64,000 nucleotides of DNA. It comes from Pectinatus brassicae. Lineage in GTDB: Bacteria; Bacillota; Negativicutes; Selenomonadales; Selenomonadaceae. The notes beneath the pieces are model-generated. The model searched no databases, had not been told where the DNA came from, and was given only the letters and a program-made list of their open reading frames with translations. Of the stretch, positions 1 to 64,000 are shown one piece after another. Position 1 is the stretch's first letter. Each line of letters opens with the position of its first letter. The stretch covers positions 1 to 64,000 of the forward strand of contig NZ_JACHFH010000015.1 in assembly GCF_014201835.1 (NCBI RefSeq), written 5' to 3'. A program made the translations under genes and the position numbers.

Positions 1-80
1 CCCGTGTAGATATTTTTATGGTGATTATATTCTAACACGAGAATAGTCCCTATGGATTTTTTATTTACTGTTCAATTTGA

Positions 81-278
81 TTATACAATTAACCAAAGTA
101 TTTTATTATAAAATTTATCCGTTATTACTTCTGCATTTTCAATAATTATTGGTTTTAACTGTTCCAAATAATCTATTCCGGGATTACTCATTTCCAATAA
201 TTTTCTTGTAAGCGCATCCGTACCTGTGCTTTTATTAATCAAATCGACATCAACACCATTTTTCTTAGAAAATAACAT
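81..278 (-). pseudogene. Truncated globin-coupled sensor remnant (N-terminal piece)
   Basis: A 65-residue reading frame starts at an ATG (278) with an SD-like CGGAG 8 bases upstream. Its C-terminal half (around ...LEQLKPIIIENAEVITDKFY) resembles the opening helices of protoglobin/globin-sensor domains, where 'L..LKPII......I.D.FY' is typical. It stops after about 60 residues, far short of the ~150-residue globin fold, and no effector domain (GGDEF or MCP) follows. I read it as the surviving 5' end of a haem-sensor gene. The family call rests on pattern memory only. It could instead be a genuine small unknown protein. Confidence 0.4.
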
Positions 279-318
279 TTCATTCACTCCGTTCATAATT
301 ATTTGATAAATATTACTT

Positions 319-770
319 CTACAATAATACATCCGCTTCCTTTAATAAAATTAAAAGCCAGACTGGTATAGTCAGATAACTGTTATTTATCCGTTGCTTT
401 CTGGAATCTTTTATAAGACGCTCAAAAATATTATTATGATAAAGATTGTATAAACAGATACATGTTTTTACAATTTTTGTACTCACATACTCTTGATATA
501 TTTCAAAACCAAGATTTTGATGTAACTTAATACTAGCAATATAATTCTTATTAACATTACTTGCAATAATTTTATAACCTAATGATTTAGCATATGCTAT
601 AGCTGTTTTTGAACCTTGTAATGCATAGCCTTTCCCCTTTTTCTGGTGAAATTCCTATACCAAAACTAACAGTTGAGCTTATATGTTAATATAAGGAAAC
701 TACTCCTTTTATATCGTCATTAACTACAATTGCAAACATTTCAAAATATCGTTTACAATATATTTTTAGA
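319..770 (-). pseudogene. Decayed GNAT acetyltransferase
   Basis: Read on the minus strand, one frame gives FEMFAIVVNDDIKGVVSLY followed by a stop. A second piece gives SFGIGISPEKG. After a shift of frame the sequence continues KGKGYALQGSKTAIAYAKSL, then a stretch ending in LHQNLGFE. This is the GNAT acetyl-CoA loop (Q/RxxGxG/A equivalent KKGKGYA) followed by the usual NxxSIxLHxxLGFE element. At least one internal stop and one frameshift interrupt it, so it is non-functional as read. The last open segment runs to a stop at 319-321. It lies just downstream of the beta-lactamase on the same strand. Confidence 0.7.
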
Positions 771-812
771 ACGGTTATTGTTGTCTTTATTGATAACAAT
801 AAATTTACAGGT

Positions 813-1718
813 TTATCTTGATGGCCCTCTATTTATTTTATTTATCACAATTTTTGTAACCATAGCCACCAATGCATCATTACTTTTTGCATCTACATTT
901 TTATGTGTAGTCATAACAACAAGGATAATTGGTGCATGGCTAGGACGTGTAATAAATGCGATATCATTACGTGTTCCATAACCACCACTTCCGCTTTTAT
1001 CAGCAACTTTCCAATCAATTGGAACACCTGCCCGAATCAATGTGTCAGTAATATTATTTCCCGACATCCAATCAAGCAAGAGCGTACGTTTTTCCCTTGG
1101 CAATATATTATCTAAAGTATATGCTTTAAAATTCATTGCCATTTGATAAGGGGTACTTGTATCTGAAGTGTCTCCTGGTATAGCTGTATTTAATGTAGGT
1201 TCATTTCTCATCACTTGTGTGGTCGTATCATTTATATTTAATAAGGATTTTTTAAAACCATTAATACCTCCAATTTGGCATAATAATAAGTTTCCTGCGG
1301 TGTTATCACTAAATCGAATAGCTGCCGAACAAAGATTTTCGATTGTCATGCCTGTTTCTATATGTTTTGATGTAATTGGAGCATAAGATAAAATATCTTC
1401 ATTATTATAGCTTACGTTTTTTTTCAAATTTTTTAATGAGTTTTGACGTAAAATTTCGCCCACTATAAAAACTTTAGCTAGAGAACAATATGCAAAACGT
1501 TCATCATAACGATAACGCACAACAGATCCATTTTCTGTATCCAAAGCATATACTCCAATACGTGCATTATTATCTTTTTCCATTTGTCTAAATTCAGTTT
1601 CTATATTTTCTTTTTTATTATTTGCTGATGCTATTAATATTTCATTTCCTGTGAAAAAGAAAACTGCTATTAAAAATATAATATACATTTTCTTATGTCC
1701 AATAAATTTTGTATTCAC
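813..1718 (-). CDS. bla: Class A beta-lactamase (ACI-1-like)
   Basis: A serine beta-lactamase that hydrolyses beta-lactam antibiotics in the cell envelope. The GTG at 1718 is chosen as start because AAAGGAG lies 9 bases upstream and it places a hydrophobic signal segment (MYIIFLIAVFFF...) near the N-terminus. The longer frame to 1817 has a second, unneeded hydrophobic stretch. Class A motifs are present in order: S70-x-x-K as SLAK, SDN, the omega-loop EPTLN (E166..N170) and KSG. Residue 71 is Leu, where Thr or Ser is usual, and a Cys precedes Ser70 without an obvious Cys238 partner. At ~301 residues the length is normal. The general sequence style recalls ACI-1 of Acidaminococcus, from memory. 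Convergence of GNAT debris and other small genes suggests an acquired locus. Confidence 0.93.
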   Translation of the reverse strand: MNTKFIGHKKMYIIFLIAVFFFTGNEILIASANNKKENIETEFRQMEKDNNARIGVYALDTENGSVVRYRYDERFAYCSLAKVFIVGEILRQNSLKNLKKNVSYNNEDILSYAPITSKHIETGMTIENLCSAAIRFSDNTAGNLLLCQIGGINGFKKSLLNINDTTTQVMRNEPTLNTAIPGDTSDTSTPYQMAMNFKAYTLDNILPREKRTLLLDWMSGNNITDTLIRAGVPIDWKVADKSGSGGYGTRNDIAFITRPSHAPIILVVMTTHKNVDAKSNDALVAMVTKIVINKINRGPSR

Positions 1719-2004
1719 TTTAGTAAACTCCTTTATATTGACATTATGATAGTCAATTTGATATTTGAAAATAATTATCATAAGTAAAAAAATAGAAAAG
1801 AATAGTGTCTTAATCACTTATTTTTATATTAATTAAGCATAAAATCGTATAATTTATTTCATCTATTAATTTTAATAAAAGTCAAGAAAACTATTTAAAA
1901 AAATAAATAAATATTTATAAAAAATTTGATACAAAACAATACAAAAGTGCTATTATAATTTGGTGATTTATATTAGATGTTTTATAAAAGGAGATCTTAA
2001 AAAG

Positions 2005-2226
2005 ATGTTAAAAAAGAAAAAATTAACCACTCTTGTTCTATCTTCATTTATGGCTGTTGGCATATTTGGAGCAACTATTGCATCCGCACATCATGCTACG
2101 TCAAAGGTTGACACTAAACCTAAATATGCTGTTGAAACTAATAATGTTCAAGCTGATCAAACTAAACATCATCACCATCATAAAAAAGCTACTTCAGAAA
2201 AATATTCTGCTGCAAAAACCAAATAA
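2005..2226 (+). CDS. Small secreted His-rich peptide
   Basis: A 73-residue protein. The ATG at 2005 follows AAAAGGAG with an 11-base spacer; an upstream in-frame start at 1960 has no ribosome site. Residues 1-28 form a classical signal peptide (four Lys, a hydrophobic core, then ASA/HH). The mature part is about 45 residues, Lys/Thr/Ala-rich, with HH near its start and a run of five His near the middle. No family is recognised. The His run would suit binding of a transition metal in the envelope, but that is inference. It is transcribed away from the beta-lactamase, with a 285-base AT-rich intergenic region between them that must hold both promoters. Confidence 0.7.
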   Translation: MLKKKKLTTLVLSSFMAVGIFGATIASAHHATSKVDTKPKYAVETNNVQADQTKHHHHHKKATSEKYSAAKTK

Positions 2227-2286
2227 ATTATTTTAACAATTAGAAATTATTTGGTTTCATTTACTTAAATAATAAAAATAAATCAC

Positions 2287-2322
2287 AAGTGCTGTCAGTA
2301 ATCTGATAGCACTTTATTTTTA
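2287..2322. terminator. Bidirectional intrinsic terminator
   Basis: AAGTGCTGTCAG pairs with CTGATAGCACTT (one mismatch in the arm) and is followed by TTATTTTT; A-rich sequence precedes it. It lies between the convergent His-rich peptide gene and the LysE exporter gene and can serve both. Confidence 0.8.
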
Positions 2323-2335
2323 TATAAACAATATA

Positions 2336-2947
2336 TTATTTAATTTGTGAAATTATACTATACATACCAAATGTACAAATTATTATTCCAGATACTTTAT
2401 TAATCCAGTTTAATTTTCTTTGATCAAACCGATTTTTAAACTTATTTACTAATTCGCTTAATATTATCCACCATAATATAGATCCTAAAAAAACACCTAT
2501 TACAAGAAACCGGGCTGACATATATTTCCCTGTAGTATTTCCTACTCCTAATCCCATAAATATTGCGCTAAATGATACTATGGTCATTGGATTGGTTAAA
2601 GTTAATATTAATGCTGAGGTGTAATCTTCTAATCTATTAGTACTCCTTGCTTTAGATGATTTTTCAGCTGGTAGAGATATGAATATATGATATCCTAAAT
2701 AAATTAGATATATTCCTCCAATAATTTGTAAATAACTATGAATATGTAACAAAAAATCTGATATAGTATTTACACCAAATGCAGCTATACATCCATAAAA
2801 CATATCTGCAGTAGCTGTACCTAAACCAGATATAATTCCACTTGTTCTCCCGTTGGCGATTGTCCGACGTATACAAAGCACTCCTATAGGACCTATTGGC
2901 GCTGCAACAGCAAGACCTAATATTAAGCCCTTAAATAAAAAAATCAT
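2336..2947 (-). CDS. LysE/RhtB-family amino acid exporter
   Basis: A 203-residue inner-membrane protein with about six transmembrane segments. It has the family's N-terminal signature, a hydrophobic helix with APIGPIGVLCIRRTI where the family shows '(P)GP....v...s...G...G', then a second helix (GLGTATADMFYGC) and a conserved central LTNPMTIVSFSAIF. The length matches the LysE/RhtB family (~200). Members export basic or neutral amino acids by proton antiport; the substrate cannot be read from sequence. It stands alone between a terminator and the region in front of the MocR gene. Confidence 0.88.
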   Translation of the reverse strand: MIFLFKGLILGLAVAAPIGPIGVLCIRRTIANGRTSGIISGLGTATADMFYGCIAAFGVNTISDFLLHIHSYLQIIGGIYLIYLGYHIFISLPAEKSSKARSTNRLEDYTSALILTLTNPMTIVSFSAIFMGLGVGNTTGKYMSARFLVIGVFLGSILWWIILSELVNKFKNRFDQRKLNWINKVSGIIICTFGMYSIISQIK

Positions 2948-3279
2948 AATTTCAACTCCAAAACCATCATTCTAATTGATAACACTTCTACTCAATATAG
3001 TAAATTCCTCTTTTTGTTTTACAACATAAATAACAGAAAGTGATATCTTGTCCATGCCTATTTATTAGTCATATACCGAGCTTATTCCTAACCCGAATAA
3101 TTAAAAAACTAAAAAACAATAGACCTTCTCGCCAAGATAATAGAAAGCCAGGGCTGATGGGCACAATTACAGTGTCCACTTGCTCTGGTTTTGTCGTTCG
3201 CAGCCACGGTTGTTTACAGGCCGCATTATTATTATAAATATGTTGAATTTTTGAGGTATATTAGTAGATTGAAATTGAA
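2948..3279. other. Gene-free stretch with a GC-richer block
   Basis: 332 bases without a convincing gene. Positions about 3118-3235 are clearly richer in G+C than the flanks and contain the interrupted inverted repeat GGGCAC/GTGTCC (3159-3177 area). Short frames cross it on both strands, but none has a ribosome-binding site or a recognisable motif. It may be a remnant of a transferred gene or a small repeat element. Confidence 0.35.
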
Positions 3280-4695
3280 TCATAAAAATTTAGACCAGGC
3301 TTTTTTTAATCTATGTACACAATCAGGAATATCTTTTAAAGAAATTTTACTAAAGCCTAAAAAAAGTGTATTATCAGGGCAGTCTGCTCTATCCTGCCAA
3401 AATTGCATTGTAGGATAAACTTGGACGGACTGTTTTTTGGCGGCGATAATCAATTCAGACTGCTGGACATCGGCAGCAAATTCCAATAGGAAATATTGTC
3501 CGCTGTTATTGCCAATGATTTTAATTTTATCATTAAAAATACTAAATTCTTTATTAAAAAGCTCTAAACGTTTGCGAAATATACTATTAAGCCGCCTAAT
3601 ATGACGGTCATATTCACCGTTTTCCAGTAAATAAGCAACTACATATTGATTTAGGATAGGAACAGTACTGTTATAATTTTGGAATTTATCCATATAAATT
3701 TCTAGTAACTGTGGTGGTAAAATTATATATCCCATGCGCAGTGAGGGTGATAGTCCTTTGGAGAAAGTCCCAAGATAAATTACATTATTATTTTCATCAA
3801 TGGACTGTAAGGATGGTATTTGCTTGGCATAATAACGCAGCTCGCTGTCAAAATCATCTTCTAATATATAGGAAGTATTTGTTTTAGCCCACGTTAATAA
3901 TTCTAATCGTCTATGTATTGGCATTGTGATACCGGTGGGAAATTGATGCGAAGGTGTTGAATAGATTAGGCAGCTTGATATGTCTTGGGGAAATTTATTG
4001 ACATTAATACCGTATTTATCAATCGGAATAGTCTTGATTTTTAAGTTGTTATTTTTAAATACAGCGGCAGCTTTATGATAACCAGGTTCTTCCATTAAAA
4101 CGGAAGGTCTCTTATCATGTAATAACTTACAAATAATATCTAATGATTGCTGTAGTCCGCAGGTTATTATAATTTGTTCAGGCTGGCATTTAACACCACG
4201 AATTCTTCTGAGATAAGCAAGTAAATTTTCCCGCAGATATATTTCTCCCTGTTTGTCTAAATGTGAAGATAATCGTGCTTGCTGGTCGAGAATATCAAGG
4301 CATTTTATTGTAGTGCGGCGCCAGAGCGTTTTAGGAAATAAATCATTGGTATGGCTGCCATTAGTTAAGTCATATTTAATGTCTTGTGCTTTATAAGTAG
4401 CTGGCAATGGCTTTTTTATCACTAAAAAAGGTTGTGCAGATGTGGTGATGGACAATTTAGGCAAAGCAGTAATTATATAGCCAACACCTTTTTGGGCAAT
4501 GATATATCCTTCTGTAGCTAATTGGCTATAGGCAGTATCAACAGTATTGCGGCTGATATGTAAAGTTTGGGCTAAGGTACGGCTGCCTGTCAAAATAGTG
4601 CCTTCTTTTAAAACATGCAGTAGTATATCAGTTTTTATTTGGTTATAAATTTGTAAGTATAAAGGTTGTTTAGTATTTTTATTAAGATAAATCAT
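3280..4695 (-). CDS. MocR/PdxR-type regulator (GntR HTH + aminotransferase domain)
   Basis: A 471-residue regulator. The ATG at 4695 is chosen because GGAGG lies 8 bases upstream. Residues 1-75 form a GntR winged helix (PLYLQIYNQIKTDI, then SRTLAQTLHISRNTVDTAY). From about residue 100 onward it is a fold-type I aminotransferase domain with LTNGSHTNDLFP, the ILEDDFDSELRY loop and a PLP lysine in GTFSKGLSPSLRMGY. MocR proteins use PLP or an amino compound as effector. It faces azlCD across a 200-base divergent region carrying three copies of a GGCAC-type motif. Control of azlCD and of itself is therefore the simplest reading. Confidence 0.92.
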   Translation of the reverse strand: MIYLNKNTKQPLYLQIYNQIKTDILLHVLKEGTILTGSRTLAQTLHISRNTVDTAYSQLATEGYIIAQKGVGYIITALPKLSITTSAQPFLVIKKPLPATYKAQDIKYDLTNGSHTNDLFPKTLWRRTTIKCLDILDQQARLSSHLDKQGEIYLRENLLAYLRRIRGVKCQPEQIIITCGLQQSLDIICKLLHDKRPSVLMEEPGYHKAAAVFKNNNLKIKTIPIDKYGINVNKFPQDISSCLIYSTPSHQFPTGITMPIHRRLELLTWAKTNTSYILEDDFDSELRYYAKQIPSLQSIDENNNVIYLGTFSKGLSPSLRMGYIILPPQLLEIYMDKFQNYNSTVPILNQYVVAYLLENGEYDRHIRRLNSIFRKRLELFNKEFSIFNDKIKIIGNNSGQYFLLEFAADVQQSELIIAAKKQSVQVYPTMQFWQDRADCPDNTLFLGFSKISLKDIPDCVHRLKKAWSKFL

Positions 4696-4717
4696 AATAT
4701 TATCCTCCAAATAAAAT

Positions 4718-4765
4718 GGTGGCACTGTTTTTTTATTATTTAGTGGCTCTTATATAAGTGCCACT
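4718..4765. promoter_or_regulatory. Probable MocR operator (three 9-bp motifs)
   Basis: GGTGGCACT (4718-4726) and AGTGGCTCT (4742-4750) lie in direct orientation with starts 24 bp apart. AGTGCCACT (4757-4765) is the inverted form AGTGGCACT. Paired direct and inverted sites close to the regulator's own start (4695) and upstream of azlC fit a MocR binding region. The motifs are seen directly; the assignment is inference. Confidence 0.55.
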
Positions 4766-4894
4766 TTTAGTGTATCATAAATAAAAAATAAAACAAACGA
4801 TTATAATAAGAATAAAATTTGACAGTAATACTTAAAAAGTGTAATATTGTAAAAATATATTGTATACAATAATAGTTTGGAAAGCGAGGTAATT

Positions 4895-5596
4895 ATGTCT
4901 GTACAAAAGGCTGCTTTTCGCGCAGCGCTGCCCCATACTTTACCAATTTTAGCAGGTTTTTTGTTTTTAGGTATTTCCTATGGTTTTTTAATGATCAGTA
5001 AAGGTTTTTTGCCCTTATATCCTATTTTTATGAGTATGTTTATATTTGCCGGTTCTATGGAATTCGTTACAATGGGGCTATTATTAACAACTTTTAATCC
5101 GTTAGCGGCATTTATACTGACATTAACAGTAAATGCCAGACACATTTTTTATGGTATTTCCATGCTGGATAAATTTAAGCATATGGGAAAAAAGAAATTA
5201 TATCTTATTTTTGGTATGTGCGATGAAAGTTTTGCCATAAATTATGCCACCAGAGTCCCCAATGGAATTGATAAAGACTGGTTTATGTTTTTCGTTACCT
5301 TGTTGAATCATATTTATTGGGTTGGCGGAGCTACTATCGGGGCAATACTTGGCAAGTATATACATATTGATACTACGGGGATAGATTTTGTTATGGCAGC
5401 ATTATTTATCGTGATTTTTCTTGAGCAATGGCTGCAAAATGCTCAGCATAGCTTTTCATTATTGGGGCTATTTATTTCAGGCTGTTGCTTATTGTTATTT
5501 AATGATAATTTTATAATTCCGGCGATGATTTGCATCGTGGTAAGCTTTTTATTATTAAAGAAAGTAAAAGAGGTGAAGGCCGATGCAGTCAACTAG
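4895..5596 (+). CDS. azlC: AzlC-family branched-chain amino acid exporter, large subunit
   Basis: A 233-residue integral membrane protein of the AzlC family. It shows [19 protein letters not shown] near the start, then [13 protein letters not shown] and the conserved [11 protein letters not shown]. Several hydrophobic helices follow. The ATG at 4895 is preferred over a TTG at 4877 because GCGAGGT sits just ahead of it and the extra residues would overlap the ribosome site. With the 111-residue AzlD it forms the bicomponent exporter of branched-chain amino acids or analogues. The 14-base overlap with azlD implies translational coupling. The divergent MocR gene is the likely regulator. Confidence 0.93.
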
Positions 5597-5918
5597 TTAT
5601 GCCATTATAACTATTGCCGTAGTAGTTTTAGGAACGATGCTGACACGGTTTTTACCATTTATTGTTTTTCCGTCAAACAAACAGCCTGCACCAATCATAA
5701 AATATTTGGGCAATACATTGCCGGGAGCAGTAATTGCTTTACTAGTAATATACTCATTAAAAGACACTACTATTCTTAGTGGTAATCATGGCTTGCCGGA
5801 ATTAATCTCTATAAGCGTGATTGTGATATTACATTTATGGCGTCGTAATATGCTGCTTAGTATTGCAGCAGGAACTATTATTCATATGGTACTGCTACAG
5901 ACAATTTTTGTCGGATAA
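5583..5918 (+). CDS. azlD: AzlD-family small exporter subunit
   Basis: A 111-residue protein with four predicted hydrophobic helices. It has the AzlD-type opening ([13 protein letters not shown]), the internal [21 protein letters not shown] segment and a C-terminal helix rich in Leu/Ile. It overlaps the 3' end of azlC by 14 bases, with GAGGTGAAG as its ribosome site inside azlC. Known AzlCD pairs export branched-chain amino acids and 4-azaleucine. The length is typical. Confidence 0.92.
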
Positions 5919-5962
5919 TATTATTGTATATATAAGCAAAATATATTGGAGGAAGTGTTGTT

Positions 5963-7129
5963 GTGGTTATTTTGGATAGGCCTTATATTTCAGAATTAAT
6001 GTTAAAGTATTTAAGTGATAATGATATTCCGGTACTTAATAATGATTTTGCACGAGAGTGTTCAACAAGATATAAGCTAAACCTTATGAATGATGAAAAA
6101 TTTAAACAAGAATTTTTAAAAACAGGAAAACTATATACAACCTCTGAGAATGCGTTGGAATGGATATATGTCAACTTACCTGAGCATGATATTGTAAAAA
6201 AGATACAATTATTAAAAGATAAGGCTGCTTTTAGACAAAAATTGCAACCATTATATCCAGAGTTTTTCTATAAAGAATTATCCTTTGAGGATCTTGTTGC
6301 ATATAAGGATAAAGAAATAAAATATCCCCTGGTATTAAAGCCGGCTGTTGGCTTTTTAAGTTTAGGTGTATATACAATTTATACTAAAGATGATTTTGAT
6401 GAAGCGATAGCTGAAATACAGAAGAATGAACAGAAGTGGTCGGAAAATTTTCCGGCAGCAGTAATAAAAAAATCCTGCTACATTTTAGAAGAATATATAC
6501 CGGGAAAAGAATATGCTGTTGATTTTTATTATGATGAAGCTGGTAACCCCGTTATTTTAAACATTTTTACGCATAAATTCGCTTCCTGTTCTGATGTCAG
6601 TGATAGAGTATATTACACAAGTAAAGAAATAATTGAACAGTATAAGCTGGCATTTGAAGAGTTTTTTCAAAAAGCCAATACGTATTTGGGATTAAAAGAT
6701 TTCCCAGTGCATGCCGAGATAAGAATGCATAATGGCAGGGTTTATCCAATAGAATTTAATCCGATGCGGTTTGCCGGTTTGTCCAGTACTGATGTGGCTT
6801 ATTATGCTTATGGCATAATAACTGTAGATTATTTTTTACATAATAAAAAACCTGATTTTGCAAATATACTTGCCAATAAGGGAAACTTATTATACAGCTT
6901 GATATTGCTTGACAAAGCTGATAAAAATATACCGTGTAGGGCATTTGATTACGAAAAAATTTGTCAGTCATTTAAAAAAGTATTGGCTTTGCGTAAAATA
7001 GATAATCCTGCTTTAGATGTATTTGGTTTTGTTTTTGCCGAAACGGCAATGAATGATGAACAGGAACTAGACTATATATTAAAATCGGATTTGCGGGAAT
7101 TTTATAAAGAAGCAGTACCAGTAAAATAA
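5963..7129 (+). CDS. ATP-grasp domain protein
   Basis: 388 residues from a GTG start with GGAGGA nine bases upstream. The central part is an ATP-grasp fold: KYPLVLKPAVGFLSLGVY (nucleotide-binding lysine and glycine loop, about residues 118-135), EEYIPGKEYAVDFYYD (about 177-192) and VHAEIRMHNGRVYPIEFNPMR (Mg-binding E and N, about 245-265). Such enzymes join a carboxylate, activated as acyl phosphate, to an amine or thiol. The substrate is not readable. It is followed after 20 bases by an HD-domain gene, so the two probably act in one pathway, and it lies downstream of azlCD on the same strand. Confidence 0.85.
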   Translation: MVILDRPYISELMLKYLSDNDIPVLNNDFARECSTRYKLNLMNDEKFKQEFLKTGKLYTTSENALEWIYVNLPEHDIVKKIQLLKDKAAFRQKLQPLYPEFFYKELSFEDLVAYKDKEIKYPLVLKPAVGFLSLGVYTIYTKDDFDEAIAEIQKNEQKWSENFPAAVIKKSCYILEEYIPGKEYAVDFYYDEAGNPVILNIFTHKFASCSDVSDRVYYTSKEIIEQYKLAFEEFFQKANTYLGLKDFPVHAEIRMHNGRVYPIEFNPMRFAGLSSTDVAYYAYGIITVDYFLHNKKPDFANILANKGNLLYSLILLDKADKNIPCRAFDYEKICQSFKKVLALRKIDNPALDVFGFVFAETAMNDEQELDYILKSDLREFYKEAVPVK

Positions 7130-7149
7130 TATATTATGAGGTGATTTAA

Positions 7150-7731
7150 ATGCAGACAACGATAAGTAAAGAACAGGCAATAAGTCTTTTGAAAAAATAC
7201 AATAAAGAAGAATTCCATATTGTACATGGGATAACTGTTGGGGCGGTTATGCGTTGGTACGCAGAAAACTTAGGTTATGAACAAGAGGCAGATTTTTGGG
7301 AAAAAGTAGGACTTTTGCATGATGTTGATTTTGAACAATATCCGCAGCAGCATTGCCAAATGGCACCGCAGTTATTGCAGGAAATCGGGGCGGAAGATGA
7401 ATTCGTTCATGCTGTATGTTCACACGGCTATGGTATTTGCGTTGATATTGAGCCAAAAGAAGAGATGGAAAAAGTACTCTTTGCCAGTGATGAACTTACC
7501 GGCTTAATCGGGGCAGCAGCTCTTATGCGTCCATCAAAAAGCGTGCAGGATATGGAACTAAAAAGTCTAAAGAAGAAATTTAAGGATAAAAAATTTGCAG
7601 CTGGCTGTTCAAGGGATATTATAAAGCAGGGTGCACAAATGCTTGATTGGCCAATAGATGATTTGTTGGAAAAAACGCTTATGGCGATGAAGGATAAAGA
7701 AGAAATAATACATAAAGAAGCTGTAATGTAA
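7150..7731 (+). CDS. HD-domain hydrolase
   Basis: A 193-residue soluble protein with an HD-superfamily metal site. It has an early His (FHIVHGITVGAVMRWY), the HD dyad in GLLHDVDFEQYPQQH, a later His in AVCSHGYG and a closing Asp in FASDELTGLI. This matches the HDIG-type phosphohydrolases often annotated as hydrolases of nucleotides or other phosphoesters. The start has GAGGTG eight bases upstream. It forms an apparent operon with the ATP-grasp gene. The true substrate is unknown. Confidence 0.85.
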   Translation: MQTTISKEQAISLLKKYNKEEFHIVHGITVGAVMRWYAENLGYEQEADFWEKVGLLHDVDFEQYPQQHCQMAPQLLQEIGAEDEFVHAVCSHGYGICVDIEPKEEMEKVLFASDELTGLIGAAALMRPSKSVQDMELKSLKKKFKDKKFAAGCSRDIIKQGAQMLDWPIDDLLEKTLMAMKDKEEIIHKEAVM

Positions 7732-7733
7732 AT

Positions 7734-7779
7734 AAAAAACTCTTGTTGAAATAATTTTTACTTCAGCAAGAGTTTTTTA
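7734..7779 (+). terminator. Intrinsic terminator after the ATP-grasp/HD pair
   Basis: ACTCTTGTTGAA pairs with TTCAGCAAGAGT (one mismatch) around an AT-rich loop and is followed by six T, directly after the HD gene. Confidence 0.85.
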
Positions 7780-7850
7780 TTGATTTTACTAATAGTGTAT
7801 GTGGGCGTATAGTATAGATATAAGAAAATATAGTTAAATAAGGTGATTTT

Positions 7851-8681
7851 ATGAATAAAATGGATATAATGTCCTTAGCGGAAACATTTGTAAATAGCTC
7901 AAAAGATAATATTATGATGCAGGAACGAGCAAATGTTCATCAATTATCAGAACCAAAGATATTCGAAGAGCCATTATGCGGGATAAGTGCAGCAACAGAC
8001 AGTCTTTATTATGAATTAAAGAATGAAACCGGGATAGGTGAGCATTTCCTTTTGCCGCAGCAGTGGCTACCACAGGCGAAAAGTGTTATATCATTTTTTC
8101 TGCCGTTTACTGAGCAGGTACGGATAAGTAATAGAAAAGATAAAATCCAGCCTTCACAGGAGTGGCTATATGGTCGCGTTGAAGGACAGGAATTTATTAA
8201 AAAATTCATTATACATATACAACAAAAAATTCAGCAGACTGGTTATAAAGCAATTGTTCCAGCTATGGATGAAAAATTTTGGTCTAAAAGTAAATATGAT
8301 TCAGCTACAGCCCATCCTGATAATTCATTTACCAGCAATTGGTCAGAGAGGCATGTCGCATTTGTGTCGGGGCTTGGAACATTTGGTTTATCAAAGGGGA
8401 TTATTACCGAAAAAGGGATGGCTGGACGTTTGGCAAGTTTAGTTACTGACATGGAATTAGCGCCTGATATTCGTCTGTATAAGGAAATATATGAATACTG
8501 TACTGAGTGTGGTGCTTGTGTAAAAAGATGCCCAGTCAGTGCTATTTCATTGGCGCAAGGGAAAAATCATGATATTTGTTCTAGCTTTTTGAATAGCACC
8601 AAAGAAAAATATGCGCCTAGATATGGCTGTGGTAAATGCCAGACAGCAGTTCCTTGTGAAAATAAGATTCCGTACGTATGA
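7851..8681 (+). CDS. QueG-like 4Fe-4S protein (epoxyqueuosine reductase relative)
   Basis: 276 residues. The C-terminus carries a ferredoxin-like cluster motif CTECGACVKRCP (about 214-225), then two more Cys groups (DICSSF and GCGKCQTAVPCE), which together can ligate two 4Fe-4S clusters as in QueG. The middle holds SNWSERHVAFVSGLGTFGLSKGIIT, matching the QueG-family region '(R)..A..AGLG..G......'. It is shorter than true QueG (~380) and lacks the C-terminal HEAT repeats. It therefore belongs to the uncharacterised cobamide/FeS 'epoxyqueuosine reductase-like' branch. A paralogue of the same length and architecture lies at 56132-56935. Confidence 0.75.
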   Translation: MNKMDIMSLAETFVNSSKDNIMMQERANVHQLSEPKIFEEPLCGISAATDSLYYELKNETGIGEHFLLPQQWLPQAKSVISFFLPFTEQVRISNRKDKIQPSQEWLYGRVEGQEFIKKFIIHIQQKIQQTGYKAIVPAMDEKFWSKSKYDSATAHPDNSFTSNWSERHVAFVSGLGTFGLSKGIITEKGMAGRLASLVTDMELAPDIRLYKEIYEYCTECGACVKRCPVSAISLAQGKNHDICSSFLNSTKEKYAPRYGCGKCQTAVPCENKIPYV

Positions 8682-8768
8682 TATGTTAGCGAATATGGTA
8701 TATCAAATGAGTTAGCTTTTAATAATTTGTTGTTGTATAATATAACTACATAGAAGGGAGTGCTTTGT

Positions 8769-8930
8769 ATGGAGATACAGAATGATGGTAAACAAAAACC
8801 AATTAATCCGCAAAAAAGAAAAATTATTACCAGTGCGAATAATAATGATTTGGCTGAAAGAATAAAAGCTTCGTCTGCACGCATTATGAAGAAAAATGCT
8901 AAACTCTATAAAGCTCTTGAGAATAAATAA
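8769..8930 (+). CDS. 53-residue putative antitoxin of Doc
   Basis: A small basic, hydrophilic protein (Lys/Asn-rich) with a clear ribosome site (GAAGGGAG, seven bases before the ATG). It ends with a likely helix SSARIMKKNAKLYKALENK. Its TAA stop overlaps the ATG of the Doc toxin gene by one base (TAATG), the arrangement expected of an antitoxin-toxin pair. It does not look like canonical Phd (about 73 residues with an AbrB-like N-terminal DNA-binding domain). If it neutralises Doc, the C-terminal helix is the likely binding part. Function is inferred from position only. Confidence 0.65.
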   Translation: MEIQNDGKQKPINPQKRKIITSANNNDLAERIKASSARIMKKNAKLYKALENK

Positions 8931-9328
8931 TGGACTTTAAAGAAATCAGAGCTTTTATTATGGAAGATGTCATTGCTTTTCATAATGATTTAGAAAAAGA
9001 TTTTGTTGTTAAGTCAGGTATTAAAGATTTGGGATTACTGGATTCAGCTGTTAATAATCCATTTCAAACATTCGGCAGTGAAGAGCTTTATCCATCAATT
9101 TTTGATAAAGCTGCCCAGCTTTGCTATGGTATTGCAAACAATCATGGTTTTACAGATGGCAATAAGCGGACCGCTGTACACAGCATGGAAGTTTACTTAG
9201 ATATTAATGACATAATTATAGATTATGACGAAGAAGAAATGGAGAATATTATAGTCAGTGTTGCCGCTGGTAATATGACCAGCAAAAAATTAGCTGATTG
9301 GCTAAAAGAAAAAGAAATTAAAAAATGA
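8930..9328 (+). CDS. doc: Doc-family Fic toxin (death-on-curing)
   Basis: 132 residues, the usual size for Doc. The Fic core motif is HGFTDGNKRTA (about residues 72-82), with the catalytic His and the Lys/Arg pair of Doc (HxFx[D]GNKR). Doc is a kinase of elongation factor Tu that uses the Fic fold in reverse orientation. Upstream the family signature VKSGIKDLGLLDSAVNNPFQTF is present, and a C-terminal AAGNMTSKKLADWL closes the fold. No intrinsic inhibitory (S/T)xxxE(G/N) helix is visible, so inhibition must come from a partner. The 53-residue gene directly upstream is the candidate. Confidence 0.9.
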   Translation: MDFKEIRAFIMEDVIAFHNDLEKDFVVKSGIKDLGLLDSAVNNPFQTFGSEELYPSIFDKAAQLCYGIANNHGFTDGNKRTAVHSMEVYLDINDIIIDYDEEEMENIIVSVAAGNMTSKKLADWLKEKEIKK

Positions 9329-9435
9329 TTCTTCACTGCTTAATAATATTCGAGACTTTGTTAGATTATTATAACTAGATATTGTTAATGTAAATGAATT
9401 AGTGTTATCTTTTAATAAGAAAAGGAACTGATTTT

Positions 9436-9795
9436 ATGAAATTTAAATTTGCTCATAATAATTTTAATGTGCTTGATTTAGAAAAAAGCATGGCTTTTTA
9501 CGAAAAGGCATTGAATTTAAAAGAAGTACGTCGTAAGGAAAAGCCTGATTTTACTTTGGTATATTTAGGTGATGGTAAAACTAATCATACATTAGAGCTT
9601 ACTTATTTAAAAGACCGTAAGGAAAAATATAATCTGGGAGAAAATGAATTTCATTTAGCATTTGCTGTGGAAAACATGGATGAAGCTCATGCTTTGCATG
9701 AAGAGATGGGCTGTATATGCTATGAAAATAAGGAAATGGGAATATATTTTATTTCTGATCCCGATGGTTATTGGCTGGAAATAATACCAGCTTAA
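9436..9795 (+). CDS. Glyoxalase I-type lactoylglutathione lyase family protein
   Basis: 119 residues forming one vicinal-oxygen-chelate module. HNNFNVLDLEKSMAFYEKAL is the first beta-alpha-beta unit. NHTLELTYL supplies a metal-ligand Glu, FHLAFAVENMDEAHALHEEM is the second unit with its His, and DPDGYWLEIIPA carries the last Glu. Spacing fits GloA, which detoxifies methylglyoxal adducts. The N-terminal H/Q ligand is replaced by the sequence HNNF, which also supplies a His. AAAGGAAC lies ahead of the ATG. Monocistronic, followed by a terminator. Confidence 0.87.
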   Translation: MKFKFAHNNFNVLDLEKSMAFYEKALNLKEVRRKEKPDFTLVYLGDGKTNHTLELTYLKDRKEKYNLGENEFHLAFAVENMDEAHALHEEMGCICYENKEMGIYFISDPDGYWLEIIPA

Positions 9796-9824
9796 ATGCA
9801 GGGATAATATACAATTAATAATAA

Positions 9825-9898
9825 TAAAAGAGTTATTGCTTTAGATAATATTTTATAATATAGTAAGATATTGTTTAGATGCGGATAACTCTTTTTTA
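9825..9898 (+). terminator. Intrinsic terminator with long AT-rich loop
   Basis: AAAAGAGTTAT (9827-9837) pairs with ATAACTCTTTT (9885-9895) across an AT-rich loop of about 47 bases, followed by T residues. It separates the glyoxalase gene from the P-type ATPase. Confidence 0.65.
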
Positions 9899-10013
9899 TG
9901 TAGTATTAGCAAAATTAATAAAAGGAATTTTTATCCAGTGTTTAGAAAATGTTATTTAATAGTTATTAAACAACAGCAATTTCTATCGAAAATAATAGTC
10001 GGGGAGAACGTAT

Positions 10014-12668
10014 ATGAGTGAGTTTATAAAGGACCGCAAAAAATTATTGCAGGAATTGCATAGTGATTTAGAGCAGGGCCTGTCTAATGAACAAACTGAA
10101 AAAAACAAGGAAAAATATGGGATAAATATACTTTCACGTGAGAAACCAAAATCCATGGTAAAGCGGGTATGGGAAGCTTCTACCGAGCCAATGATTATTA
10201 TGCTGATTATGGCAGGGATTATTGATGTAGCCGTTAATTTTATACGCTTAAGTGCTATGGGCGAAGCTGATTTTTTAGAATCAATTGGAATATTTGTGGC
10301 AATTGCTCTTTCAGTGGTAATCACTGTTGTTATGGAAGGAAAAAGCGCCAAGGCTTTTGAAGCACTGGCTAAAATTGGTGATGATGTCAGCAACAAAGTT
10401 CTTCGTAATGGGGAAATTTCTATATTAAAGCAACAGGAACTTGTTGTTGGAGATATTATCATGCTGGCTATGGGGGATAAAATTCCAGCAGATGGAAGAC
10501 TGCTGGAAGGAGTAAGTATAGAATCAGATGAATCAGCGTTAACAGGTGAGAGTGTTCCGGTCAAGAAAAATGCAGATGCTATATTGAAAGACGAAAAAAC
10601 GCCGTTGGCTGAGCGTATTAATATGTTGTATGCCGGTAATTATATTACTAATGGTTATGGCAAGATGCTTATTACTGCTGTAGGCGATAATACGGAATTT
10701 GGTAAAATAGCCCAGGAATTGACTAAAACGGGGAAATCTTCTACACCATTACAGGAAAAACTATCTAAATTGGGAAAATCAATCACTATTTTAGGTGTAC
10801 TGGCGGCAGCAATTATTTTTATTTCTGAAGTTATAAGTTTTATGACAGTAGGTACCCTTACTTTAGAAGTGCTTTTGGAAGCATTTATTACCAGTATAGT
10901 ATTGATAGTAGCGGCTGTTCCTGAAGGGCTGCCTACTATTGTAGCGGTATCATTATCTATTAACATCATTAAACTATCACAGCAAAATGCTTTGGTTAAA
11001 AAGATGATTGCGTCAGAAACAGTTGGCTGTATTAATGTTATATGCTCGGATAAAACTGGGACATTAACTGAAAATAAAATGACAGTAGCTTCTTATTATG
11101 ACAATGAATTCCATGCTAATCCGTTAGAGCTTAGCTGTAAATGGATGTATCATAATATCTGTTTAAATTCCACTGCCGATATTTCGCCTGAGGGCGAGTT
11201 TATCGGAAATCCCACTGAATGTGCCTTGCTTAATTTTTATGAAAAGTCGTCAGCTCGTCAAGAAATAGGTAAAGCTTATAAAGAAGAACGTATTAAGCAT
11301 GATGTATTGATGGCATTTCCCTTTTCTTCAGAATTAAAACATATGACTACCATCAGTAAGGTCAATAGTCAGATTATTTCTTATGTAAAAGGAAGTCCCG
11401 AAGTAATTTTTTCCATGTGCAGTATTTCTGCTGAAGAACAGCAAAAAATTGAACAAAAAATCATAGCTGCTGAAAAAAAGGCGATGCGGATAATTGCTTT
11501 TGCCCATAAAGAAATAGATGCAATGCGTGATTATGAAAATGAAAATCTTCATCCTTTGCTGGAAACTGATATGGTTTTTGATGGTTTTGTCGCTATTTCA
11601 GATCCACTGCGCAGCGATGTATATGAAGCTGTTAAAAATTGCCGTCGGGCGGGTATTGATTTAAAAATATTAACAGGCGATAATATTATCACCGCCACTG
11701 CTATTGCTCAAGAGCTGCATATTTTAGACGAAGGAAAAATTGCAGTTGAAGCAAAGAAAATAATTGATTTGGATGATAATGCTTTATTAGAAATATTACC
11801 GCAAATAAGTGTAATTGCCCGTAGTACGCCAACGATAAAAATGCGTGTAGTAAAATTATTAAAAGAGCAAGGTAATGTAGTTGCCGTTACTGGTGATGGC
11901 ATTAATGATGCACCGGCATTGAAAAATGCCGATGTTGGTATTGCTATGGGCATATCGGGTACAGATGTATCAAAAGAAGCCAGTGATATTGTCCTTTTAG
12001 ATGATTCATTTTCCACTATTGTCAAGGCAATTGCCTGGGGACGTGGCATTTATGAAAACTTTAAACGATTTATTCAGTTCCAATTGACAGTTAATTTAGC
12101 GTCAGTTATTGTTGTTTTTGTATCGATTATCTTAGGACTAAAGGCACCGTTCACAGCTTTACAGTTATTATGGATTAATATTATTATGGATGGACCGCCG
12201 GCACTTACATTGGGGCTTGAACCCATTTATGCTGATTTGATGAGCCGTAAACCAACCAAGCGTAATGAAAGTATCGTATCTAAGCCGATGCTAATAAGAA
12301 TTGGTCTGACAGGTGTATATATATCCGTAGTATTTTTGGCACAGTATATAATCAATTTCTTAAATGCACAGTCACAGGAAATGATTACGGTATTATTTAC
12401 ACTATTTACCTTATTTCAGCTGTTTAATGCCTTTAATTGCCGTGAACTTCACTTAGTAAGTATTTTTACCCATTTATTTAAAAATAAAATGATGGTGGGA
12501 ATAATTTTGCTTACATTTTTGTTACAGATGATTATTATTCAATTTGGCGGTGCTTTTTTTGGTACGGTTCCACTTGATGTGCAAATGTGGGGTAAAATAA
12601 TCCTTACAGCATTTAGTGTAATAGTATTATCGGAAATTATAAAATTTATGGGACGAAAGTTATTCTAA
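10014..12668 (+). CDS. P2-type Ca2+-transporting ATPase
   Basis: 884 residues. Motifs run in the family order: actuator TGES (about 177-180), PEGLP in M4 (AAVPEGLPTIVAVSLS), phosphorylation site DKTGT (about 346-350), KGSPE in the nucleotide domain, LTGDN, and GDGINDAPAL (about 627-636), followed by the M5-M10 membrane segments. PEGLP with the short N-terminus fits P2A/P2B calcium pumps (PacL, LMCA1 or yloB type). They expel Ca2+ at the expense of ATP. The gene has its own GGGGAG ribosome site and a terminator behind it. Nearby genes give no clue to induction. Confidence 0.94.
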   Translation: MSEFIKDRKKLLQELHSDLEQGLSNEQTEKNKEKYGINILSREKPKSMVKRVWEASTEPMIIMLIMAGIIDVAVNFIRLSAMGEADFLESIGIFVAIALSVVITVVMEGKSAKAFEALAKIGDDVSNKVLRNGEISILKQQELVVGDIIMLAMGDKIPADGRLLEGVSIESDESALTGESVPVKKNADAILKDEKTPLAERINMLYAGNYITNGYGKMLITAVGDNTEFGKIAQELTKTGKSSTPLQEKLSKLGKSITILGVLAAAIIFISEVISFMTVGTLTLEVLLEAFITSIVLIVAAVPEGLPTIVAVSLSINIIKLSQQNALVKKMIASETVGCINVICSDKTGTLTENKMTVASYYDNEFHANPLELSCKWMYHNICLNSTADISPEGEFIGNPTECALLNFYEKSSARQEIGKAYKEERIKHDVLMAFPFSSELKHMTTISKVNSQIISYVKGSPEVIFSMCSISAEEQQKIEQKIIAAEKKAMRIIAFAHKEIDAMRDYENENLHPLLETDMVFDGFVAISDPLRSDVYEAVKNCRRAGIDLKILTGDNIITATAIAQELHILDEGKIAVEAKKIIDLDDNALLEILPQISVIARSTPTIKMRVVKLLKEQGNVVAVTGDGINDAPALKNADVGIAMGISGTDVSKEASDIVLLDDSFSTIVKAIAWGRGIYENFKRFIQFQLTVNLASVIVVFVSIILGLKAPFTALQLLWINIIMDGPPALTLGLEPIYADLMSRKPTKRNESIVSKPMLIRIGLTGVYISVVFLAQYIINFLNAQSQEMITVLFTLFTLFQLFNAFNCRELHLVSIFTHLFKNKMMVGIILLTFLLQMIIIQFGGAFFGTVPLDVQMWGKIILTAFSVIVLSEIIKFMGRKLF

Positions 12669-12699
12669 TCAGGCAGAAAAAATAACTTTATTTCTAGCA

Positions 12700-12747
12700 A
12701 AAATACCACCAAGCGTATTAATTATTTTACGATTGGTGGCATTTTTT
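12700..12747. terminator. Intrinsic terminator between convergent genes
   Basis: ATACCACCAA pairs with TTGGTGGCAT and is followed by a T-run. It is placed between the Ca2+ ATPase and the oppositely oriented permease gene. Confidence 0.75.
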
Positions 12748-12768
12748 GTGGGGAATTCAGAGAAATTA

Positions 12769-14031
12769 TTAAATCCTTTTAGGCACTAAAAAGTGGGAGT
12801 ATTTAATAGAGAAAATAATTGTAATTAATAATGGATATAAAATATACCACCCCATAAATAGAAAAAGTATACCGGTAATAATACAACTTAAATATGCTAA
12901 AATTTTAAATTTATAATTTTTCAACATTCTAGCGGCTCCCAGCAGTCCAAGGGTATATACCATAAGAAAATTAGTGCAGGGAATACTGATAAACATTTGC
13001 AGATTCCAAGAAAAAAAATAACTTAAAAACAGCATCAAATAACATATAGGCAAGAAAGATAACAACGCATTAGCAGGTGTTTGGAAGCGGGGATGAAGCT
13101 GGGCAAATATAGCAGGCAAATGATGTTCACGAGCCTGAGCATAAATTACACGGGAAAAGCCGGCAAAAAACGTATGTACGGGGCAATAACAGGCTAGGCA
13201 ACCTAAAATGCCAATAATGCCAGCGGCTAAATTGCCTGAGCCGAAAGAAAAAAGTGTAAGCATGGCGGTAAAAGGACTGGCTTTTAAATAAACTTCACTG
13301 CCAATGATAGCAATAATAATTGCTATATAAAGAAAATTTATGACAATTGCTGAAATCCCCAGACTAAGTGGAATATCACGCTGGGGATTTTTGAATTCTT
13401 CTGCCAAATTACTAATGATTTCCCAGCCAGTAAAGGCAAAAAAGATTAAAGATATTGATTTTAAAACGGGGATAAATCCATGTAAGAAGAAAGGTGTAAA
13501 TGCTGTATGATGAATATGGGGCAGGCTGGTATAAATAGCAAATAATAAAATGAATAGAATAAATAAAACAAAGATAAGCTGAGTCATGCCGGAAAATTTG
13601 ATGCCGCGGTAATTAAATAAAATAGCCAAGGTAATAAGTATAGCGGCGGCTAAATGATTCATTCCACTACTCCAGCCTAAAAATGCACCAAGATAAGTTG
13701 TACCAATAAGTGAGGTGATGGGCATGCCAAATGGCATAGCACCTACGAAAAACAGACTGGATAGTTGTCCGCAATAGGAATTTATACCTTGATCAGCATA
13801 AGTGGAAATGCCGCCGGCGTTTGGGTATTTAGCAGACATTATGCCAATTATGCTTATCATTGGCAGTGATAATATTCCCATAAAAAACCAGCTAAGCAGC
13901 GCACCGGGACCGGCAATCTGCGCTGTTAATGCCGGCAGTACAAGAATTCCAGCACCGATTACGGAACCAATTGTTATGGCACTGCCCTGCAGCCAGGAAA
14001 GACTTTTCTTTAGTGTAGTTGATGTTTGCAT
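12769..14031 (-). CDS. APC-superfamily amino acid permease
   Basis: 420 residues with about 12 transmembrane helices. The N-terminus has the APC signature SWLQGSAITIGSVIGAGILV (helix 1 unwound GxG region), followed by GGISTYADQG and TGWEIISNLAEEFKNPQRDI in helices 6-7, typical of the YjeH-like amino acid efflux/uptake branch. The ATG at 14031 is used because AAAGGAG lies nine bases ahead; an upstream start at 14067 has no such site. It is divergent from a LysR gene that is interrupted by an amber codon, so its normal control may be lost. Confidence 0.9.
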   Translation of the reverse strand: MQTSTTLKKSLSWLQGSAITIGSVIGAGILVLPALTAQIAGPGALLSWFFMGILSLPMISIIGIMSAKYPNAGGISTYADQGINSYCGQLSSLFFVGAMPFGMPITSLIGTTYLGAFLGWSSGMNHLAAAILITLAILFNYRGIKFSGMTQLIFVLFILFILLFAIYTSLPHIHHTAFTPFFLHGFIPVLKSISLIFFAFTGWEIISNLAEEFKNPQRDIPLSLGISAIVINFLYIAIIIAIIGSEVYLKASPFTAMLTLFSFGSGNLAAGIIGILGCLACYCPVHTFFAGFSRVIYAQAREHHLPAIFAQLHPRFQTPANALLSFLPICYLMLFLSYFFSWNLQMFISIPCTNFLMVYTLGLLGAARMLKNYKFKILAYLSCIITGILFLFMGWYILYPLLITIIFSIKYSHFLVPKRI

Positions 14032-14156
14032 AAAAATCGACTCCTTTAGATTAAAATACTTGTCCAAAATATGAATTTATATTATCATGAAAACATATAA
14101 AAGATAAGTCGATTATTTTAGATATAACAATCGGTAAAATCGATTAAGGGGTATTT

Positions 14157-15050
14157 ATGCAGACAAAAAATTTAAATTCATTTTTAGTGGCCGCCCGGGT
14201 ATTAAACTTCGGTGAGGCAGCTAAAATACTTAATTATTCACAGTCAACAGTATCTGATCAGATAAAGAATCTGGAAATTGAGCTGGATGTGTAGTTATTT
14301 GAACGTATCGGTCGCAGGATATTTTTGACGGAGGAAGGCAAAAATCTTCTGCCGATTGCTGATAATATGGTACGCCAAGCCGAGAATATAAAAATAATGT
14401 TTCAAAAACCAGAAATGATGCAAGGAACACTGAGAATTGCTGCATCAGAGACACTAAGTTCCTATTGGTTGCCACCGCTATTAAAGGAATACCAGCAAAG
14501 TTATCCCAACGTGGAATTATGTATCAGCATAGGTGACTGCAGTAAATTTCCCCAATGGCTGCAGGAAAATATGGTGGATATTGCTTTTTCCCAGCAGCAT
14601 AAAATAGTACTGCCTCAGATACGACAGACTGCTTTGTTTTCATGGGAAGCCGTCTTTATCATGTCCAAGGACCATTCGCTTAGCAATAAAAAAGAATTGC
14701 TGCTGCAGGATTTTGTTAATCAAACACTGCTCTATCCTGATTCTGAAGTTGGTTATCCCTGGGAATTGCGTGATATATTAAAACAACATAATATAAAAAC
14801 ACATACTGTTTTAGAATTTGGCAGTATTGAATCAATAAAACAATTTGCTAAATATGGGTTGGGTATATCAATATTGCCAGAAATAGCAGTGCAAAAAGAA
14901 ATAGAAACAGGCGAATTAGTCGGTATTAAAAGCAAGGTAATTAATATTCCAATTACAGCTCGCATGCTGTTTCATAAAGATAAGTGGTTATCGCCTCAGC
15001 TAGCGGCATTAGAAAAACTTGTATCAGGAAAAATAAAACTTGATTATTAA
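14157..15050 (+). pseudogene. LysR-family regulator interrupted by an in-frame TAG
   Basis: From ATG 14157 (AAGGGG upstream) the frame encodes a LysR N-terminus: FLVAARVLNFGEAAKILNYS then QSTVSDQIKNLEIELDV. A TAG at 14292-14294 (codon 46) then interrupts it, and the same frame continues LFERIGRRIFLTEEGK and a full substrate-binding domain to 15050. The expected residue at the stop in LysR proteins is usually Gln or Pro/Lys before LFxR. A single CAG-to-TAG change would explain it. The whole reading frame is otherwise intact (298 codons). It could be a very recent null mutation, a sequencing error or a read-through event. Two TCGATTA repeats (about 14108 and 14140) in the divergent region could be its operator for the permease. 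Confidence 0.85.
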
Positions 15051-15103
15051 TTTGGAACTCTATAACTATTGAAATACATCACAAGTTGTGTTATTATAAA
15101 AAC

Positions 15104-15194
15104 AAAAGAAGCAGTCCTGACGGCCTGCTTTCTCAATCGTTTATTTCATAAAAATAATCGTCCAAGTTTGCGAGGCTGGGGCGATTATTTTTTT
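15104..15194 (+). ncRNA. Candidate antitoxin RNA of type I toxin-antitoxin copy 1
   Basis: A plus-strand promoter TTGAAA (15069-15074), 17 bases, TATTAT (15092-15097) points at a region ending in an A/T-flanked hairpin (AATAATCG...GGGCGATTATTTTTTT). The predicted RNA is about 90 nt. It is convergent with the toxin message and overlaps its 3' end at the shared bidirectional terminator. This is the arrangement of Fst/RNAII-type loci. The RNA itself is inferred. Confidence 0.6.
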
Positions 15195-15363
15195 ATGAGT
15201 AAAACCAAAATGATTAACAATGTTATATACATAATATTATTATCCATATGGCATCACCCCCAATCATAGGACAACATAAAAGCTAGATATTATGATTGAG
15301 ATAACAAACCGCCCGAACTACTTCATAAATAATAGTATATCATAAGAGTTTATTAGCGTCTAC
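15113..15363. repeat. Duplicated ~250-bp type I toxin-antitoxin locus, copy 1
   Basis: This block matches 27625-27870 closely in the same orientation (CAGTCCTGACGG..., ATGAGTAAAACCAAAATGATTAACAATG... and GTATATCATAAGA-type segments are shared). It contains a hydrophobic peptide gene, its promoter, the terminator and the antisense RNA. The two copies are about 12.5 kb apart and bracket the restriction-modification island. Confidence 0.85.
15185..15247 (-). CDS. Type I toxin peptide, copy 1 (20 residues)
   Basis: The minus strand encodes MDNNIMYITLLIILVLLIKK: a short acidic/polar head, one hydrophobic helix and a Lys tail, like Fst/holin-like type I toxins. TGGGGGTGAT precedes the ATG by seven bases, an unusually strong ribosome site. 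The promoter on the minus strand is TAGACG, 17 bases, TATACT (15362 down to 15334), giving a leader of about 80 nt. The stop codon lies inside the terminator hairpin. The leader contains GCGGTTTGTTATCTCAATC, and the reverse complement of a related sequence lies beyond the terminator, so long-range folding is possible. Confidence 0.75.
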   Translation of the reverse strand: MDNNIMYITLLIILVLLIKK

Positions 15364-15390
15364 CAAGTAGGTAGGAACCTTTTTTATTTT

Positions 15391-15419
15391 GCCGCCCATT
15401 TTTAGGGTGGTTATTTTTT
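15391..15419 (+). terminator. Hairpin followed by T-run upstream of the RM operon
   Basis: CCGCCC pairs with GGGTGG across an AT loop and is followed by TTATTTTTT. No gene reads into it except possibly the antitoxin RNA promoter region. It would insulate the restriction operon. Confidence 0.55.
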
Positions 15420-15518
15420 GCCTAAAATTTAAGAAGATTTTTCCCTGAGCTCCATGCTTCAATTGCCTTTTTACTTATTCATATATAGCTAGCTGATATG
15501 TCTTGTGCTAAATTGAAT

Positions 15519-15547
15519 TTGACAATGATATAATTAAACTATATTAT
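15519..15547 (+). promoter_or_regulatory. Promoter of the type I RM operon
   Basis: TTGACA (15519-15524), exactly 17 bases, TATTAT (15542-15547), about 58 bases before the first gene of the operon. Near-consensus for the housekeeping sigma factor. Confidence 0.7.
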
Positions 15548-15605
15548 TTAATTATATCAAAACTACAAAAAATGATTAAATTGAATCTTAAATGAGGTAA
15601 TTAAA

Positions 15606-16667
15606 ATGCGTGATTATAATTATACGCAAAAATGGCAAAGTTTATTGACACCCGATATTGTATCCTTGCTTTCTAAAATTCACGAATTCAAGGGTGAGCA
15701 AACTTTATTTATAGAGTCATATGCTGACGAGTTAACGGAATTAGTAGAAGTTGCTAAGATACAAAGTGTTGAATCATCTAATAAAATAGAAGGTATTTAC
15801 ACCTCGGATGAACGTCTGAAAAAAATTGTCTTAGCCAAAACTATGCCAAAAACCAGAGATGAATTGGAAATTGCTGGCTATCGTGATGTTTTAAATACAA
15901 TTCACGACAGTTATGAATATATCCCAATTAAGCCAGCTATCATCCTTCAATTGCATCGTGATTTATATAAATTCAGCGGCAAAGAAAGCGGTGGCAATTA
16001 TAAAAATGCTGATAATGTCATAGCTGAAACAGACGCTCAGGGAAATAAGCGTATAAGATTTGCACCTGTTGCTGCATGGGAAACAGCAGTATCTATAGAA
16101 AATCTTTGTATAGCCTATACTGATATTATAAATAATAATGAATTAGCTGATCCATTAATAATCATTCCCATGTTTATAATAGACTTTTTATGTATACATC
16201 CCTTTAATGATGGCAATGGCCGCATGAGCCGCTTATTGACGCTTTTATTGCTATATCGTTCAGGGTATATTGTAGGTAAATATATAAGTATAGAAAAACT
16301 TATTGAAGCATCCAAAGATACTTATTATGAGGTATTACAGGCAGGATCTGCTGATTGGCATGAAAACAAAAATGATTATCTGCCTTTCGTTAAATATACA
16401 TTAGGTATAATTGCAAATGCTTATCGTGAATTTTCGGCACGTGTCAAACTGCTTACAACAAGCGGTCTGTCAAAACCAGCTAGAGTGCGGGAAATTATCA
16501 AGGAAACTATTGGGAAGATAACCAAAGCTGAAATCATGCTCAAATGCCCTGATATTAGTCAAATAACGATACAACGCGCATTAAATAATTTGGTAAAAAA
16601 TAATGAAATAATTAAACTGGGCGGCGGGCGCTATACCGCTTATACATGGAATAGAGAGGATAAATAA
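15606..16667 (+). CDS. Fic/DOC domain protein with winged-helix tail, first gene of RM operon
   Basis: 353 residues. The Fic motif HPFNDGNGR (about 198-206) is complete for AMP-transfer. The inhibitory helix motif SSNKIEG (about 57-63, (S/T)xxxE(G/N)) sits N-terminal, making it a class II autoinhibited Fic protein. The C-terminus (GLSKPARVREIIKE ... SQITIQRALNNLVKNNEI) is a winged helix. Its stop codon touches the hsdM start (no intergenic base). It is therefore co-transcribed with the restriction genes and could regulate or protect the system. The target of AMPylation is unknown. Confidence 0.88.
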   Translation: MRDYNYTQKWQSLLTPDIVSLLSKIHEFKGEQTLFIESYADELTELVEVAKIQSVESSNKIEGIYTSDERLKKIVLAKTMPKTRDELEIAGYRDVLNTIHDSYEYIPIKPAIILQLHRDLYKFSGKESGGNYKNADNVIAETDAQGNKRIRFAPVAAWETAVSIENLCIAYTDIINNNELADPLIIIPMFIIDFLCIHPFNDGNGRMSRLLTLLLLYRSGYIVGKYISIEKLIEASKDTYYEVLQAGSADWHENKNDYLPFVKYTLGIIANAYREFSARVKLLTTSGLSKPARVREIIKETIGKITKAEIMLKCPDISQITIQRALNNLVKNNEIIKLGGGRYTAYTWNREDK

Positions 16668-18182
16668 ATGATAACTGGAGAATTAAAAAATAAAATTGAC
16701 AGTTTATGGGATATATTTGCTGCTGGTGGTTTAGTCAATCCGCTAGAAGTAATTGAACAGATAACCTATCTTATGTTTATTCATGATTTAGATGACTCGG
16801 ATAATAAACGGGCAAAAGAAAGTGCTATGCTGGGACTGTCTTATCAAAGCATATTTGCTGAATTGATAAAGATTGGTGATAGAGAAATTGCCGGTGAAAA
16901 TTTAAAATGGTCTGTTTTTCATGATTTTCCTGCGCAAAAAATGTATGCTACTATGCAGGAATGGGTATTTCCCTTTATAAAAACATTGCACGACGATAAA
17001 AACAGTGCCTATTCTAAATATATGGATGATGCTATATTTAAGCTGCCAACACCATTAGTATTGTCTAAAGTAATAGATTCTCTCGATGAAATTTATAAAC
17101 TTATGAACGCCGCAAAACAAGCTACCGATAAAACTGAGCTTGATATACGCGGTGATGTATATGAATATTTATTGTCTAAAATTGCTCAATCTGGACGCAA
17201 TGGACAGTTTAGAACACCGAGACATATTATTCGCATGATGGTAGAACTTATGCGTCCACAGGCCGATGATATTATCTGTGACCCGGCTTGTGGTACATCA
17301 GGCTTTCTCGTTACAGCCAGTGAATACTTAAAGGAAAAGTATAAAGAAGAAATATTCTTTGATAAACAGAAAAAAGCTCATTATATGAGCCAGATGTTTT
17401 TTGGCTATGATATGGACAGGACAATGCTGCGTATTGGCGCCATGAATATGATGACACATGGTGTCGAAAGTCCGTTTATTGAATATAAAGACAGTCTATC
17501 CGAGCAAAATGCTGATAAGGATAAATTCTCATTAGTTCTTGCTAATCCACCGTTTAAAGGTTCATTGGATGCTGATTCTGTATCACCGGATTTATTAAAA
17601 GTATGTAAGACCAAGAAAACAGAATTGCTTTTCTTAGCCCTTTTTGTAAGAATGCTGAAAATAGGCGGTCGTTGTGCCTGCATCGTACCGGATGGGGTGT
17701 TATTTGGCTCATCCAAAGCACATAAATCAATTAGAAAAGAAATCGTCGAAAATCAACGTTTAGAAGCGGTTATTTCCATGCCTTCTGGGGTATTTAAGCC
17801 CTATGCGGGGGTATCAACCGGTATTTTGATTTTTACCAAAACAGAACATGGCGGTACTGATAATGTCTGGTTTTATGATATGACTGCTGATGGTTTTAGC
17901 CTTGATGATAAAAGAACACCAGTAGAGCAAAATGATATAAAAGATATTATTGAAAGATTTCATAATAGAAACGCTGAAGTCAATCGAGCTAGAACAGAAA
18001 AATCTTTCTTTGTGCCGAAACAGGAAATAGCTGATAATGATTATGACCTTTCTATTAATAAATATAAAGAAATAGAATATGAAAAAATTGAATATCCGCC
18101 CACAGAAGAAATTATTAATAAAATAATGAAATTAGATGCACAGATAACTAATGATTTAGCTGATTTAAAAACAATGCTATGA
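16668..18182 (+). CDS. hsdM: Type I restriction-modification DNA methyltransferase subunit
   Basis: 504 residues. An N-terminal helical HsdM_N domain is followed by the N6-adenine methyltransferase core: SAM-binding motif CDPACGTSGFL (about 203-213) and catalytic NPPF (about 294-297). It starts immediately after the Fic stop codon and is followed after 33 bases by hsdS. With HsdS it methylates adenine in the bipartite recognition site, and with HsdR it restricts unmodified DNA. Confidence 0.97.
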   Translation: MITGELKNKIDSLWDIFAAGGLVNPLEVIEQITYLMFIHDLDDSDNKRAKESAMLGLSYQSIFAELIKIGDREIAGENLKWSVFHDFPAQKMYATMQEWVFPFIKTLHDDKNSAYSKYMDDAIFKLPTPLVLSKVIDSLDEIYKLMNAAKQATDKTELDIRGDVYEYLLSKIAQSGRNGQFRTPRHIIRMMVELMRPQADDIICDPACGTSGFLVTASEYLKEKYKEEIFFDKQKKAHYMSQMFFGYDMDRTMLRIGAMNMMTHGVESPFIEYKDSLSEQNADKDKFSLVLANPPFKGSLDADSVSPDLLKVCKTKKTELLFLALFVRMLKIGGRCACIVPDGVLFGSSKAHKSIRKEIVENQRLEAVISMPSGVFKPYAGVSTGILIFTKTEHGGTDNVWFYDMTADGFSLDDKRTPVEQNDIKDIIERFHNRNAEVNRARTEKSFFVPKQEIADNDYDLSINKYKEIEYEKIEYPPTEEIINKIMKLDAQITNDLADLKTML

Positions 18183-18215
18183 ACATAATTAAAATATAAA
18201 CGTATAGGAATAAAT

Positions 18216-19352
18216 ATGAATAATATAAAATTAGGTGAGGTTGCATCTTATATTAATGGTTATGCTTTTAAACCAACTGATTGGGGACGGAATGGTCTGC
18301 CAATTATTCGCATACAGGATTTAACTGGTTCAAGTTATCAATTAAACTATTATGATGGAAATTATCCTAAAAAAATTGAAATAAACAATGGTGATGTTCT
18401 AATTTCATGGTCAGCAAGTTTAGGTGTGTATATCTGGAAAAAAGGAAAAGCTTTATTAAATCAACATATTTTTAAAGTGGTTTTTGACAAAAAAGAAATT
18501 GATAAAAATTATTTTGTTTATGCGGTACAGTTTAATCTTCTAACAATGATGTCGTATATGCATGGAGCAACAATGAAACATATTACCAAAAAGAATTTTG
18601 ATAATATTGAGATTCCTTATCCAACAATTGATCAACAAAAAAAAATGGCTCAAATACTGTCAAAAACTGAAATAATTCTTTTAAATAAAAAATCTCAGTT
18701 GAAAAAATTGGATATTCTTATTAAGGCACGTTTTGTTGAAATGTTTGAGAAAGAAAAATACAAAGTAGTTACAGTTAAAGATGTTTGTGCTTTTATTACT
18801 AAGGGAACAACACCAAAATCAGATGAAATATATGAAAAATACTCAAAAGGCTTTGTTCCATATCTGAAAGTATATAATCTAAGTTTTGATGGTAAAATGT
18901 TATTTAATAAAAAATCACAATTTATTGAATCCAAAATTCATAATGGAATTTTATCACGTTCAAAAGTATATCCAAATGATGTATTAATGAATATTGTAGG
19001 ACCACCTTTAGGAAAATTTTCTCTTGTACCAAAAACATATGATGAATGGAATATAAATCAAGCAATTGCTATATTTAGAGCAACTGATAAAATTATTCCT
19101 GAATTTTTGTTGTATGCATTAATGCAGCCAAAAATATTAAAATCCTTTATTGATTCTGCAGTAGGAATAAGACAGCAAAATTTAAATTTAGAACAATGTA
19201 GAAATTTAGAAATCCCATTACCTCCAATTGAAATTCAAAATCAATTTGCCTCTTTTGTTCGGCAAGTAGATAAATTAAAAACTGAAGTTCAAGAATCATT
19301 GGATGAAGTGCAATTATTATTTGATTCATTAATGCAAAAGTATTTTGGCTAA
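18216..19352 (+). CDS. hsdS: Type I restriction specificity subunit
   Basis: 378 residues with two target-recognition domains. The first half (KLGEVASYINGYAFKPTDW ... PYPTIDQQKKMAQIL) and the second half (TVKDVCAFITKGTTPKSDE ... LPPIEIQNQFASFV) each end in a conserved alpha-helical spacer. This internal repeat is diagnostic for HsdS. Base composition is lower in G+C than hsdM, as is common for exchanged specificity genes. GGAAT lies weakly ahead of the ATG. Only one hsdS is present and no inverted spare copy was found. Confidence 0.95.
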   Translation: MNNIKLGEVASYINGYAFKPTDWGRNGLPIIRIQDLTGSSYQLNYYDGNYPKKIEINNGDVLISWSASLGVYIWKKGKALLNQHIFKVVFDKKEIDKNYFVYAVQFNLLTMMSYMHGATMKHITKKNFDNIEIPYPTIDQQKKMAQILSKTEIILLNKKSQLKKLDILIKARFVEMFEKEKYKVVTVKDVCAFITKGTTPKSDEIYEKYSKGFVPYLKVYNLSFDGKMLFNKKSQFIESKIHNGILSRSKVYPNDVLMNIVGPPLGKFSLVPKTYDEWNINQAIAIFRATDKIIPEFLLYALMQPKILKSFIDSAVGIRQQNLNLEQCRNLEIPLPPIEIQNQFASFVRQVDKLKTEVQESLDEVQLLFDSLMQKYFG

Positions 19353-19372
19353 AATAATAGAAGGGAGCTCTT

Positions 19373-20203
19373 ATGCAAAAGGCAATTACATATTTATACC
19401 CCGACGCTGATAATGCTGCAAATTTAAAGATGTTTCAAGATCGTACTAATCAAATTCGTGCTTTTTATTTTACTCGTGAAAGTTATAAACAAATTTATGA
19501 TTTAGAGTTTGCAACAAATTATGCTATTTATTTCCTTTTTGATGCAAGTAAAGATGAAAACATTGTATATGTGGGACAATCCGTAAATGGAATACAAAGA
19601 ATCGAAGAACACATTAGGGCTAAGGCATTTTGGTCATATGCTATTTTATTTGTTACCGACAATAATAGTTTTGATAAATTATCAATAGACTACCTGGAGT
19701 ATAAATTTATCCAAAAGTTTAAGAAAAGCAGCTATATATTAACTAATAAAGATCTGCGCATTAATAAACCTAATATCAGTACCTATGATCGACCTAATTT
19801 AGAAACATTTATTGAGCAGATAGAATTTTTGTTAAATGCTGAGGGAATTGCTTTTGATGAGAAGTTAGTTTCAGTGAAACAAATAAAGTATTATTATCCA
19901 TCAGCAAAACATAATGCTAAATTGTTTGTAAAAGATGGCAAGTTTATTTTAGCCGCTGGCAGTGAGATTAAGCGTCCAGCTGAAACTACAAAAAACTGGA
20001 AGGATAAAAAACATTTCCCTAGAGGTAATTCTATTATTGATAGTTATGTAGAAAATGAAAAAGCTAAAATAATCGATGGGAAAATAATAACTCAAATAAA
20101 CCTAGCCTTTAAATCACCTTCAGCGCCAGCTGATTTAATTACCGGATTATCTGAAAATGGTTGGAAATTTTTCAAAGGCCTCGAAGAATTAAGGAATAAT
20201 TAA
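19373..20203 (+). CDS. GIY-YIG nuclease-fold protein with DUF4357 tail
   Basis: 276 residues. The segment NYAIYFLFDASKDENIVYVG (about 54-75) followed by QSVNGIQRIEEHIR fits a GIY-YIG nuclease core. The C-terminus (about 225-270, KSPSAPADLITGLSENGWKFF) matches the DUF4357 domain that often accompanies such nucleases. AAGGGAG precedes the ATG. It is embedded between hsdS and hsdR, so it is probably part of the restriction locus. Either it is an extra nuclease or a regulator. The Y-x(9-11)-Y spacing is imperfect, so catalysis is uncertain. Confidence 0.8.
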   Translation: MQKAITYLYPDADNAANLKMFQDRTNQIRAFYFTRESYKQIYDLEFATNYAIYFLFDASKDENIVYVGQSVNGIQRIEEHIRAKAFWSYAILFVTDNNSFDKLSIDYLEYKFIQKFKKSSYILTNKDLRINKPNISTYDRPNLETFIEQIEFLLNAEGIAFDEKLVSVKQIKYYYPSAKHNAKLFVKDGKFILAAGSEIKRPAETTKNWKDKKHFPRGNSIIDSYVENEKAKIIDGKIITQINLAFKSPSAPADLITGLSENGWKFFKGLEELRNN

Positions 20204-20242
20204 AAATGGTATACAGCGAAATTGGCAAAGGCAGGTATTGAT

Positions 20243-23200
20243 ATGACAAATTTTGATTATTTAAAAAAAGAAGTAAAATTTAATAGTTTTTCCTCTGTGG
20301 CAATTGCCGCCGAAAAAGTTATTCAAATAGATATAGAATCTTGTATTATCAATTGTCGTCGAGCTATGGAATTTGCCATTAAATGGATGTATTCCGTGGA
20401 TAAAGCCTTGGCTATGCCTTATCAGGACACTTTAGCCAGTTTGATGAGTACTGATGATTTTCGTGATTTAGTAGATGCTGATTTATTAACTCGTATGCAT
20501 TTTATTCGCAGAACAGGTAATAATGCCGCCCATAATGGGAAAAAAGTGACAAAAGACGAAGCTATTCTCTGTTTGCAAGATCTCTATATTTTTCTTGATT
20601 ATGTAGCGTATTGCTATGCTGATGACTACAGTGAAAAAGCTTTTAATCCCACGCTTTTAGAAAAGAAAAATGATAATTATATAGTAAAATCTGCTGATAG
20701 TGACATAGATTTACAAGCACTTATTACAGAAAATAAGGCTTTGAAAGAAAAGTTGACTGAAAGACGCGAAGAACAGCAACCTACATATGTACCAAAGCCT
20801 CTAGAGTTATCGGAATATAAAACCCGCAAAATTTATATTGACTCGATGTTAAAAGATGCCGATTGGATAGAAGGTTACAACTGGATTAACGAAGTAGAGC
20901 TGCCGGGCATGCCTAATAAATCTAAAAAAGGCTTTGCTGATTATATATTGTATGACGATATGCATAAGCCCCTAGCAGTAATTGAAGCCAAAAGGACTTG
21001 TGTGGATATAGTCAAAGGACGCCAGCAGGCCAAACTTTACGCGGATTTATTAGAAAAGCAATATGGCAGAAGACCAGTCGTGTTTTTAACTAACGGATTT
21101 GAAACAAGAATTATCGACAATTACTATCCCGAAAGAAAAACTGCTGCTATTTATTCTAAACGTGATTTGGAAAAACTATTTAATCTGCACAAGATGCGTA
21201 CAAGTCTTCAAAATATTATTGTCGACAAAAATATTGCTGGGCGGTATTATCAGGAAGCTGCTATTAAAGCAGTGTGTAGTGAATTTGAACAAAAAACTCA
21301 CAGAAAAGCATTATTAGTTATGGCTACAGGTTCAGGTAAGACCAGAACAGTTATTGCTTTATGCCAAATATTGTTAAATGCTGGCTGGGTTAAAAATATT
21401 TTATTTTTAGCCGACAGAAATTCACTAGTAACACAGGCTAAAAGAAATTTTGTAAATTTACTGCCAGACTTATCTGTAACCAATCTATGTGAAGATAAAG
21501 ATAATTATAATGCGCATTGTGTATTTTCTACTTATCAAACAATGATGAACTGTATTGATGAAGTTAAAGATGAAAATGGTAAGCTTTTTACCAACGGCCA
21601 TTTTGATTTGGTAATTTGTGATGAAGCGCATCGTTCTATTTATAATAAATACAAAGATATTTTCAATTATTTTGATGCTCTCTTAATAGGTCTTACGGCT
21701 ACACCTAAAGATGATATTGATAAAAACACTTATGAAATATTTGAACTGGAAAACACTAATCCAACATATGGTTATGAATTAGCACAAGCCGTAAAGGATG
21801 GCTATCTGATAGATTTTATGTCAGTAGAAACGACATTGAAATTTATTGAACAAGGTATTGCCTATGATGAGTTGTCAGTAGAAGAAAAGAGAGAATATGA
21901 AGAAACTTTTGAAGATGAACACGGCGAATTACCAAAAATAATTAATTCAGCAGCATTAAATACCTGGCTGTTTAATGAAGATACCATAAAACAGGTGCTG
22001 CGCATTTTGATGACAAACGGCAATAAAATCAATTATGGTGAAACATTAGGTAAAACTATTATTTTTGCTAAAAATCATGATCATGCTGAAAAGATTCTTG
22101 AGATATTCAATAGAGAATATCCGCATCTTTCCCGAAATGGACAATGTTTTGCCAAGGTGATTGATAATTATATGACTTATGCGCAAAGTGCTATTGATGA
22201 ATTTTCCGATCCTAAGAAAATGCCGCAGATAGCTATTTCTGTAGATATGTTGGATACCGGTATCGATATCCCTGAGATATTAAATCTTGTTTTTTTCAAA
22301 AAAGTTATGAGTAGGGCAAAATTTTGGCAGATGATTGGTCGGGGAACACGGTTGTGTCCGGCTCTATTGGATGGCGAAGATAAAAAGAAATTTTATATTT
22401 TTGACTTCTGCGGAAATTTTGAATTTTTTAGAGTTAGTAAAGGAAAATCAGCGGCTAATAGTCCGGCATTACAAAGTGCCATATTTAATTTAGAATTTCA
22501 AACTGTCTATAAATTGCAGGATATAGACTATCAGACCGAAGATTTAACTGCCTATCGTAAAAATTTAGTAAAATCCATGACAGATAAAGTAACGGAGCTT
22601 GATAGAGGTCATTTTGCCGTTAAACAACATTTAAAATATGTTGATTTATATTCTAATGAAACTAATTATAATACACTGACTTATGAAGATACTTTACTGG
22701 TAAAAGAAGAATTAGCACCGCTTATTCTGCCTGATACAGATGAAATAACAGCAATTAGATTTGATGCCTTAATGTATGGTATTGAGCTGGCTTATTTGGC
22801 TGGTAAGAAGTATTCTAAGGCTAAAAAGGATTTAATGAAAAAGGTAAAAGCTGTAGCAGGCGTTGCCAATATACCGGAAATACAAGTACAATCTGAATTT
22901 ATTAATCACATTCTTCACACGGATTACATTGAACGCGCTGGTATTAATGAATTTGAATATATAAGAGAAAATTTAAGAAATCTTATGAAATATATTCCTA
23001 AAAATAAAGTGCTGAAATACACAACACATTTTAATGATGATATTTTGTCACAGGAATGGAATGAATCCGAATTAGACAGTGATGATTTAAAAAACTATAA
23101 AGCCAAAGCTGAGTTTTATATTCGAAAGCATCAAGATAATATTGTAATTGCTAAACTTAAGACTAATAAAGCACTATCTTTGCAGGATATTACTTCCTTG

Positions 23201-23548
23201 GAGAAAATATTATGGAATGACATTGGGACCAAAGATGATTATGAGTTGGAATATGGGCAAAAACCATTAGGCGAATTTGTCCGGGGAATAGTAGGAATCG
23301 ATATGAATGCTGCTAAAGAAGCTTTTTCTGAATTTATGTCCAATACTAATCTTGATGCTAGACAAATTTATTTTGTTAATCAGATTGTTGAGTATATTGT
23401 GCATAATGGCATACTTAAAGATTTTTCTGTACTGCAGGAATCACCATTTACAGATAAAGGTAGCGTAGTTGAGTTATTTAACGATATGAATGTGTGGATG
23501 GGGATACGTAAAGTTATTGAAAGAATAAATGCTAATGCTGTGGCTTAA
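20243..23548 (+). CDS. hsdR: Type I restriction endonuclease/translocase subunit (EcoEI-like)
   Basis: About 1101 residues from ATG 20243; an earlier TTG at 20222 gives seven extra residues without a better ribosome site. Domains in order: DUF4145 (about 15-115), PD-(D/E)xK nuclease (ADYILYD at about 231, VIEAKRT at about 247), helicase ATPase with Walker A MATGSGKT (about 358) and DEAH (about 460), second RecA domain ending IGRGTRLCP, and an EcoEI_R-type C-terminal domain. It cuts foreign DNA after ATP-driven translocation. Last gene of the operon, followed by a terminator. Confidence 0.96.
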   Translation: MTNFDYLKKEVKFNSFSSVAIAAEKVIQIDIESCIINCRRAMEFAIKWMYSVDKALAMPYQDTLASLMSTDDFRDLVDADLLTRMHFIRRTGNNAAHNGKKVTKDEAILCLQDLYIFLDYVAYCYADDYSEKAFNPTLLEKKNDNYIVKSADSDIDLQALITENKALKEKLTERREEQQPTYVPKPLELSEYKTRKIYIDSMLKDADWIEGYNWINEVELPGMPNKSKKGFADYILYDDMHKPLAVIEAKRTCVDIVKGRQQAKLYADLLEKQYGRRPVVFLTNGFETRIIDNYYPERKTAAIYSKRDLEKLFNLHKMRTSLQNIIVDKNIAGRYYQEAAIKAVCSEFEQKTHRKALLVMATGSGKTRTVIALCQILLNAGWVKNILFLADRNSLVTQAKRNFVNLLPDLSVTNLCEDKDNYNAHCVFSTYQTMMNCIDEVKDENGKLFTNGHFDLVICDEAHRSIYNKYKDIFNYFDALLIGLTATPKDDIDKNTYEIFELENTNPTYGYELAQAVKDGYLIDFMSVETTLKFIEQGIAYDELSVEEKREYEETFEDEHGELPKIINSAALNTWLFNEDTIKQVLRILMTNGNKINYGETLGKTIIFAKNHDHAEKILEIFNREYPHLSRNGQCFAKVIDNYMTYAQSAIDEFSDPKKMPQIAISVDMLDTGIDIPEILNLVFFKKVMSRAKFWQMIGRGTRLCPALLDGEDKKKFYIFDFCGNFEFFRVSKGKSAANSPALQSAIFNLEFQTVYKLQDIDYQTEDLTAYRKNLVKSMTDKVTELDRGHFAVKQHLKYVDLYSNETNYNTLTYEDTLLVKEELAPLILPDTDEITAIRFDALMYGIELAYLAGKKYSKAKKDLMKKVKAVAGVANIPEIQVQSEFINHILHTDYIERAGINEFEYIRENLRNLMKYIPKNKVLKYTTHFNDDILSQEWNESELDSDDLKNYKAKAEFYIRKHQDNIVIAKLKTNKALSLQDITSLEKILWNDIGTKDDYELEYGQKPLGEFVRGIVGIDMNAAKEAFSEFMSNTNLDARQIYFVNQIVEYIVHNGILKDFSVLQESPFTDKGSVVELFNDMNVWMGIRKVIERINANAVA

Positions 23549-23637
23549 CTTTGAAAAATTGAAAACTATGTGCTACATATCAGAAGTATATAAAATAAAA
23601 ATATATAGAAATTAATTTTGAATTATATAAAAAACTA

Positions 23638-23682
23638 ACGCTCTTGTTCATGGTATAAAACTTATGACTAGAGCGTATTTTT
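23638..23682 (+). terminator. Terminator of the RM operon
   Basis: ACGCTCT (23638-23644) pairs with AGAGCGT (23670-23676) and is followed by ATTTTTG. It lies 90 bases after the hsdR stop. Confidence 0.75.
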
Positions 23683-23821
23683 GTATAAAGGGAGACTGAT
23701 TTATTATGTTAAATTTAGAATCTGAAAAATAAAACTTGACACTTTATGGAAATTGTAGAAAATATATGTAATAGATAATCTCATTATATCTGTTTAATTT
23801 TATATTGAAGAAGGGATAGCC

Positions 23822-24268
23822 ATGGCGGAGACTTTGGAAGTGGAAAATGCTACTATTGATGATGCGTTAGCAATTAAAGAGTTATTACAAGTATGTGATT
23901 TACCAATAGTTAATATTGAAAAACAAATAGGCGATTTTATTGTGGCAAAACAGCAGAAAAAACTGCTTGCAATATTGGGCGCTGTTTATGATGATGAAGG
24001 CAATGTATTATTGCGTTCTTTTGCAGTCCGAGAGGAAAACCGCCGACAAGGAATTGGGAAAATGCTCATTCGAACTATGTTGGAAATTATGACAAAGAAA
24101 AAAATCACAAAGATATTCTTGTTAACTGAAACAGCGGATGCTTATTTTAGTCGAATGGATTTTAATGAAATACAACGCACAGAAATCCCAAATGATTTAC
24201 TTAGTAAATCAGGCTTGGATAAAGCCTGTCCATGCAGCAGTAAATGTTTTATATATAATAATATCTGA
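23822..24268 (+). CDS. GNAT acetyltransferase, ArsN2-like
   Basis: 148 residues. The acetyl-CoA motif is VREENRRQGIGKMLIRTML (Q/RxxGxG/A). The C-terminal part has YFSRMDFNEIQRTEIP and ends near CPCSSKCF. A tail with a paired-Cys 'CP.S..C' is characteristic of the ArsN2-type acetyltransferases found in arsenic operons. No other ars gene is present nearby, so the arsenic role is only a family hint. GAAGGGA precedes the ATG by five bases, and a second acetyltransferase follows after 30 bases. Confidence 0.72.
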   Translation: MAETLEVENATIDDALAIKELLQVCDLPIVNIEKQIGDFIVAKQQKKLLAILGAVYDDEGNVLLRSFAVREENRRQGIGKMLIRTMLEIMTKKKITKIFLLTETADAYFSRMDFNEIQRTEIPNDLLSKSGLDKACPCSSKCFIYNNI

Positions 24269-24298
24269 TAATAATCAGATAGAGGAGACAATAGATAA

Positions 24299-24802
24299 AT
24301 GAAGTACAGTATACAAGTAATGAATGGTCATGATTGGGAAGTCGTAAAAAATATATATTTACAAGGAATAAACACCAATAAAGCTACTTTTCAACCTAAT
24401 TTACCTTCATGGAAGCAATGGGATGAGGGACATTTACAGGAATGCCGCTTTGTTATACGGGCAGACGATAATATTGTTGGCTGGAGTGCATTAGGTGCGG
24501 TATCTGGACGTGAATGTTATCGTGGCGTTGTTGAAGTAAGTATATATATTGCCGAAGAAGCACGGGGATTAGGGCTGGGAGAAATATTGCTTAATCATAC
24601 GATAAAGGCATCAGAACAAGCAGGATTTTGGTCGCTTTATTCAGCTGTTTTGGCGGAAAATATCGGCAGTATTGCTTTGCATAAAAAATGCGGCTTTCGC
24701 CAGATTGGTGTGCGGGAAAAGCTGGCTAAAATGGAAAGTACCGGCAAATGGCATGATGTAGTTTTGTTTGAAAGAAGAAGTAAGAGCATTGGGATAAATT
24801 AA
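24299..24802 (+). CDS. GNAT acetyltransferase, phosphinothricin/ArsN1 type
   Basis: 167 residues. It has the Pat/Bar-family opening, YLQGINTNKATFQPNLPSW (family 'I.GI.T..ATF....P.W'), WSALGAVSGRECYRGVVEVS, the CoA loop EEARGLGLGEILL and the AVLAENIGSIALHKKCGFRQIG block. These enzymes acetylate phosphinothricin, methionine sulfoximine or arsinothricin. It forms an operon with the ArsN2-like gene upstream and ends at a strong terminator. A paired ArsN2/ArsN1-like unit is suggestive of resistance to a phosphinate- or arsonate-type antibiotic, but this is inference. Confidence 0.85.
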   Translation: MKYSIQVMNGHDWEVVKNIYLQGINTNKATFQPNLPSWKQWDEGHLQECRFVIRADDNIVGWSALGAVSGRECYRGVVEVSIYIAEEARGLGLGEILLNHTIKASEQAGFWSLYSAVLAENIGSIALHKKCGFRQIGVREKLAKMESTGKWHDVVLFERRSKSIGIN

Positions 24803-24871
24803 TTTTTAAAATAGAAAATAATCACAGTTATTGTTGTCAGATAAAAAAATATAAATTTATATAGATAGACG

Positions 24872-24920
24872 AACGATCGGAAAATTCTCAGTACCATGTG
24901 AATTTTCCGGTCGTTTTTTT
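24872..24920 (+). terminator. Strong intrinsic terminator after the acetyltransferase pair
   Basis: CGATCGGAAAATTC pairs with GAATTTTCCGGTCG (one G-T wobble), a 14-bp stem followed by seven T. Confidence 0.93.
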
Positions 24921-24926
24921 AATTGA

Positions 24927-25487
24927 TTATTGATTTTCCCTTTCATTGCTTAGATATTTAAGCCTATATTGGAGAAAAGAAAAGATAATTACAGCAAAAA
25001 TAGACGCGAGGATAAGAAGAAATGATGTACTTAGTGAGTAAATCGTGCCTTCATATATTATATAATTGATAATATACTGTTTTATTGAATTATCATATAT
25101 TAAATGGACTTTAATATATATAGTTGTATTCTGAAAATCTTTTATAGGCTGTGTTGTATATAGTTTTGCAATATACAAGTATTGTGTCAGGGTTGGATGA
25201 ATGGTAATAAAATGATCGACAGGTGTTGCTTTAGCAGGCAAATGTGAGAGCTTAGGATTGTTAGGTAGAAATACCTGCACGTTGCCATCATTATATTCAT
25301 CAATGGATACGACATAGCCTTGAAGATTCTGTTCAGTGTTATGAGGAATAGATTTAAATGCCAAGCTTTTGTAATCATTTGTATAAATAATTTTGGCGGC
25401 AAATAAGCTGCATGAGACAAGAATAATTAATGATAATCCCATAAAGATATATAATATGAACTCAACTAGATTTTTTATAATGCTCAC
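24927..25487 (-). CDS. Two-TM membrane protein of unknown function
   Basis: 186 residues. There is one hydrophobic helix at residues about 8-30 (FILYIFMGLSLIILVSCSLF), an extracytoplasmic domain of about 115 residues rich in beta-prone sequence, and a second helix near the C-terminus (TSFLLILASIFAVIIFSF) with a short basic tail. This topology resembles DUF3592-type envelope proteins but I do not recognise a family motif. The GTG at 25487 overlaps the AAGGAG ribosome site, so the real start may be a few codons later (an ATG at 25442 is possible). Monocistronic. Confidence 0.7.
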   Translation of the reverse strand: MSIIKNLVEFILYIFMGLSLIILVSCSLFAAKIIYTNDYKSLAFKSIPHNTEQNLQGYVVSIDEYNDGNVQVFLPNNPKLSHLPAKATPVDHFITIHPTLTQYLYIAKLYTTQPIKDFQNTTIYIKVHLIYDNSIKQYIINYIIYEGTIYSLSTSFLLILASIFAVIIFSFLQYRLKYLSNERENQ

Positions 25488-25646
25488 TCCTTGAACATAC
25501 TGTTTGATATTAGTATTAAGAATTTAAAGTATATTCAATTAATTCTAACTTATAATAAAAAAATCCTGTATTCTGGCAATATTACTTATACAAAAATATA
25601 AAAAAAGTAATTTATTTAGTTTATAGGATTATGTAAGGTATTTAAC

Positions 25647-26057
25647 CTAAAAAATTTTACCTTGTATATTGATAATAGCATCAATTGGAATAAGTGTCTC
25701 GTCCGACATCACAATAAGGCGTTCATACTCTTTGATTTTTTTTACAAAGCCTGTGCTTATTACGTATGCTCCACCAGCTTTTTTCATATCAGGGACAAAA
25801 AATGTTATATTCACCTGCGGTTTATTATTTAAATTTTTCTTTAATAATAAAAGCCGTTCGTTTAAAATATATTTTATTGTTTCATCTAGTTCAGGTTTTT
25901 CATGGGTTATTCGGGTAGCTTCTTTTACTTCATCATTATAAGGAGTAAGTGCTGCAAAAGGCGCAAATTGTGCGGCACGGGCAGAAATTGACATACGTGG
26001 GTGAGTTTTTGGTTCTGGATGGGGAAGATTAATAATATCATCATATGGTCCAGTCAT
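25647..26057 (-). CDS. YolD-like protein
   Basis: 136 residues with the YolD-family pattern: RMSISARAAQFAPFAALTPYNDEV near the start (family 'M....RA.QF.PF.AL..Y'), then a C-terminal part ending in IPIDAIINIQGKIF. YolD proteins are encoded next to Y-family DNA polymerases of the UvrX/YqjW type and are thought to assist or restrain them. Here the ATG overlaps the polymerase stop codon by four bases, which indicates translational coupling. The exact biochemical role is unknown. Confidence 0.87.
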   Translation of the reverse strand: MTGPYDDIINLPHPEPKTHPRMSISARAAQFAPFAALTPYNDEVKEATRITHEKPELDETIKYILNERLLLLKKNLNNKPQVNITFFVPDMKKAGGAYVISTGFVKKIKEYERLIVMSDETLIPIDAIINIQGKIF

Positions 26058-27550
26058 GCTTTATGTCCTCCAATTTGTTTGTTTCTTAAAATAGTGGTTG
26101 CGCCTGCCTGTAAATCACTGCCCATTAATATAGCATTTTTACCATGTTTTCCTTTTATAGCAAGTATCGTTTTTTGCTGTTTTTTTTCTTTTAAAATATC
26201 ATTGGTCTCTTTTTCTATTGCGGTAGTGTCAGCAAAAAGATCATATTGTTCAATAACAGAAGTTTGAGCGCTTTTTTCATCTACGATATGATTAGCCGTA
26301 ACATTTATTCGCCTAACCGATAAAGATGGATTTAGTATTTTATCAGAAAGCTGCATAACAGCATTTACAATTATTTTGGTAGAAGAGCTATATTTCTCTA
26401 AAGTTGCTGTGCCATGAGCATGTTTAGGGATTTTACGTCCATAATAGTCAGTAGCTGTTTCTCCGTTATAATTGCCGCTTGCGATGTTTTCAATATCATA
26501 TCCGATAGTTAATACGATTTGGTCGGTTACGAAATTTTTTCCTATTAAATCAAAAACAAGTAATTCTGCCATTTCGCGAATGACTATTTTAGCTTTTTCA
26601 AAAGGATAAGGACATTGCAGTACCTGTCCAGAGCTTAAACTGTTATTATCAGGTTTATATTCTTTAACATTTTTAATAGTACATGGTTCCCAGCCCCAGG
26701 CATGATCGATCAAAAGTTCAGCATTTATGCCGAATAGTTTATATAATAACCGTTCATTATGAAATTCATCTTTTTTGCCTAATGAACAGCGAGCAATATC
26801 TCCCATAGTATATAGTCCGTTTTTTTCGAGTTTTTTTACATAGCCTTTTCCTATGCGCCAAAAATCAGTAAGTGGACGATGTGCCCAAAGATTTTGACGG
26901 TAACTTATTTCGTCCAGCATAGCAATACGCACACCATTAGCATCTGGCTTAACATGTTTTGCCTGAATATCCATGGCAATTTTACAAAGATAAAGATTAG
27001 TGCCGATGCCGGCAGTTGCGGTTATACCAGTAGTTGCTAACACTTCATTAATTATTTTCATAGCAAGTGCTTTTGCTGATAGTTTATATGTATTTAAATA
27101 TGGTGTAACATCGATAAATACTTCATCAATAGAATAAATGTGAATATCCTCTGGTGCAATGTATTTAAGATACAGCTCATATATTTTTTTGCTGTATTTC
27201 ATATATAGTGCCATTTGAGGCGGTGCGGTAATAAAATCAACGGCTAATGATGGATCTGATTTCAAGGCTGAATCATTATACGATGATTTTTTTAATATTT
27301 TAAGATGTGTATTGTATTTTCGCAGTGAATTAGCTTCTTTAATTTTTTGTATAACTTCAAATAACCGAGCCCGTCCGGGAATACCATAAGTTTTTAATGA
27401 TGGTGATACAGCCAGACAAATAGTCTTTTCTGTGCGGGCAGCATCAGCTACGACTAAATTTGTAGTAAGTGGATCTAAATTGCGCTCTATACATTCGACA
27501 GAGGCATAGAATGATTTTAAATCAATTGCAATATAGGTATGACTATTCAT
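26054..27550 (-). CDS. Y-family DNA polymerase (UmuC/UvrX-like)
   Basis: 498 residues. The ATG at 27550 is selected because GGAGG lies five bases ahead; ATG 27562 would place that site inside the gene. The palm begins YIAIDLKSFYASVECIERN (first catalytic Asp and the FYASVE motif). The second catalytic pair is in HIYSIDEVFIDVTPYL. Helix-hairpin-helix DFWRIGKGYVKKLEKNGLYT follows, then the little-finger domain. The C-terminus is longer than DinB, as in UvrX. These enzymes perform translesion synthesis and are usually SOS-induced. No clear LexA/DinR box was found in the short upstream region. Operon with yolD. Confidence 0.93.
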   Translation of the reverse strand: MNSHTYIAIDLKSFYASVECIERNLDPLTTNLVVADAARTEKTICLAVSPSLKTYGIPGRARLFEVIQKIKEANSLRKYNTHLKILKKSSYNDSALKSDPSLAVDFITAPPQMALYMKYSKKIYELYLKYIAPEDIHIYSIDEVFIDVTPYLNTYKLSAKALAMKIINEVLATTGITATAGIGTNLYLCKIAMDIQAKHVKPDANGVRIAMLDEISYRQNLWAHRPLTDFWRIGKGYVKKLEKNGLYTMGDIARCSLGKKDEFHNERLLYKLFGINAELLIDHAWGWEPCTIKNVKEYKPDNNSLSSGQVLQCPYPFEKAKIVIREMAELLVFDLIGKNFVTDQIVLTIGYDIENIASGNYNGETATDYYGRKIPKHAHGTATLEKYSSSTKIIVNAVMQLSDKILNPSLSVRRINVTANHIVDEKSAQTSVIEQYDLFADTTAIEKETNDILKEKKQQKTILAIKGKHGKNAILMGSDLQAGATTILRNKQIGGHKA

Positions 27551-27613
27551 AGATGCCTCCATCGTAAAATATAGTTAATTGCATATTTTTATAATATATG
27601 ATATCATAAAAGC

Positions 27614-27702
27614 ATAAAAAGAGGAGTCCTGACGGTCTGCTATCTCAATCGACTATAAAAAAATAACCGCTTAAGTCGGCAAACCGGGGCGGTTATTTTT
27701 TT
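27614..27702 (+). ncRNA. Candidate antitoxin RNA of type I toxin-antitoxin copy 2
   Basis: The promoter TTGCAT (27579-27584), 17 bases, TATCAT (27602-27607) lies just upstream of GAGGAGTCCTGACGG. The hairpin AAATAACCGC...GCGGTTATTTTTTT (27661-27701) ends the RNA and is also the terminator of the toxin message on the other strand. The promoter differs in sequence from that of copy 1 while geometry is the same. Existence of the RNA is inferred. Confidence 0.6.
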
Positions 27703-27870
27703 ATGAGTAAAACCAAAATGATTAACAATGTTAAATATAAAATATTATTATCCATATGGCATCACCCCCAATCATAGAGCAACATAAAAACTAAATATTA
27801 TGATTGGATAACAGACCGCCCGAACTACTCCATAAAAAATAGTATAACATAAGAATTTATAAGCGTCTAC
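27625..27870. repeat. Duplicated ~250-bp type I toxin-antitoxin locus, copy 2
   Basis: Homologous to 15113-15363 in the same orientation. Shared features are the toxin frame, its ribosome site, the promoter (TAGACG-17-TATACT) and the bidirectional terminator. Copy 2 also carries AGCGTCTAC / GTAGACGCT plus six T at 27862-27893, an additional plus-strand terminator that overlaps the toxin's -35 element. Confidence 0.85.
27693..27755 (-). CDS. Type I toxin peptide, copy 2 (20 residues)
   Basis: Encodes MDNNILYLTLLIILVLLIKK. It differs from copy 1 only at residues 6 (Met to Leu) and 8 (Ile to Leu), both conservative, which argues that the peptide and not just the RNA is selected. TGGGGGTGAT lies seven bases before the ATG. 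The promoter on the minus strand is TAGACG (27869-27864), 17 bases, TATACT (27846-27841). The leader includes GGCGGTCTGTTATCC, nearly complementary to the sequence downstream of the terminator (CGATTGAGATAGCAGACCG), so the message may fold 5' to 3' if read-through occurs. Confidence 0.75.
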   Translation of the reverse strand: MDNNILYLTLLIILVLLIKK

Positions 27871-28012
27871 TTAACAATAGGTAGACGCTTTTTTATCTTG
27901 AAAAATAAAAAAGTATACTAAAAATGGCAATAACATATGGAAAATATTTGTTATTTCTGAAATTTTCAAATAATGATAATATAATAACAAGGTAAAGAAC
28001 AGGAGAGATAAG

Positions 28013-29791
28013 ATGGAGAATTCATATAACAGGCAAAAAAAGGTTTTAAAAGAGCTGACAAGTTTTGAAGAGTTTACGCCCGTTAAAGTTTTTGCCCAAT
28101 TATTATCATGTTCCGATAAAACTATACGCAATGATATAAAATATTGGGAAAAACAGGGGGTAAATATAGAAAAATTAACGGGTAAAGGAATAAGATTAGC
28201 AATAAATCAAAAATATCCATTACGAGAACTTTTAGTAAAAGATCAAAGTACAGTTGAGCTGTCTATTATGCAACGACGAATGAAGATTTTATTTGATCTT
28301 TTGGAAGGCAAACAATTAAAATGTTCGATACAATCTTTAGCAAATAAATACTTTGTAAGTAAAACATCTATTGTTAATGATCTTACAATAATTGAAGCTG
28401 AAATAGCGCCTTATAATTTGCAATTATATAAAAACGTAAAAGGTACTTTTTTGCATGGCAATGAAATAGATATCCGCCATGCGTTGGTGGATATAATAAA
28501 TAAACTAGTGGAAAATAAGGAGATTTGTTTTCAAGAAGATTGTACACGTATTGATGATAATACATTAAAAGAGTTGGAACAGCATTTTGGTATTAGTAAT
28601 GTGAAAGCTGTAAAAAACATAATCGATAAAACAGAACAATTTTTAGATTATAAAATAATAGACCCTTATTATATCAATTTAGTAACACATATTTTAATAT
28701 CAATTGAAAGAATAAAAAATAATCGTACAATGCATCCAACGAAGCTTGAAGAAAATTTTCTGCCCTTTAATCAGCATTTTCATTTAGCAGCAAAATTGAT
28801 GTCAGAGTGTATTGAAAAAGAATTTAAAGTCATATTAAATGATTCGGAAGTGTTTTACCTTTATCGATATTTAACCTCATCAGGTGGAATTATCAAAGCA
28901 GACAACCAGCTAAGTGATTTAGATGATTTAGCGTTTATACGAGAAATGGCCGAGGAAATAATTGAGTGCAGTTTAAAAATATATCCGTTGAAATTTTCAT
29001 TCAGTAGTAATTTGTATAAAGCACTATTAGTACATCTTCGTCCAATGCTCAATCGAATAATATATAAAATTCACATAAGAAATCCGATATTAGAGCAAGT
29101 GAAAAATGAATTTCCGGAAATAATGCTATTGTTAAAATTAATTATGATAAGAATTCAAATTAAATATAATTTGCCAATAATAACTGATGATGAAATTGCT
29201 TATCTTGTAATATACTTTGAAAATGCAGTTGAAGAAATAATAAATAAAAAGAGAGTTCTTATTGTTTGTTCAAGTGGTATTGGAACATCGCATTTATTAA
29301 AAAAACGTATTATGAAATATTTTCCAGAGTGGAACATAATAGATACTATTTCAGTGAAAAATTTTGAAGGAACAATTGCTTCAGAACAAATAGATCTGGT
29401 TATCTCTACAATAAAATTAAATACCAAAGTAAATGTCCCCATAGCATATGTCAATGCGTTATTTAGTGACGCTGATGCTAATAACTTACGGGAATTAGTT
29501 TTAAAAGAATTTCCTGATAAAAATTCTACTGATACCTGTACAGATAAAATCATTAAGATCCTTCCTGAAAAATTAAAGAAAATTAAAGAAAATCCAATTG
29601 TTATTTCCGCCAATATAACTAGTTCGGTAAATATTCTTGTTTACCAATCAATGAAATTAAATGATAACGAGTTATGTGTTGATATATCTAATGATAAAAA
29701 TAAATCAATAGATATATATGTTAATGAAAAAAAGTATTTATCAAAAGATACAATAAAAACTATTTATTATTGGAGCTTAAATAATAAATAA
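28013..29791 (+). CDS. PRD-containing transcriptional activator (BglG/MtlR/LicR type)
   Basis: 592 residues. N-terminal helix-turn-helix domains (QLLSCSDKTIRNDIKYW and LANKYFVSKTSIVNDLTII) are followed by two PTS regulation domains (about 170-400), an EIIB-like domain with VLIVCSSGIGTSHLL (about 414-428) and a short C-terminal remnant where an EIIA domain would be. Such regulators are phosphorylated by PTS components and switch on the adjacent sugar operon. It is the first gene, only 13 bases before the EIIA gene, so it is likely autoregulated with the operon. CAGGAGAG precedes the ATG. Confidence 0.9.
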   Translation: MENSYNRQKKVLKELTSFEEFTPVKVFAQLLSCSDKTIRNDIKYWEKQGVNIEKLTGKGIRLAINQKYPLRELLVKDQSTVELSIMQRRMKILFDLLEGKQLKCSIQSLANKYFVSKTSIVNDLTIIEAEIAPYNLQLYKNVKGTFLHGNEIDIRHALVDIINKLVENKEICFQEDCTRIDDNTLKELEQHFGISNVKAVKNIIDKTEQFLDYKIIDPYYINLVTHILISIERIKNNRTMHPTKLEENFLPFNQHFHLAAKLMSECIEKEFKVILNDSEVFYLYRYLTSSGGIIKADNQLSDLDDLAFIREMAEEIIECSLKIYPLKFSFSSNLYKALLVHLRPMLNRIIYKIHIRNPILEQVKNEFPEIMLLLKLIMIRIQIKYNLPIITDDEIAYLVIYFENAVEEIINKKRVLIVCSSGIGTSHLLKKRIMKYFPEWNIIDTISVKNFEGTIASEQIDLVISTIKLNTKVNVPIAYVNALFSDADANNLRELVLKEFPDKNSTDTCTDKIIKILPEKLKKIKENPIVISANITSSVNILVYQSMKLNDNELCVDISNDKNKSIDIYVNEKKYLSKDTIKTIYYWSLNNK

Positions 29792-29804
29792 CAAGGAGGT
29801 TACT

Positions 29805-30272
29805 ATGGAAATTAATAATGTCAGGGAAATAATAAATGAGCAGTTGATAAATTTAAATCTGAAAGCTTCTACCAAAAAAGAGGCTATCGAAGAACTTACA
29901 GCAGATCTTTATCGTGAAGGGAATGTTATCAATCCTAAAAAATTTATAGCAGATGTTTATTATCGGGAAGAAGAAGGTCAGACCGGCTTAGGAAATCATA
30001 TCGCAATACCACACGGAAAATCCGATGCCGTGAAAATTACATCGATAGCCTTTGGACGCACAGTAAAAGATCTTAAATGGGAATCACCGGATGGCGAACC
30101 TGTACATGTAATAATTTTATTTGCTGTGCGCAATGTAGACAAAACGACAGTTCACTTAAAATTATTATCGCAGGTGGCCATGGCTTTGGCTGATGATGAT
30201 ACGCTAAACAGGCTGCTGGAAACAAATGATAAAACTGAAATCATACAACTGCTTTCGCAGGAAATGAAATAA
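29805..30272 (+). CDS. Fructose-type PTS EIIA component
   Basis: 155 residues matching the EIIA-Fru/Mtl domain. The phosphorylated His is in GLGNHIAIPHGKSDAV (about residue 69), with KASTKKEAIEELTADLY at the N-terminus. It receives phosphate from HPr and passes it to the EIIB encoded downstream. A perfect AAGGAGG ribosome site precedes it. Confidence 0.93.
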   Translation: MEINNVREIINEQLINLNLKASTKKEAIEELTADLYREGNVINPKKFIADVYYREEEGQTGLGNHIAIPHGKSDAVKITSIAFGRTVKDLKWESPDGEPVHVIILFAVRNVDKTTVHLKLLSQVAMALADDDTLNRLLETNDKTEIIQLLSQEMK

Positions 30273-30294
30273 ATATAACAAAGGGGTTTTTATT

Positions 30295-31164
30295 ATGTTA
30301 ATAACGATGAAAGAAATGCTTAAAACAGCTCAGGAAAACAAATTTGCAGTACCAGCTTTCAATGCAGGAACAGGGCAGCTCTTGACGGCGATGATGGAAA
30401 GTGCCGAAGCAAAACAAGCACCAGTAATTATGGCTATTCATCCTGATGAATTAAAGTTTTTACGGGACAGTTTTATCAGCAGTGTTATTTATGAAGCCAA
30501 TCATTCTAAAGTCCCTATGGTAATTCATTTAGATCATGGCGGTACATATGAACAGTGTATTCATGCTATTCAGCTTGGTTTTACGTCAGTAATGATTGAT
30601 GGCTCACAGTTATCTTTTGAGGAAAATGTAGCTTTAACAAAGAAAGTAGTCGATGCTGCTCATCCGGTTGGTGTTTCGGTAGAAGGTGAACTGGGAACAA
30701 TCGGACAAACAGGTGATTCTATCGAAGGTGGCACTACTGAAATAATATATACAAATCCTAGTGATGTAAAAGCATTTATTGAAAAGACTAATGTAGATTC
30801 ATTGGCAATAGCTATAGGCACAGCACATGGAATTTATCCTAAAGGATTCGTACCAAAATTGAAACTTGATTTATTGTCTGAAATCAGAGAACTTGTTGAT
30901 ACACCTTTAGTATTGCACGGCGGTTCCAGTAATTCTGATGATGAAGTTGCCGAAGCAGTAAAAAGAGGTATCTGTAAAATAAATATCTCAAGTGATATTA
31001 AGTTCAGTTTTATGAAAGGTGTAGAAGGATACTTAAATGAGAACGGTTTTGAACGTGAACCCAATGTAATATACCCATCTTGTATACAAGAATGTAGAGA
31101 AACCATCGAAAATAAAATGAACTTATTTAATGATATTGATAAAGTTAAATGCTTTCAAAATTAA
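30295..31164 (+). CDS. Class II ketose-bisphosphate aldolase (first copy)
   Basis: 289 residues of the FbaA/GatY/IolJ family. The zinc and catalytic motifs are present: VIHLDHGGTYE (Asp and His at about 81-84), IGTAHGIYP (second His) and LHGGSSNSDDE (third His/phosphate loop). The N-terminus KEMLKTAQENKFAVPAFNAG is typical. It cleaves a ketose phosphate into DHAP and an aldehyde. Sitting between EIIA and EIIB genes it must process the sugar imported by this PTS. A second, diverged copy closes the operon. Confidence 0.92.
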   Translation: MLITMKEMLKTAQENKFAVPAFNAGTGQLLTAMMESAEAKQAPVIMAIHPDELKFLRDSFISSVIYEANHSKVPMVIHLDHGGTYEQCIHAIQLGFTSVMIDGSQLSFEENVALTKKVVDAAHPVGVSVEGELGTIGQTGDSIEGGTTEIIYTNPSDVKAFIEKTNVDSLAIAIGTAHGIYPKGFVPKLKLDLLSEIRELVDTPLVLHGGSSNSDDEVAEAVKRGICKINISSDIKFSFMKGVEGYLNENGFEREPNVIYPSCIQECRETIENKMNLFNDIDKVKCFQN

Positions 31165-31189
31165 TAGATGACTTTAGGAGGAACTTATT

Positions 31190-31504
31190 ATGAATATTGT
31201 TGGTGTTGCGGCATGTACCTCAGGAATAGCTCATACGTATATTGCAAAGAAAAAATTGGTAACAACAGGCGAAGCATTAGGTCATAATATTCATATTGAA
31301 ACACAAGGAACGATAGGCACTGAAGATAAATTGAGTAAAGAAGAAATTACAGCGGCGGATGTTGTCATCATAGCGGCGGATATAAAAATTAATGGCATGG
31401 AAAGATTTAAAGGAAAAAGAGTTGTTGAAGTACCTACTAGTATTGTAATTAAATCACCTAAGGGACTTATTACTAAAATTGCCACTGATCTTGGATTATC
31501 ATGA
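31190..31504 (+). CDS. Fructose-type PTS EIIB component
   Basis: 104 residues. The phosphocysteine is Cys9 in GVAACTSGIAHTYIAKKKL, followed by IETQGTIGTEDKLS and ADVVIIAADIKINGMERFKGKR, all typical of EIIB-Fru. AGGAGG lies ahead of the ATG. It overlaps the beginning of the next frame by four bases at the ATGA. Confidence 0.94.
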   Translation: MNIVGVAACTSGIAHTYIAKKKLVTTGEALGHNIHIETQGTIGTEDKLSKEEITAADVVIIAADIKINGMERFKGKRVVEVPTSIVIKSPKGLITKIATDLGLS

Positions 31505-31518
31505 AAGGAGACAAGAAA

Positions 31519-32604
31519 ATGGTAGAACAGTTACGATTAAGTGAATTAAAACGTCATGCAATGACTGGGGTTTCCTATATGCTGCCACTGGTTGTAGCAT
31601 CAGGCTTATTGATTGCTATTGGCAATATTTTAGGACACAATCCATCTTTAATATCAGACTATAAAAGTTCATATACTATATGGCAGGCATCGGTAACGCT
31701 TGGTGTTTATGGAATGCAGCTAATTCCGGCAATTATGTCGGCGGCAATATCCTATTCTATTGCTGACCGCCCAGGTATTGCGCCAGGTCTATTAATGGGG
31801 ATGATTGCTAATGCTATTGATGCTGGATTTTTTGGTGGTATGCTGGGGGGCTATTTATCAGGCTGGTGCATTAATTTATTGAAAAAATATGTTAAAGTTC
31901 CTGTTTGGGCACAAGCGTTATTGCCAATGCTGATATTACCATTACTGGCTTCATTAATAGTAGGTTTTATCATGTTCTTTGTTATAGGAGGGCCTATTGC
32001 CGCAGCATCGTTTGCTTTGACAGCAATGCTGCAAAATATGCAGGGGGGATCAGCAGCACTGTTTGGGGCAATTATGGGAGCTATGGCAGCATTTGATTTT
32101 GGCGGCCCGGTAAATAAAGTTGCATCATTATTTGCTGATGGACTTTTATTGCAAGGTGTATATGGCCCGGAGGCAATAAAAATTTGCGCTTCAATGATTC
32201 CGCCATTTGCAGTTACACTTTCATGGCTTATACGTAAAAAAAGATACAGCAAGGGAGAAGCCGCCAATATAAAAGTGGCTTTTCCATTAGGAATATGCAT
32301 GATTACTGAAGGCGTTATTCCTATTGCAGCTGTTGATCCAATACGAGTAATATTTTCTTGTTCAGTCGGAGCGGCAGTTGGTGGCGCATTGATAATGCTA
32401 TTTGGGGTAGAATCACAGGTTCCTTCTGGTGGAATGTTTATAGTTCCGGCAATGAATAATCCTACTGGTTTTCTTATGGCACTTGCGGCGGGTACGATAA
32501 CAGCAGCCGGACTACTTACATTATTAAAAAAAGATGCGGTAGAAGAACAAATCGTCGAAGAAGATGAAGAAGAAATCGATTTAAGCGGTATTCAAATTAA
32601 ATAG
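31519..32604 (+). CDS. Fructose-type PTS EIIC permease
   Basis: 361 residues with about nine to ten membrane helices. It starts VEQLRLSELKRHAMTGVSYMLPLVVASGLL, matching EIIC-Fru, and includes the LGGYLSGW and GGPVNKVA loops and GVIPIAAVDPIRV near the C-terminus. The ATG at 31519 is preferred because AAAGGAG ends nine bases ahead; the in-frame ATG at 31501 overlaps the EIIB stop codon. It transports and, with EIIB, phosphorylates the sugar. Confidence 0.93.
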   Translation: MVEQLRLSELKRHAMTGVSYMLPLVVASGLLIAIGNILGHNPSLISDYKSSYTIWQASVTLGVYGMQLIPAIMSAAISYSIADRPGIAPGLLMGMIANAIDAGFFGGMLGGYLSGWCINLLKKYVKVPVWAQALLPMLILPLLASLIVGFIMFFVIGGPIAAASFALTAMLQNMQGGSAALFGAIMGAMAAFDFGGPVNKVASLFADGLLLQGVYGPEAIKICASMIPPFAVTLSWLIRKKRYSKGEAANIKVAFPLGICMITEGVIPIAAVDPIRVIFSCSVGAAVGGALIMLFGVESQVPSGGMFIVPAMNNPTGFLMALAAGTITAAGLLTLLKKDAVEEQIVEEDEEEIDLSGIQIK

Positions 32605-32620
32605 CAGAAAGGATATAAAT

Positions 32621-33472
32621 ATGTATGTTTCGATGAAAAAAATGCTGGAAAAAGCAAATGAAAAAAACTATGCAGTTATGGCAATTAACTGCTTTAATCT
32701 AGAAACGGCACGAACGGTAATAACGGCTGCTGAAAAAGAGAATGCACCAATTATAATAAATATATTTCAAGATCATCTATTGGAACATTGTGATAGTGAA
32801 TTAATAACACCAATAGTAAAGAGATTGGCATCCAGAACACCAATAAATGTTGCATTAAACTTTGATCATGGGCAGGAAGTTATTGACTTAAAAAAGGCAA
32901 TTGACGATGGCTTTTCCTCGGTCATGGTAGATGCTTCACAACAGGGACTGGAAAATAATATAAAAACAACAAAAGAAATTGTTGAATATGCTCATCCCAA
33001 GGGAGTAAGCGTTGAAGGTGAAATAGGCTGCATGGGAGCAGTTGCTGACGATAATTACACTAGCAGTTCAATGTATACTGATCCTGTAGAAGCCGCCCAG
33101 TTTGCCAAACAGACGGGGATAGATGCTTTAGCTATATCTATTGGTTCATCACATGGAACATATCCTGATGGCATGATTCCTGATTTTGATTTTGCCAGAT
33201 TGCAGAAAATAAAAAAATTAACACAAATGCCGTTGGTGCTGCATGGCGGCTCAGGCTCAGGTGAGAAAAATATACGAAATAGTGTTAAATATGGTATTAA
33301 TAAAATCAACGTCGGCTGTGATTTTATGATGGCTAATACGCATATTGCTAATGGTATTTTAAATGACAATCCTGAGATTAATTTTTATGATTTGGTAACG
33401 GCAACAGAACGAGGCAGTATAAATATAATAAGAGATTATATTAAGTTATCTGGTTCGGCAAATAATAATTAA
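32621..33472 (+). CDS. Class II ketose-bisphosphate aldolase (second copy)
   Basis: 283 residues. It has KKMLEKANEKNYAVMAINCFN, NFDHGQEVIDL (Asp/His pair), ISIGSSHGTYPDG and LHGGSGSGEKN, so all zinc ligands are kept. Sequence is clearly divergent from the first copy in the operon, with Asn-Phe in place of His-Leu before the catalytic Asp. Two aldolases in one PTS operon without a sugar-phosphate kinase suggests two substrates or a hetero-oligomer, as in GatY/GatZ-like pairs. Last gene before a strong terminator. Confidence 0.9.
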   Translation: MYVSMKKMLEKANEKNYAVMAINCFNLETARTVITAAEKENAPIIINIFQDHLLEHCDSELITPIVKRLASRTPINVALNFDHGQEVIDLKKAIDDGFSSVMVDASQQGLENNIKTTKEIVEYAHPKGVSVEGEIGCMGAVADDNYTSSSMYTDPVEAAQFAKQTGIDALAISIGSSHGTYPDGMIPDFDFARLQKIKKLTQMPLVLHGGSGSGEKNIRNSVKYGINKINVGCDFMMANTHIANGILNDNPEINFYDLVTATERGSINIIRDYIKLSGSANNN

Positions 33473-33518
33473 ACTAAGGGTAAAATGACATGTTCTGTCG
33501 TTTTACCCTTAGTTTATG
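33472..33518 (+). terminator. Terminator of the PTS-aldolase operon
   Basis: AACTAAGGGTAAAATGACA pairs with TGTCGTTTTACCCTTAGTT (one mismatch), a stem of about 19 bp starting on the stop codon. Confidence 0.93.
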
Positions 33519-33624
33519 TATAGTAAAAAAGAATCTGTCATTGAAAAAATGATAAAATCTGAGTTTAGTATCGTAGAATTATGGAATAAATATAAAGCCG
33601 TATTGTGATATATTGTAAATGCTA

Positions 33625-33653
33625 TTGTAAGTTTTGTACTAAATAGATATAAT
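33625..33653 (+). promoter_or_regulatory. Promoter of the two-gene envelope operon
   Basis: TTGTAA (33625-33630), 17 bases, perfect TATAAT (33648-33653), 44 bases ahead of the next start codon. Confidence 0.75.
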
Positions 33654-33697
33654 TAAAGGAATGTCTATAATTTAAACAAACAATTGGGAGGACAGAA

Positions 33698-33976
33698 ATG
33701 TCAGAAAGATTAACTTTACAGGAAATACTTCGAGAAAATGGTGTCCCGGAAATCAAGCTCGATATTCATGCTACGCGGACAGAATGTTTAAAACTGCGTG
33801 AAAAATTAGTTGCAATTCGTGATGTAAGTCAGGGAAAAGAACAAGGCTATTTAGACATTAACTGCAAACTGTATATTGATGTGCATGACATCGACCGATA
33901 CTTGTCAGGTGAATTAGATACTTTAAATGAAATATACGCGTTTTCTGAAGATATAAAAGCATACGAGGAGAAATAA
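33698..33976 (+). CDS. Small soluble protein of unknown function
   Basis: 92 residues, acidic, mostly helical with one beta-rich centre (GYLDINCKLYIDVHDIDRYLSG). A GGGAGG ribosome site lies eight bases before the ATG. It ends directly before the start codon of the next gene, so the two are coupled. No family is recognised. Confidence 0.75.
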   Translation: MSERLTLQEILRENGVPEIKLDIHATRTECLKLREKLVAIRDVSQGKEQGYLDINCKLYIDVHDIDRYLSGELDTLNEIYAFSEDIKAYEEK

Positions 33977-34579
33977 ATGAATTATAAAAAAATAATTATC
34001 CTTGCTGTTTTGGCAATATTTGCTATGTCATCGCTGACTTTTGCTGCGAGAGGCAGTGCCAGAATTTCATCATTTAGATCAGCACCTAGCTTTTCAAGTC
34101 ATCAAAAAGCCCCGTCAATCTCTAAAACTAGAGAATATAAACCGTCACAGGATGCAAAGTCTATTAGTAAAAATGCACCGGAATCTACTAATATGGCAAG
34201 GTCTAATGCAAGTACTTCAACAGGTACTTCTCGTTGGGGGAATACACTGAGAAATATTGGCTTGTTTGGCGGGGGAATGTTTCTTGGCAGTATGCTTGGT
34301 CATATGTTTGGCATGGGAGGGACGGGTTTCTTTTCCAGCATGATGGGATTACTGTTTAATATAGTAATGATTTTTGCAGTTATTGCAATTGTTCGAATGA
34401 TTTGGAGCAAGCTAAAGGGATCATCTAAGCAAAATACAAGTAATTATCAGCGTCAGTCACAATATTCTGATATGATGCAGTCAAGGCCGCAGGAAAAAAT
34501 CGTTGATATAACTCCTAAGAGAGCTATGGGTAATGATTATGATAGTAAAACAACCGCAGACGAATACCGCAGACGATAA
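33977..34579 (+). CDS. Membrane protein with signal peptide, Tim44-like N-terminal organisation
   Basis: 200 residues. A signal peptide ends at LTFAA/RG (about residue 24). A Ser/Lys-rich low-complexity stretch follows (SARISSFRSAPSFSSHQKAP). Then comes a glycine/methionine-rich hydrophobic region (GLFGGGMFLGSMLGHMFG) with a second helix (FNIVMIFAVIAIVRMIW) and a basic cytoplasmic tail. Bacterial Tim44-domain proteins share this N-terminal layout, but the Tim44 domain itself is absent. It follows the 92-residue gene without a gap. Function unknown. Confidence 0.75.
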   Translation: MNYKKIIILAVLAIFAMSSLTFAARGSARISSFRSAPSFSSHQKAPSISKTREYKPSQDAKSISKNAPESTNMARSNASTSTGTSRWGNTLRNIGLFGGGMFLGSMLGHMFGMGGTGFFSSMMGLLFNIVMIFAVIAIVRMIWSKLKGSSKQNTSNYQRQSQYSDMMQSRPQEKIVDITPKRAMGNDYDSKTTADEYRRR

Positions 34580-34623
34580 TACAATATATTACTAACTGAT
34601 ACTATACGAAAACATTATAAATA

Positions 34624-34664
34624 AAAAAACTTACTTCCCATATACGCGGGAAGTAAGTTTTTTT
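34624..34664 (+). terminator. Intrinsic terminator
   Basis: AAAAACTTACTTCCC pairs with GGGAAGTAAGTTTTT around TATACGC, followed by more T. Confidence 0.92.
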
Positions 34665-34722
34665 ATAAAATGATATCGATCAAAGATTTGAAAATAATTT
34701 ATTGAATTACGTTAATAAATTA

Positions 34723-34751
34723 TTTACTTTTGTTTAAAACAATGTTATACT
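34723..34751 (+). promoter_or_regulatory. Promoter of the 54-residue protein gene
   Basis: TTTACT (34723-34728), 17 bases, TATACT (34746-34751), 32 bases before the start codon. Confidence 0.65.
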
Positions 34752-34783
34752 TACATTGAAATAAAAACAAAGGAGAATAAAAT

Positions 34784-34948
34784 ATGTTATCTAAAAAACA
34801 AGGTTTTGAAAAATTGGTTAAGGTCACAATGAATAATGGTGCAGTAGCTGCGCATAATGAATGGCAAAACAGCTATAATTCAGGACTTGAAGTATGGCAA
34901 AATAAAATTAATGGGATTATGAAAGAGTATAATGTGGCAAAAAAATAA
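34784..34948 (+). CDS. 54-residue orphan protein
   Basis: A complete small gene: promoter at 34723-34751, AAAGGAG eight bases before the ATG, and a strong terminator 16 bases after the stop. The product is amphipathic and mostly helical (LVKVTMNNGAVAAHNEWQNS, then LEVWQNKINGIMKEYN), with no signal peptide. The periodic Trp/Leu/Val pattern suggests a coiled or bundle-forming protein. No family recognised. Confidence 0.75.
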   Translation: MLSKKQGFEKLVKVTMNNGAVAAHNEWQNSYNSGLEVWQNKINGIMKEYNVAKK

Positions 34949-34963
34949 TATAAGTAATAATGA

Positions 34964-35010
34964 AATCCCCCCTATGTATAATTATAATAATTAGACATAG
35001 GGGGGATTAT
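34964..35010. terminator. Bidirectional terminator between small gene and hup
   Basis: ATCCCCCCTATGT pairs with ACATAGGGGGGAT, a perfect 13-bp arm pair, followed by T on either strand. Confidence 0.93.
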
Positions 35011-35027
35011 GTATAAAATGCAATTTA

Positions 35028-35306
35028 TTATTTGTTATTAACTAAATCTTTTAGAGTCTTACCAGCTCTAAAAACAGGAAGTTTTGATGCTTTAATTTTA
35101 ATTTTTTTGCCTGTTTGTGGATTTCTTCCTTTGCGAGCTGCACGTTCTTTGACTTCGAAAGTGCCAAATCCGATAATTTGTAAAGCATTATTTTGGGATA
35201 AAGTCTGTTCAATAGTTGAAAAAAAAGCTGTTACAACTTTTTCAGCGTCTTTTTTAGTCCCACCTAATTTTTCAGCAACATTAGCAATCAATTCTGTTTT
35301 ATTCAA
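35028..35306 (-). CDS. hup: HU-family nucleoid DNA-binding protein
   Basis: 92 residues. The start is a TTG at 35306 with AAAGGAG nine bases upstream, which gives the normal HU N-terminus [19 protein letters not shown]; the longer frame to 35372 adds an unlikely extension. The DNA-binding arm is [21 protein letters not shown] followed by [20 protein letters not shown] bends DNA and compacts the nucleoid as a dimer. A promoter on the minus strand is CTTACA, 17 bases, TATAAT (35337-35332 for the -10). Confidence 0.96.
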
Positions 35307-35523
35307 AGAATCATCTCCTTTATTTTTTAGTATTATAGCACAAAAATTGACACTTGTAAGTAATATTTTCAAAAAATTAATTTTTATTGCAAAAATCTAT
35401 AATCTTCTCCTTTTCCATTGTAGAACATAGCCTAAAATAGTATATGTTTTCATGATATTTGTGATATACTGTATCAAGTATAAAGTTATTTATTTACAAA
35501 ATAAATTATTAAAGGGAATTTAT

Positions 35524-35976
35524 ATGAAAAAGAACCAACTCGACCATATTGATCGTAAAATATTGCAGATTCTCCAAAAAAATGCCCGTACCCCGATAAA
35601 AGAAATTGCTGAGGTAGTGTTTTTATCATCACCTGCTGTTTCAGCCCGTATAAAATATCTAGTCGATGCTAATTTTATCACAGGATTTTATACAGCTGTT
35701 AATGAAAAAGCATTTGATTATCATATTAAGGCATATATAAATGTGGATGTTGATTTGACAGATAAAAAAACTTTTTATCCATTTATTAGAAGTCAGGACT
35801 GTGTTATTGAATGTGATTGCGTTACAGGAGAATATTCAATGATGCTTAAAGTGATGTTTCCGAGTACTGATAAATTAGATAAATTTATTGATGAGCTGCA
35901 AAAATTTGGAAAAACGGAGACGATAATTGTGTTTTCCAATGTAGTTGAACATAGAGGAATTAAGATTTCGGACTAA
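35524..35976 (+). CDS. Lrp/AsnC-family regulator
   Basis: 150 residues. N-terminal HTH (LDHIDRKILQILQKNARTP, then SSPAVSARIKYLVDANFI) and a C-terminal RAM effector domain (YHIKAYINVDVDL ... CDCVTGEYSMMLKVMF). The ATG at 35524 is used (AAAGGGAA ahead), since the in-frame extension to 35452 does not belong to the family. These regulators bind an amino acid and control its metabolism. The neighbouring murD, D-glutamate cyclase-like and D-amino acid aminotransferase genes are possible targets, which is inference from position. Confidence 0.93.
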   Translation: MKKNQLDHIDRKILQILQKNARTPIKEIAEVVFLSSPAVSARIKYLVDANFITGFYTAVNEKAFDYHIKAYINVDVDLTDKKTFYPFIRSQDCVIECDCVTGEYSMMLKVMFPSTDKLDKFIDELQKFGKTETIIVFSNVVEHRGIKISD

Positions 35977-36126
35977 ACTATTTTAAAGAAGTTTTAACTG
36001 TATTTGCTTATTTTATAAATAACTCTTTTATTTTATTGAATACATCATTATAATGATATATAGTTTTTGTATGTTTATAATATATATTTATGCTATTGTC
36101 ATTTTAAAATATTGGAGGCTATTAAT

Positions 36127-37497
36127 ATGGAGTTTTATTGTAAGAAAATGCTGGTTGTTGGTGCTGGTATTAGTGGGTTCGCTGCTGCAAAACTTGGTCG
36201 TCGTTTCGGCGCAGCTGTCACACTTTCTGATGTACAGCCCGAACAAGAATTAAAGTATGATTTTAAAGAGCTGCGTGATATAAAGGTTGAGCTTGTCTTT
36301 GGACCTCAGGAAAATAGCCTTCTTGATGGTGTTGACCTTGTAGTTGTTTCACCAGCTGTACCTATGCGTATTCCTCTTATTAAAGAAGCACTGCAGCGTA
36401 ATATTAGTGTTATTAGTGAAGTGGATTTGGCACAAAAACTGGCTGCTTCGCCATTTTTTGCTGTTACTGGCACTAACGGCAAAACTACAACAGTTACACT
36501 TCTTGGGCAACTATTGGAAACTATCTATGGTAAAGAAAAAACAGGTGTTGGCGGGAATATAGGTGTCTCATTGTCTGAAGAAGCATTGCGAATTGGTGAA
36601 GGCGGTGGTATTGCTGCTGAAATTTCCAGTTATCAAATGGAAGCTACATCTGATTTTCATCCGCATGTGTCTGCGGTGCTCAATGTAACGCCAGATCATA
36701 TTGTGCGTCATGGTTCAATGGAAGTTTATCAGCAAATGAAAGAACGTATTTTTCAAAATGAAACAGCTGATGATTTTCTTGTATTGAATTATGATGATGA
36801 GCATACCCGTTCTATGGCAGAACGCACTAAATCACAGGTTTGTTTCTTTAGTCGGAAAACAATTTTGGAAAAAGGTGTATATTTACAAAACGATATATTA
36901 GTCATCAATTGGGATGGTACTAAACATGAGCTTTGTAAAGTAAAAGAGTTAGGCATTAAGGGGAACCATAATGTAGAAAATGCGTTAGCCGCGAGTGCTG
37001 TTGCATTTTTGGCTGGTTGTAAGCCTGAACAAATAACTAAAGTGTTAAAACAATTTCCTGGTGTGGAACATCGTATAGAATACTTTGCTACAGTTAATAA
37101 TGTACCATACTATAATGATTCTAAGGCAACGAATACTGATTCAGCCATTAAGGCTTTGGAAACTTTCCCAGACCATATCATATTGCTTGCTGGCGGCGAT
37201 GATAAAATGACTGATTTGACAGATTTTATGAAATTAGCCAAGGAACGCGTAGATGAACTTATTTTGCTTGGCGATGCAGCAGAACGTTTTCATAAAGCTG
37301 CTGTCATGCAGGGAATATCAGAAGATCATATTCATGAAGCTGGTTATTCTATGGAAAAGGCAGTGGAAATTGCGCATGGTCTTGCTCATGAACCACAGGT
37401 TGTGCTTTTATCACCAGCTTGTGCAAGTTTTGATATGTATGATGGTATGGCACAGCGTGGACGTCATTTTAAAAAGTTAGTACAGTCAATTAAATAA
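36127..37497 (+). CDS. murD: UDP-N-acetylmuramoyl-L-alanine:D-glutamate ligase
   Basis: 456 residues. MLVVGAGISGFAAAKLG is the N-terminal Rossmann-like UDP-binding fold. AVTGTNGKTTTVTLLGQLL is the ATP loop, VTPDHIVRHGSMEVYQ the central domain motif and YNDSKATNTDSAIKALETF the C-terminal MurD signature. The ATG at 36127 has GGAGG eight bases upstream. It adds D-glutamate to the peptidoglycan precursor. The gene stands outside any mur/fts cluster, next to genes of D-amino acid metabolism. A terminator follows. Confidence 0.95.
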   Translation: MEFYCKKMLVVGAGISGFAAAKLGRRFGAAVTLSDVQPEQELKYDFKELRDIKVELVFGPQENSLLDGVDLVVVSPAVPMRIPLIKEALQRNISVISEVDLAQKLAASPFFAVTGTNGKTTTVTLLGQLLETIYGKEKTGVGGNIGVSLSEEALRIGEGGGIAAEISSYQMEATSDFHPHVSAVLNVTPDHIVRHGSMEVYQQMKERIFQNETADDFLVLNYDDEHTRSMAERTKSQVCFFSRKTILEKGVYLQNDILVINWDGTKHELCKVKELGIKGNHNVENALAASAVAFLAGCKPEQITKVLKQFPGVEHRIEYFATVNNVPYYNDSKATNTDSAIKALETFPDHIILLAGGDDKMTDLTDFMKLAKERVDELILLGDAAERFHKAAVMQGISEDHIHEAGYSMEKAVEIAHGLAHEPQVVLLSPACASFDMYDGMAQRGRHFKKLVQSIK

Positions 37498-37514
37498 TAA
37501 GATATATATATACC

Positions 37515-37560
37515 ATTAACCCAGATAATAAAAACAATTGTCTGGGTTAATGCTTTTTGT
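37515..37560 (+). terminator. Terminator after murD
   Basis: ATTAACCCAGA pairs with TCTGGGTTAAT, an 11-bp stem, followed by GCTTTTTGTT. Confidence 0.85.
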
Positions 37561-37681
37561 TATAATTATATATATGGAATTATTGTATTATTGTTAACTT
37601 GCTTGTTAATTAAATTAAGCTGAATCCAATTTTTACAGAGATAAAATAAATATTATGCAAAAAAAATTAAAGTTACAAAGA

Positions 37682-37735
37682 ATGATATCAATAGTATTGC
37701 GTTATATTTTAGTTATGGTTATACTGGCACTATAA
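37682..37735 (+). CDS. Putative 17-residue leader peptide rich in Ile/Val/Leu
   Basis: ATG 37682 opens MISIVLRYILVMVILAL and its stop codon (37733-37735) abuts a terminator hairpin. The composition is almost wholly branched-chain residues, as in attenuator leader peptides of ilv operons, although a membrane-active toxin-like peptide would look similar. The ribosome site is weak (AAAG). No branched-chain biosynthetic gene lies downstream; the next gene is the D-glutamate cyclase-like gene. Confidence 0.4.
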   Translation: MISIVLRYILVMVILAL

Positions 37736-37779
37736 CAGACAAGGGCGTCTGATATCTAATCCCCTTGTCTGTTTTTTTA
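37736..37779 (+). promoter_or_regulatory. Terminator/attenuator with alternative hairpins
   Basis: CAGACAAGGG (37736-37745) pairs with CCCTTGTCTG (37762-37771) and is followed by eight T, a textbook terminator. The same CAGAC can instead pair with GTCTG at 37747-37751, giving a competing small hairpin. Its position 100 bases before the next start codon and directly after the leader peptide stop fits transcription attenuation of 37879-38742. Confidence 0.55.
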
Positions 37780-37878
37780 TTAAAGTAAAAATAGGCTTTG
37801 AATGGCTTTTTACAGAAAAGGCCAAAGATGAAAGCTTTTATGGATGATTTGTTAATTACGGGAAAGCAGGTGGATGTA

Positions 37879-38742
37879 ATGGATCACATTGAAAATATTA
37901 TTCTTCGTCATTCGAAAAGAGGTATGCAAAAACTTCGGCCGTATCTTGATTCACAATATTGCGGAATTGCCGCACAGGAAATTATGGCATGGAAACGGGG
38001 CATAGTATTCCTTACAACGGGTTTTTATGTTGCAGGATTCCCCGAAACCGATGGGCCGGCAGGAACTGTAGTAGTCGCTGAAGTATTAAGTAAGATGGGC
38101 TTTAAGCCGATAATAGTAACAGAATCTGCATATGCAAAATTATTCGAAATTCGTGGTTTTGAAGTAGTTCCCATAGAAGTTGGGGATGAAACAGCATATT
38201 GTCGGCAGTTAATTATGCGTTATCATCCAGTGGGGATGATTTCTATTGAACGATGTGGAATAAATAATAAAAATGATTATCAAAATATGCGAGGAATATC
38301 TATACGTGAGCATAATGCCCCAGCAGATATTTTATTTAGTATTGCTTCGGAATATTCAATAAAGACAGTTGCTGTTGGTGATGGCGGTAATGAAATTGGT
38401 ATGGGGGTAGTGGCTGATATTATTGAGAAGGAATTAAGCTTAATTCCTTGTAAAGTTCCTGTAGATTTTTTGGTAATTGCCAGTGTATCTAATTGGGGGG
38501 CATATGGGATTGCCGCTTATTTATCGATAATGGCTGGACAATTATTAATGCCTGAATATTCATGGATTGCTTCTTATATCGAAGAAACTGTGGCAATTGG
38601 CAGTGTTGACGGCGTAACTCATGAACAGGTTCCACATGTGGATGGGTTCGATGAAAGTGTCGAACAAGAAATTGTAGAAGCACTTATTAATGAGGTGCAG
38701 TTAAATATTGCAGCAGGCACAAACAAGAAAGCTTCTGTTTAA
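37879..38742 (+). CDS. DUF4392 / D-glutamate cyclase-like protein
   Basis: 287 residues. The ATG at 37879 is chosen because AGGTGG lies five bases ahead and the conserved domain begins right after it (HIENIILRHSKRGMQKLRPYL); TTG 37798 and ATG 37828 are alternatives. Family motifs include LTTGFYVAGFPETDGPAGT, SIERCGINNKNDYQNMRG, VAVGDGGNEIGMG and VASVSNWGAYGIAAYLS. Members related to mammalian DGLUCY interconvert D-glutamate and 5-oxo-D-proline. The position between murD and a D-amino acid aminotransferase supports a D-glutamate role. Activity is inferred. Confidence 0.8.
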   Translation: MDHIENIILRHSKRGMQKLRPYLDSQYCGIAAQEIMAWKRGIVFLTTGFYVAGFPETDGPAGTVVVAEVLSKMGFKPIIVTESAYAKLFEIRGFEVVPIEVGDETAYCRQLIMRYHPVGMISIERCGINNKNDYQNMRGISIREHNAPADILFSIASEYSIKTVAVGDGGNEIGMGVVADIIEKELSLIPCKVPVDFLVIASVSNWGAYGIAAYLSIMAGQLLMPEYSWIASYIEETVAIGSVDGVTHEQVPHVDGFDESVEQEIVEALINEVQLNIAAGTNKKASV

Positions 38743-38785
38743 TAAGAATATATATTATACTGGATGAATAGAGAGGAAGTTTATT

Positions 38786-39655
38786 ATGAAAAATCTTGGC
38801 TACTATAATGGAAAATTTGATGAATTAGATAAAATGATGATACCAATGAATGATCGTGTACATTGGTTTGGTGACGGTGTTTATGATGCGGGGCCTTGCC
38901 GCAATTATAACATCTTTGCTATTGATGAACATGTTGATAGATTTTTTAATAGTGCATCCTTATTAGATATTGTAATGCCAGTAACAAAACAGGAATTAAA
39001 AAATTTGTTAAACGAATTAGTTCAAAAGCTTGATACTGGTAATCAGTTTGTTTATTATCAGGTCACGAGAGGAACAGGCGTTCGAAATCATGCTTTTACA
39101 CCTGGAGCAGGGAATTTATGGGTAACACTTGTTCCGGCAGAAGTTTCAGATGGAACAGAGCCGATTCAGGTTATAACAGAAGAAGATACACGTTTTCATC
39201 ATTGTAATATCAAAACTTTAAATCTTATTCCATCAGTTATGGCAGCAGAACATGCTAAGCAAAAGGGATGTAAGGAGACAATTCTTTATCGTCCAGGTGG
39301 ACGCGTTACAGAATGTGCACATAGTAACTGCCATATTATTAAGAATGGTAAACTTTTTACGGCGCCTACTGATGAACTTATTTTGCCAGGTATAGCTCGG
39401 GCACATCTGATTCGTAAATGCAAGGAATTAGGAATTGCGGTTAGCGAAACCCCTTATTATTTAAAAGACCTTATGGAAGCAGAAGAAATACTGGTTACAA
39501 GCTCTAGTAATTTTTGCCTGCGTGTAGATAAAGTTGATGGCATAAGTGTTGGCGGAAAACAGCCAGAATTGTTTGAAAAGATTAGAAAAGCTGTGGTTGA
39601 TGAATTTATTACAGCAACTAATGTAGAAGCAGGAAAAATTAGAACTGCCAGTTAA
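38786..39655 (+). CDS. dat: D-amino acid aminotransferase (class IV PLP)
   Basis: 289 residues. Class IV fold: YNGKFDELDKMMIPMNDRVHWFGDGVYD at the N-terminus (the run shown in pieces: MNDRVHWFGDGVYD is diagnostic), catalytic Lys in CNIKTLNLIPSVMAAEHAKQ, then ETILYRPGGRVTECAHSN as in D-alanine transaminase. It converts D-alanine plus 2-oxoglutarate into pyruvate plus D-glutamate. GAGAGGAAG precedes the ATG. It follows the cyclase-like gene by 43 bases on the same strand, so both are likely co-transcribed. Confidence 0.87.
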   Translation: MKNLGYYNGKFDELDKMMIPMNDRVHWFGDGVYDAGPCRNYNIFAIDEHVDRFFNSASLLDIVMPVTKQELKNLLNELVQKLDTGNQFVYYQVTRGTGVRNHAFTPGAGNLWVTLVPAEVSDGTEPIQVITEEDTRFHHCNIKTLNLIPSVMAAEHAKQKGCKETILYRPGGRVTECAHSNCHIIKNGKLFTAPTDELILPGIARAHLIRKCKELGIAVSETPYYLKDLMEAEEILVTSSSNFCLRVDKVDGISVGGKQPELFEKIRKAVVDEFITATNVEAGKIRTAS

Positions 39656-39771
39656 AAAATAGTGAGATCATGTAGAGTGAATAGTTTTATAGAAATAAGT
39701 GGTCATTCGTTAAAATAGGGTGACTGCTTATTTTTGTTATAAAAAAAGTTATAAAAATTTTTAGAAAGTTC

Positions 39772-39800
39772 TTGCATTTATATTTTGAGTATGTTATACT
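39772..39800 (+). promoter_or_regulatory. Promoter of structured RNA copy A
   Basis: TTGCAT (39772-39777), exactly 17 bases, TATACT (39795-39800). Identical hexamers and spacing precede RNA copy B on the other strand (55020-54992). Confidence 0.85.
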
Positions 39801-39806
39801 TTATCC

Positions 39807-40185
39807 ATAGTAGAAAATGCATTTGATGAATGCGTGCAGAATGAAGAAAGCACGAAATGAAAATCTTTATGATTTCATTATCTGGGGCGAACTGGCGTCC
39901 TTAAAGTAAAAAGTATATTATATAATATGTAGGTTATATAAATATAGTATTTACTAACTGTCTAAAAAACAGGCCTTAACTATAGAGATTATTCGTTATA
40001 TAGCACCGTTTATAACGGTTAAAAGACTATGATGTTACTTGTAAAAAGAGTGATAAGTGGAATATTGTCGCCAGATAATCAAACTGCTAACAAATAAAAT
40101 TTATGGTCTCCGTTTTGCATGCATCCATGAAATGCATTTAAATAAATAGAAGAGTTAGTTCATGAAAATGGGCTGACTCTTTTAT
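39807..40185 (+). ncRNA. Structured non-coding RNA, copy A (~375 nt, family not recognised)
   Basis: It has its own promoter (39772-39800) and ends at a terminator (AAGAGTTAG/CTGACTCTT then T-rich, 40149-40185). Its ends pair in a long closing helix: ATGCATTT..ATG.ATGCGTGCA (39827-39848 region) with TGCATGCAT.CAT.AAATGCAT (40117-40138). Internal hairpins shared with copy B include GGGCG-AACTGG-CGTCC (39883-39900), AGTAAA..TTTACT, CTGT..ACAG followed by CCTTAAC, CGTTATATAG..CCGT..ACGG..CTAT, and ATTGTC-gcca-GATAAT. No open reading frame of note. Not RNase P, tmRNA, SRP RNA or 6S by their usual motifs. Confidence 0.8.
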
Positions 40186-40265
40186 TTATTTAATGAACTA
40201 TATAAAATTATTAAAAATACAAATAATTTACTGATTTAACAATATATTATGAATAACATATTGTA

Positions 40266-40294
40266 TAGACAAAGCAAAATATATATATTATAAT
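40266..40294 (+). promoter_or_regulatory. Promoter of the 264-residue unknown gene
   Basis: TAGACA (40266-40271), 17 bases, TATAAT (40289-40294), about 95 bases before the start codon at 40390. Confidence 0.55.
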
Positions 40295-40389
40295 AAAATA
40301 AGAATATATTATAAATTAATTGTTGCAGCATTGTATTTATTTTTTTGTCACAACATCCGCAGCACTATTTTTATAAGGATGTGGAGATT

Positions 40390-41184
40390 ATGTTAAAAAA
40401 ATTAGATGAAAAAATTTATCTAGCTGGTAAATACAATGGAATGGAAGCAATAGACGGTTGGTCATTACCTACTATTAGCAGAGGCGAAAAAGGTGAATAT
40501 ACTGATTCTACCGGCAAAGAATTATATGGGATATTTAAGCAAAACATTCGTGGCAAAAATACTAATTATTTTATTATCAATAAAGGAAATATAATATATG
40601 ATTGTGAATTGCCAACTGATATTGATAACATTTCGATTGACTCGCCTTTAATAAGCTGGAAGAATTTATGCTATCATACACCAACTGTTTTGCCTGATAA
40701 AAACAATAATCCTCTAGGGGCTAATTATACGGCGTTACTGGCAATTATTGAAGAACGTAAACCGTGTTCTGTTTTTGTAGTAGATTCAGATATTCAATTA
40801 GCCAATTCTATAAATCTGATGAAAAAATTTGCTATAGAGTATAGAGTTCATAGAAATTATAAAGACATTACCAGCTATTATGTAAAAGCAGCACGAAAAG
40901 GTTTTATCCATGAATATGTCGATTTTAATAGGTATATTTCAATATTATATAAGTGTGCGGAATCAGCTGGTTTCAATCTTTTTGAAGAAATTGATATTAC
41001 TTTGATTTATGTAATGCTAGATAAAGAGATAATAGAAATTATGGAACTGTTTGAACTTATGAATGAATCATATCCGGAATTAGTAGTGGTAACAGGACTT
41101 TGTTTAGGATTTCCACCACAAGCTGTACTTGGCTATTTAACAAAGGGATCTACAAGAGTTCGGTTTAAAAATAAATGTAAATAA
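40390..41184 (+). CDS. Protein of unknown function
   Basis: 264 residues, soluble, no signal or membrane segment. The start ATG 40390 has GTGGAG five bases ahead; a TTG at 40345 is possible but has no site. The N-terminal half is beta-rich (LAGKYNGMEAIDGWSLPTIS) and the C-terminal half mostly helical (ITLIYVMLDKEIIEIMELFELM). No family motif is recognised. It stands alone between structured RNA copy A and a bidirectional terminator. Confidence 0.75.
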   Translation: MLKKLDEKIYLAGKYNGMEAIDGWSLPTISRGEKGEYTDSTGKELYGIFKQNIRGKNTNYFIINKGNIIYDCELPTDIDNISIDSPLISWKNLCYHTPTVLPDKNNNPLGANYTALLAIIEERKPCSVFVVDSDIQLANSINLMKKFAIEYRVHRNYKDITSYYVKAARKGFIHEYVDFNRYISILYKCAESAGFNLFEEIDITLIYVMLDKEIIEIMELFELMNESYPELVVVTGLCLGFPPQAVLGYLTKGSTRVRFKNKCK

Positions 41185-41232
41185 AAAATAAGCGTATCTG
41201 CGATATTAAATAGCAGATATGCTTATTTTTTA
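41184..41232. terminator. Bidirectional terminator
   Basis: AAAAATAAGCGTATCTGC pairs with GCAGATATGCTTATTTTT (one mismatch) between convergent genes. Confidence 0.9.
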
Positions 41233-41250
41233 TTTACATTTAATATATAT

Positions 41251-41469
41251 TTATTTTTGCTGGGACTGTTTTAATAGTTCTTCGATTTTTGGTGTACAGC
41301 GCCGCCCATGACAAGGTCCAGAGCCTGCACCAGTTGCTTTTTTTACTTTCTCTACAGTATCGGCACCATTTGCTATCGCCTTTTTCATGGTTGCACGATT
41401 TATTACTTTGCATAGACAAACGCGAGTCATTTTGTCCAGCACTTTTTGTCGCAATGCTTCGTCTTCCAT
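41251..41469 (-). CDS. BFD-like [2Fe-2S]-binding domain protein
   Basis: 72 residues. Four cysteines are arranged as VCLCKVINRATMKKAI (C-x-C) and GAGSGPCHGRRC (C-x4-C), the pattern of the BFD (bacterioferritin-associated ferredoxin-like) domain, which is also found in nitrite reductases and GlpA-like proteins. The ATG has AAAGGAG nine bases ahead. A free-standing single-domain protein that probably carries a [2Fe-2S] cluster in electron transfer. The partner is unknown. Confidence 0.85.
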   Translation of the reverse strand: MEDEALRQKVLDKMTRVCLCKVINRATMKKAIANGADTVEKVKKATGAGSGPCHGRRCTPKIEELLKQSQQK

Positions 41470-41518
41470 TTTTAAGTTCTCCTTTGTTTTGTATAGTATG
41501 AAATAATTTTATATTTTA

Positions 41519-42240
41519 TTATTGGAAATTGTGATGCTTAATAAATGCCGTTTGAACTTCTTTGGCAACACTTCGAGCTAGCGGGATACGAACAGTGGTT
41601 AATAAACGAAGTTCATTATTTAAGCAGTCACGAATATAATTTAAATTAACCACATAGGAGCGATGTGGTTTTATGAAATCTGGACAGTGAAGCAATTTTC
41701 TTGCAGCTATGGTAAAACCGTCCAGTCCTTCTAATGTCGTATTATCGATAAGATGACATTGATATTTTTTTTGCATAGCTTCAATATAAATAATATCAGA
41801 TAATGGCAAACGATGGAAGCCATTTATACTGCGTAGTAATAGTGAATGATTATTATTTAAGCGCGATTGTGCTGTAAGGCGGTTAAGTAAATGAAAAATT
41901 TTGCGTGACTGCAATGGCTTTAGCATATAATAATATGCTCCTAAATCATAACTTTTTTCCACAAAATTAGTCAAGGCACTAAGAAAAATGATTTTAGCGC
42001 TGGGATTGTTTTGCTTTAAATGATTAATTAAAATAATTTCTTTTTTTTCAGTAGACAGTATATCTAAAATAAATACATTATAATAACGTTTTTTTGCCGT
42101 ACTGAATAATTTAGAGCTTCAGTATCAGAAAAAAATTCATAATATATAGTAAGATGTTTCTTTTTTTTATATTCTTCGAATAGCATAGTAAGATATTTTT
42201 GATCATTTGAATTGTTTTGCCAAATTGCAATACGTAGCAT
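41519..42240 (-). pseudogene. LytTR-type response regulator with a frameshift in a poly-A tract
   Basis: From ATG 42240 (AAAAGGAC upstream) the frame encodes a receiver-like start (MLRIAIWQNNSNDQKYLTML), reaches ...YSVRQK and ends early. The adjacent frame continues RYYNVFILDILSTEKKEIIL, then SALTNFVEKSYDLGAYYYMLKP (receiver end) and a LytTR domain (LPLSDIIYIEAMQKKYQCHL ... FIKPHRSYVVNL). The switch falls at a run of seven A (8 would restore the frame, about 42088-42095). LytTR regulators bind paired repeats 21 bp apart, and such repeats lie just upstream (42364-42391). It may be a pseudogene, a phase-variable gene or a sequencing slip. No histidine kinase partner is encoded in the window. 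Confidence 0.8.
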
Positions 42241-42363
42241 AAAATCAGTCCTTTTCAGATTATTTTGCTGCTATATAGTGCGATACTATCTATAAGTATA
42301 TCATAACGTATAAAAAAATCCTAAATATCTGACATAAAACATTAAGAATAAAGGGGAAAACAT

Positions 42364-42428
42364 TTCATTCGCGAGAAAATACTTTTCGTTCCACTAACGA
42401 GTAGCTACTAAAATAATTTAGTTATAAT
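42364..42428 (+). promoter_or_regulatory. LytTR-like paired repeats and promoter of the NRPS operon
   Basis: TTCATTC (42364-42370) and TTCGTTC (42385-42391) start exactly 21 bp apart. TATAAT lies at 42423-42428, while the hexamer 17 bases before it (AGTAGC) is far from the -35 consensus, as expected of an activator-dependent promoter. The same repeat pair with the same spacing occurs at 51900-51927. Confidence 0.55.
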
Positions 42429-42473
42429 TAAAATAGCAATATTTTCATAATATAAAAGAGGGGAGAAAGGGCT

Positions 42474-43178
42474 GTGGCAGAAAAAGTAGAAGTTTATATT
42501 ATGTCAATCAAATCAGTTGTCAATAAGGTATTAGATGATTTGTTGCCGCTTTTTTCTATAGCACGACAAAAGAGGATTAAACAATATTATTTTTGTGCTG
42601 AACGTAATAGGACGATGCTGGCAGAACTTTTAGTACGTTATTTATTAGCTAAAAAAACTGGGAGTTCGGCAACTGATATTATTTTTGAATATAATTGTTA
42701 TGGCAAGCCTTATTGGCCGGAAGCAAATTATTCTTTTAATTTATCCCATAGTGGAAATTGGATAGCATGCAGTATTGGGCAAGAAGAAAATGGTGTTGAT
42801 ATAGAAAGCTTGGAGGAAATAAGCATGCAAATAGTTAAAATGCATTTTTCTTCAACAGAATATGAATGGATTATTGCGCAACCAGAAATAAGCCGATCTT
42901 TAGAAATATTAAAATTATGGACGATAAAAGAAAGTTATTTAAAATACCAGGGGGTGGGTATAAATCAAAGTCTTGATTTAGTTGATGCACTGGCGCTTAG
43001 TGCTTGTAAAGAAAATATTGGTGTTAAAAACTTTATATTAAAGGATAAAACGATTTTGGCTGTGTGCACAAAGAATCAGTTGATACCGACGAAGATAAAT
43101 GAAATTGCTTTAGAACAAATAGTATCAGGAGGTGAATTTAATGAAATATTCTTCACTGACTCAGCAGATATATACTAA
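42474..43178 (+). CDS. Sfp-type 4'-phosphopantetheinyl transferase
   Basis: 234 residues from a GTG (GGGGAG upstream). Motifs: NLSHSGNWIACSIG (P1/P2 region), NGVDIE with the Mg-binding Asp and Glu (about 106-111) and KLWTIKESYLKYQGVGI (the WxxKE(A/S)xxK motif). It transfers phosphopantetheine from CoA to the carrier domains of the NRPS encoded downstream. First gene of the biosynthetic operon; its 3' end overlaps the MATE reading frame. Confidence 0.93.
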   Translation: MAEKVEVYIMSIKSVVNKVLDDLLPLFSIARQKRIKQYYFCAERNRTMLAELLVRYLLAKKTGSSATDIIFEYNCYGKPYWPEANYSFNLSHSGNWIACSIGQEENGVDIESLEEISMQIVKMHFSSTEYEWIIAQPEISRSLEILKLWTIKESYLKYQGVGINQSLDLVDALALSACKENIGVKNFILKDKTILAVCTKNQLIPTKINEIALEQIVSGGEFNEIFFTDSADIY

Positions 43179-44863
43179 AATATTTATAACTACCTTTGTT
43201 GTACAGATTGTAACAACAGCTTCGTTTTTTCTTGATTTCATTATTCCAGGAAGCTTTTTAGGTGAGGAGGGCATTATCAGCGATAACGCTTACAATGCCA
43301 TTAGTGCTTTTGATGCAGGCATTTGCTGATATGATGTCTCTGGGGGGCAGTAATGCATTTAGTATGGAAATCGGTTCAGGCAATAAGGAAAAGGCACATT
43401 GTTATTTTACGGCTACATTGGCAGCATCATTTGTTATTGGTCTTGTAATAATGATTATAGGCTTGGTATTTATTGATCCGTTGGTTAAAATACTCGGTGC
43501 TAGTGGTGATTTATTCAATATGACCAGGCAGGTTACCATGGTTAGTCTGGGGTTTTTCCCCATAATGCCCTTATATATATCACTGGATTTTTTTGTGCGA
43601 AATGATGGAAGTGTTACACTGGCCATGATATCTAATGTTGTTTTTATTGTATGTAATGTTATTTTGGACATTTATTTTGTAGGTTATACAACAATGGGAA
43701 TAGTTGGTGCGCCGTTAGCATCGATAACAAGTGCTATTATTGGCATGATTATTTTGTCAATTGCCTTTTTTCATAAAAATACGATATTATTATTTACTAG
43801 AAAAATGGGAGTAGAAGATATTATATATATAATGAAAACAGGTAGTGGACTTACGTTTCGTCAAATATATCAAGGTGTGACAACCATGATTTTCAATAAT
43901 CTCATAATGCGTTTTTATGGTGGCGATGGTGTAGTAGTATATACTGTAATTGTGAATGTAATGGCCCTGGCTACAGGATTTTTTGCCAGTATTCGGGAAA
44001 CGATACAGCCGATTATTGGTACGTATATGGGGGAAAACCATGTTAATGGCATTAGAGCGACCATGAAAATTGCCAGAGATACAGGTGTCTTTTTCTGTAT
44101 TCTATTATGGTTGTTTTTAGAATTTATGCCTACATATTTTTTGCATATTTTTGGTATCTATGATGAGGCATTGCTGCTTCAGATACAACAAGGAATTCAT
44201 ATTTATGCCTATGTTTTCCCCTTCTTATGTTTTACAGAAATCATGAGCAGTTATTATCAGTTTATTGGTTATCCTCGGCTGACTTTTATGATTTTAACAA
44301 TGAAAGGATTATTGCTAATGTTACCTGTTAGTGCGTTGGGATTATGGTTGGGTGGTCTCAATGGATTATGGCTGGGCTTTATTGTCACAGAGATTTTGGC
44401 GGTAATATATTTAATCTTGGCTACAGCAAAAAAAGCAAGACAGTTTAGCCCACCAGTATCTAGTCTGATGTTATTAGATAAAAGTAAACAACGACGTTTG
44501 ACGTTGGAAATAGAGCTTGATATAGATTCACTTATGGATGCAGTATATTCTGTGCATGATTTTTTGCAGCAGGAAAATATAGAAGAAAAATACTGTAATC
44601 CTGTATGTTTAGCATTGGAAGAACTTGGCGGAAATATGATACAGCATAATCCTGACCAAAATAATAGACGATTAGAGATTCAATTGATTATTCATGAGGA
44701 GCTTACACTTATACTGCGGGATAATTGTCGTAGCTTTAATACAGAAGAAAAGCGGGAAGCAGCAGGACAATTAGGCTTGCGTCTAGTTCGGGGTGTAAGT
44801 AACAATGTCAGCTATTTGCCGACAATAGGTTATAATCGTAAAATATTAAGTTTTGAAGCTTAA
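43141..44863 (+). pseudogene. MATE exporter fused to an RsbW-like ATPase domain; frameshifted near its 5' end
   Basis: ATG 43141 (AGGAGGTGA ahead) starts the expected MATE N-terminus (TQQIYTKIFITTFVVQIVTT ... DFIIPGSFLGEE). One extra G in the GGG at about 43268-43271 then breaks the frame, which resumes as ALSAITLTMPLVLLMQAFAD and runs open to 44863. A GTG at 43262 could restart translation of a 533-residue protein lacking the first helix. After the transporter part (about 400 residues) a GHKL/HATPase_c_2 domain follows, with N-box LALEELGGNMIQHN and G-box GQLGLRLVRGV. The fusion probably exports the NRPS product and engages the STAS/RsbW switch. The frameshift may be real or a sequencing slip. 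Confidence 0.82.
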
Positions 44864-44901
44864 TATTTTTATAAAAAGATAATTAAGAGGGGAGCTTTAG
44901 C

Positions 44902-47900
44902 ATGGAAGAAAAAAAGTACGGTAAATTAAAAGAAATTATATCAAATGAGGATATGAAATTTTATGCAGATTGCAATACAAATAAATATACTTGTGATCCC
45001 AATCAGACAATTGTATCTTTATTTAGGACACAAGCAGCAAAATATCCGCAAAATATTGCTGTTGTTTTTAAAAATAAGCAGCTTACATATAAGCAGCTAG
45101 ATGATATCACTGATAAATTAGCGTCATATATTTTCAGTTTAGGTTTAGGCAAGGAAGATGTTGTTTCAATATTGATAAATCGTTCTGAGTATATGCCTGT
45201 TACAGGATTGGGCACAGCCAAGGCTGGTGCGGCTTACCAGCCTCTTGATCCATCATATCCGGCTGAAAGGCTTAATTTTATGATGCAGGACGCCAAGGCA
45301 AAATTGTTGATTGCTGATGAAAATTTGTTGCCAATTATTAAAGATTATAATGGGCCAGTATTACTAACGAAGAATATTGGAAATTTGCCCAATTCTAAAG
45401 TGCCGGTTATTCCCCAAATACATGATTTGTTTATTTTATTATATACATCAGGTTCTACAGGTATTCCCAAAGGATGTATGATTGAACATGGCAATTTATT
45501 GGCATTTTGCCAAGACCACATGAAAAGATTTAATTTGGCTGAGAATTGTGCTGTAGCAGCCTATGCCAGTTTTGGGTTTGATGCTAATATGCTGGATATG
45601 TATCCAACATTATTGGCCGGTGCAGTACTCCATATTATTCCAGAAGATATGCGATTGGAGCTAGAAAAACTTAATAGCTATTTCAATGATAATCATATTA
45701 CGCATTCATTTATGACTACACAGGTAGGCCGTCAATTTGCTGTGGATATAAAAGATAATCATTCATTACGCTATTTAATGGTAGGTGGTGAGACGTTGGT
45801 ACCTTTAAAGCCGCCCGCTAATTATCGTTTTTTTAATATGTATGGGCCAACAGAATGCACCATCATCAGTACAGTATTTGAAGTAGATAAATTTTATGAT
45901 AATGTTCCTATTGGCAAACCTTTAGCTAATATGAATTTTTATATTTTAGATAAACGTGGGGAAAGGGTTCCTGTTGGTGAAGAAGGGGAACTTTATCTAG
46001 CCGGTCCCCAAGTGTCGCGCGGTTATTTGAATCGTCCAGATAAAAATGAGCAGGCCTATAAAAAAAATCCGTTCAGCAACGAGCCGGAATATGCCAGAAT
46101 GTATTATACGGGAGATGTTGTGCGGTTACTTGCTGATGGCAATATCGAGTTTATCGGGCGGCAGGATTCACAAGTAAAGGTACGCGGTTTTCGTATAGAG
46201 CTTTCTGAAATAGAACAGGTTATTCGTGAATTTCCTGATATTAGTGATGCTACTGTTATTGCTAAGCAAGCACCAGCTGGAGGGCAGATGGTACTTGCCT
46301 ATATAGTAGCTGGAAAAAAAATATCGATTGATGACCTGCATGCCTTTATTGCTGAGCAAAAACCGCCCTACATGGTGCCAGCAGCAACAATGCAAATTGA
46401 TAAAATTCCGCTTAATCCTAATATGAAGGTAGATAAACGTAAATTACCGGAAATGAGTTTTACCACACAGGATAATAATAGACCATGTACGCAGCTGGAA
46501 AATGATTTGATGAAAATTATTGCTGATATTATAGGCGTTCCACAAATACCTATAGATATGCCGATTATCAATGCCGGACTTACATCTCTATCGGCAATTA
46601 AATTAGCTGGACAAATATTAAAAAATTACAATTGCAGTATTGATGTCAAAGCATTATTACAAGGTGCCAGTCTTATCAGTATAGAAAATATTATTGTTAA
46701 CGAACTCTTGCAGAAAAAAACAGTTACTGACAAAATTAAACCTCAGCAAAAATATTGTCCGCTGACTCAAACACAGCTTGGCATATATTTAGAATGTATG
46801 AAAGAAAATGGCTCAGATGCATATAATATCCCATTATTGATTCGTTTACCGCAAATGATTGATATTTTACGTTTAAAAACAGCGATACGGCAAGCCATTG
46901 ATTGTCATCCTATTTTTTATTCAATAATAACTACTGATGCTGTTGGTGATGTTTATATGAAAGCTCAGAAAGATTTTACATGGGCTATTGAAGATGTTGA
47001 GATATCTGAGGCAGTAATGCCGCCAAAACTTACAGCATTTTCCTTAAAAGAAAAGGCGTTATTTCGCGTACGTATTCTACAAACGGAGAAAGCATTATAT
47101 TTAATGCTGGAAGTTCATCATATTATAGCTGATGGAGAGTCGGTAATGCGTCTGTTAGATGAAATAAATCGAGCTTATGATGGATATGTGCTAGAAGCAG
47201 AAACGTACACTGCCTTTGATTTAGCCATTGATGAGGCTGCTGCCAGAAATAGTGATGAACTTGTAGTGGCAAAGGCTTATTATGATTCAGTATTTAAAGG
47301 TGTAGCTGTTGATTCATTGCCTGCTGCTGATATCTGGGGAAAAGAATCCTTTTTATGCCGGAGCCGTCATGCTGTTATGATACAGCCAGACAAGATAAAA
47401 ATGCTTTGCAATGATTATAATGTTACGCCGAATGTGTTGTTTACAGGAATATTTGGTATAATACTGGCAAGATTTATGGGAACGGATGAAGCCTTATTTA
47501 CAACTATTTATAATGGACGAACTGATCCGCGTACTTTTAACATGGTGGGAATGCTGGTTAAGACATTACCCGTATATGCGGCAATGTCCTTGGCAACATC
47601 GGTAAAAGAATATATGCAGCTACTGCGTGGACAACTGGATGACTCTAAAAGCAATGATATTTACTCATTTGCAGAGATAAGCAGAAACTATAATATTTCC
47701 AGTGATATTTTATTTGCCTATCAGGGAGAAATGCTCACAGGAATTAAGTTGGGAGGAGCGTCGGTAGTTCCTGAGCAGCTCGATTTAACTAAAGCAATGG
47801 CAGCTATAAGTGTAGAAGTATTTCAGCGCGAAGATGATTTTGAAATTTTAGTGGAATATGATGGTGCAAAATATTCGGCAGGATTTATGGAAAGCTTTGC

Positions 47901-50900
47901 TGATGCCTATCGTATGGGGATTATGAGCATCTTTAATGCACAAATAATTTCTGATATAAAACTATTGTCGCCTGAGGGATTAAAAAAATTGCAGGAAATG
48001 CATAATACGTATTGGCCAGTAGAAGAACGACCAGCATATCGATTACTGCAAGATAGTGCTGCTAAATATCCGGAACGAATAGCCGCTATTGCAGCGGGAG
48101 AAGTGATGACCTATGATGAATTGAATCGGGCGGCTAATCGTTTAGGCAGAAGCTTGCGGCAAACTGGCTTGGGGACGGAGAAAATTGCTGGGGTAATGCT
48201 TGAACGCAGTTCATTGGTTTATATTGCTCGTCAGGGGGTACTTAAGGCTGGCGGGGCATTTTTACCGATAGATCCGCAATATCCTGATGAACGCATTTCT
48301 TTTATATTGCAGGACTCTCAGGCTGGTCATTTGATTGTCAGCCGCGCAGTATATGATAATCGCAAAGAGTTTTTAAACGAACTTAATATTAATATACATT
48401 TTGTTGATGAACCTGATAGATCAATATCAGATGAAAATCTGGATATTGATGTTTTACCGCAGGCATTGGCTTATTGTATTTATACATCAGGCTCTACTGG
48501 TAAACCAAAAGGCGTAATGCTGACTCAGCAAAATTTAGTTAATTTCGTTGATAATAATCCTAAAAACCATGAAATAGTGGGCTATACCAAATATGGAAAA
48601 GTATCATTAGCTTTAGCAGCTATCACTTTTGATGTATCTATTATGGAAGAATTTATTCCGCTGGCTAACGGGCTTACCATATGCATGGCAACAGAGGAGG
48701 AGATTCATAATCCGTTAGCGCTGGAAAAACTCTGCCGTGATAATAATGTTGACATAATGACCTGCACACCATCATTTCTGCTTAATATTATTGATATACC
48801 GGCCATGCTACCAATTATTAAACAGATAAAGTCGATTGATTTGGGCGCTGAGTCATTTCCAGCAGCACTCTATGAAAAGTTGCGGATGATAAATTCCACT
48901 GTTTATATTATGAATGGGTATGGACCAACTGAAACAACGATAAGCTGTACGATGGCAGTCATAAATAGTGCTGAGCATATAACAATCGGTATTCCTAATA
49001 CTAATGTAAAAGTAGTAATGGTTGATGAAAATAATGAGCCACTGCCAATAGGGGCACTCGGAGAAATGGTTATTTTGGGGGCAGGTGTCGGACGAGGCTA
49101 TATTAATCGTGAGGAGCAAACTAAAAAAAGCTTTATTAGACTATGGGAAATGCCAGCATATAAAAGCGGCGATTTAGCCCGTATTTTAGTTAATGGTGAA
49201 ATAGAATTCCATGGTCGTACGGATAATCAGGTCAAATTACGGGGACTGCGTGTGGAATTAGGCGAAATAGAAGCAGTATTAAATACTTTTCCCCAAATAA
49301 AAAGCAGCATCGTTGTAATGAAAAATAATGATGGTGAAGATTTTTTGGCTGCTTATTTTACAGCCGCAGAGACGATTGATAAAAAGGATTTGACTGCCCA
49401 TTTAGCAGCTGCATTAACGCATTATATGGTTCCCGGAGTATTAGTGCAGTTAGAGGAATTTCCCTTAACGGCTAATGGGAAAATTGATAAGAAGCAGCTG
49501 CCGGATGTTGAATGCAATATTGTTAAACGAAGTTATGAGGCACCGCAAAACTCAGTGGAAGCAAAATTTTGCGATATTTTTGCAGAGGTATTAAAGCAGG
49601 ATAAAATAGGCATAAATGATGATTTTTTTGCATTAGGAGGAACATCCCTTAGTGCATCAAAGGTTGCAATGGCGGCAATGAACGAAGGTTATCCAATTGT
49701 TTATAGTGATATTTTTCAATATACCACGCCACGCCGATTAGCTATGCGTAGTTTAGCAAATAATAATGAAACAACAGCAGCTGTAATAGATAAAGAAATT
49801 GTAGATTATGATTATAATTTATTGCAAAGTATTTTAAACTATAATAGTTTGGAGTATGTAAATGAGATAAAAGCGCAATCGCTGGGAAATCTTGTACTGA
49901 TTGGAGCAACAGGCTTTTTGGGGATACATGTGTTAAAACAGTATTTGCAACAAGAAAATGGCATTGTTTATTGCTTAATACGTAAAGGAAAACGTGCTTC
50001 AGTAGAAAAACGGTTAGCAACAATGCTTATGTATTATTTTGATGATACCTATGAGCAAATGATGGGAAATCGTATTAAGTGCGTCGATGGAGATTTAACG
50101 GATGAAAATTCATTACAGCAATTAGCAGACCTGCCATTTACTACAATGATTAACTGTGCTGCCAGTGTTAAACATTTCAGCCATGATGATTCCTTGGAGC
50201 GCATTAATGTGCAGGGAGTGAGAAACCTGATTGCATTGTGTCAACAGCTTAATAAACGTTTGATACAAATTTCAACTGTCAGCGTTGCGGGCGAAGGGAA
50301 AAACGAATTACCGCCCTCAAATAAGCGTATTGCTGAGAATGAGCTTTATTTCGGGCAATTGCTGGATAATGCTTATGTTCATACCAAATTTATGGCGGAA
50401 AGGTATATGCTTGAGGCAATTAAAAATGGTTTGGATGGTAAAATTATGCGGGTCGGTAATCTAATGAGCCGTAATAGTGATGGTGAATTTCAAATCAATT
50501 TTCATACCAATGCATTTATGCGGCGATTGCAAGGGTACAGGGCCTTAGGAAAATTTCCGCTGGGCCTCATGGATGCGCCGGCAGAGTTTTCTCCAATTGA
50601 TTCTACTGCTGGCGCGATCTTGCAGTTGTCAGCTGTTAAAAGTGAGTTTACAGTATTTCATCCTTATAATAATCATCAGATTTTTATGTCTGATGTTATT
50701 GCATCAATGAATCGTCATGGTTTTGTTATTGAGATAGTGGATGATGAAAAATTTAATGAGTGTCTTCATATAGCGATGCAGGATGTAAAATTGTCGAAAG
50801 CTGCCGCCGGTCTTATTGCCTATATGGAACATGATGGTGATACTCGTTATGAAATCGAAGCAGTAAATAAATTTACCATTGAAGCCTTATATCGTTTGAA

Positions 50901-50982
50901 TTATTTGTGGCCAATAACAAGTTTGGGCTATCTTGATAAAAGTATTTCTATGCTGGAACAATTAGGTTTTTTTGATAATTAA
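44902..50982 (+). CDS. Two-module NRPS, A-T-C-A-T-reductase
   Basis: 2026 residues. A1 with YTSGSTGIPKG (about 182) and YGPTEC; carrier T1 with GLTSLSAIK (about 557); condensation domain with HHIIADG (about 739); A2 with YTSGSTGKPKG (about 1194) and YGPTET; carrier T2 with LGGTSLSA (about 1579); C-terminal thioester reductase with GATGFLG (about 1668) and the catalytic YVHTK (about 1823). There is no starter C domain, so the first amino group stays free. Reductive release of a dipeptide aldehyde, with possible cyclisation to a pyrazinone (as in aureusimine synthase AusA), is predicted. Residues lining the A pockets read roughly DALFMGMII and DVMTDGGIS; I cannot assign the amino acids. Confidence 0.95.
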   Translation: MEEKKYGKLKEIISNEDMKFYADCNTNKYTCDPNQTIVSLFRTQAAKYPQNIAVVFKNKQLTYKQLDDITDKLASYIFSLGLGKEDVVSILINRSEYMPVTGLGTAKAGAAYQPLDPSYPAERLNFMMQDAKAKLLIADENLLPIIKDYNGPVLLTKNIGNLPNSKVPVIPQIHDLFILLYTSGSTGIPKGCMIEHGNLLAFCQDHMKRFNLAENCAVAAYASFGFDANMLDMYPTLLAGAVLHIIPEDMRLELEKLNSYFNDNHITHSFMTTQVGRQFAVDIKDNHSLRYLMVGGETLVPLKPPANYRFFNMYGPTECTIISTVFEVDKFYDNVPIGKPLANMNFYILDKRGERVPVGEEGELYLAGPQVSRGYLNRPDKNEQAYKKNPFSNEPEYARMYYTGDVVRLLADGNIEFIGRQDSQVKVRGFRIELSEIEQVIREFPDISDATVIAKQAPAGGQMVLAYIVAGKKISIDDLHAFIAEQKPPYMVPAATMQIDKIPLNPNMKVDKRKLPEMSFTTQDNNRPCTQLENDLMKIIADIIGVPQIPIDMPIINAGLTSLSAIKLAGQILKNYNCSIDVKALLQGASLISIENIIVNELLQKKTVTDKIKPQQKYCPLTQTQLGIYLECMKENGSDAYNIPLLIRLPQMIDILRLKTAIRQAIDCHPIFYSIITTDAVGDVYMKAQKDFTWAIEDVEISEAVMPPKLTAFSLKEKALFRVRILQTEKALYLMLEVHHIIADGESVMRLLDEINRAYDGYVLEAETYTAFDLAIDEAAARNSDELVVAKAYYDSVFKGVAVDSLPAADIWGKESFLCRSRHAVMIQPDKIKMLCNDYNVTPNVLFTGIFGIILARFMGTDEALFTTIYNGRTDPRTFNMVGMLVKTLPVYAAMSLATSVKEYMQLLRGQLDDSKSNDIYSFAEISRNYNISSDILFAYQGEMLTGIKLGGASVVPEQLDLTKAMAAISVEVFQREDDFEILVEYDGAKYSAGFMESFADAYRMGIMSIFNAQIISDIKLLSPEGLKKLQEMHNTYWPVEERPAYRLLQDSAAKYPERIAAIAAGEVMTYDELNRAANRLGRSLRQTGLGTEKIAGVMLERSSLVYIARQGVLKAGGAFLPIDPQYPDERISFILQDSQAGHLIVSRAVYDNRKEFLNELNINIHFVDEPDRSISDENLDIDVLPQALAYCIYTSGSTGKPKGVMLTQQNLVNFVDNNPKNHEIVGYTKYGKVSLALAAITFDVSIMEEFIPLANGLTICMATEEEIHNPLALEKLCRDNNVDIMTCTPSFLLNIIDIPAMLPIIKQIKSIDLGAESFPAALYEKLRMINSTVYIMNGYGPTETTISCTMAVINSAEHITIGIPNTNVKVVMVDENNEPLPIGALGEMVILGAGVGRGYINREEQTKKSFIRLWEMPAYKSGDLARILVNGEIEFHGRTDNQVKLRGLRVELGEIEAVLNTFPQIKSSIVVMKNNDGEDFLAAYFTAAETIDKKDLTAHLAAALTHYMVPGVLVQLEEFPLTANGKIDKKQLPDVECNIVKRSYEAPQNSVEAKFCDIFAEVLKQDKIGINDDFFALGGTSLSASKVAMAAMNEGYPIVYSDIFQYTTPRRLAMRSLANNNETTAAVIDKEIVDYDYNLLQSILNYNSLEYVNEIKAQSLGNLVLIGATGFLGIHVLKQYLQQENGIVYCLIRKGKRASVEKRLATMLMYYFDDTYEQMMGNRIKCVDGDLTDENSLQQLADLPFTTMINCAASVKHFSHDDSLERINVQGVRNLIALCQQLNKRLIQISTVSVAGEGKNELPPSNKRIAENELYFGQLLDNAYVHTKFMAERYMLEAIKNGLDGKIMRVGNLMSRNSDGEFQINFHTNAFMRRLQGYRALGKFPLGLMDAPAEFSPIDSTAGAILQLSAVKSEFTVFHPYNNHQIFMSDVIASMNRHGFVIEIVDDEKFNECLHIAMQDVKLSKAAAGLIAYMEHDGDTRYEIEAVNKFTIEALYRLNYLWPITSLGYLDKSISMLEQLGFFDN

Positions 50983-50987
50983 ATAAT

Positions 50988-51030
50988 AAAAACTGTCGCA
51001 CCCTTTTATTGATGTGCGACAGTTTTTAAA
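50988..51030. terminator. Terminator of the NRPS operon
   Basis: AAAAACTGTCGCAC pairs with GTGCGACAGTTTTT, a perfect 14-bp stem. It lies between the NRPS gene and the convergent RsbW-like gene and serves both. Confidence 0.95.
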
Positions 51031-51049
51031 AATAGTATATAAATATATT

Positions 51050-51475
51050 TTATTTAGGTAAAACCAATGATTTTTTGAGCGTCAGTTTATTTTTCCCATT
51101 TGTAAATTCATAAGTTATTCCATCCATGAGCTTTTTAGCCAAATAAATGCCCAGGCCACCAATAGAGCGTTCCTCTATAGATGCATCTATAAGGGGAATC
51201 TGTTTCTGCAAGGGATTAAAAGGTACACCCATATCGCAAAATTGCAAATAAAATATTGATGAATTTTCAATAAAACAATTAATGATAATGACATTTTTAT
51301 CATTTGTATTAGAAAAACCATATTGAACAATATTTACAAAAATTTCTTCGGCAGCTAGATTAATTGGCATTATTAATTGTTCATCACAACTGTAGGATTG
51401 TAATTGTTGTTCAATGAAATCTTGTACAAGATACAATGATTCTATTTTTGCTGGTACAGTTAAAGTGCTTATAAT
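51050..51475 (-). CDS. RsbW-like serine kinase/anti-sigma ATPase
   Basis: A GHKL-fold protein of about 130-141 residues. N-box INLAAEEIFVNIVQYGF (Glu and Asn for Mg-ATP), DMGVPFNP and G-box SIGGLGIYLAKKLMDGI are clear. The first start of the standard set is TTG 51436, but it has no ribosome site and would delete the first strand. In frame upstream lie 13 more residues (IISTLTVPAKIES) that match the usual beginning of this family. The codon ATT at 51475 is six bases after AAGGGG, so a non-standard start is likely. It should phosphorylate the adjacent STAS protein. Confidence 0.88.
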   Translation of the reverse strand: MISTLTVPAKIESLYLVQDFIEQQLQSYSCDEQLIMPINLAAEEIFVNIVQYGFSNTNDKNVIIINCFIENSSIFYLQFCDMGVPFNPLQKQIPLIDASIEERSIGGLGIYLAKKLMDGITYEFTNGKNKLTLKKSLVLPK

Positions 51476-51514
51476 ATCACACCCCTTGTGACAGCTATAT
51501 AAACATAATATTAA

Positions 51515-51814
51515 TTATTGAATGATAGTTAATATATCAGTAAAACCAGAAATTTCAAGAATTTGCAGAACAGCCTCATTTACATGAAGAAGTTCCATTT
51601 TACCCTTTCCGTTCATTTGTTTTTGTGCCATCAGAAACACACGCAAACCAGCAGACGAAATATATTCAAGCTTGGTTAAATCAAATTGCAGTAAAGTAAT
51701 GTCATGCAAATCTTTTTTTAAGGCATCTTGTAATAGCGGTGCGGTTACGGTGTCTAAACGTCCGGACAAAGTTAATATCAAGGTGGCAGCTGTTTTACTA
51801 GGTATTATTTCCAT
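51515..51814 (-). CDS. STAS-domain anti-sigma factor antagonist
   Basis: 99 residues, the size of SpoIIAA/RsbV. A beta-strand opening (ATLILTLSGRLDTVTAP) is followed by the phospho-site loop EYISSAGLRVF with Ser53/Ser54. AGGAGGAG precedes the ATG. In partner switches the dephosphorylated form binds the RsbW-type kinase and frees its client. It is 39 bases upstream of the RsbW-like gene on the same strand and divergent from the phosphatase gene, so all three form one module. Confidence 0.93.
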   Translation of the reverse strand: MEIIPSKTAATLILTLSGRLDTVTAPLLQDALKKDLHDITLLQFDLTKLEYISSAGLRVFLMAQKQMNGKGKMELLHVNEAVLQILEISGFTDILTIIQ

Positions 51815-51899
51815 AGCGAGACTCCTCCTATATGCAACAGAATATATTTGTATATATTATAACATAGTATATACTATGAGAATTTTATTTTAATCGCTA

Positions 51900-51927
51900 T
51901 TCATTCCCTAAAAATAACCGTTCATTC
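51900..51927. promoter_or_regulatory. LytTR-like paired repeats, second site
   Basis: TTCATTC occurs at 51900-51906 and 51921-51927, 21 bp apart. The second lies within ACCGTTCAT, which agrees with the general LytTR half-site. The pair is in the divergent region between the STAS gene and the phosphatase gene. On the minus strand TATACT (51871-51866) lies at a suitable distance. Confidence 0.5.
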
Positions 51928-51973
51928 TATAACATATGGCAATTATCTTATTATTGTAATGGAGACTGGTAAT

Positions 51974-54096
51974 ATGCTTAAGAAAACTAAAATTACAACA
52001 AAAATATTAATTATTATATTGATAACTGCTGTGAGTGCATTAGCAAGCATAGGTCTTATTTCTTATAATGAAATATCTAAAATGGCACAATATACACAAC
52101 AAGCCAGCAGTGAGCTGGGAAATATATCGGCAAATGAAAGCAGACAGGCTTTAGAGCAGCAAGCAAAAAAATATTTATTGAAAATGGCTGATATGCAAGC
52201 CGAGAATATAAATTATAATTTTGATAACATCGCTGCTAAGGTAGATAGTATGGCACAGTACATGGAAAAAATATATGCAAATGCTGATGCTTTTGCAGGT
52301 CATTTTCTATGCCCTTACCTAACCAGGTACAAGCGGGAACGGCCAGCGAAAAATATATGCTGGCGCCTGATGTCGTTGAAACCCCTATATTAGATAGAGA
52401 AATCAAGCTTATTTCTAATGCCACATATATGTTTTCGGCAATTTATGCTAATAATAATATAATTGATAATTGCTATATAGGAACCAAAAGTGGTATTTGT
52501 TATGACTATTCCAAAGACAATGATTTAACTGCTGATTATGATCCCCGCAAAAGGGAATGGTATAAAAAGGCAATGGCACGAAAGGGTAATATAGTATGGA
52601 TTGGAACATACACTGATTCCGCAGGGAAATTGGAGATAACATGTGCCAAAGCATTTAAGGATGCCAACGGCAATTTTATTGGTGTAGTAGCAACTGATAT
52701 CATACTTAAGCAAGTAATAGACAAAATTATTGGTTTACGTATCGGCAGCAATGGGTATGCATTTTTACTCGACGATAAAGGAGCATATATTGCACATCCT
52801 GATTATATGCAGGCAGGATTTAATGTAAATGCAAGGGAAAATGCAAGCGATACTTATAAAAAAGCGCTTACAAATATGATAAATGGTAAATCTGGGACAC
52901 AAAAAATTTCAATAAAAGATAAAGAATATTATTTAGCTTATAATGTATTACCAGCAACTGGCTGGTCATTAGGATTAATTATTCCTATCAAGGATGTTGT
53001 AGCTGCATCGGAGGCATCAAAAACAAAGATTGATGGCTATAGCACTGCAACACAAAAATATATAAATCAAAGCATTAACGATATTGTTTGGCGGTTCTTT
53101 GTATTATTTATATTATGCTTAGTTTTTTTTGTAGTAATATCTTGCCAATTAGCTGGAAAAATAACTAAGCCTATTAAAATATTGACAGCAGGTGTAAAAA
53201 AAATCAGTGCCGGAGAATTCAATTATAAAATTGCTGTAACAAGTAAAGATGAGATAGGTGAATTAGCTGATAATTTTAATAAAATGGGGACGGATATTCA
53301 ATCATATATGCGAAATCTTGCAAACTCTATAGCTGAAAAAGAAAAAATTAACAGTGAGTTGAATGTAGCAGCTGATATTCAAAATGATATGCTGCCAAAA
53401 ATATTCCCCAAATATGAACATATTAATGGGTTAAATCTTTATGCCAAAATGCAGCCAGCAAAAATTGTTGGTGGTGATTTTTATGATTTTTTTTATATGG
53501 ATGATAACCAAACAAAATTATGCGTTGTAATTGCTGATGTTAGTGGGAAAGGCATTCCCGCTTCATTATTTATGGTAATAGCGAAACATATCATAAAAAC
53601 AAGTGTTCTAAATAGTGAGAATTTATCGGATGGTATTAGTAATGCCAACAATCTTTTATGTGAGGATAATAATACCAGCATGTTTGTTACAGCTTTTATT
53701 GCGGTATTAGATTTATCAGATGGTTGTCTGGAATATGTGTCCTGCGGACATAATCCACCTCTTTTTGCGTCAAATACAGAGGAGTTTAGATTTATTAAGG
53801 TTAAGAAGGCATTACCTTTGGCTGTAGCGGAAAAGATAATATATCAATGCGATAAATTATATATGGAAAGTGATGATACATTAGTTTTATATACAGATGG
53901 TGTTAATGAAGCAGCAAATGAAAATAATGAACTATTTGGCGATAATAGATTTATAAATATATTAAACAGATGCCATAATAATAATATTGAAAATATTGAT
54001 GATTTTTTACGACAGGAAATCTCTAAATTTGCAGGAAAAGCTGAACAGGCTGATGATATTACAACACTTTTTATTCGTATAGTGCCAAAAGATTAG
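51974..54096 (+). pseudogene. Membrane sensor with PP2C/SpoIIE phosphatase domain (RsbU-like), frameshifted
   Basis: ATG 51974 (GGAG upstream) begins a signal-anchor helix (KILIIILITAVSALASIGLI) and an extracytoplasmic sensor region. After ADAFAGHF the frame is lost; the next frame resumes at MPLPNQVQAGTASEKYMLAP and runs to 54096. A single missing T in TTTT (about 52302-52305) would explain it. The rest comprises the dCache-like domain (GTYTDSAGKLEITCAKAF, GYAFLLDDKGAYIAHPD), a second helix, HAMP (KITKPIKILTAGVKKISAGE) and PP2C (GGDFYDFFY, VIADVSGKGIPASLF, DDITTLFIR). It should dephosphorylate the STAS protein in response to an external signal. Decay, phase variation or sequencing error are possible. 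Confidence 0.85.
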
Positions 54097-54123
54097 CAGG
54101 TATAAAAATGGGAAGTTAAATTA

Positions 54124-54165
54124 AAAAGACTTTCAAACTAATTTATATAAGTTTGAAAGTCTTCA
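54124..54165 (+). terminator. Terminator after the phosphatase gene
   Basis: AAGACTTTCAAACT pairs perfectly with AGTTTGAAAGTCTT. It is followed by only a short T tract. Confidence 0.8.
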
Positions 54166-54213
54166 TAAGTACATAATAACGATTTTACCCTTTGTTAAAT
54201 TCATGATACACAA

Positions 54214-54429
54214 TTAATAAATTTCTCCTTTAATTTTAATCCATAAATTTATATAGCCATCGACTATTCCATCATAATCGACATTTACAAGCTTTGATCT
54301 AATAAATTTGTTTGGGTAATTATTTAGTATAGATGCTGTTTTATTCACAGTTCTATGCCTAATACTGATAGCTAAATTGCGTTTTTGCTGATGCGTACAA
54401 CGCTTTTCCAATACATTAGATGATTGCAT
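54214..54429 (-). CDS. 71-residue protein of unknown function
   Basis: ATG 54429 follows AGGGGGC by six bases; the longer frame to 54456 overlaps that site. The product is basic and soluble (LEKRCTHQQKRNLAISIRHR, ending INLWIKIKGEIY). No domain recognised. It lies between the NRPS island and structured RNA copy B on the minus strand. Confidence 0.6.
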   Translation of the reverse strand: MQSSNVLEKRCTHQQKRNLAISIRHRTVNKTASILNNYPNKFIRSKLVNVDYDGIVDGYINLWIKIKGEIY

Positions 54430-54610
54430 AATTAACTGCCCCCTATTATAAAACAATAGTCATTTTTACAACATAAGTATATAAACAAAGGGTAAATCAA
54501 CTAAACTATAGAATATATGATATTAAAAAATATAATATTTGTCAAATTCTGACAAATCAAATTATAAGCTTATATGGATTAAATTCTACTCATATATTGG
54601 CTTTTTAGAC

Positions 54611-54985
54611 AAAAAAAATACACCTGATGGATGCATGCAAAATGTAGACCATAAGTGATTCTATTCGTTAAGCAGGTATTTTATTATCTTACGACAATTC
54701 CTCTGCATACTACCCATATTTATATGAATAATATAATAGTTTTTTATCCGTTTGATTACGGCACTATATAACGTAATAGCTCTTTTTTGGTTAAGGTCTG
54801 TCCTTAAACAGTTTGGTAAGTTTTTGATTCTAATACAATATTGTTATATATTGTATGGCCAATTTCTTACTTGCAGGATGCCAGTTCATCCTTTGTTAAT
54901 GAACGAAATTTTTTAGGATTTCGTTACGCGCATTTCTCCATCCTGCACGCATGCATCAAGTGTATTTTATATTTAGTTTTTCCTT
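54611..54985 (-). ncRNA. Structured non-coding RNA, copy B (~375 nt, family not recognised)
   Basis: Homologous to 39807-40185 but on the minus strand. The promoter is TTGCAT-17-TATACT (55020 down to 54992). The closing helix pairs ATACAC.TGATG.ATGCGTGCA with TGCATGCAT.CATCA.GTGTAT and runs into eight T, so it doubles as terminator. Compensatory changes against copy A: GGATG-AACTGG-CATCC versus GGGCG-AACTGG-CGTCC, GTAAG/CTTAC versus GTAAA/TTTAC, and the outer closing helix differs in both arms. The ATTGTC-gtaa-GATAAT hairpin is kept with a GNRA loop. In this copy the loop TTAAGG can also pair with CCTTAA just downstream (pseudoknot), which copy A does not preserve. Confidence 0.8.
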
Positions 54986-54991
54986 GTGTTT

Positions 54992-55020
54992 AGTATAGCA
55001 TAATATAAAAATATATGCAA
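54992..55020 (-). promoter_or_regulatory. Promoter of structured RNA copy B
   Basis: On the minus strand TTGCAT (55020-55015), exactly 17 bases, TATACT (54997-54992). Same hexamers and spacing as the promoter of copy A. Confidence 0.85.
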
Positions 55021-55139
55021 GAATTTTCTAAAAAATCTTATAATACTATTGAGCGCAACTATTATTTACAACGATGTCCGTAATATTAATCGTTAAGGAC
55101 ATCGTTGATATTATGTATTTAAATCTACTGAAAATCGAC

Positions 55140-55943
55140 TTAAGATATTCGATTTTGATAGTATTCCTGGAAATTTGTACCATATATTAATTTGGATAAA
55201 TCATCCTCTTTATCAGGAGAATTTGCAATATATTGTCCGAGCTTGTGTTTTATGCGCTGCAACGCATTATCGATTGATTTTATATGGCGATTTAAATCAA
55301 TTGCAATTTCTTTATAGGAATTACCGCTAAGATAAGAGATAAAAACCTGCCATTCTAATTTGCTAAGAACACTTTTCACTTTAGATTCAACTGTTAAACA
55401 TTCTTCATAATTAATCATTAATTCTTCCGGATCACTAGCATACGCTTCTGATAAAATATCAAGCAAGGTACGATCTGAGTCATCATAGATTTGTTTATTA
55501 ATTGATATGTATGAATTTAAAGGTATATGTTTTTGTCGAGTACTTGTTTTCACAGCAGTAATTATCTGCCGGGTGATACATAATTCAGCAAATGAACGAA
55601 ATGATGCAAATTTATCATTTTGAAAATCACGAATTGCCTTATATAGTCCTATCATACATTCTTGGATAATGTCTTCACGATCAGCACCAATTAAAAAATA
55701 AGAACGTGTTTTGAAACGGACAAAATTGGTATATTTTTTCATTAAAAAATCTAAAACATAAGCATTTGGTTTTATTCTTATTGCTGAAATTAATTCTTCA
55801 TCGGTGAAGGTCGCAAGAAAATCATCAAAATCAGACATTGTATGTGCGTTAGGCATATTTATTTTTTCACAAGCTGAACCTGTTTTTTTATAACATTGAT
55901 TATTGAAAATATTGTTGTTTTTAACTTTTGACATAATCAACAC
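55140..55943 (-). CDS. SigH-like RNA polymerase sigma factor (Spo0H type)
   Basis: 267 residues from a TTG with AAGGAG nine bases upstream (ATG 55934 is the alternative). Region 2 is clear in GADREDIIQECMIGLYKAIRDF followed by ASFRSFAELCITRQIITAVK. Region 4 HTH is LEWQVFISYLSGNSYKEIAIDL and NRHIKSIDNALQRIKHKL. The ~60-residue N-terminal extension before region 2 is longer than in Bacillus SigH (218 residues). Such factors direct stationary-phase or competence genes. It is 2 kb from a partner-switching module, but those usually control SigF/SigB-type factors, so a link is only speculative. Confidence 0.88.
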   Translation of the reverse strand: MLIMSKVKNNNIFNNQCYKKTGSACEKINMPNAHTMSDFDDFLATFTDEELISAIRIKPNAYVLDFLMKKYTNFVRFKTRSYFLIGADREDIIQECMIGLYKAIRDFQNDKFASFRSFAELCITRQIITAVKTSTRQKHIPLNSYISINKQIYDDSDRTLLDILSEAYASDPEELMINYEECLTVESKVKSVLSKLEWQVFISYLSGNSYKEIAIDLNRHIKSIDNALQRIKHKLGQYIANSPDKEDDLSKLIYGTNFQEYYQNRIS

Positions 55944-56131
55944 TTATTACTCCTTTAGTTTAAGTATTTTCTTCCTTGTAATACTTAGTACAATATTTTA
56001 ATATTATTAGTTTGACTATTATAAGTTATTATTGATTATATCACATATAATCATATTAATAAATCATATATAAAAATCTTTATGTTATAATATAAACAGC
56101 AGTGATGAATACAGTAGGGGGGATTTTTTAT

Positions 56132-56935
56132 ATGAGTATAAAACAAATCATAGTCAAAAATATATGTGAATATGTAAAAGTAAAGCAAAAACGAATAAAT
56201 AATATACCTTTATGGCGAGAACCACTAGTAGGATTTGCTGACGCCAACAATGAAGACATATTAAATCTTAAAGACACTATATCACTAAACCATTTAGTTC
56301 CTAAAGATGTATTACCTCACCCGTCAATTATTATTGCTTATTTTTTACCATTTACTAAGGAATTAGCAGCAACTAATAAGAATGAAGGCGATATTGCCTC
56401 AGTAGAATGGGCTTATGCTTATGAAGAAACAAATAAAATATTTGGGGAAATAAACAAATTAGTCATTGAGAAACTTGGCGAACTTGGTTATAGGGGAGCT
56501 GTCCCTAAAGCAGCCGGAACATTTAATAAAGAAAAACTCATTAGTGATTGGTCGCAGCGTCATATTGCCCGTGCAGCTGGATTAGGCAGCTTTGGTATAA
56601 ATAATATGCTGATCACTGCTAAAGGCTGTTGTGGCCGGTATAATACAATAGTCACAAACCTTGATATAAAGCCAGATGATATACAGCCGCATGAATATTG
56701 TTTATATAAAAAAAACGGCAGCTGTGGTATATGTGTAAAACGTTGCCCATCAGGTGCGCTTACCCATAATGGTTATAATAGAAAAACATGCTATCAAGTA
56801 TGCAGCAAAAATGCCCGGATATATAAAGACTTTGGCAGCTCATATACTAATGAAGCGGATGATAAGCCCAATAGCGTTGGCAGTGACGTCTGCGGCAAAT
56901 GCGTTACTAATGTTCCCTGTGCTTTTTGGAAATGA
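56132..56935 (+). CDS. QueG-like 4Fe-4S protein, second copy
   Basis: 267 residues from ATG 56132 (GGGGGGAT nine bases upstream); an earlier ATG at 56102 has none. Layout matches the protein at 7851-8681: SDWSQRHIARAAGLGSFGINNMLIT in the core (shown in pieces: RHIARAAGLGSFG is the motif), first cluster CGICVKRCPSGAL, further Cys groups ending VCGKCVTNVPC. It lacks the C-terminal repeats of genuine QueG. A DUF362/ferredoxin gene follows after 14 bases, implying a shared redox function rather than tRNA modification. Confidence 0.75.
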   Translation: MSIKQIIVKNICEYVKVKQKRINNIPLWREPLVGFADANNEDILNLKDTISLNHLVPKDVLPHPSIIIAYFLPFTKELAATNKNEGDIASVEWAYAYEETNKIFGEINKLVIEKLGELGYRGAVPKAAGTFNKEKLISDWSQRHIARAAGLGSFGINNMLITAKGCCGRYNTIVTNLDIKPDDIQPHEYCLYKKNGSCGICVKRCPSGALTHNGYNRKTCYQVCSKNARIYKDFGSSYTNEADDKPNSVGSDVCGKCVTNVPCAFWK

Positions 56936-56949
56936 TATAGGTGTATATA

Positions 56950-58101
56950 ATGGAAGATGTTATTATAAAAAAATGCGCGTCTTATAATTATAACGAAGTA
57001 GAAAGAGCTGTTTTTTCCAGTATGGAATATTGTTTGGATTTAAAAACAATAAATAAAACTACAGGAAAAGTGTTACTAAAAGTAAATCTACTAAAAAAAA
57101 ATCTCCCTGAGGATGCGGTCACTACACATCCTGCAGTGGTAGAAGCTGTCGTTAGATATATGCAGAATTTAGGCTGGCAGGTTATTATCGGGGACAGCCC
57201 TGGCGGACCATTTTATAAAAAACGTATGCAGGAAATTTACAAAGCCAGCGGTATGCAGCAGGTTGCTCAAAATACTGGCTGCGAACTTAATTATGATTTT
57301 GATTCAGTAGAGATAAATAATCAGCAAGCAGATAAATTACATTCAATAAAAATCATTCGCATAGCAACTACAGTAGATTTAATTATTTCAATTGCTAAAT
57401 TTAAAACACATTGCATGATGATGTACACTGGTGCCGTAAAAAACTTATTTGGCACTATTCCAGGGCTTACCAAGGCTGAATATCATTTTAAACTTCATAG
57501 CGCAGAAAATTTTGCTGGTCATTTACTGGATATTTGTGAATATATTAAACCTGTTTTCTCAATTATTGATGCAATTGAGGCAATGGAAGGAAACGGTCCG
57601 GCATCGGGAGAAAAACGTCACGTTGGATTGCTTTTAGCTGCTAAAAACCCTTATGCTCTTGATACAGTTGGCACATATATTATGGGAATGGAGCCATTAT
57701 CAGTACCAACTGTTAAAGTTGCTCAACTACGAAATTTATTTAGTGGTGATTTAAATGACATAAATATATTGGGTAATGATTTTTCAACTGTTCCCATAAT
57801 TCCCTTTAAAAAACCGGCGTCCATCAAAAAAACATTAGTTAGTGGTATAGTCCCCTATAAAATAGAATCATTTTTAATAAAAGCGTTACGTCCTAAACCT
57901 GTTTTTAATCATCAAAAATGTATTTCTTGTGGTGATTGTGTGCGGAGTTGTCCAGCAAAGATAATAACACTGCAAAATGGTAAACCAGTAGCTAATTTGG
58001 AAAAATGCATCAGTTGTTTTTGTTGTCATGAATTATGTCCAGCTAAGGCAATTGATATAAAAACTCATTGGTTATATAGATTATTGTTTAAGAATAATTA
58101 A
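56950..58101 (+). CDS. DUF362 protein with C-terminal 2x[4Fe-4S] ferredoxin domain
   Basis: 383 residues. The N-terminal DUF362 domain shows VLLKVNLLKKNLPEDAVTTHP, GDSPGGPF and ISIAKFKTHCMMMYTGAVKN (piecewise). The last 60 residues carry two ferredoxin motifs, CISCGDCVRSCP and CISCFCCHELCP. The family is common in anaerobes and not biochemically assigned, but is predicted to be an iron-sulfur redox enzyme. The start ATG 56950 has AGGTG just ahead. It forms an operon with the QueG-like gene. Confidence 0.9.
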   Translation: MEDVIIKKCASYNYNEVERAVFSSMEYCLDLKTINKTTGKVLLKVNLLKKNLPEDAVTTHPAVVEAVVRYMQNLGWQVIIGDSPGGPFYKKRMQEIYKASGMQQVAQNTGCELNYDFDSVEINNQQADKLHSIKIIRIATTVDLIISIAKFKTHCMMMYTGAVKNLFGTIPGLTKAEYHFKLHSAENFAGHLLDICEYIKPVFSIIDAIEAMEGNGPASGEKRHVGLLLAAKNPYALDTVGTYIMGMEPLSVPTVKVAQLRNLFSGDLNDINILGNDFSTVPIIPFKKPASIKKTLVSGIVPYKIESFLIKALRPKPVFNHQKCISCGDCVRSCPAKIITLQNGKPVANLEKCISCFCCHELCPAKAIDIKTHWLYRLLFKNN

Positions 58102-58239
58102 ATTTCTATAACTGTAGGATATTACATATGTTATAAAAAAATAACATTGGATGAAGCGATTACAGAAGCAGATAAGATGATGTATGAAAGAAAGGCTTTA
58201 ATAAAATCTAATATAGTTGAGCATGCAGCTTATATATAA
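58102..58239 (+). pseudogene. GGDEF diguanylate cyclase C-terminal remnant
   Basis: Directly after the DUF362 stop codon, in the same frame, the sequence reads ISITVGYYICYKKITLDEAI and then TEADKMMYERKALIKSN. This is the end of a GGDEF domain (beta-strand SIGYA followed by the ADKAMYEAK helix). No start codon, GGDEF signature or other part remains. A clear gene fragment. Confidence 0.75.
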
Positions 58240-58260
58240 AATTATAAAGGAAGTATTAAT

Positions 58261-58485
58261 ATGACGAAAGAATTTGAAGAGGCTATAGCCAATTTTAATA
58301 CATGGAAAATTGTTGAAATATTAGAAGAAAAAAATGTAGATATTCCAGAAAATGAGACAGTACTTTTGGGTGGAATACATATGGCAAGGATTTATCTTGC
58401 AACAGCTACCGATAAACAAAAAGAAGAATCTAAACAATGGCTTGTAGATCATGGCTGTGTGTCATGGATAAGTATGGAACAATAG
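58261..58485 (+). CDS. 74-residue protein of unknown function
   Basis: ATG 58261 has AAAGGAAG eight bases ahead. Acidic, mainly helical, soluble (MTKEFEEAIANFNTWKIVEI ... WLVDHGCVSWISMEQ). The family is not recognised. The gene is short but has a good ribosome site and normal codon use. Confidence 0.65.
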   Translation: MTKEFEEAIANFNTWKIVEILEEKNVDIPENETVLLGGIHMARIYLATATDKQKEESKQWLVDHGCVSWISMEQ

Positions 58486-58563
58486 TTTAATATCGGAAAA
58501 TTAAAAGCAAACCATTGCGTCAAATATTAATTATATTTATTACCAATATAATTATTTAGCCTA

Positions 58564-58594
58564 TTGACTTAGAGCTAACACTAACGAGTATAAT
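58564..58594 (+). promoter_or_regulatory. Possible larC promoter
   Basis: TTGACT (58564-58569), 19 bases, perfect TATAAT (58589-58594). Spacing is one or two bases longer than ideal. Confidence 0.5.
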
Positions 58595-58626
58595 AAGAAG
58601 CAAAGTTCTTGGAAAGGTTGGAGGAT

Positions 58627-59421
58627 ATGCAGATATTATATTATGACTGTTTTTGTGGAATTAGTGGCGATATGAATTTAGGTGCTCTTTTAGATTTAGG
58701 GGTAAATGAAAACTATCTGCGGGAAGAATTAGCAAAATTATATATACAAGATGAATACGAATTGCAGATAAAAAGGGACTGCAAAAATGGTATTACAGGA
58801 ACAAGAGTAGAAGTTGTTTTGGCGGGTCAGCATGCAGAGCATGTTATACATGAAAAGAATCATGAACATGTACACAAACATGAAACTGATGTTCATACGC
58901 ATCAACATCAGCATCGCAATTTAAAAGATATTGAAATTATTATAAAAAACAGTAGCTTGTCAGAAAAGATTCAGCAAATAAGCATGGATATTTTTCATAA
59001 AATTGCAGTAGCCGAGGCAAAGGTTCATGGCAAAGATCTGTATGAGGTTCATTTTCATGAAGTTGGGGCGACGGATTCTATTATTGATATCGTCGGTGCA
59101 GGTATTTGTTTAGCGGCTTTACAGGTAGATAAAGTAGTGGCATCAACAATTGAATTAGGCGGCGGCTGGGCGAATTGTGCTCATGGTAAAATACCAGTGC
59201 CTGCACCAGCTACTGTAGAAATTGTAAAAAACTTACCGACTAAATTAGGTATAGTTCCTTTTGAAACTACTACCCCTACTGGGGCAGCTATTTTAGCATC
59301 GTCAGTGGTTGAATTTACGGATAAAATTAATTTTTCCATTGAAAAAATTGGTTATGGCATAGGTCATAGAGATTTAGCTATTCCCAATGTATTACGAGTT
59401 TATTTAGGAAAAGTTAATTAA
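58627..59421 (+). CDS. larC: LarC N-terminal part (nickel-pincer cofactor insertion), C-terminal part absent
   Basis: 264 residues. Signature MQILYYDCFCGISGDMNLGA at the N-terminus, a His-rich loop (about 76-105, HxHxxxHxH repeats that bind nickel), HFHEVGATDSIIDIVGAGI and TTPTGAAILAS. LarC puts nickel into the pincer cofactor of lactate racemase and related enzymes. Full LarC is about 400 residues; in Lactobacillus the two halves larC1 and larC2 are joined by programmed frameshifting. Here the gene stops at about the LarC1 boundary, and only eight bases later a convergent gene ends, so LarC2 is missing. No larA, larB or larE lies nearby. Confidence 0.87.
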   Translation: MQILYYDCFCGISGDMNLGALLDLGVNENYLREELAKLYIQDEYELQIKRDCKNGITGTRVEVVLAGQHAEHVIHEKNHEHVHKHETDVHTHQHQHRNLKDIEIIIKNSSLSEKIQQISMDIFHKIAVAEAKVHGKDLYEVHFHEVGATDSIIDIVGAGICLAALQVDKVVASTIELGGGWANCAHGKIPVPAPATVEIVKNLPTKLGIVPFETTTPTGAAILASSVVEFTDKINFSIEKIGYGIGHRDLAIPNVLRVYLGKVN

Positions 59422-59429
59422 TAGATAAT

Positions 59430-61331
59430 TTAAAAGCATATTGTTTCACAAATACATTTACTGAATTCTTTATAGTTGACAGCTTTTATTATTTTATGAA
59501 GAATATCAATTTCTTGTAAGGTATTAATAATTAAATCCAGTGAATACTGCATAATTTCCCAATCATCAGGATGCAGTGTAATAATAAAAATAATATCAAT
59601 GGGATTATTATTGATTATACGAGGTTTTTTATTAACTATTGTCACAAGACCTGTTTTTTTTACATTATGAAAAATAATGTCAGCAACAGCTATATGTCCA
59701 AAGGTATTGAAATGGATTTTATATTCAGTAGAACATTTAGAACAGGCTGCGATATATTCATTATTTTCAAGAAGGTTTTGTGTTTGTTGTTTTATAGATT
59801 CTAAGCTGCATTGTGCAGGAATATGTTTAAAAAGCGTTTCATTTCCGAAGTTATTAAAAAAATTTTGGATTATGGAGCGTTTTTTTTGTGCCTTTTTTGT
59901 TATAATATGCTGCTTGATATTTTGTATTGTCTTTGTGGAAAGCAATGCGTCAGTGACAACCCAATCAGTATTAAAGCCAATTGGCAATGGAACCGTTGTA
60001 ATTATTAAATCCACTTTTTTTAGTTGTGACAATTCTTTTTCACAGCAAAGTATCTGTCTGACTGATATATCGTTAGAAAAATTACGCTGAAGATTTTCTT
60101 TTAATTCTTTATCATAGTCAAAATATGGCGTGATTAATAGTGCACAAGATATTTTTTCAAAATCGAATTTATGTTTACTGGCCAGATTTAGTCCAATATG
60201 TAAGGCAAGATAGGCACAGGAATCTTCATTTATAATGACAGCAGTAATTTTTTGTATTTCATTAGCAATTGCAGCGGTACATTTAAAAGCAAATGGCGAT
60301 GCAATTTTCATATCATTTTTACGGGGATCATAGCTTATATGCCCGGTACTTAGTCGGCATAATAAATTATGAAGATTTAAAGCAAAACGAATCATGAAAC
60401 GTTCGTTTAAATCAATAAAGGGAAGTAAACAGCGTATTTTTTGGAAAAGATCATTAAAGAACTTTTCTGATTTTTTAGGCATACGTTTTTTTAATGCTGT
60501 TATTGATAAGTGATTAAAATCAGCAGGCAATAAATATCCTAATAAGAGTTCCTGTATATATTTTTCCTCGATAGAAACTACTTTAATATTATAAAATTTT
60601 TGAATATAGTCAAAAATAGCTTGAGAGATTGGACTAGTTGATAATTGAACTAGTGACTTGCTGATAATGTGATTGTGCTGTATACGTTCCATAGTTATAA
60701 GTATTTCTAAAATTAAATTAAAAATTAAACAATCATTGATAAAATAATTTTGTTTCGATGATTGTTGCAATAATAAATCATATAGTTCATCAATAGGTGC
60801 TTTAGGAAAAATTTGCTGCAATGATGATGTACATACTTTATCTTTACTTAGTGTTTCACAAAGAACAAAATTTAAAAGATTGCGGATATCAGTTTCAAGT
60901 CCGGTTAAATAAATATAGTCGGCATTAATGCGGGCTTTTATTTTGTATTTTTTTATTTTACGTTTAAGCAATATAAGATCCTTATGGAGTGTTTCAGTAC
61001 TTACGCAAAGTTTTTCTGCAGCAGTAACAATATTTATCTGGTTATCTGAGTCTGCTGAAAGCAACGAATTTTTTAAAAGCCAATTGATGCGTTCATTTGC
61101 TGTTTGTGGTGATAAATTATTTCTAGCAATAAGAGCGCGTCCTCGTGTTTTATCAATACGGTATCCTTTATATGATGATGTGATAAGTTGCGGATGAAAA
61201 AAATTAATATCTGAGATATATGACATTACTGTACGGGTTGAAACAGAAAGCTTGTCAGCTATTGCGGCAGCTGTAAGTAAAATATTGGTATTAATTAATA
61301 GATATATTAAATCGAAGTGTTTTGAATTCAC
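59430..61331 (-). CDS. PRD-containing transcriptional regulator (BglG/MtlR type)
   Basis: 633 residues from a GTG with AAGGGGA eight bases ahead. Two N-terminal HTH modules (AAAIADKLSVSTRTVMSYIS; AEKLCVSTETLHKDLILLKR), two PRD-like domains (about 170-400), an EIIB-like domain whose usual Cys loop is degenerate (CALLITPYFDYDKEL), and an EIIA-like C-terminus (about 530-625) with His in FGHIAVADI. Such proteins normally activate PTS sugar operons. Here it is divergent from a respiratory-type flavin reductase operon, which it probably regulates. That pairing is unusual. Confidence 0.85.
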   Translation of the reverse strand: MNSKHFDLIYLLINTNILLTAAAIADKLSVSTRTVMSYISDINFFHPQLITSSYKGYRIDKTRGRALIARNNLSPQTANERINWLLKNSLLSADSDNQINIVTAAEKLCVSTETLHKDLILLKRKIKKYKIKARINADYIYLTGLETDIRNLLNFVLCETLSKDKVCTSSLQQIFPKAPIDELYDLLLQQSSKQNYFINDCLIFNLILEILITMERIQHNHIISKSLVQLSTSPISQAIFDYIQKFYNIKVVSIEEKYIQELLLGYLLPADFNHLSITALKKRMPKKSEKFFNDLFQKIRCLLPFIDLNERFMIRFALNLHNLLCRLSTGHISYDPRKNDMKIASPFAFKCTAAIANEIQKITAVIINEDSCAYLALHIGLNLASKHKFDFEKISCALLITPYFDYDKELKENLQRNFSNDISVRQILCCEKELSQLKKVDLIITTVPLPIGFNTDWVVTDALLSTKTIQNIKQHIITKKAQKKRSIIQNFFNNFGNETLFKHIPAQCSLESIKQQTQNLLENNEYIAACSKCSTEYKIHFNTFGHIAVADIIFHNVKKTGLVTIVNKKPRIINNNPIDIIFIITLHPDDWEIMQYSLDLIINTLQEIDILHKIIKAVNYKEFSKCICETICF

Positions 61332-61399
61332 TAAAAAATCCCCTTGTTTTTTTCAATAATTAAAATTTATCACGCGATAATATATTTTGCAATATTTTT

Positions 61400-61460
61400 T
61401 TGCAGATTAGCTCTGCAATACTTTATTTGTTTTGATAAACAATTATGATTAAACTATATG
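61400..61460 (+). promoter_or_regulatory. Operator and promoter of the flavin reductase operon
   Basis: TTGCAGA (61400-61406), five bases, TCTGCAA (61412-61418) is a perfect palindrome 14 bases upstream of TTGATA (61432-61437), 17 bases, TATATG (61455-61460). Its place ahead of the -35 fits an activator site, perhaps for the divergent PRD regulator. Confidence 0.6.
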
Positions 61461-61497
61461 TATAAATTATAAGTACATATCTAAAAGAGGGATAAAT

Positions 61498-63249
61498 ATG
61501 TCGAATAATATTGAAAAGAAACATGAAATAGCTCGTCGTACATTTTTAAAAGATAGTGCATTGGCTGTTGGTACTGCAATAACAGGCAGTCTGCTTTTAT
61601 CGGGATGCAGCAAAAATCCAAATGATTATTTAAGAGAGCCAAAACCAAAATCAGAAATTTCTTCTGATTGGTTAGGTAAAGCACCTGATATACCAGAAAG
61701 TAAAATTAACGAAACAAAAACAGCTGACGTTGTTATTGTAGGTGCTGGAGTTGCCGGACTGGCAGCAGCACGGGCAGCTTCTGAAAATGGAGCTTCTGTT
61801 ATAGTTGTAGAAAAAGCTGGAACATGGCAATGCCGCAGTGGTCAATATGGTACATTAAATAATAAGATTCAACGTTCTATGGGAATTACATTTGATAAGA
61901 ATACGGCTATTCTGGAAAATATGAAACAAATGGGCTATCGTAGTGACCAGCGTGTTTGGAATTATTGGGCAGAACACAGTGGTAAAGATTTTGATTGGCT
62001 TTTGGAAATGGCACCGGATTTAAATGTAATAGAAGAAACTAAATTAGATGATATTGACCGCAATAAAATAAATTTAATGATAATGCATTATCCAACTCCG
62101 GCGGGCTATAACAGAGATGAAGAAAACAGCCCGTCTTATCCTACTGTTATGGCATTTTTGCCAAGCCAGGAACCAATCCAAACAAGAGTATATAACAAAT
62201 GTAAAGAACAAGGCTGCAAATTTATTTTTTCGACACGAGCAATAAAGCTTATACGCCCAGACAATAAAGGTCGTGTTCAGGGAGTAATAGCTCAGCATGT
62301 TAATGGCAAATATATAAAACTTAAAGCAAAAAAAGCAGTAATATTAACTGCAGGTGACTATGGCAATAATAAATCTATGATGAAACATTTTGTGCCTTAT
62401 GCAATGGATTATGTAAATGTTTTTCCAAATAGGGATGCTAAAGATAAGCCTACTAATACTGGGGATGGTCATATTATGGCTGTATGGGCTGGTGCTAAAA
62501 TTGAAGATGGTCCACATGCACCAGTAATCCATACTTTAGGCGGACCAATGGGAACAGATGCATATTTTCTTGCAAATGCTAAAGGAGATAGGTTCGTAAA
62601 TGAAGATATTGGCGGGCAGCAGCTTTCTAATGCCATTTATCGTCAGCCGCAAAATTTTGCATGGCAGATCCTTGATGATAAATGGCCGGAACAGTTGCAG
62701 GATATGGGAGTAGCTCATGGTAGTGTTAATTACTGTCTTCCAGCTTCAGAAAATCCTAAAGTGCCAGCAGATTGCCAGTGGTCCATTGGACGCATGGGTT
62801 ATACTTCACGTGAAGATTTTTTAAAAACAAAAGATCTTATTGTTGCACAAAGCCTTGAAGAACTAGCTAAAAAATTATGTCCGAAAAGTATACAGGATCA
62901 AAAAAATCTTCTTGCTTCGATTAAACGTTATAATGAACTTTGCCACAAAGGACATGATGAAGATTTTGGAAAAATGAAAAAAAGAATGTTCTCAATTGAA
63001 ACAGCACCATTTTATGCAGGAAAAATGGTTGGCGGGGCAATGCTTGTCAATATGGGTGGACTTACTGTAAACCCCGAAACTGGCAATGTTTTAGATAGAG
63101 ATTATAATGGGATTGAAGGACTTTATACGGCAGGTAATACTCAGGGCGGAAGATTCCTGGTAGATTATCCAATCGTTACAGCTGGTGTGAGCCATGCATT
63201 TGCACTCGTTTATGGCCGGCTTGTTGGTACGGTAGCAGCAAAACTTTAA
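61498..63249 (+). CDS. Tat-exported, lipobox-bearing FAD-dependent fumarate reductase-like flavoprotein
   Basis: 583 residues. The N-terminus has a Tat motif (ARRTFLKDSALAVG) and a lipobox (LLLSGC) with Cys about residue 37, so it is likely anchored on the outer face of the inner membrane. The FAD fold begins ADVVIVGAGVAGLAAARAA, and the C-terminal part (IGRMGYTSREDFLKT, GGRFLVDYPIVTAGVSHAF) matches the flavocytochrome c / urocanate-fumarate reductase family. It reduces an unsaturated carboxylate or similar acceptor. The electron donor is the multihaem cytochrome encoded next. The real substrate is unknown. Confidence 0.88.
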   Translation: MSNNIEKKHEIARRTFLKDSALAVGTAITGSLLLSGCSKNPNDYLREPKPKSEISSDWLGKAPDIPESKINETKTADVVIVGAGVAGLAAARAASENGASVIVVEKAGTWQCRSGQYGTLNNKIQRSMGITFDKNTAILENMKQMGYRSDQRVWNYWAEHSGKDFDWLLEMAPDLNVIEETKLDDIDRNKINLMIMHYPTPAGYNRDEENSPSYPTVMAFLPSQEPIQTRVYNKCKEQGCKFIFSTRAIKLIRPDNKGRVQGVIAQHVNGKYIKLKAKKAVILTAGDYGNNKSMMKHFVPYAMDYVNVFPNRDAKDKPTNTGDGHIMAVWAGAKIEDGPHAPVIHTLGGPMGTDAYFLANAKGDRFVNEDIGGQQLSNAIYRQPQNFAWQILDDKWPEQLQDMGVAHGSVNYCLPASENPKVPADCQWSIGRMGYTSREDFLKTKDLIVAQSLEELAKKLCPKSIQDQKNLLASIKRYNELCHKGHDEDFGKMKKRMFSIETAPFYAGKMVGGAMLVNMGGLTVNPETGNVLDRDYNGIEGLYTAGNTQGGRFLVDYPIVTAGVSHAFALVYGRLVGTVAAKL

Positions 63250-63263
63250 AGGATGTGAAATAA

Positions 63264-63794
63264 ATGAAAAAAATAACAATGAAACAATTAAAACAGCCAA
63301 AAGTATGGGGTAGTCTATGTATTTTGATAATTGTTTTTTGTGGTATAGGTTATGCAGCAATGAAAACTGTTAGTGCGCGGCCAGCATTTTGTGCAAGTTG
63401 TCATAATATGCAGACCTATTATGATACTTATACTAAAGGTCATTTGCTTGCTAAAAAACATGCTGAGGCTGGTGTTACTTGCCATGATTGTCATGAACCT
63501 AGCCTTGGTCAGCAAATGGATGAAGGATTAAAATTTATTACTGGGAACTACAAAGAGCCATTACCAGAGTATGAATATTCAAATGAACAGTGTTTAAAAT
63601 GTCATAATTTTGATGATGTGAAAGCTAAAACAGCTAAATATGGCAAGGCTAATCCACATGATTCTACTCATGCCAAGGGCAATCAACCACCACAATGTTA
63701 TGAATGTCATAGTGTACATCATTTACAATCAGCAAAAAAATGCAATACCTGTCATACTGTAGACTGGGTATTGGATGATAGCTGGGAAAAATAA
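63264..63794 (+). CDS. NapC/NirT-type multihaem cytochrome c, five CxxCH motifs
   Basis: 176 residues with one N-terminal membrane anchor (about 14-35, VWGSLCILIIVFCGIGYA). Haem-binding motifs are CASCH, CHDCH, CLKCH, CYECH and CNTCH, five in total, where NapC/NrfH members usually have four. It moves electrons from the quinol pool to the flavoprotein encoded upstream. AGGATGTG lies ahead of the ATG. It ends with an overlap (TAATG) onto the next frame. Confidence 0.93.
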   Translation: MKKITMKQLKQPKVWGSLCILIIVFCGIGYAAMKTVSARPAFCASCHNMQTYYDTYTKGHLLAKKHAEAGVTCHDCHEPSLGQQMDEGLKFITGNYKEPLPEYEYSNEQCLKCHNFDDVKAKTAKYGKANPHDSTHAKGNQPPQCYECHSVHHLQSAKKCNTCHTVDWVLDDSWEK

Positions 63795-64000
63795 TGGGAA
63801 TCAGCATTATTTACAAAAAAATCACCCAAAAATTTAATGATCATGAATTATTTAATAATTTATCCGGCATAATAAAACCGTATAATATTACAGTAATTAC
63901 TGGTCTTAATGGTGCTGGTAAATCAACATTAAGCAAAATTTTGACAGGACAATTATATCCGTCAGAAGGTAAAATTAGTTATTGGCAAAATGATGTTTTG
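63794..64000 (+). CDS. ABC transporter ATPase, CcmA-like (partial, cut by window end)
   Basis: The ATG overlaps the cytochrome stop codon by one base. The visible 69 residues include a Walker A GLNGAGKST (about 40-48) followed by LSKILTGQLYPSEGKIS. This is the opening of an ABC ATPase. Next to a multihaem cytochrome the likely role is haem export for cytochrome maturation (CcmA), but the visible part alone cannot separate CcmA from other small ABC ATPases. Confidence 0.75.
   Translation, partial: MGISIIYKKITQKFNDHELFNNLSGIIKPYNITVITGLNGAGKSTLSKILTGQLYPSEGKISYWQNDVL

Follow-up and report, generated by a model that had tools for sequence, protein, structure and literature searches.

A MATE exporter fused to an RsbW/SpoIIAB-type GHKL domain recurs across Selenomonadaceae and is linked to STAS and SpoIIE genes

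Results

Genes at the locus

We analysed a 64,000-nucleotide stretch of the Pectinatus brassicae genome (contig NZ_JACHFH010000015.1, positions 1 to 64,000; hereafter the window). Here a gene encoding a MATE exporter with a C-terminal GHKL domain is flanked by genes for a 4'-phosphopantetheinyl transferase (PPTase) and an A-T-C-A-T-R nonribosomal peptide synthetase (NRPS). The window also brings together the components of a partner-switching system: a SpoIIE-type phosphatase, a STAS protein with a phosphorylatable serine and a GHKL kinase (Table 1). Upstream of the NRPS cluster, positions 40345-41184 (+) encode a 279-aa protein with no Pfam or NCBIfam match. A LytTR response regulator gene at 41519-42270 (-), which lies in the NRPS neighbourhood as do the MATE and SpoIIE genes, is split by a frameshift.

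Table 1. Features of the exporter locus, in window coordinates
Feature	Position	Strand	Evidence
Sfp/AusB-like 4'-phosphopantetheinyl transferase, overlapping the MATE start	42474..43178	+	PF01648, PF22624; NF047349 below its cut-off
MATE N-terminus, first reading frame	43141..43261	+	Ribosome-binding site AGGAGG at 43129-43134; alignment to L174
Frameshift interval, both frames open	43262..43326	+	Frame analysis; alignment to relative
Remaining MATE transporter, two MatE repeats, second frame	43262..44440	+	PF01554 3.4e-20; AlphaFold2 pLDDT 90.4 (533-aa frame)
Fused RsbW/SpoIIAB-type GHKL domain	44489..44863	+	PF13581 over cut-off; AlphaFold2 and PDB fold search; profile match to RsbW 6m36
NRPS, A-T-C-A-T-reductase, intact	44902..50982	+	Pfam; AusA model 1059 bits, below cut-off of 2500
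Stand-alone RsbW-like GHKL protein, motifs intact	51050..51436	-	PF13581 3.6e-17
STAS protein, conserved serine (YISSAGLR)	51515..51814	-	PF01740 1.6e-14
dCache-HAMP-SpoIIE phosphatase, frameshifted near 52300	51959..54096	+	PF07228 7.1e-46, PF02743; two overlapping frames

The exporter gene is split by a frameshift

A preliminary description of this DNA had placed a MATE exporter fused to a GHKL ATPase domain at 43141-44863. Pfam searches bore out both domains, but not the single reading frame. Two MatE stretches, both over the curated cut-off, and one HATPase_c_2 match lie in a single 533-aa frame (43262-44863), the latter covering residues 422-519 with 30.9 bits against a cut-off of 27.4 (3.1e-7); the AlphaFold2 model of this whole frame has a pTM of 0.88. 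The ATG at 43141, just behind the ribosome-binding site, opens a frame that ends at the stop codon 43327-43329. The transporter and the GHKL part are in the +1 frame relative to this ATG, which is closed upstream at 43259-43261.

The nearest relative, the 576-aa protein of L174, is encoded in one frame. Residues 1-45 of the first window frame align to its residues 1-45 (31% identity over 45 aa, 1e-6), and the 533-aa frame picks up from its residue 44 with 36% identity. Because the second frame continues where the first leaves off, 43141-44863 is, as judged from this alignment, an ancestral single gene into which a frameshift has come somewhere between 43262 and 43326. As assembled, the MATE gene is interrupted, and is thus either broken or misread, while its relatives are intact. 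Since they carry it as one open frame, a chance junction or a mis-assembly joining the MATE and GHKL parts was ruled out. Programmed frameshifting was not favoured either, as two unrelated neighbours are also frameshifted and the relatives are uninterrupted.

We regard it as an evenly balanced possibility that the window copy is simply dead and that the pathway, three of whose genes are frameshifted, is decaying; this reading concerns the window copy alone and is compatible with our preferred explanation of the family. The frameshifts in the LytTR, MATE and SpoIIE genes all fall between 42.1 and 52.3 kb, and a rough coding-frame scan of the window gave no other clear case. Against decay, the 6-kb NRPS gene and the PPTase, STAS and stand-alone GHKL genes are intact, and single-base assembly errors, which from the assembly alone look the same as decay, are possible.

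The fusion is a recurrent architecture

A profile covering the last MATE helices and the GHKL domain was run over 380 Negativicutes genomes and listed at least 150 matches, at least 148 of them near full length. Most of the listed matches lie in frames of 560-615 aa, and most come from the window's own family, Selenomonadaceae, where the architecture is common. More than 100 relatives encode both parts in a single gene, which disposes of the idea that the parts might be separate genes in every relative. Carriers include rumen Selenomonadaceae metagenome-assembled genomes and Selenomonas ruminantium subsp. lactilytica TAM6421, in which the gene lies on plasmid pSRC2 and has no annotation beyond 'MATE family efflux transporter'. 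Among 398 genomes drawn from the phylum, five outside Negativicutes (G394, G511, G519, G619 and G687) carry full-length fusions. The MATE-GHKL family is widespread but apparently undescribed.

Four genomes of the same genus gave no match to the window protein. A search for a second fusion within the window's own genome returned a 558-aa C3 gene without the GHKL tail, and none of the other HATPase matches there, histidine kinases or GHKL proteins, has a MATE part. One protein of this genome (L002:1468-2463, 331 aa) appears to combine an RsbW-like GHKL domain with a further domain and resembles a protein of L086 (2799-3806) in which Pfam finds such a domain followed by DJ-1/PfpI.

The fused domain has an anti-sigma kinase fold with variable catalytic motifs

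By both Pfam profile and predicted fold, the C-terminal ~130 residues of the fusion form an RsbW/SpoIIAB-type GHKL domain. An AlphaFold2 model of this domain alone, built on an alignment of 57 fusion proteins, showed a confident GHKL fold (pLDDT 86.9, pTM 0.79). Its best matches in the PDB were SpoIIAB, UsfX and RsbW, mostly in complex with STAS antagonists or sigma factors; the best Foldseek hit (1.8e-8) was SpoIIAB bound to its STAS antagonist. Z scores to UsfX, RsbW and SpoIIAB were 16.2-15.2 and those to histidine kinases at most 9.0, with rmsd values of 1.9-2.5 for the top matches except for one multi-domain chain at 8.2. Searched against PDB sequences, the domain profile matched only RsbW (including 6m36) and SpoIIAB. 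The domain thus has the Bergerat fold nearest to anti-sigma kinases, and the RsbW-like identity first read from the sequence holds by profile and by fold.

The two boxes on which that first reading was based, the N-box LALEELGGNMIQHN and the G2-like QLGLRLVRGV, are indeed present in this region of the window copy, with intact catalytic motifs: E-L-G-G-N (EELGGN) in the N-box, R-D-N-C in G1 and L-G-L-R-L in G2, so that the N-box Glu and Asn and the G1 Asp of RsbW/SpoIIAB-type kinases are all in place. Behind the last transmembrane helix lies a positively charged stretch, TAKKARQ, which under the positive-inside rule suggests that the GHKL domain is cytoplasmic.

Across the family the catalytic residues vary. 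Glu, Asn and Asp are all intact in the window copy and in 27 of the 57 aligned domains. In a set of 51 fusions, the N-box Glu is present in 47, the N-box Asn in 21 (lost in 30/51) and the G1 Asp in 30 (lost in 21/51), so many fusions cannot be canonical kinases. Judged by these residues, some branches look kinase-like and others look like non-catalytic binding modules. In contrast to the kinase residues, an arginine preceding the G1 position and a terminal asparagine hardly vary.

Could the C-terminal domain be no more than a remnant or a structural tail that binds no partner? Its motifs have decayed in several branches, and the tails of L026, L037 and L038 have no Pfam GHKL match, but the intact motifs of nearly half the aligned copies and a position conserved across Bacillota make this very improbable.

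Fusion genes lie near STAS and SpoIIE genes

As a control for the loci around 59 fusions, we took plain MATE loci from the same genomes. Of the 59 fusions, 33 had a STAS or SpoIIE gene no more than 6 kb away, whereas none of 40 plain MATEs did (p 3.5e-10). To allow for the non-independence of relatives, the genes were also clustered at 40% identity, which left 13/22 fusion clusters against 0/11 control clusters (p 0.0016). Wherever a STAS or SpoIIE gene is at most two genes away from a fusion, the two share a strand, and all six fusion loci analysed from the five non-Negativicutes Bacillota genomes have SpoIIE within three genes. The STAS-loop serine is kept in 25/25.

A typical operon, as in L090 and L105, consists of MATE-GHKL, a GNAT-like gene, dCache-HAMP-SpoIIE and GHKL. 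In L170 the order is STAS, one further gene, MATE-GHKL (fused GHKL, 65.5 bits) and SpoIIE. Four loci have STAS and SpoIIE without another GHKL gene within 8 kb, leaving the fusion as the only GHKL protein; together with the excess over plain MATEs, this supports the link to a STAS protein that the preliminary description had suggested. The other idea of that description, a transporter that senses export flux, is speculative. Degenerate fused GHKL domains are near SpoIIE more often than intact ones (18/30 vs 6/27, p 0.007). A division of labour, in which a degenerate fused domain is paired with an intact stand-alone GHKL, did not reach significance (10/30 vs 4/27, p 0.13).

These neighbourhoods also bear on a rival idea, in which the GHKL domain senses energy or nucleotide levels by binding ATP and itself gates the transporter, with STAS and SpoIIE forming a separate circuit. 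The near-invariance of the pre-G1 arginine and terminal asparagine beside variable kinase residues would fit such a sensor, as would the 23/59 fusion loci with no switch gene within 8 kb. The strong linkage to STAS and SpoIIE, on the same strand and across classes, does not, nor does the fact that many copies have lost the Mg-binding Asn, and we consider a direct sensor unlikely.

Biosynthetic neighbours and STAS-tagged enzymes

Genes for adenylation/ligase, condensation/NRPS, GH3, ATP-grasp or PPTase proteins lie within 6 kb of 25/59 fusions and 1/16 controls (p 0.007). A PPTase gene just upstream of the exporter, as in the window, is also found in L174, and a GCS2-type ligase gene adjoins the pSRC2 copy. 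When the window NRPS was compared with 41 relatives, its two best matches outside its own genome (L101 and L173) were both encoded beside MATE-GHKL genes. The window NRPS has the domain order of the aureusimine synthetase AusA and lies below the cut-off of the corresponding model (NF047350; Table 1). This order makes it plausible that a peptide product is released by reduction.

Some loci have, immediately ahead of the exporter gene, a STAS domain joined to an enzyme part: an APH-like kinase in L099 and L091, an NRPS condensation domain in L115 and L172. By Pfam, the STAS-APH-like fusions beside MATE-GHKL are L099:7232-8428 and L091:7260-8462, and clustering, or length with a STAS match, adds L100, L101, L104, L179 and L181; some loci continue with a GH3 synthetase joined to a GT2 domain (L099:11555-14191, L180:2601-5222). 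STAS-condensation fusions of NRPS type lie beside or near MATE-GHKL at L115:7102-8694, L172:6787-8388 and L173:3855-5444, and in L079 and L096. On pSRC2, several genes downstream of the MATE-GHKL gene, L048:21988-23220 encodes a 410-aa protein with a C-terminal STAS domain.

That STAS is often attached to enzymes weighs against the fused domain being a membrane-tethered anti-sigma factor, which would hold a sigma factor and so couple export to transcription. The nearest folds are those of anti-sigma factors, including sigma-bound SpoIIAB and UsfX, as such a role would predict. However, a search with a model of the window's SigH-like protein, which would overlook distant sigma families, detected no sigma gene in the 6 kb around any of the 59 fusions, and in the window the SigH-like gene is ~10 kb away from the fusion. 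We think this role improbable.

Discussion

A proposed partner switch acting on an exporter

Starting from the observed domains, fold, recurrence, gene linkage and conserved STAS serine, we infer the binding, phosphorylation, effect on transport and substrate as follows. In the explanation that we favour, with somewhat better than even confidence, the fusion exports a small peptide-like product through its MATE part, and a local SpoIIE-STAS-GHKL switch uses it as its docking target and, in copies with intact motifs, also as a kinase. The exporter, with its cytoplasmic C-terminal GHKL domain, would be the membrane member of this switch, which would serve a pathway for a small peptide or amino-acid-derived product, in the window that of the NRPS with its reductase exit. 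The phosphatase, through its dCache sensor, would dephosphorylate the STAS serine; unphosphorylated STAS, free or enzyme-fused, would then dock on the exporter's GHKL domain and switch or couple export. A GHKL kinase, the fused one if its motifs are intact and otherwise the stand-alone one, would rephosphorylate STAS and release it. Docking may open, close or localise the transporter, or bring STAS-tagged enzymes to it. In a more specific form that we put forward tentatively and hold to be rather unlikely, the exporter's GHKL domain is a phosphorylation-controlled dock for STAS-carrying biosynthetic enzymes, and the signal read by SpoIIE physically couples synthesis to export.

Against the favoured explanation stand the 23/59 fusion loci with no switch gene within 8 kb and the kinase residues lost from many fusions. 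Several features of the window also count against it: the genes for STAS and for the stand-alone GHKL protein, a second intact GHKL besides the fused one, are found past the NRPS gene and on the other strand, and the MATE and SpoIIE genes are both frameshifted.

If the favoured explanation is true, partner-switch logic would reach as far as the export of natural products, controlled post-translationally, in anaerobes of the rumen and elsewhere, and these loci would offer a clean test system for such control. The family also provides a genomic handle on peptide pathways that ordinary annotation reports as just a 'MATE family efflux transporter'.

Comparison with known systems

Partner switches are mainly known for controlling sigma factors, and a few control enzymes. 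In the open-licence literature, searches for a MATE-GHKL fusion, for STAS with condensation domains and for the Pfam names jointly returned nothing relevant, in agreement with the earlier statement that no characterised example was known. The single domains are known; what appears new, as judged from that literature, is an exporter carrying a partner-switch kinase and linked to STAS-tagged biosynthetic enzymes.

On the biosynthetic side, the nearest likeness is to the AusA/AusB aureusimine pathway of Staphylococcus, with which the window shares an A-T-C-A-T-R NRPS and an AusB-like PPTase; it differs in scoring far below the AusA and AusB cut-offs and in its linkage to exporter and switch genes.

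In the established scheme of partner switching, STAS, once its serine has been dephosphorylated by a phosphatase, binds the GHKL kinase and is let go again on phosphorylation (PMC8256260). The Bacillus systems RsbU-RsbV-RsbW and SpoIIE-SpoIIAA-SpoIIAB have the same three components as found here, namely a SpoIIE-type phosphatase, STAS with a serine and a GHKL kinase of the same fold. Unlike in those switches, here one GHKL domain is fused to an exporter, there is no linked sigma factor, and STAS is sometimes fused to an enzyme. Pseudomonas aeruginosa has the SiaABC(D) system, where the phosphorylation state of a small protein is set between a phosphatase of PP2C/SpoIIE type and a kinase with the GHKL fold; the SiaABC switch has been proposed to act on an enzyme rather than on a sigma factor (PMC7647112). 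SiaB is a close fold match to the fused GHKL domain (Z 14.0); the target of SiaABC(D) is a diguanylate cyclase, whereas here the exporter itself carries the GHKL domain. The SulP/SLC26 anion transporters join a secondary transporter to a cytoplasmic STAS domain (PMC8256260). They resemble the fusions described here in combining a secondary transporter with a cytoplasmic domain of partner-switch type, but the MATE-GHKL proteins belong to another transporter family, and the part that they have fused is the GHKL side of the switch, not the STAS side.

Follow-up and report, generated by a model that had tools for sequence, protein, structure and literature searches.

In a 64,000-nucleotide stretch of DNA from Pectinatus brassicae (hereafter the window), a PRD regulator of the sugar-PTS kind is encoded opposite an operon for a respiratory flavin reductase, which raises the question of what such a regulator does at this place and to which signal it responds. 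The regulator gene (59430..61331, minus strand; 633 amino acids) and the divergent flavoprotein gene (61498..63249, plus strand; 583 amino acids) are separated by 166 bases. The flavoprotein matches the Pfam family FAD_binding_2 (E 1.8e-44) and carries a twin-arginine motif and a lipobox cysteine, with RR13-14 and Cys37 being invariant among 14 aligned sequences. It is followed on the plus strand by a membrane-anchored, NrfH/NapC/Cgr1-like cytochrome of 176 amino acids (63264..63794), recognised through Pfam and NCBIfam and containing five CXXCH motifs as read from the translation, and by ccmA (63794..64000), which is cut by the window end. Further along the same contig, ccmB, ccmC, ccmE, ccmF and a 130-amino-acid ORF occupy positions of about 64356-68403. 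Gene calls and Pfam thus agree with the original prediction, in which a PRD regulator was placed opposite a lipoprotein flavoprotein, a cytochrome and an ABC ATPase; the last of these can now be named CcmA, and the ccm series runs on past the window edge.

Two neighbouring genes deserve mention. The ORF after ccmF (L004:10011-10403) has a signal-peptide-like start and no family in Pfam or NCBIfam. On the other side, a LarC-like nickel-insertion protein (58609-59421) matches only positions 1-234 of the 375 of PF01969; its stop codon lies 9 bases from the 3' end of the regulator gene, so that the usual C-terminal part is missing here.

Domain architecture of the regulator

The regulator has the domain order HTH_11, Mga-type HTH, PRD1, PRD2, EIIB-like and EIIA-like, as established from Pfam, from a structure model compared with MgaSpn and AtxA by Foldseek, and from hhalign comparison of the C-terminus. 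These are the parts that make up the MtlR/LicR-type architecture. In Pfam, HTH_11 and PRD scored above their cut-offs, the latter over two stretches, the Mga HTH was sub-threshold, and the EIIB-like and EIIA-like domains had no match at E<=1. The model has a mean pLDDT of 68.9, with residues 488-615 below 50 and the EIIA part accordingly of low confidence. Its best fold matches were MgaSpn 5way (E 6e-12), the Mga-family protein 3sqn (1e-11) and AtxA 4r6i (2e-11), with 9atx also among them, and these Mga/AtxA-fold matches span the EIIB part. No sequence match was found in the PDB by phmmer at E<=1, nor in a scan of genome contigs with the regulator alone as query, and the NCBIfam AcpB/EbpR/MafR model reached 59.7 against a cut-off of 130. 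For the C-terminus, hhalign gave 98.7% when the window and Propionispira regulators were compared with the EIIA C-termini of 20 relatives, and only 2.6% for the Selenomonas ruminantium and red-deer regulator pair alone, in which the EIIA-like domain is partly deleted. As judged from these profiles, the regulator does end in an EIIA-like domain, though a diverged one.

Phosphorylation sites and the likely input

In the available text of one source, the MtlR sites are given as His230 and His289 (PRD1), His342 and His399 (PRD2), Cys419 (EIIB) and His599 (EIIA) (PMC8560693). The equivalent positions were compared in 47 regulators, all distinct and of at least 450 amino acids, obtained as phmmer matches in the fetched loci (78 hits, 49 of them distinct, from which two truncated copies of Selenomonas proteins were dropped); positions were taken from His- or Cys-rich alignment columns, MtlR itself standing outside the alignment. 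The first and second PRD1 histidines occur in 0/4 of the flavoprotein-linked regulators, against 24/43 and 22/43 of the others. The first PRD2 histidine, present in 43/43 others, is Asn in all four (Asn319 in the window, codon 60375..60377, minus strand, equivalent to MtlR His342 by position, as assigned by the order of the sites). At the EIIB position, where 40/43 others have Cys, all four have Ile (Ile400, codon 60132..60134, minus strand), which confirms the degenerate EIIB Cys loop noticed beforehand. The EIIA histidine is likewise found in 0/4 against 43/43; here the four show Asp in two cases and a gap in two, and Asp in 4/4 in two other alignments, the position being alignment-dependent in two of the four rows (Asp551, codon 59679..59681, minus strand). 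The second PRD2 histidine (His378, codon 60198..60200, minus strand) is kept in 4/4 and in 39/43 others. Five of the six canonical sites are therefore missing in all four flavoprotein-linked regulators, and His378 is the sole one left.

In a tree of these proteins the four flavoprotein-linked regulators formed one clade (100/100), with two PTS-linked regulators as its sisters (99/97). The tree contains flagged long branches, and the number of separate lineages among the four is only three. The sister regulators, each of which stands beside a PTS operon, are without the EIIB Cys and the first PRD1 His and keep both PRD2 histidines and the EIIA His. The description of the window regulator as sugar-type agrees with this placement, its closest relatives being sugar-PTS regulators.

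With 1/6 sites kept, the regulator has been filed as a variant of the MtlR/LicR architecture and not as a PTS-controlled regulator. Because most of the residues that convey PTS signals to MtlR are absent, its sugar-PTS input has probably been lost, and the main input would probably be something other than sugar-PTS state; since His378 survives, residual HPr control is possible. The best reading of the sequences appears to be a regulator largely uncoupled from the PTS, with an operator and promoter geometry in common with sugar operons.

A stronger version of this uncoupling can be advanced tentatively. The clade may have turned into one-component sensors that work without the PTS and respond to electron-acceptor or redox state, with the PRD2 Asn and the EIIA Asp fixed and with the old EIIB/EIIA part sensing a ligand or redox partner, so that it would gate a c-type cytochrome system that is possibly the only one in this organism. 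In the opposite direction, the original prediction was that reduction may be linked to PTS state or carbon supply; on this view HPr~P would phosphorylate PRD2 His378 and respiration would track carbon supply. His378 is indeed kept in 4/4, an HPr is encoded in the genome, and PRD regulators are classic HPr targets; the H342D exchange in MtlR relieves glucose repression, according to the available text (PMC3217849). Against this stands the loss in 4/4 of five of the six sites, two of which (the first PRD2 His and the EIIA His) are retained by every one of the 43 other regulators; His378 is common to most relatives too and may be structural. Control of the operon by PTS state is on balance rather unlikely, and the reading preferred here is that of a regulator uncoupled from the PTS for the most part.

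The palindrome and the promoter

An exact operator-like palindrome, TTGCAGA-TTAGC-TCTGCAA (61400..61418, no strand), lies in the intergenic gap. It is followed on the plus strand by a conserved element, TTTATTTG (61422..61429), by the predicted -35 hexamer TTGTTT, which the element overlaps (61427..61432), and, after 17 bases, by the predicted -10 hexamer TAAACT (61450..61455). The palindrome would thus be close upstream of a sigma-A type -35, where an operator is expected for MtlR/LicR-type activators. The perfect 7-5-7 palindrome had been described correctly, whereas its distance of 14 bases to the -35 has to be revised: the conserved -35 TTGTTT starts 8 bases after it, and 14 fits the hexamer TTGATA. 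Within the genome the exact copy is single. Arm length alone is unremarkable, a 7-bp inverted repeat with a loop of 0-12 having been found in 54% of 1000 gap shuffles, and a palindrome with at least 3 G-C pairs was rare (3/1000 gap shuffles).

Conservation of the palindrome, the lack of which had been set as a refuting condition, was found in a subset of relatives, where six promoters carry it in register. They comprise four flavoprotein operons and two sugar-PTS operons beside the sister regulators, and they align ungapped over 60 bases with 19 identical columns (TTGC-N10-TGnA-N4-TTTATTTG-N20-TAnAnT). The element is identical in all six, the -35 keeps its register and TAnAnT stands at the same place; the six are not fully independent, two being near copies and all related by descent. 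Upstream of EIIB, the PTS operons show TTGCAC-N7-GTGCAA palindromes and the same element; both operons begin EIIB-EIIC-EIIA by Pfam, and a GH1 gene was confirmed for Propionispira. The upstream regions of the window, Propionispira and S. ruminantium have in common an ungapped block that includes the palindrome, with 18/34 columns identical in all three, and the red-deer MAG copy differs by one mismatch. A three-way block as good was obtained in 1/300 shuffles at 34 bases and in 0/1500 at both 30 and 40, and the result was less striking at shorter lengths (46/1500 at 20 bases, 108/1500 at 25), all lengths having been picked after the block was seen. A search for exact and near-exact repeats had suggested that the palindrome was lost in the relatives, a view overturned by this block and by the sister PTS promoters.

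Elsewhere in the genome, 19 other palindrome-like places were found at up to 2 mismatches; in the 18 stretches of genome that hold them, no match at <=2 mismatches to the combined site and TTTATTTG was present, the best showing 3 mismatches in 16. When a relaxed 16-base pattern was allowed up to 2 mismatches, about 1.08 Mb of fetched, partly redundant sequence yielded three more places. In the Propionispira genome (G048; L067, L068) the two sister regulators occur together with the two promoter versions, so that a beta-glucoside PTS operon and the respiratory operon may be subject to cross-talk there.

It is improbable that the palindrome serves another factor, or acts as an RNA hairpin or terminator, in place of being the regulator's operator. 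A simple scan does list it as terminator-like, and its sequence is not identical among relatives; however, no plus-strand gene reads into it, it stands upstream of a conserved promoter, and the 19-base site, the element and their spacing are common to six promoters that share only the regulator clade, while eleven 400-base stretches upstream of flavoproteins lacking a PRD regulator reached at best 5/18 mismatches. The most likely role, by analogy with MtlR, is that the regulator activates the divergent operon from the palindrome, and it is as a candidate operator that the palindrome is treated in what follows.

Conservation of the regulator-flavoprotein pair

Recurrence of the divergent pair had likewise been set as a check, and it was found in three genomes besides the window, those of Propionispira raffinosivorans, S. 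ruminantium S137 and a red-deer Selenomonas MAG, at a regulator identity of 32-42%. Among 189 genomes of the family, 9 have flavoprotein relatives of at least 66% identity, the window's own included. The regulator is divergent and adjacent in 4/9 (the window genome, G048, G147 and G168); the remaining five, all oral Selenomonas, have no such regulator next to the flavoprotein. Among 380 genomes of the class, 10 flavoprotein relatives of at least 65% identity were detected, the tenth being that of Sporomusa acidovorans, which is preceded by a PucR-like ORF and followed by ResB/CcsA (System II). When named genomes were scanned, 13 flavoprotein loci were obtained, from P. raffinosivorans, S. ruminantium S137, the red-deer Selenomonas MAG, S. 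felix, S. flueggei, S. artemidis, Selenomonas sp. F0473, S. acidovorans (Sporomusa), four Campylobacter and one 'Proteobacteria' MAG. In the last five the order is a porin-like ORF, the flavoprotein and then the cytochrome, with a response regulator and kinase divergent, an arrangement confirmed by Pfam for one of the five. This two-component system opposite the flavoprotein-cytochrome pair is found at about 3300-5400 in Campylobacter L134-L137 and in the 'Proteobacteria' MAG at L133.

Overall, a PRD regulator accompanies 4/15 flavoprotein relatives (10 of the class and 5 of the named-genome scan), and 11/15 are without one. Since the other relatives carry other regulators or none, the flavoprotein and the cytochrome are, as far as gene order indicates, the core of the module, and the regulator is exchanged. 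In S. ruminantium the flavoprotein is followed by the cytochrome and then by an MFS transporter; that the cytochrome was lacking there proved wrong, an antisense ORF having masked a gene which profile search and frame translation revealed. The DHA2-family transporter follows flavoprotein and cytochrome in both S. ruminantium and the red-deer MAG (L069:8076-9512, L070:3990-5423), a possible hint at transport of substrate or product. That the regulator merely travels with the module and does not regulate it, as the other regulators or none in most flavoprotein relatives might suggest, is highly improbable, since in three lineages whose regulators are 32-42% identical the two genes are still divergent neighbours and an intergenic block is conserved between them.

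The reductase module and its maturation genes

By sequence, the flavoprotein has relatives in 1qo8, 1d4d and 6t85 (E 1e-25 to 1e-21). When aligned with fumarate reductases, the Arg of ELTTRDKAS, which we take to be catalytic, falls on Gly373, and the HHTMGG His pair, presumably substrate-binding, falls on LVNMGG. Because these positions are not kept, the flavoprotein is probably not a fumarate reductase. Its nearest NCBIfam model is vinyl phenol reductase (181 bits against a cut-off of 600), and its structure model, with a mean pLDDT of 55, was left out of the analysis. The combination of a FAD_binding_2 protein bearing a Tat motif, from which export is read, with an adjacent NapC/NrfH-type multihaem cytochrome is Cgr-like.

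The cytochrome is the genome's only PF03264 match, and PF03264 had no match in four congeners; this covers the NapC family, c-type cytochromes of other families being possible. Among the ccm genes, CcmB, Cytochrom_C_asm (twice) and CcmF_C scored above the Pfam cut-offs, and NCBIfam ccmA and ccmE below theirs. Genes of CcmC/CcmF type (PF01578) were found in 1/5 genomes of the genus, with none in the four congeners, and in the window's genome they occur only in the flavoprotein operon. The same restriction applies to Propionispira (G048). The five oral Selenomonas, S. ruminantium and the MAG have them on a different contig or at a distance of some 18-34 kb. In the Sporomusa relative, ResB and CcsA stand directly after the flavoprotein and cytochrome (L119:10996-12758). 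Judging from these gene sets, two different maturation systems are found on one module, System I in the window and Propionispira and System II in the Sporomusa relative.

The description of the locus as a respiratory flavin-reductase operon stands. These Negativicutes have two membranes, however, and the 'extracellular' reduction first proposed is for this reason better read as taking place on the periplasmic side.

Proposed mechanism and significance

We favour, with moderate confidence, a reading in which an activator of MtlR/LicR type with sisters at PTS operons drives a Cgr-like operon, its main input being the acceptor or the redox/energy state. The clade would be a small group of PRD activators of MtlR/LicR architecture whose sister group stands by beta-glucoside-type PTS operons. 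We infer that the regulator binds the 19-bp operator, which resembles an MtlR box and immediately precedes a weak -35, and thereby switches on the divergent operon for the respiratory reductase. Electrons would pass from quinol to the NrfH-type pentahaem cytochrome, from there to the Tat-exported FAD lipoprotein, and finally to a probably organic acceptor, with the ccm genes of the operon maturing the cytochrome. The regulator would be governed by acceptor or redox/energy state, with HPr acting at most as a residual input through His378. In this picture the gene order, the conservation of the operator, the missing sites and the clade are read directly from the sequences, and binding, activation, the electron path and the input are proposals built on them.

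In the open-licence literature (subscription papers lie mostly outside that scope, and this is weak evidence), no description was found of a respiratory reductase operon under a PRD regulator, and there was nothing relevant on PRD regulators with cytochromes or anaerobic respiration, on Pectinatus or Propionispira cytochromes, or on gut flavin reductases. The parts are of known kinds, and what is new is their combination and an apparent rewiring. The locus looks like a clean natural case in which a PTS-controlled activator has been rewired: sister regulators with one operator class and promoter spacing stand in one group by a sugar PTS operon and in the other by a respiratory operon. Since the respiratory group lacks the PTS contact residues, the locus offers a way to test the roles of PRD, EIIB and EIIA once the PTS is silent, a question that also concerns virulence regulators of the same fold. 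A single operon, predicted to be regulated, contains all CcmC/CcmF-type genes detected in the genome together with the one NapC-family cytochrome found there.

Comparison with known systems

The haem maturation genes resemble System I, with ccmA, B, C, E and F present and in order; unlike the usual System I, they are joined to a flavin reductase operon, and neither ccmG nor ccmH was seen in the contig stretch read beyond the window. The flavoprotein shares sequence ancestry with flavocytochrome c fumarate reductase and urocanate reductase, and differs from the former in lacking the Arg and the His pair. In the cardiac glycoside reductase Cgr1/Cgr2 of Eggerthella lenta, a Tat-exported FAD_binding_2 flavoprotein likewise stands next to a NapC/NrfH-like PF14537 cytochrome, as far as the available text describes it (PMC5953540). 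Here, in contrast, the gene order is reversed, ccm genes are attached and the Cgr1 model scores 59.6 against a cut-off of 340. The likeness to Cgr2 is drawn from the genes alone, Cgr2 itself having a [4Fe-4S] cluster and reducing cardenolides, and hence the window flavoprotein is not filed as Cgr2.

The PRD-containing virulence regulators Mga, AtxA, AcpB and MafR provide the best fold matches of the regulator, and departures from PTS phosphorylation have been discussed for them too. In the accessible part of that source they are described as being without an EIIA-like domain (PMC8560693), whereas the regulator described here has a diverged one. The closest likeness in domain order (HTH, Mga HTH, PRD, PRD, EIIB, EIIA) is to LicR and to MtlR, the mannitol activator of Bacillus subtilis. 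The available texts present MtlR as an activator that uses a TTGTCA-N7-TGCCAA box near the -35 (PMC10992428, PMC3217849), a palindromic site needed for induction at a promoter with weak -35 and -10 hexamers (PMC3217849). In both cases 6-7-6 inverted repeats lie just upstream of the -35, here as TTGCAG-N7-CTGCAA. Unlike MtlR and LicR, the regulator is without five of the six phosphorylation positions, and its target is a respiratory operon.
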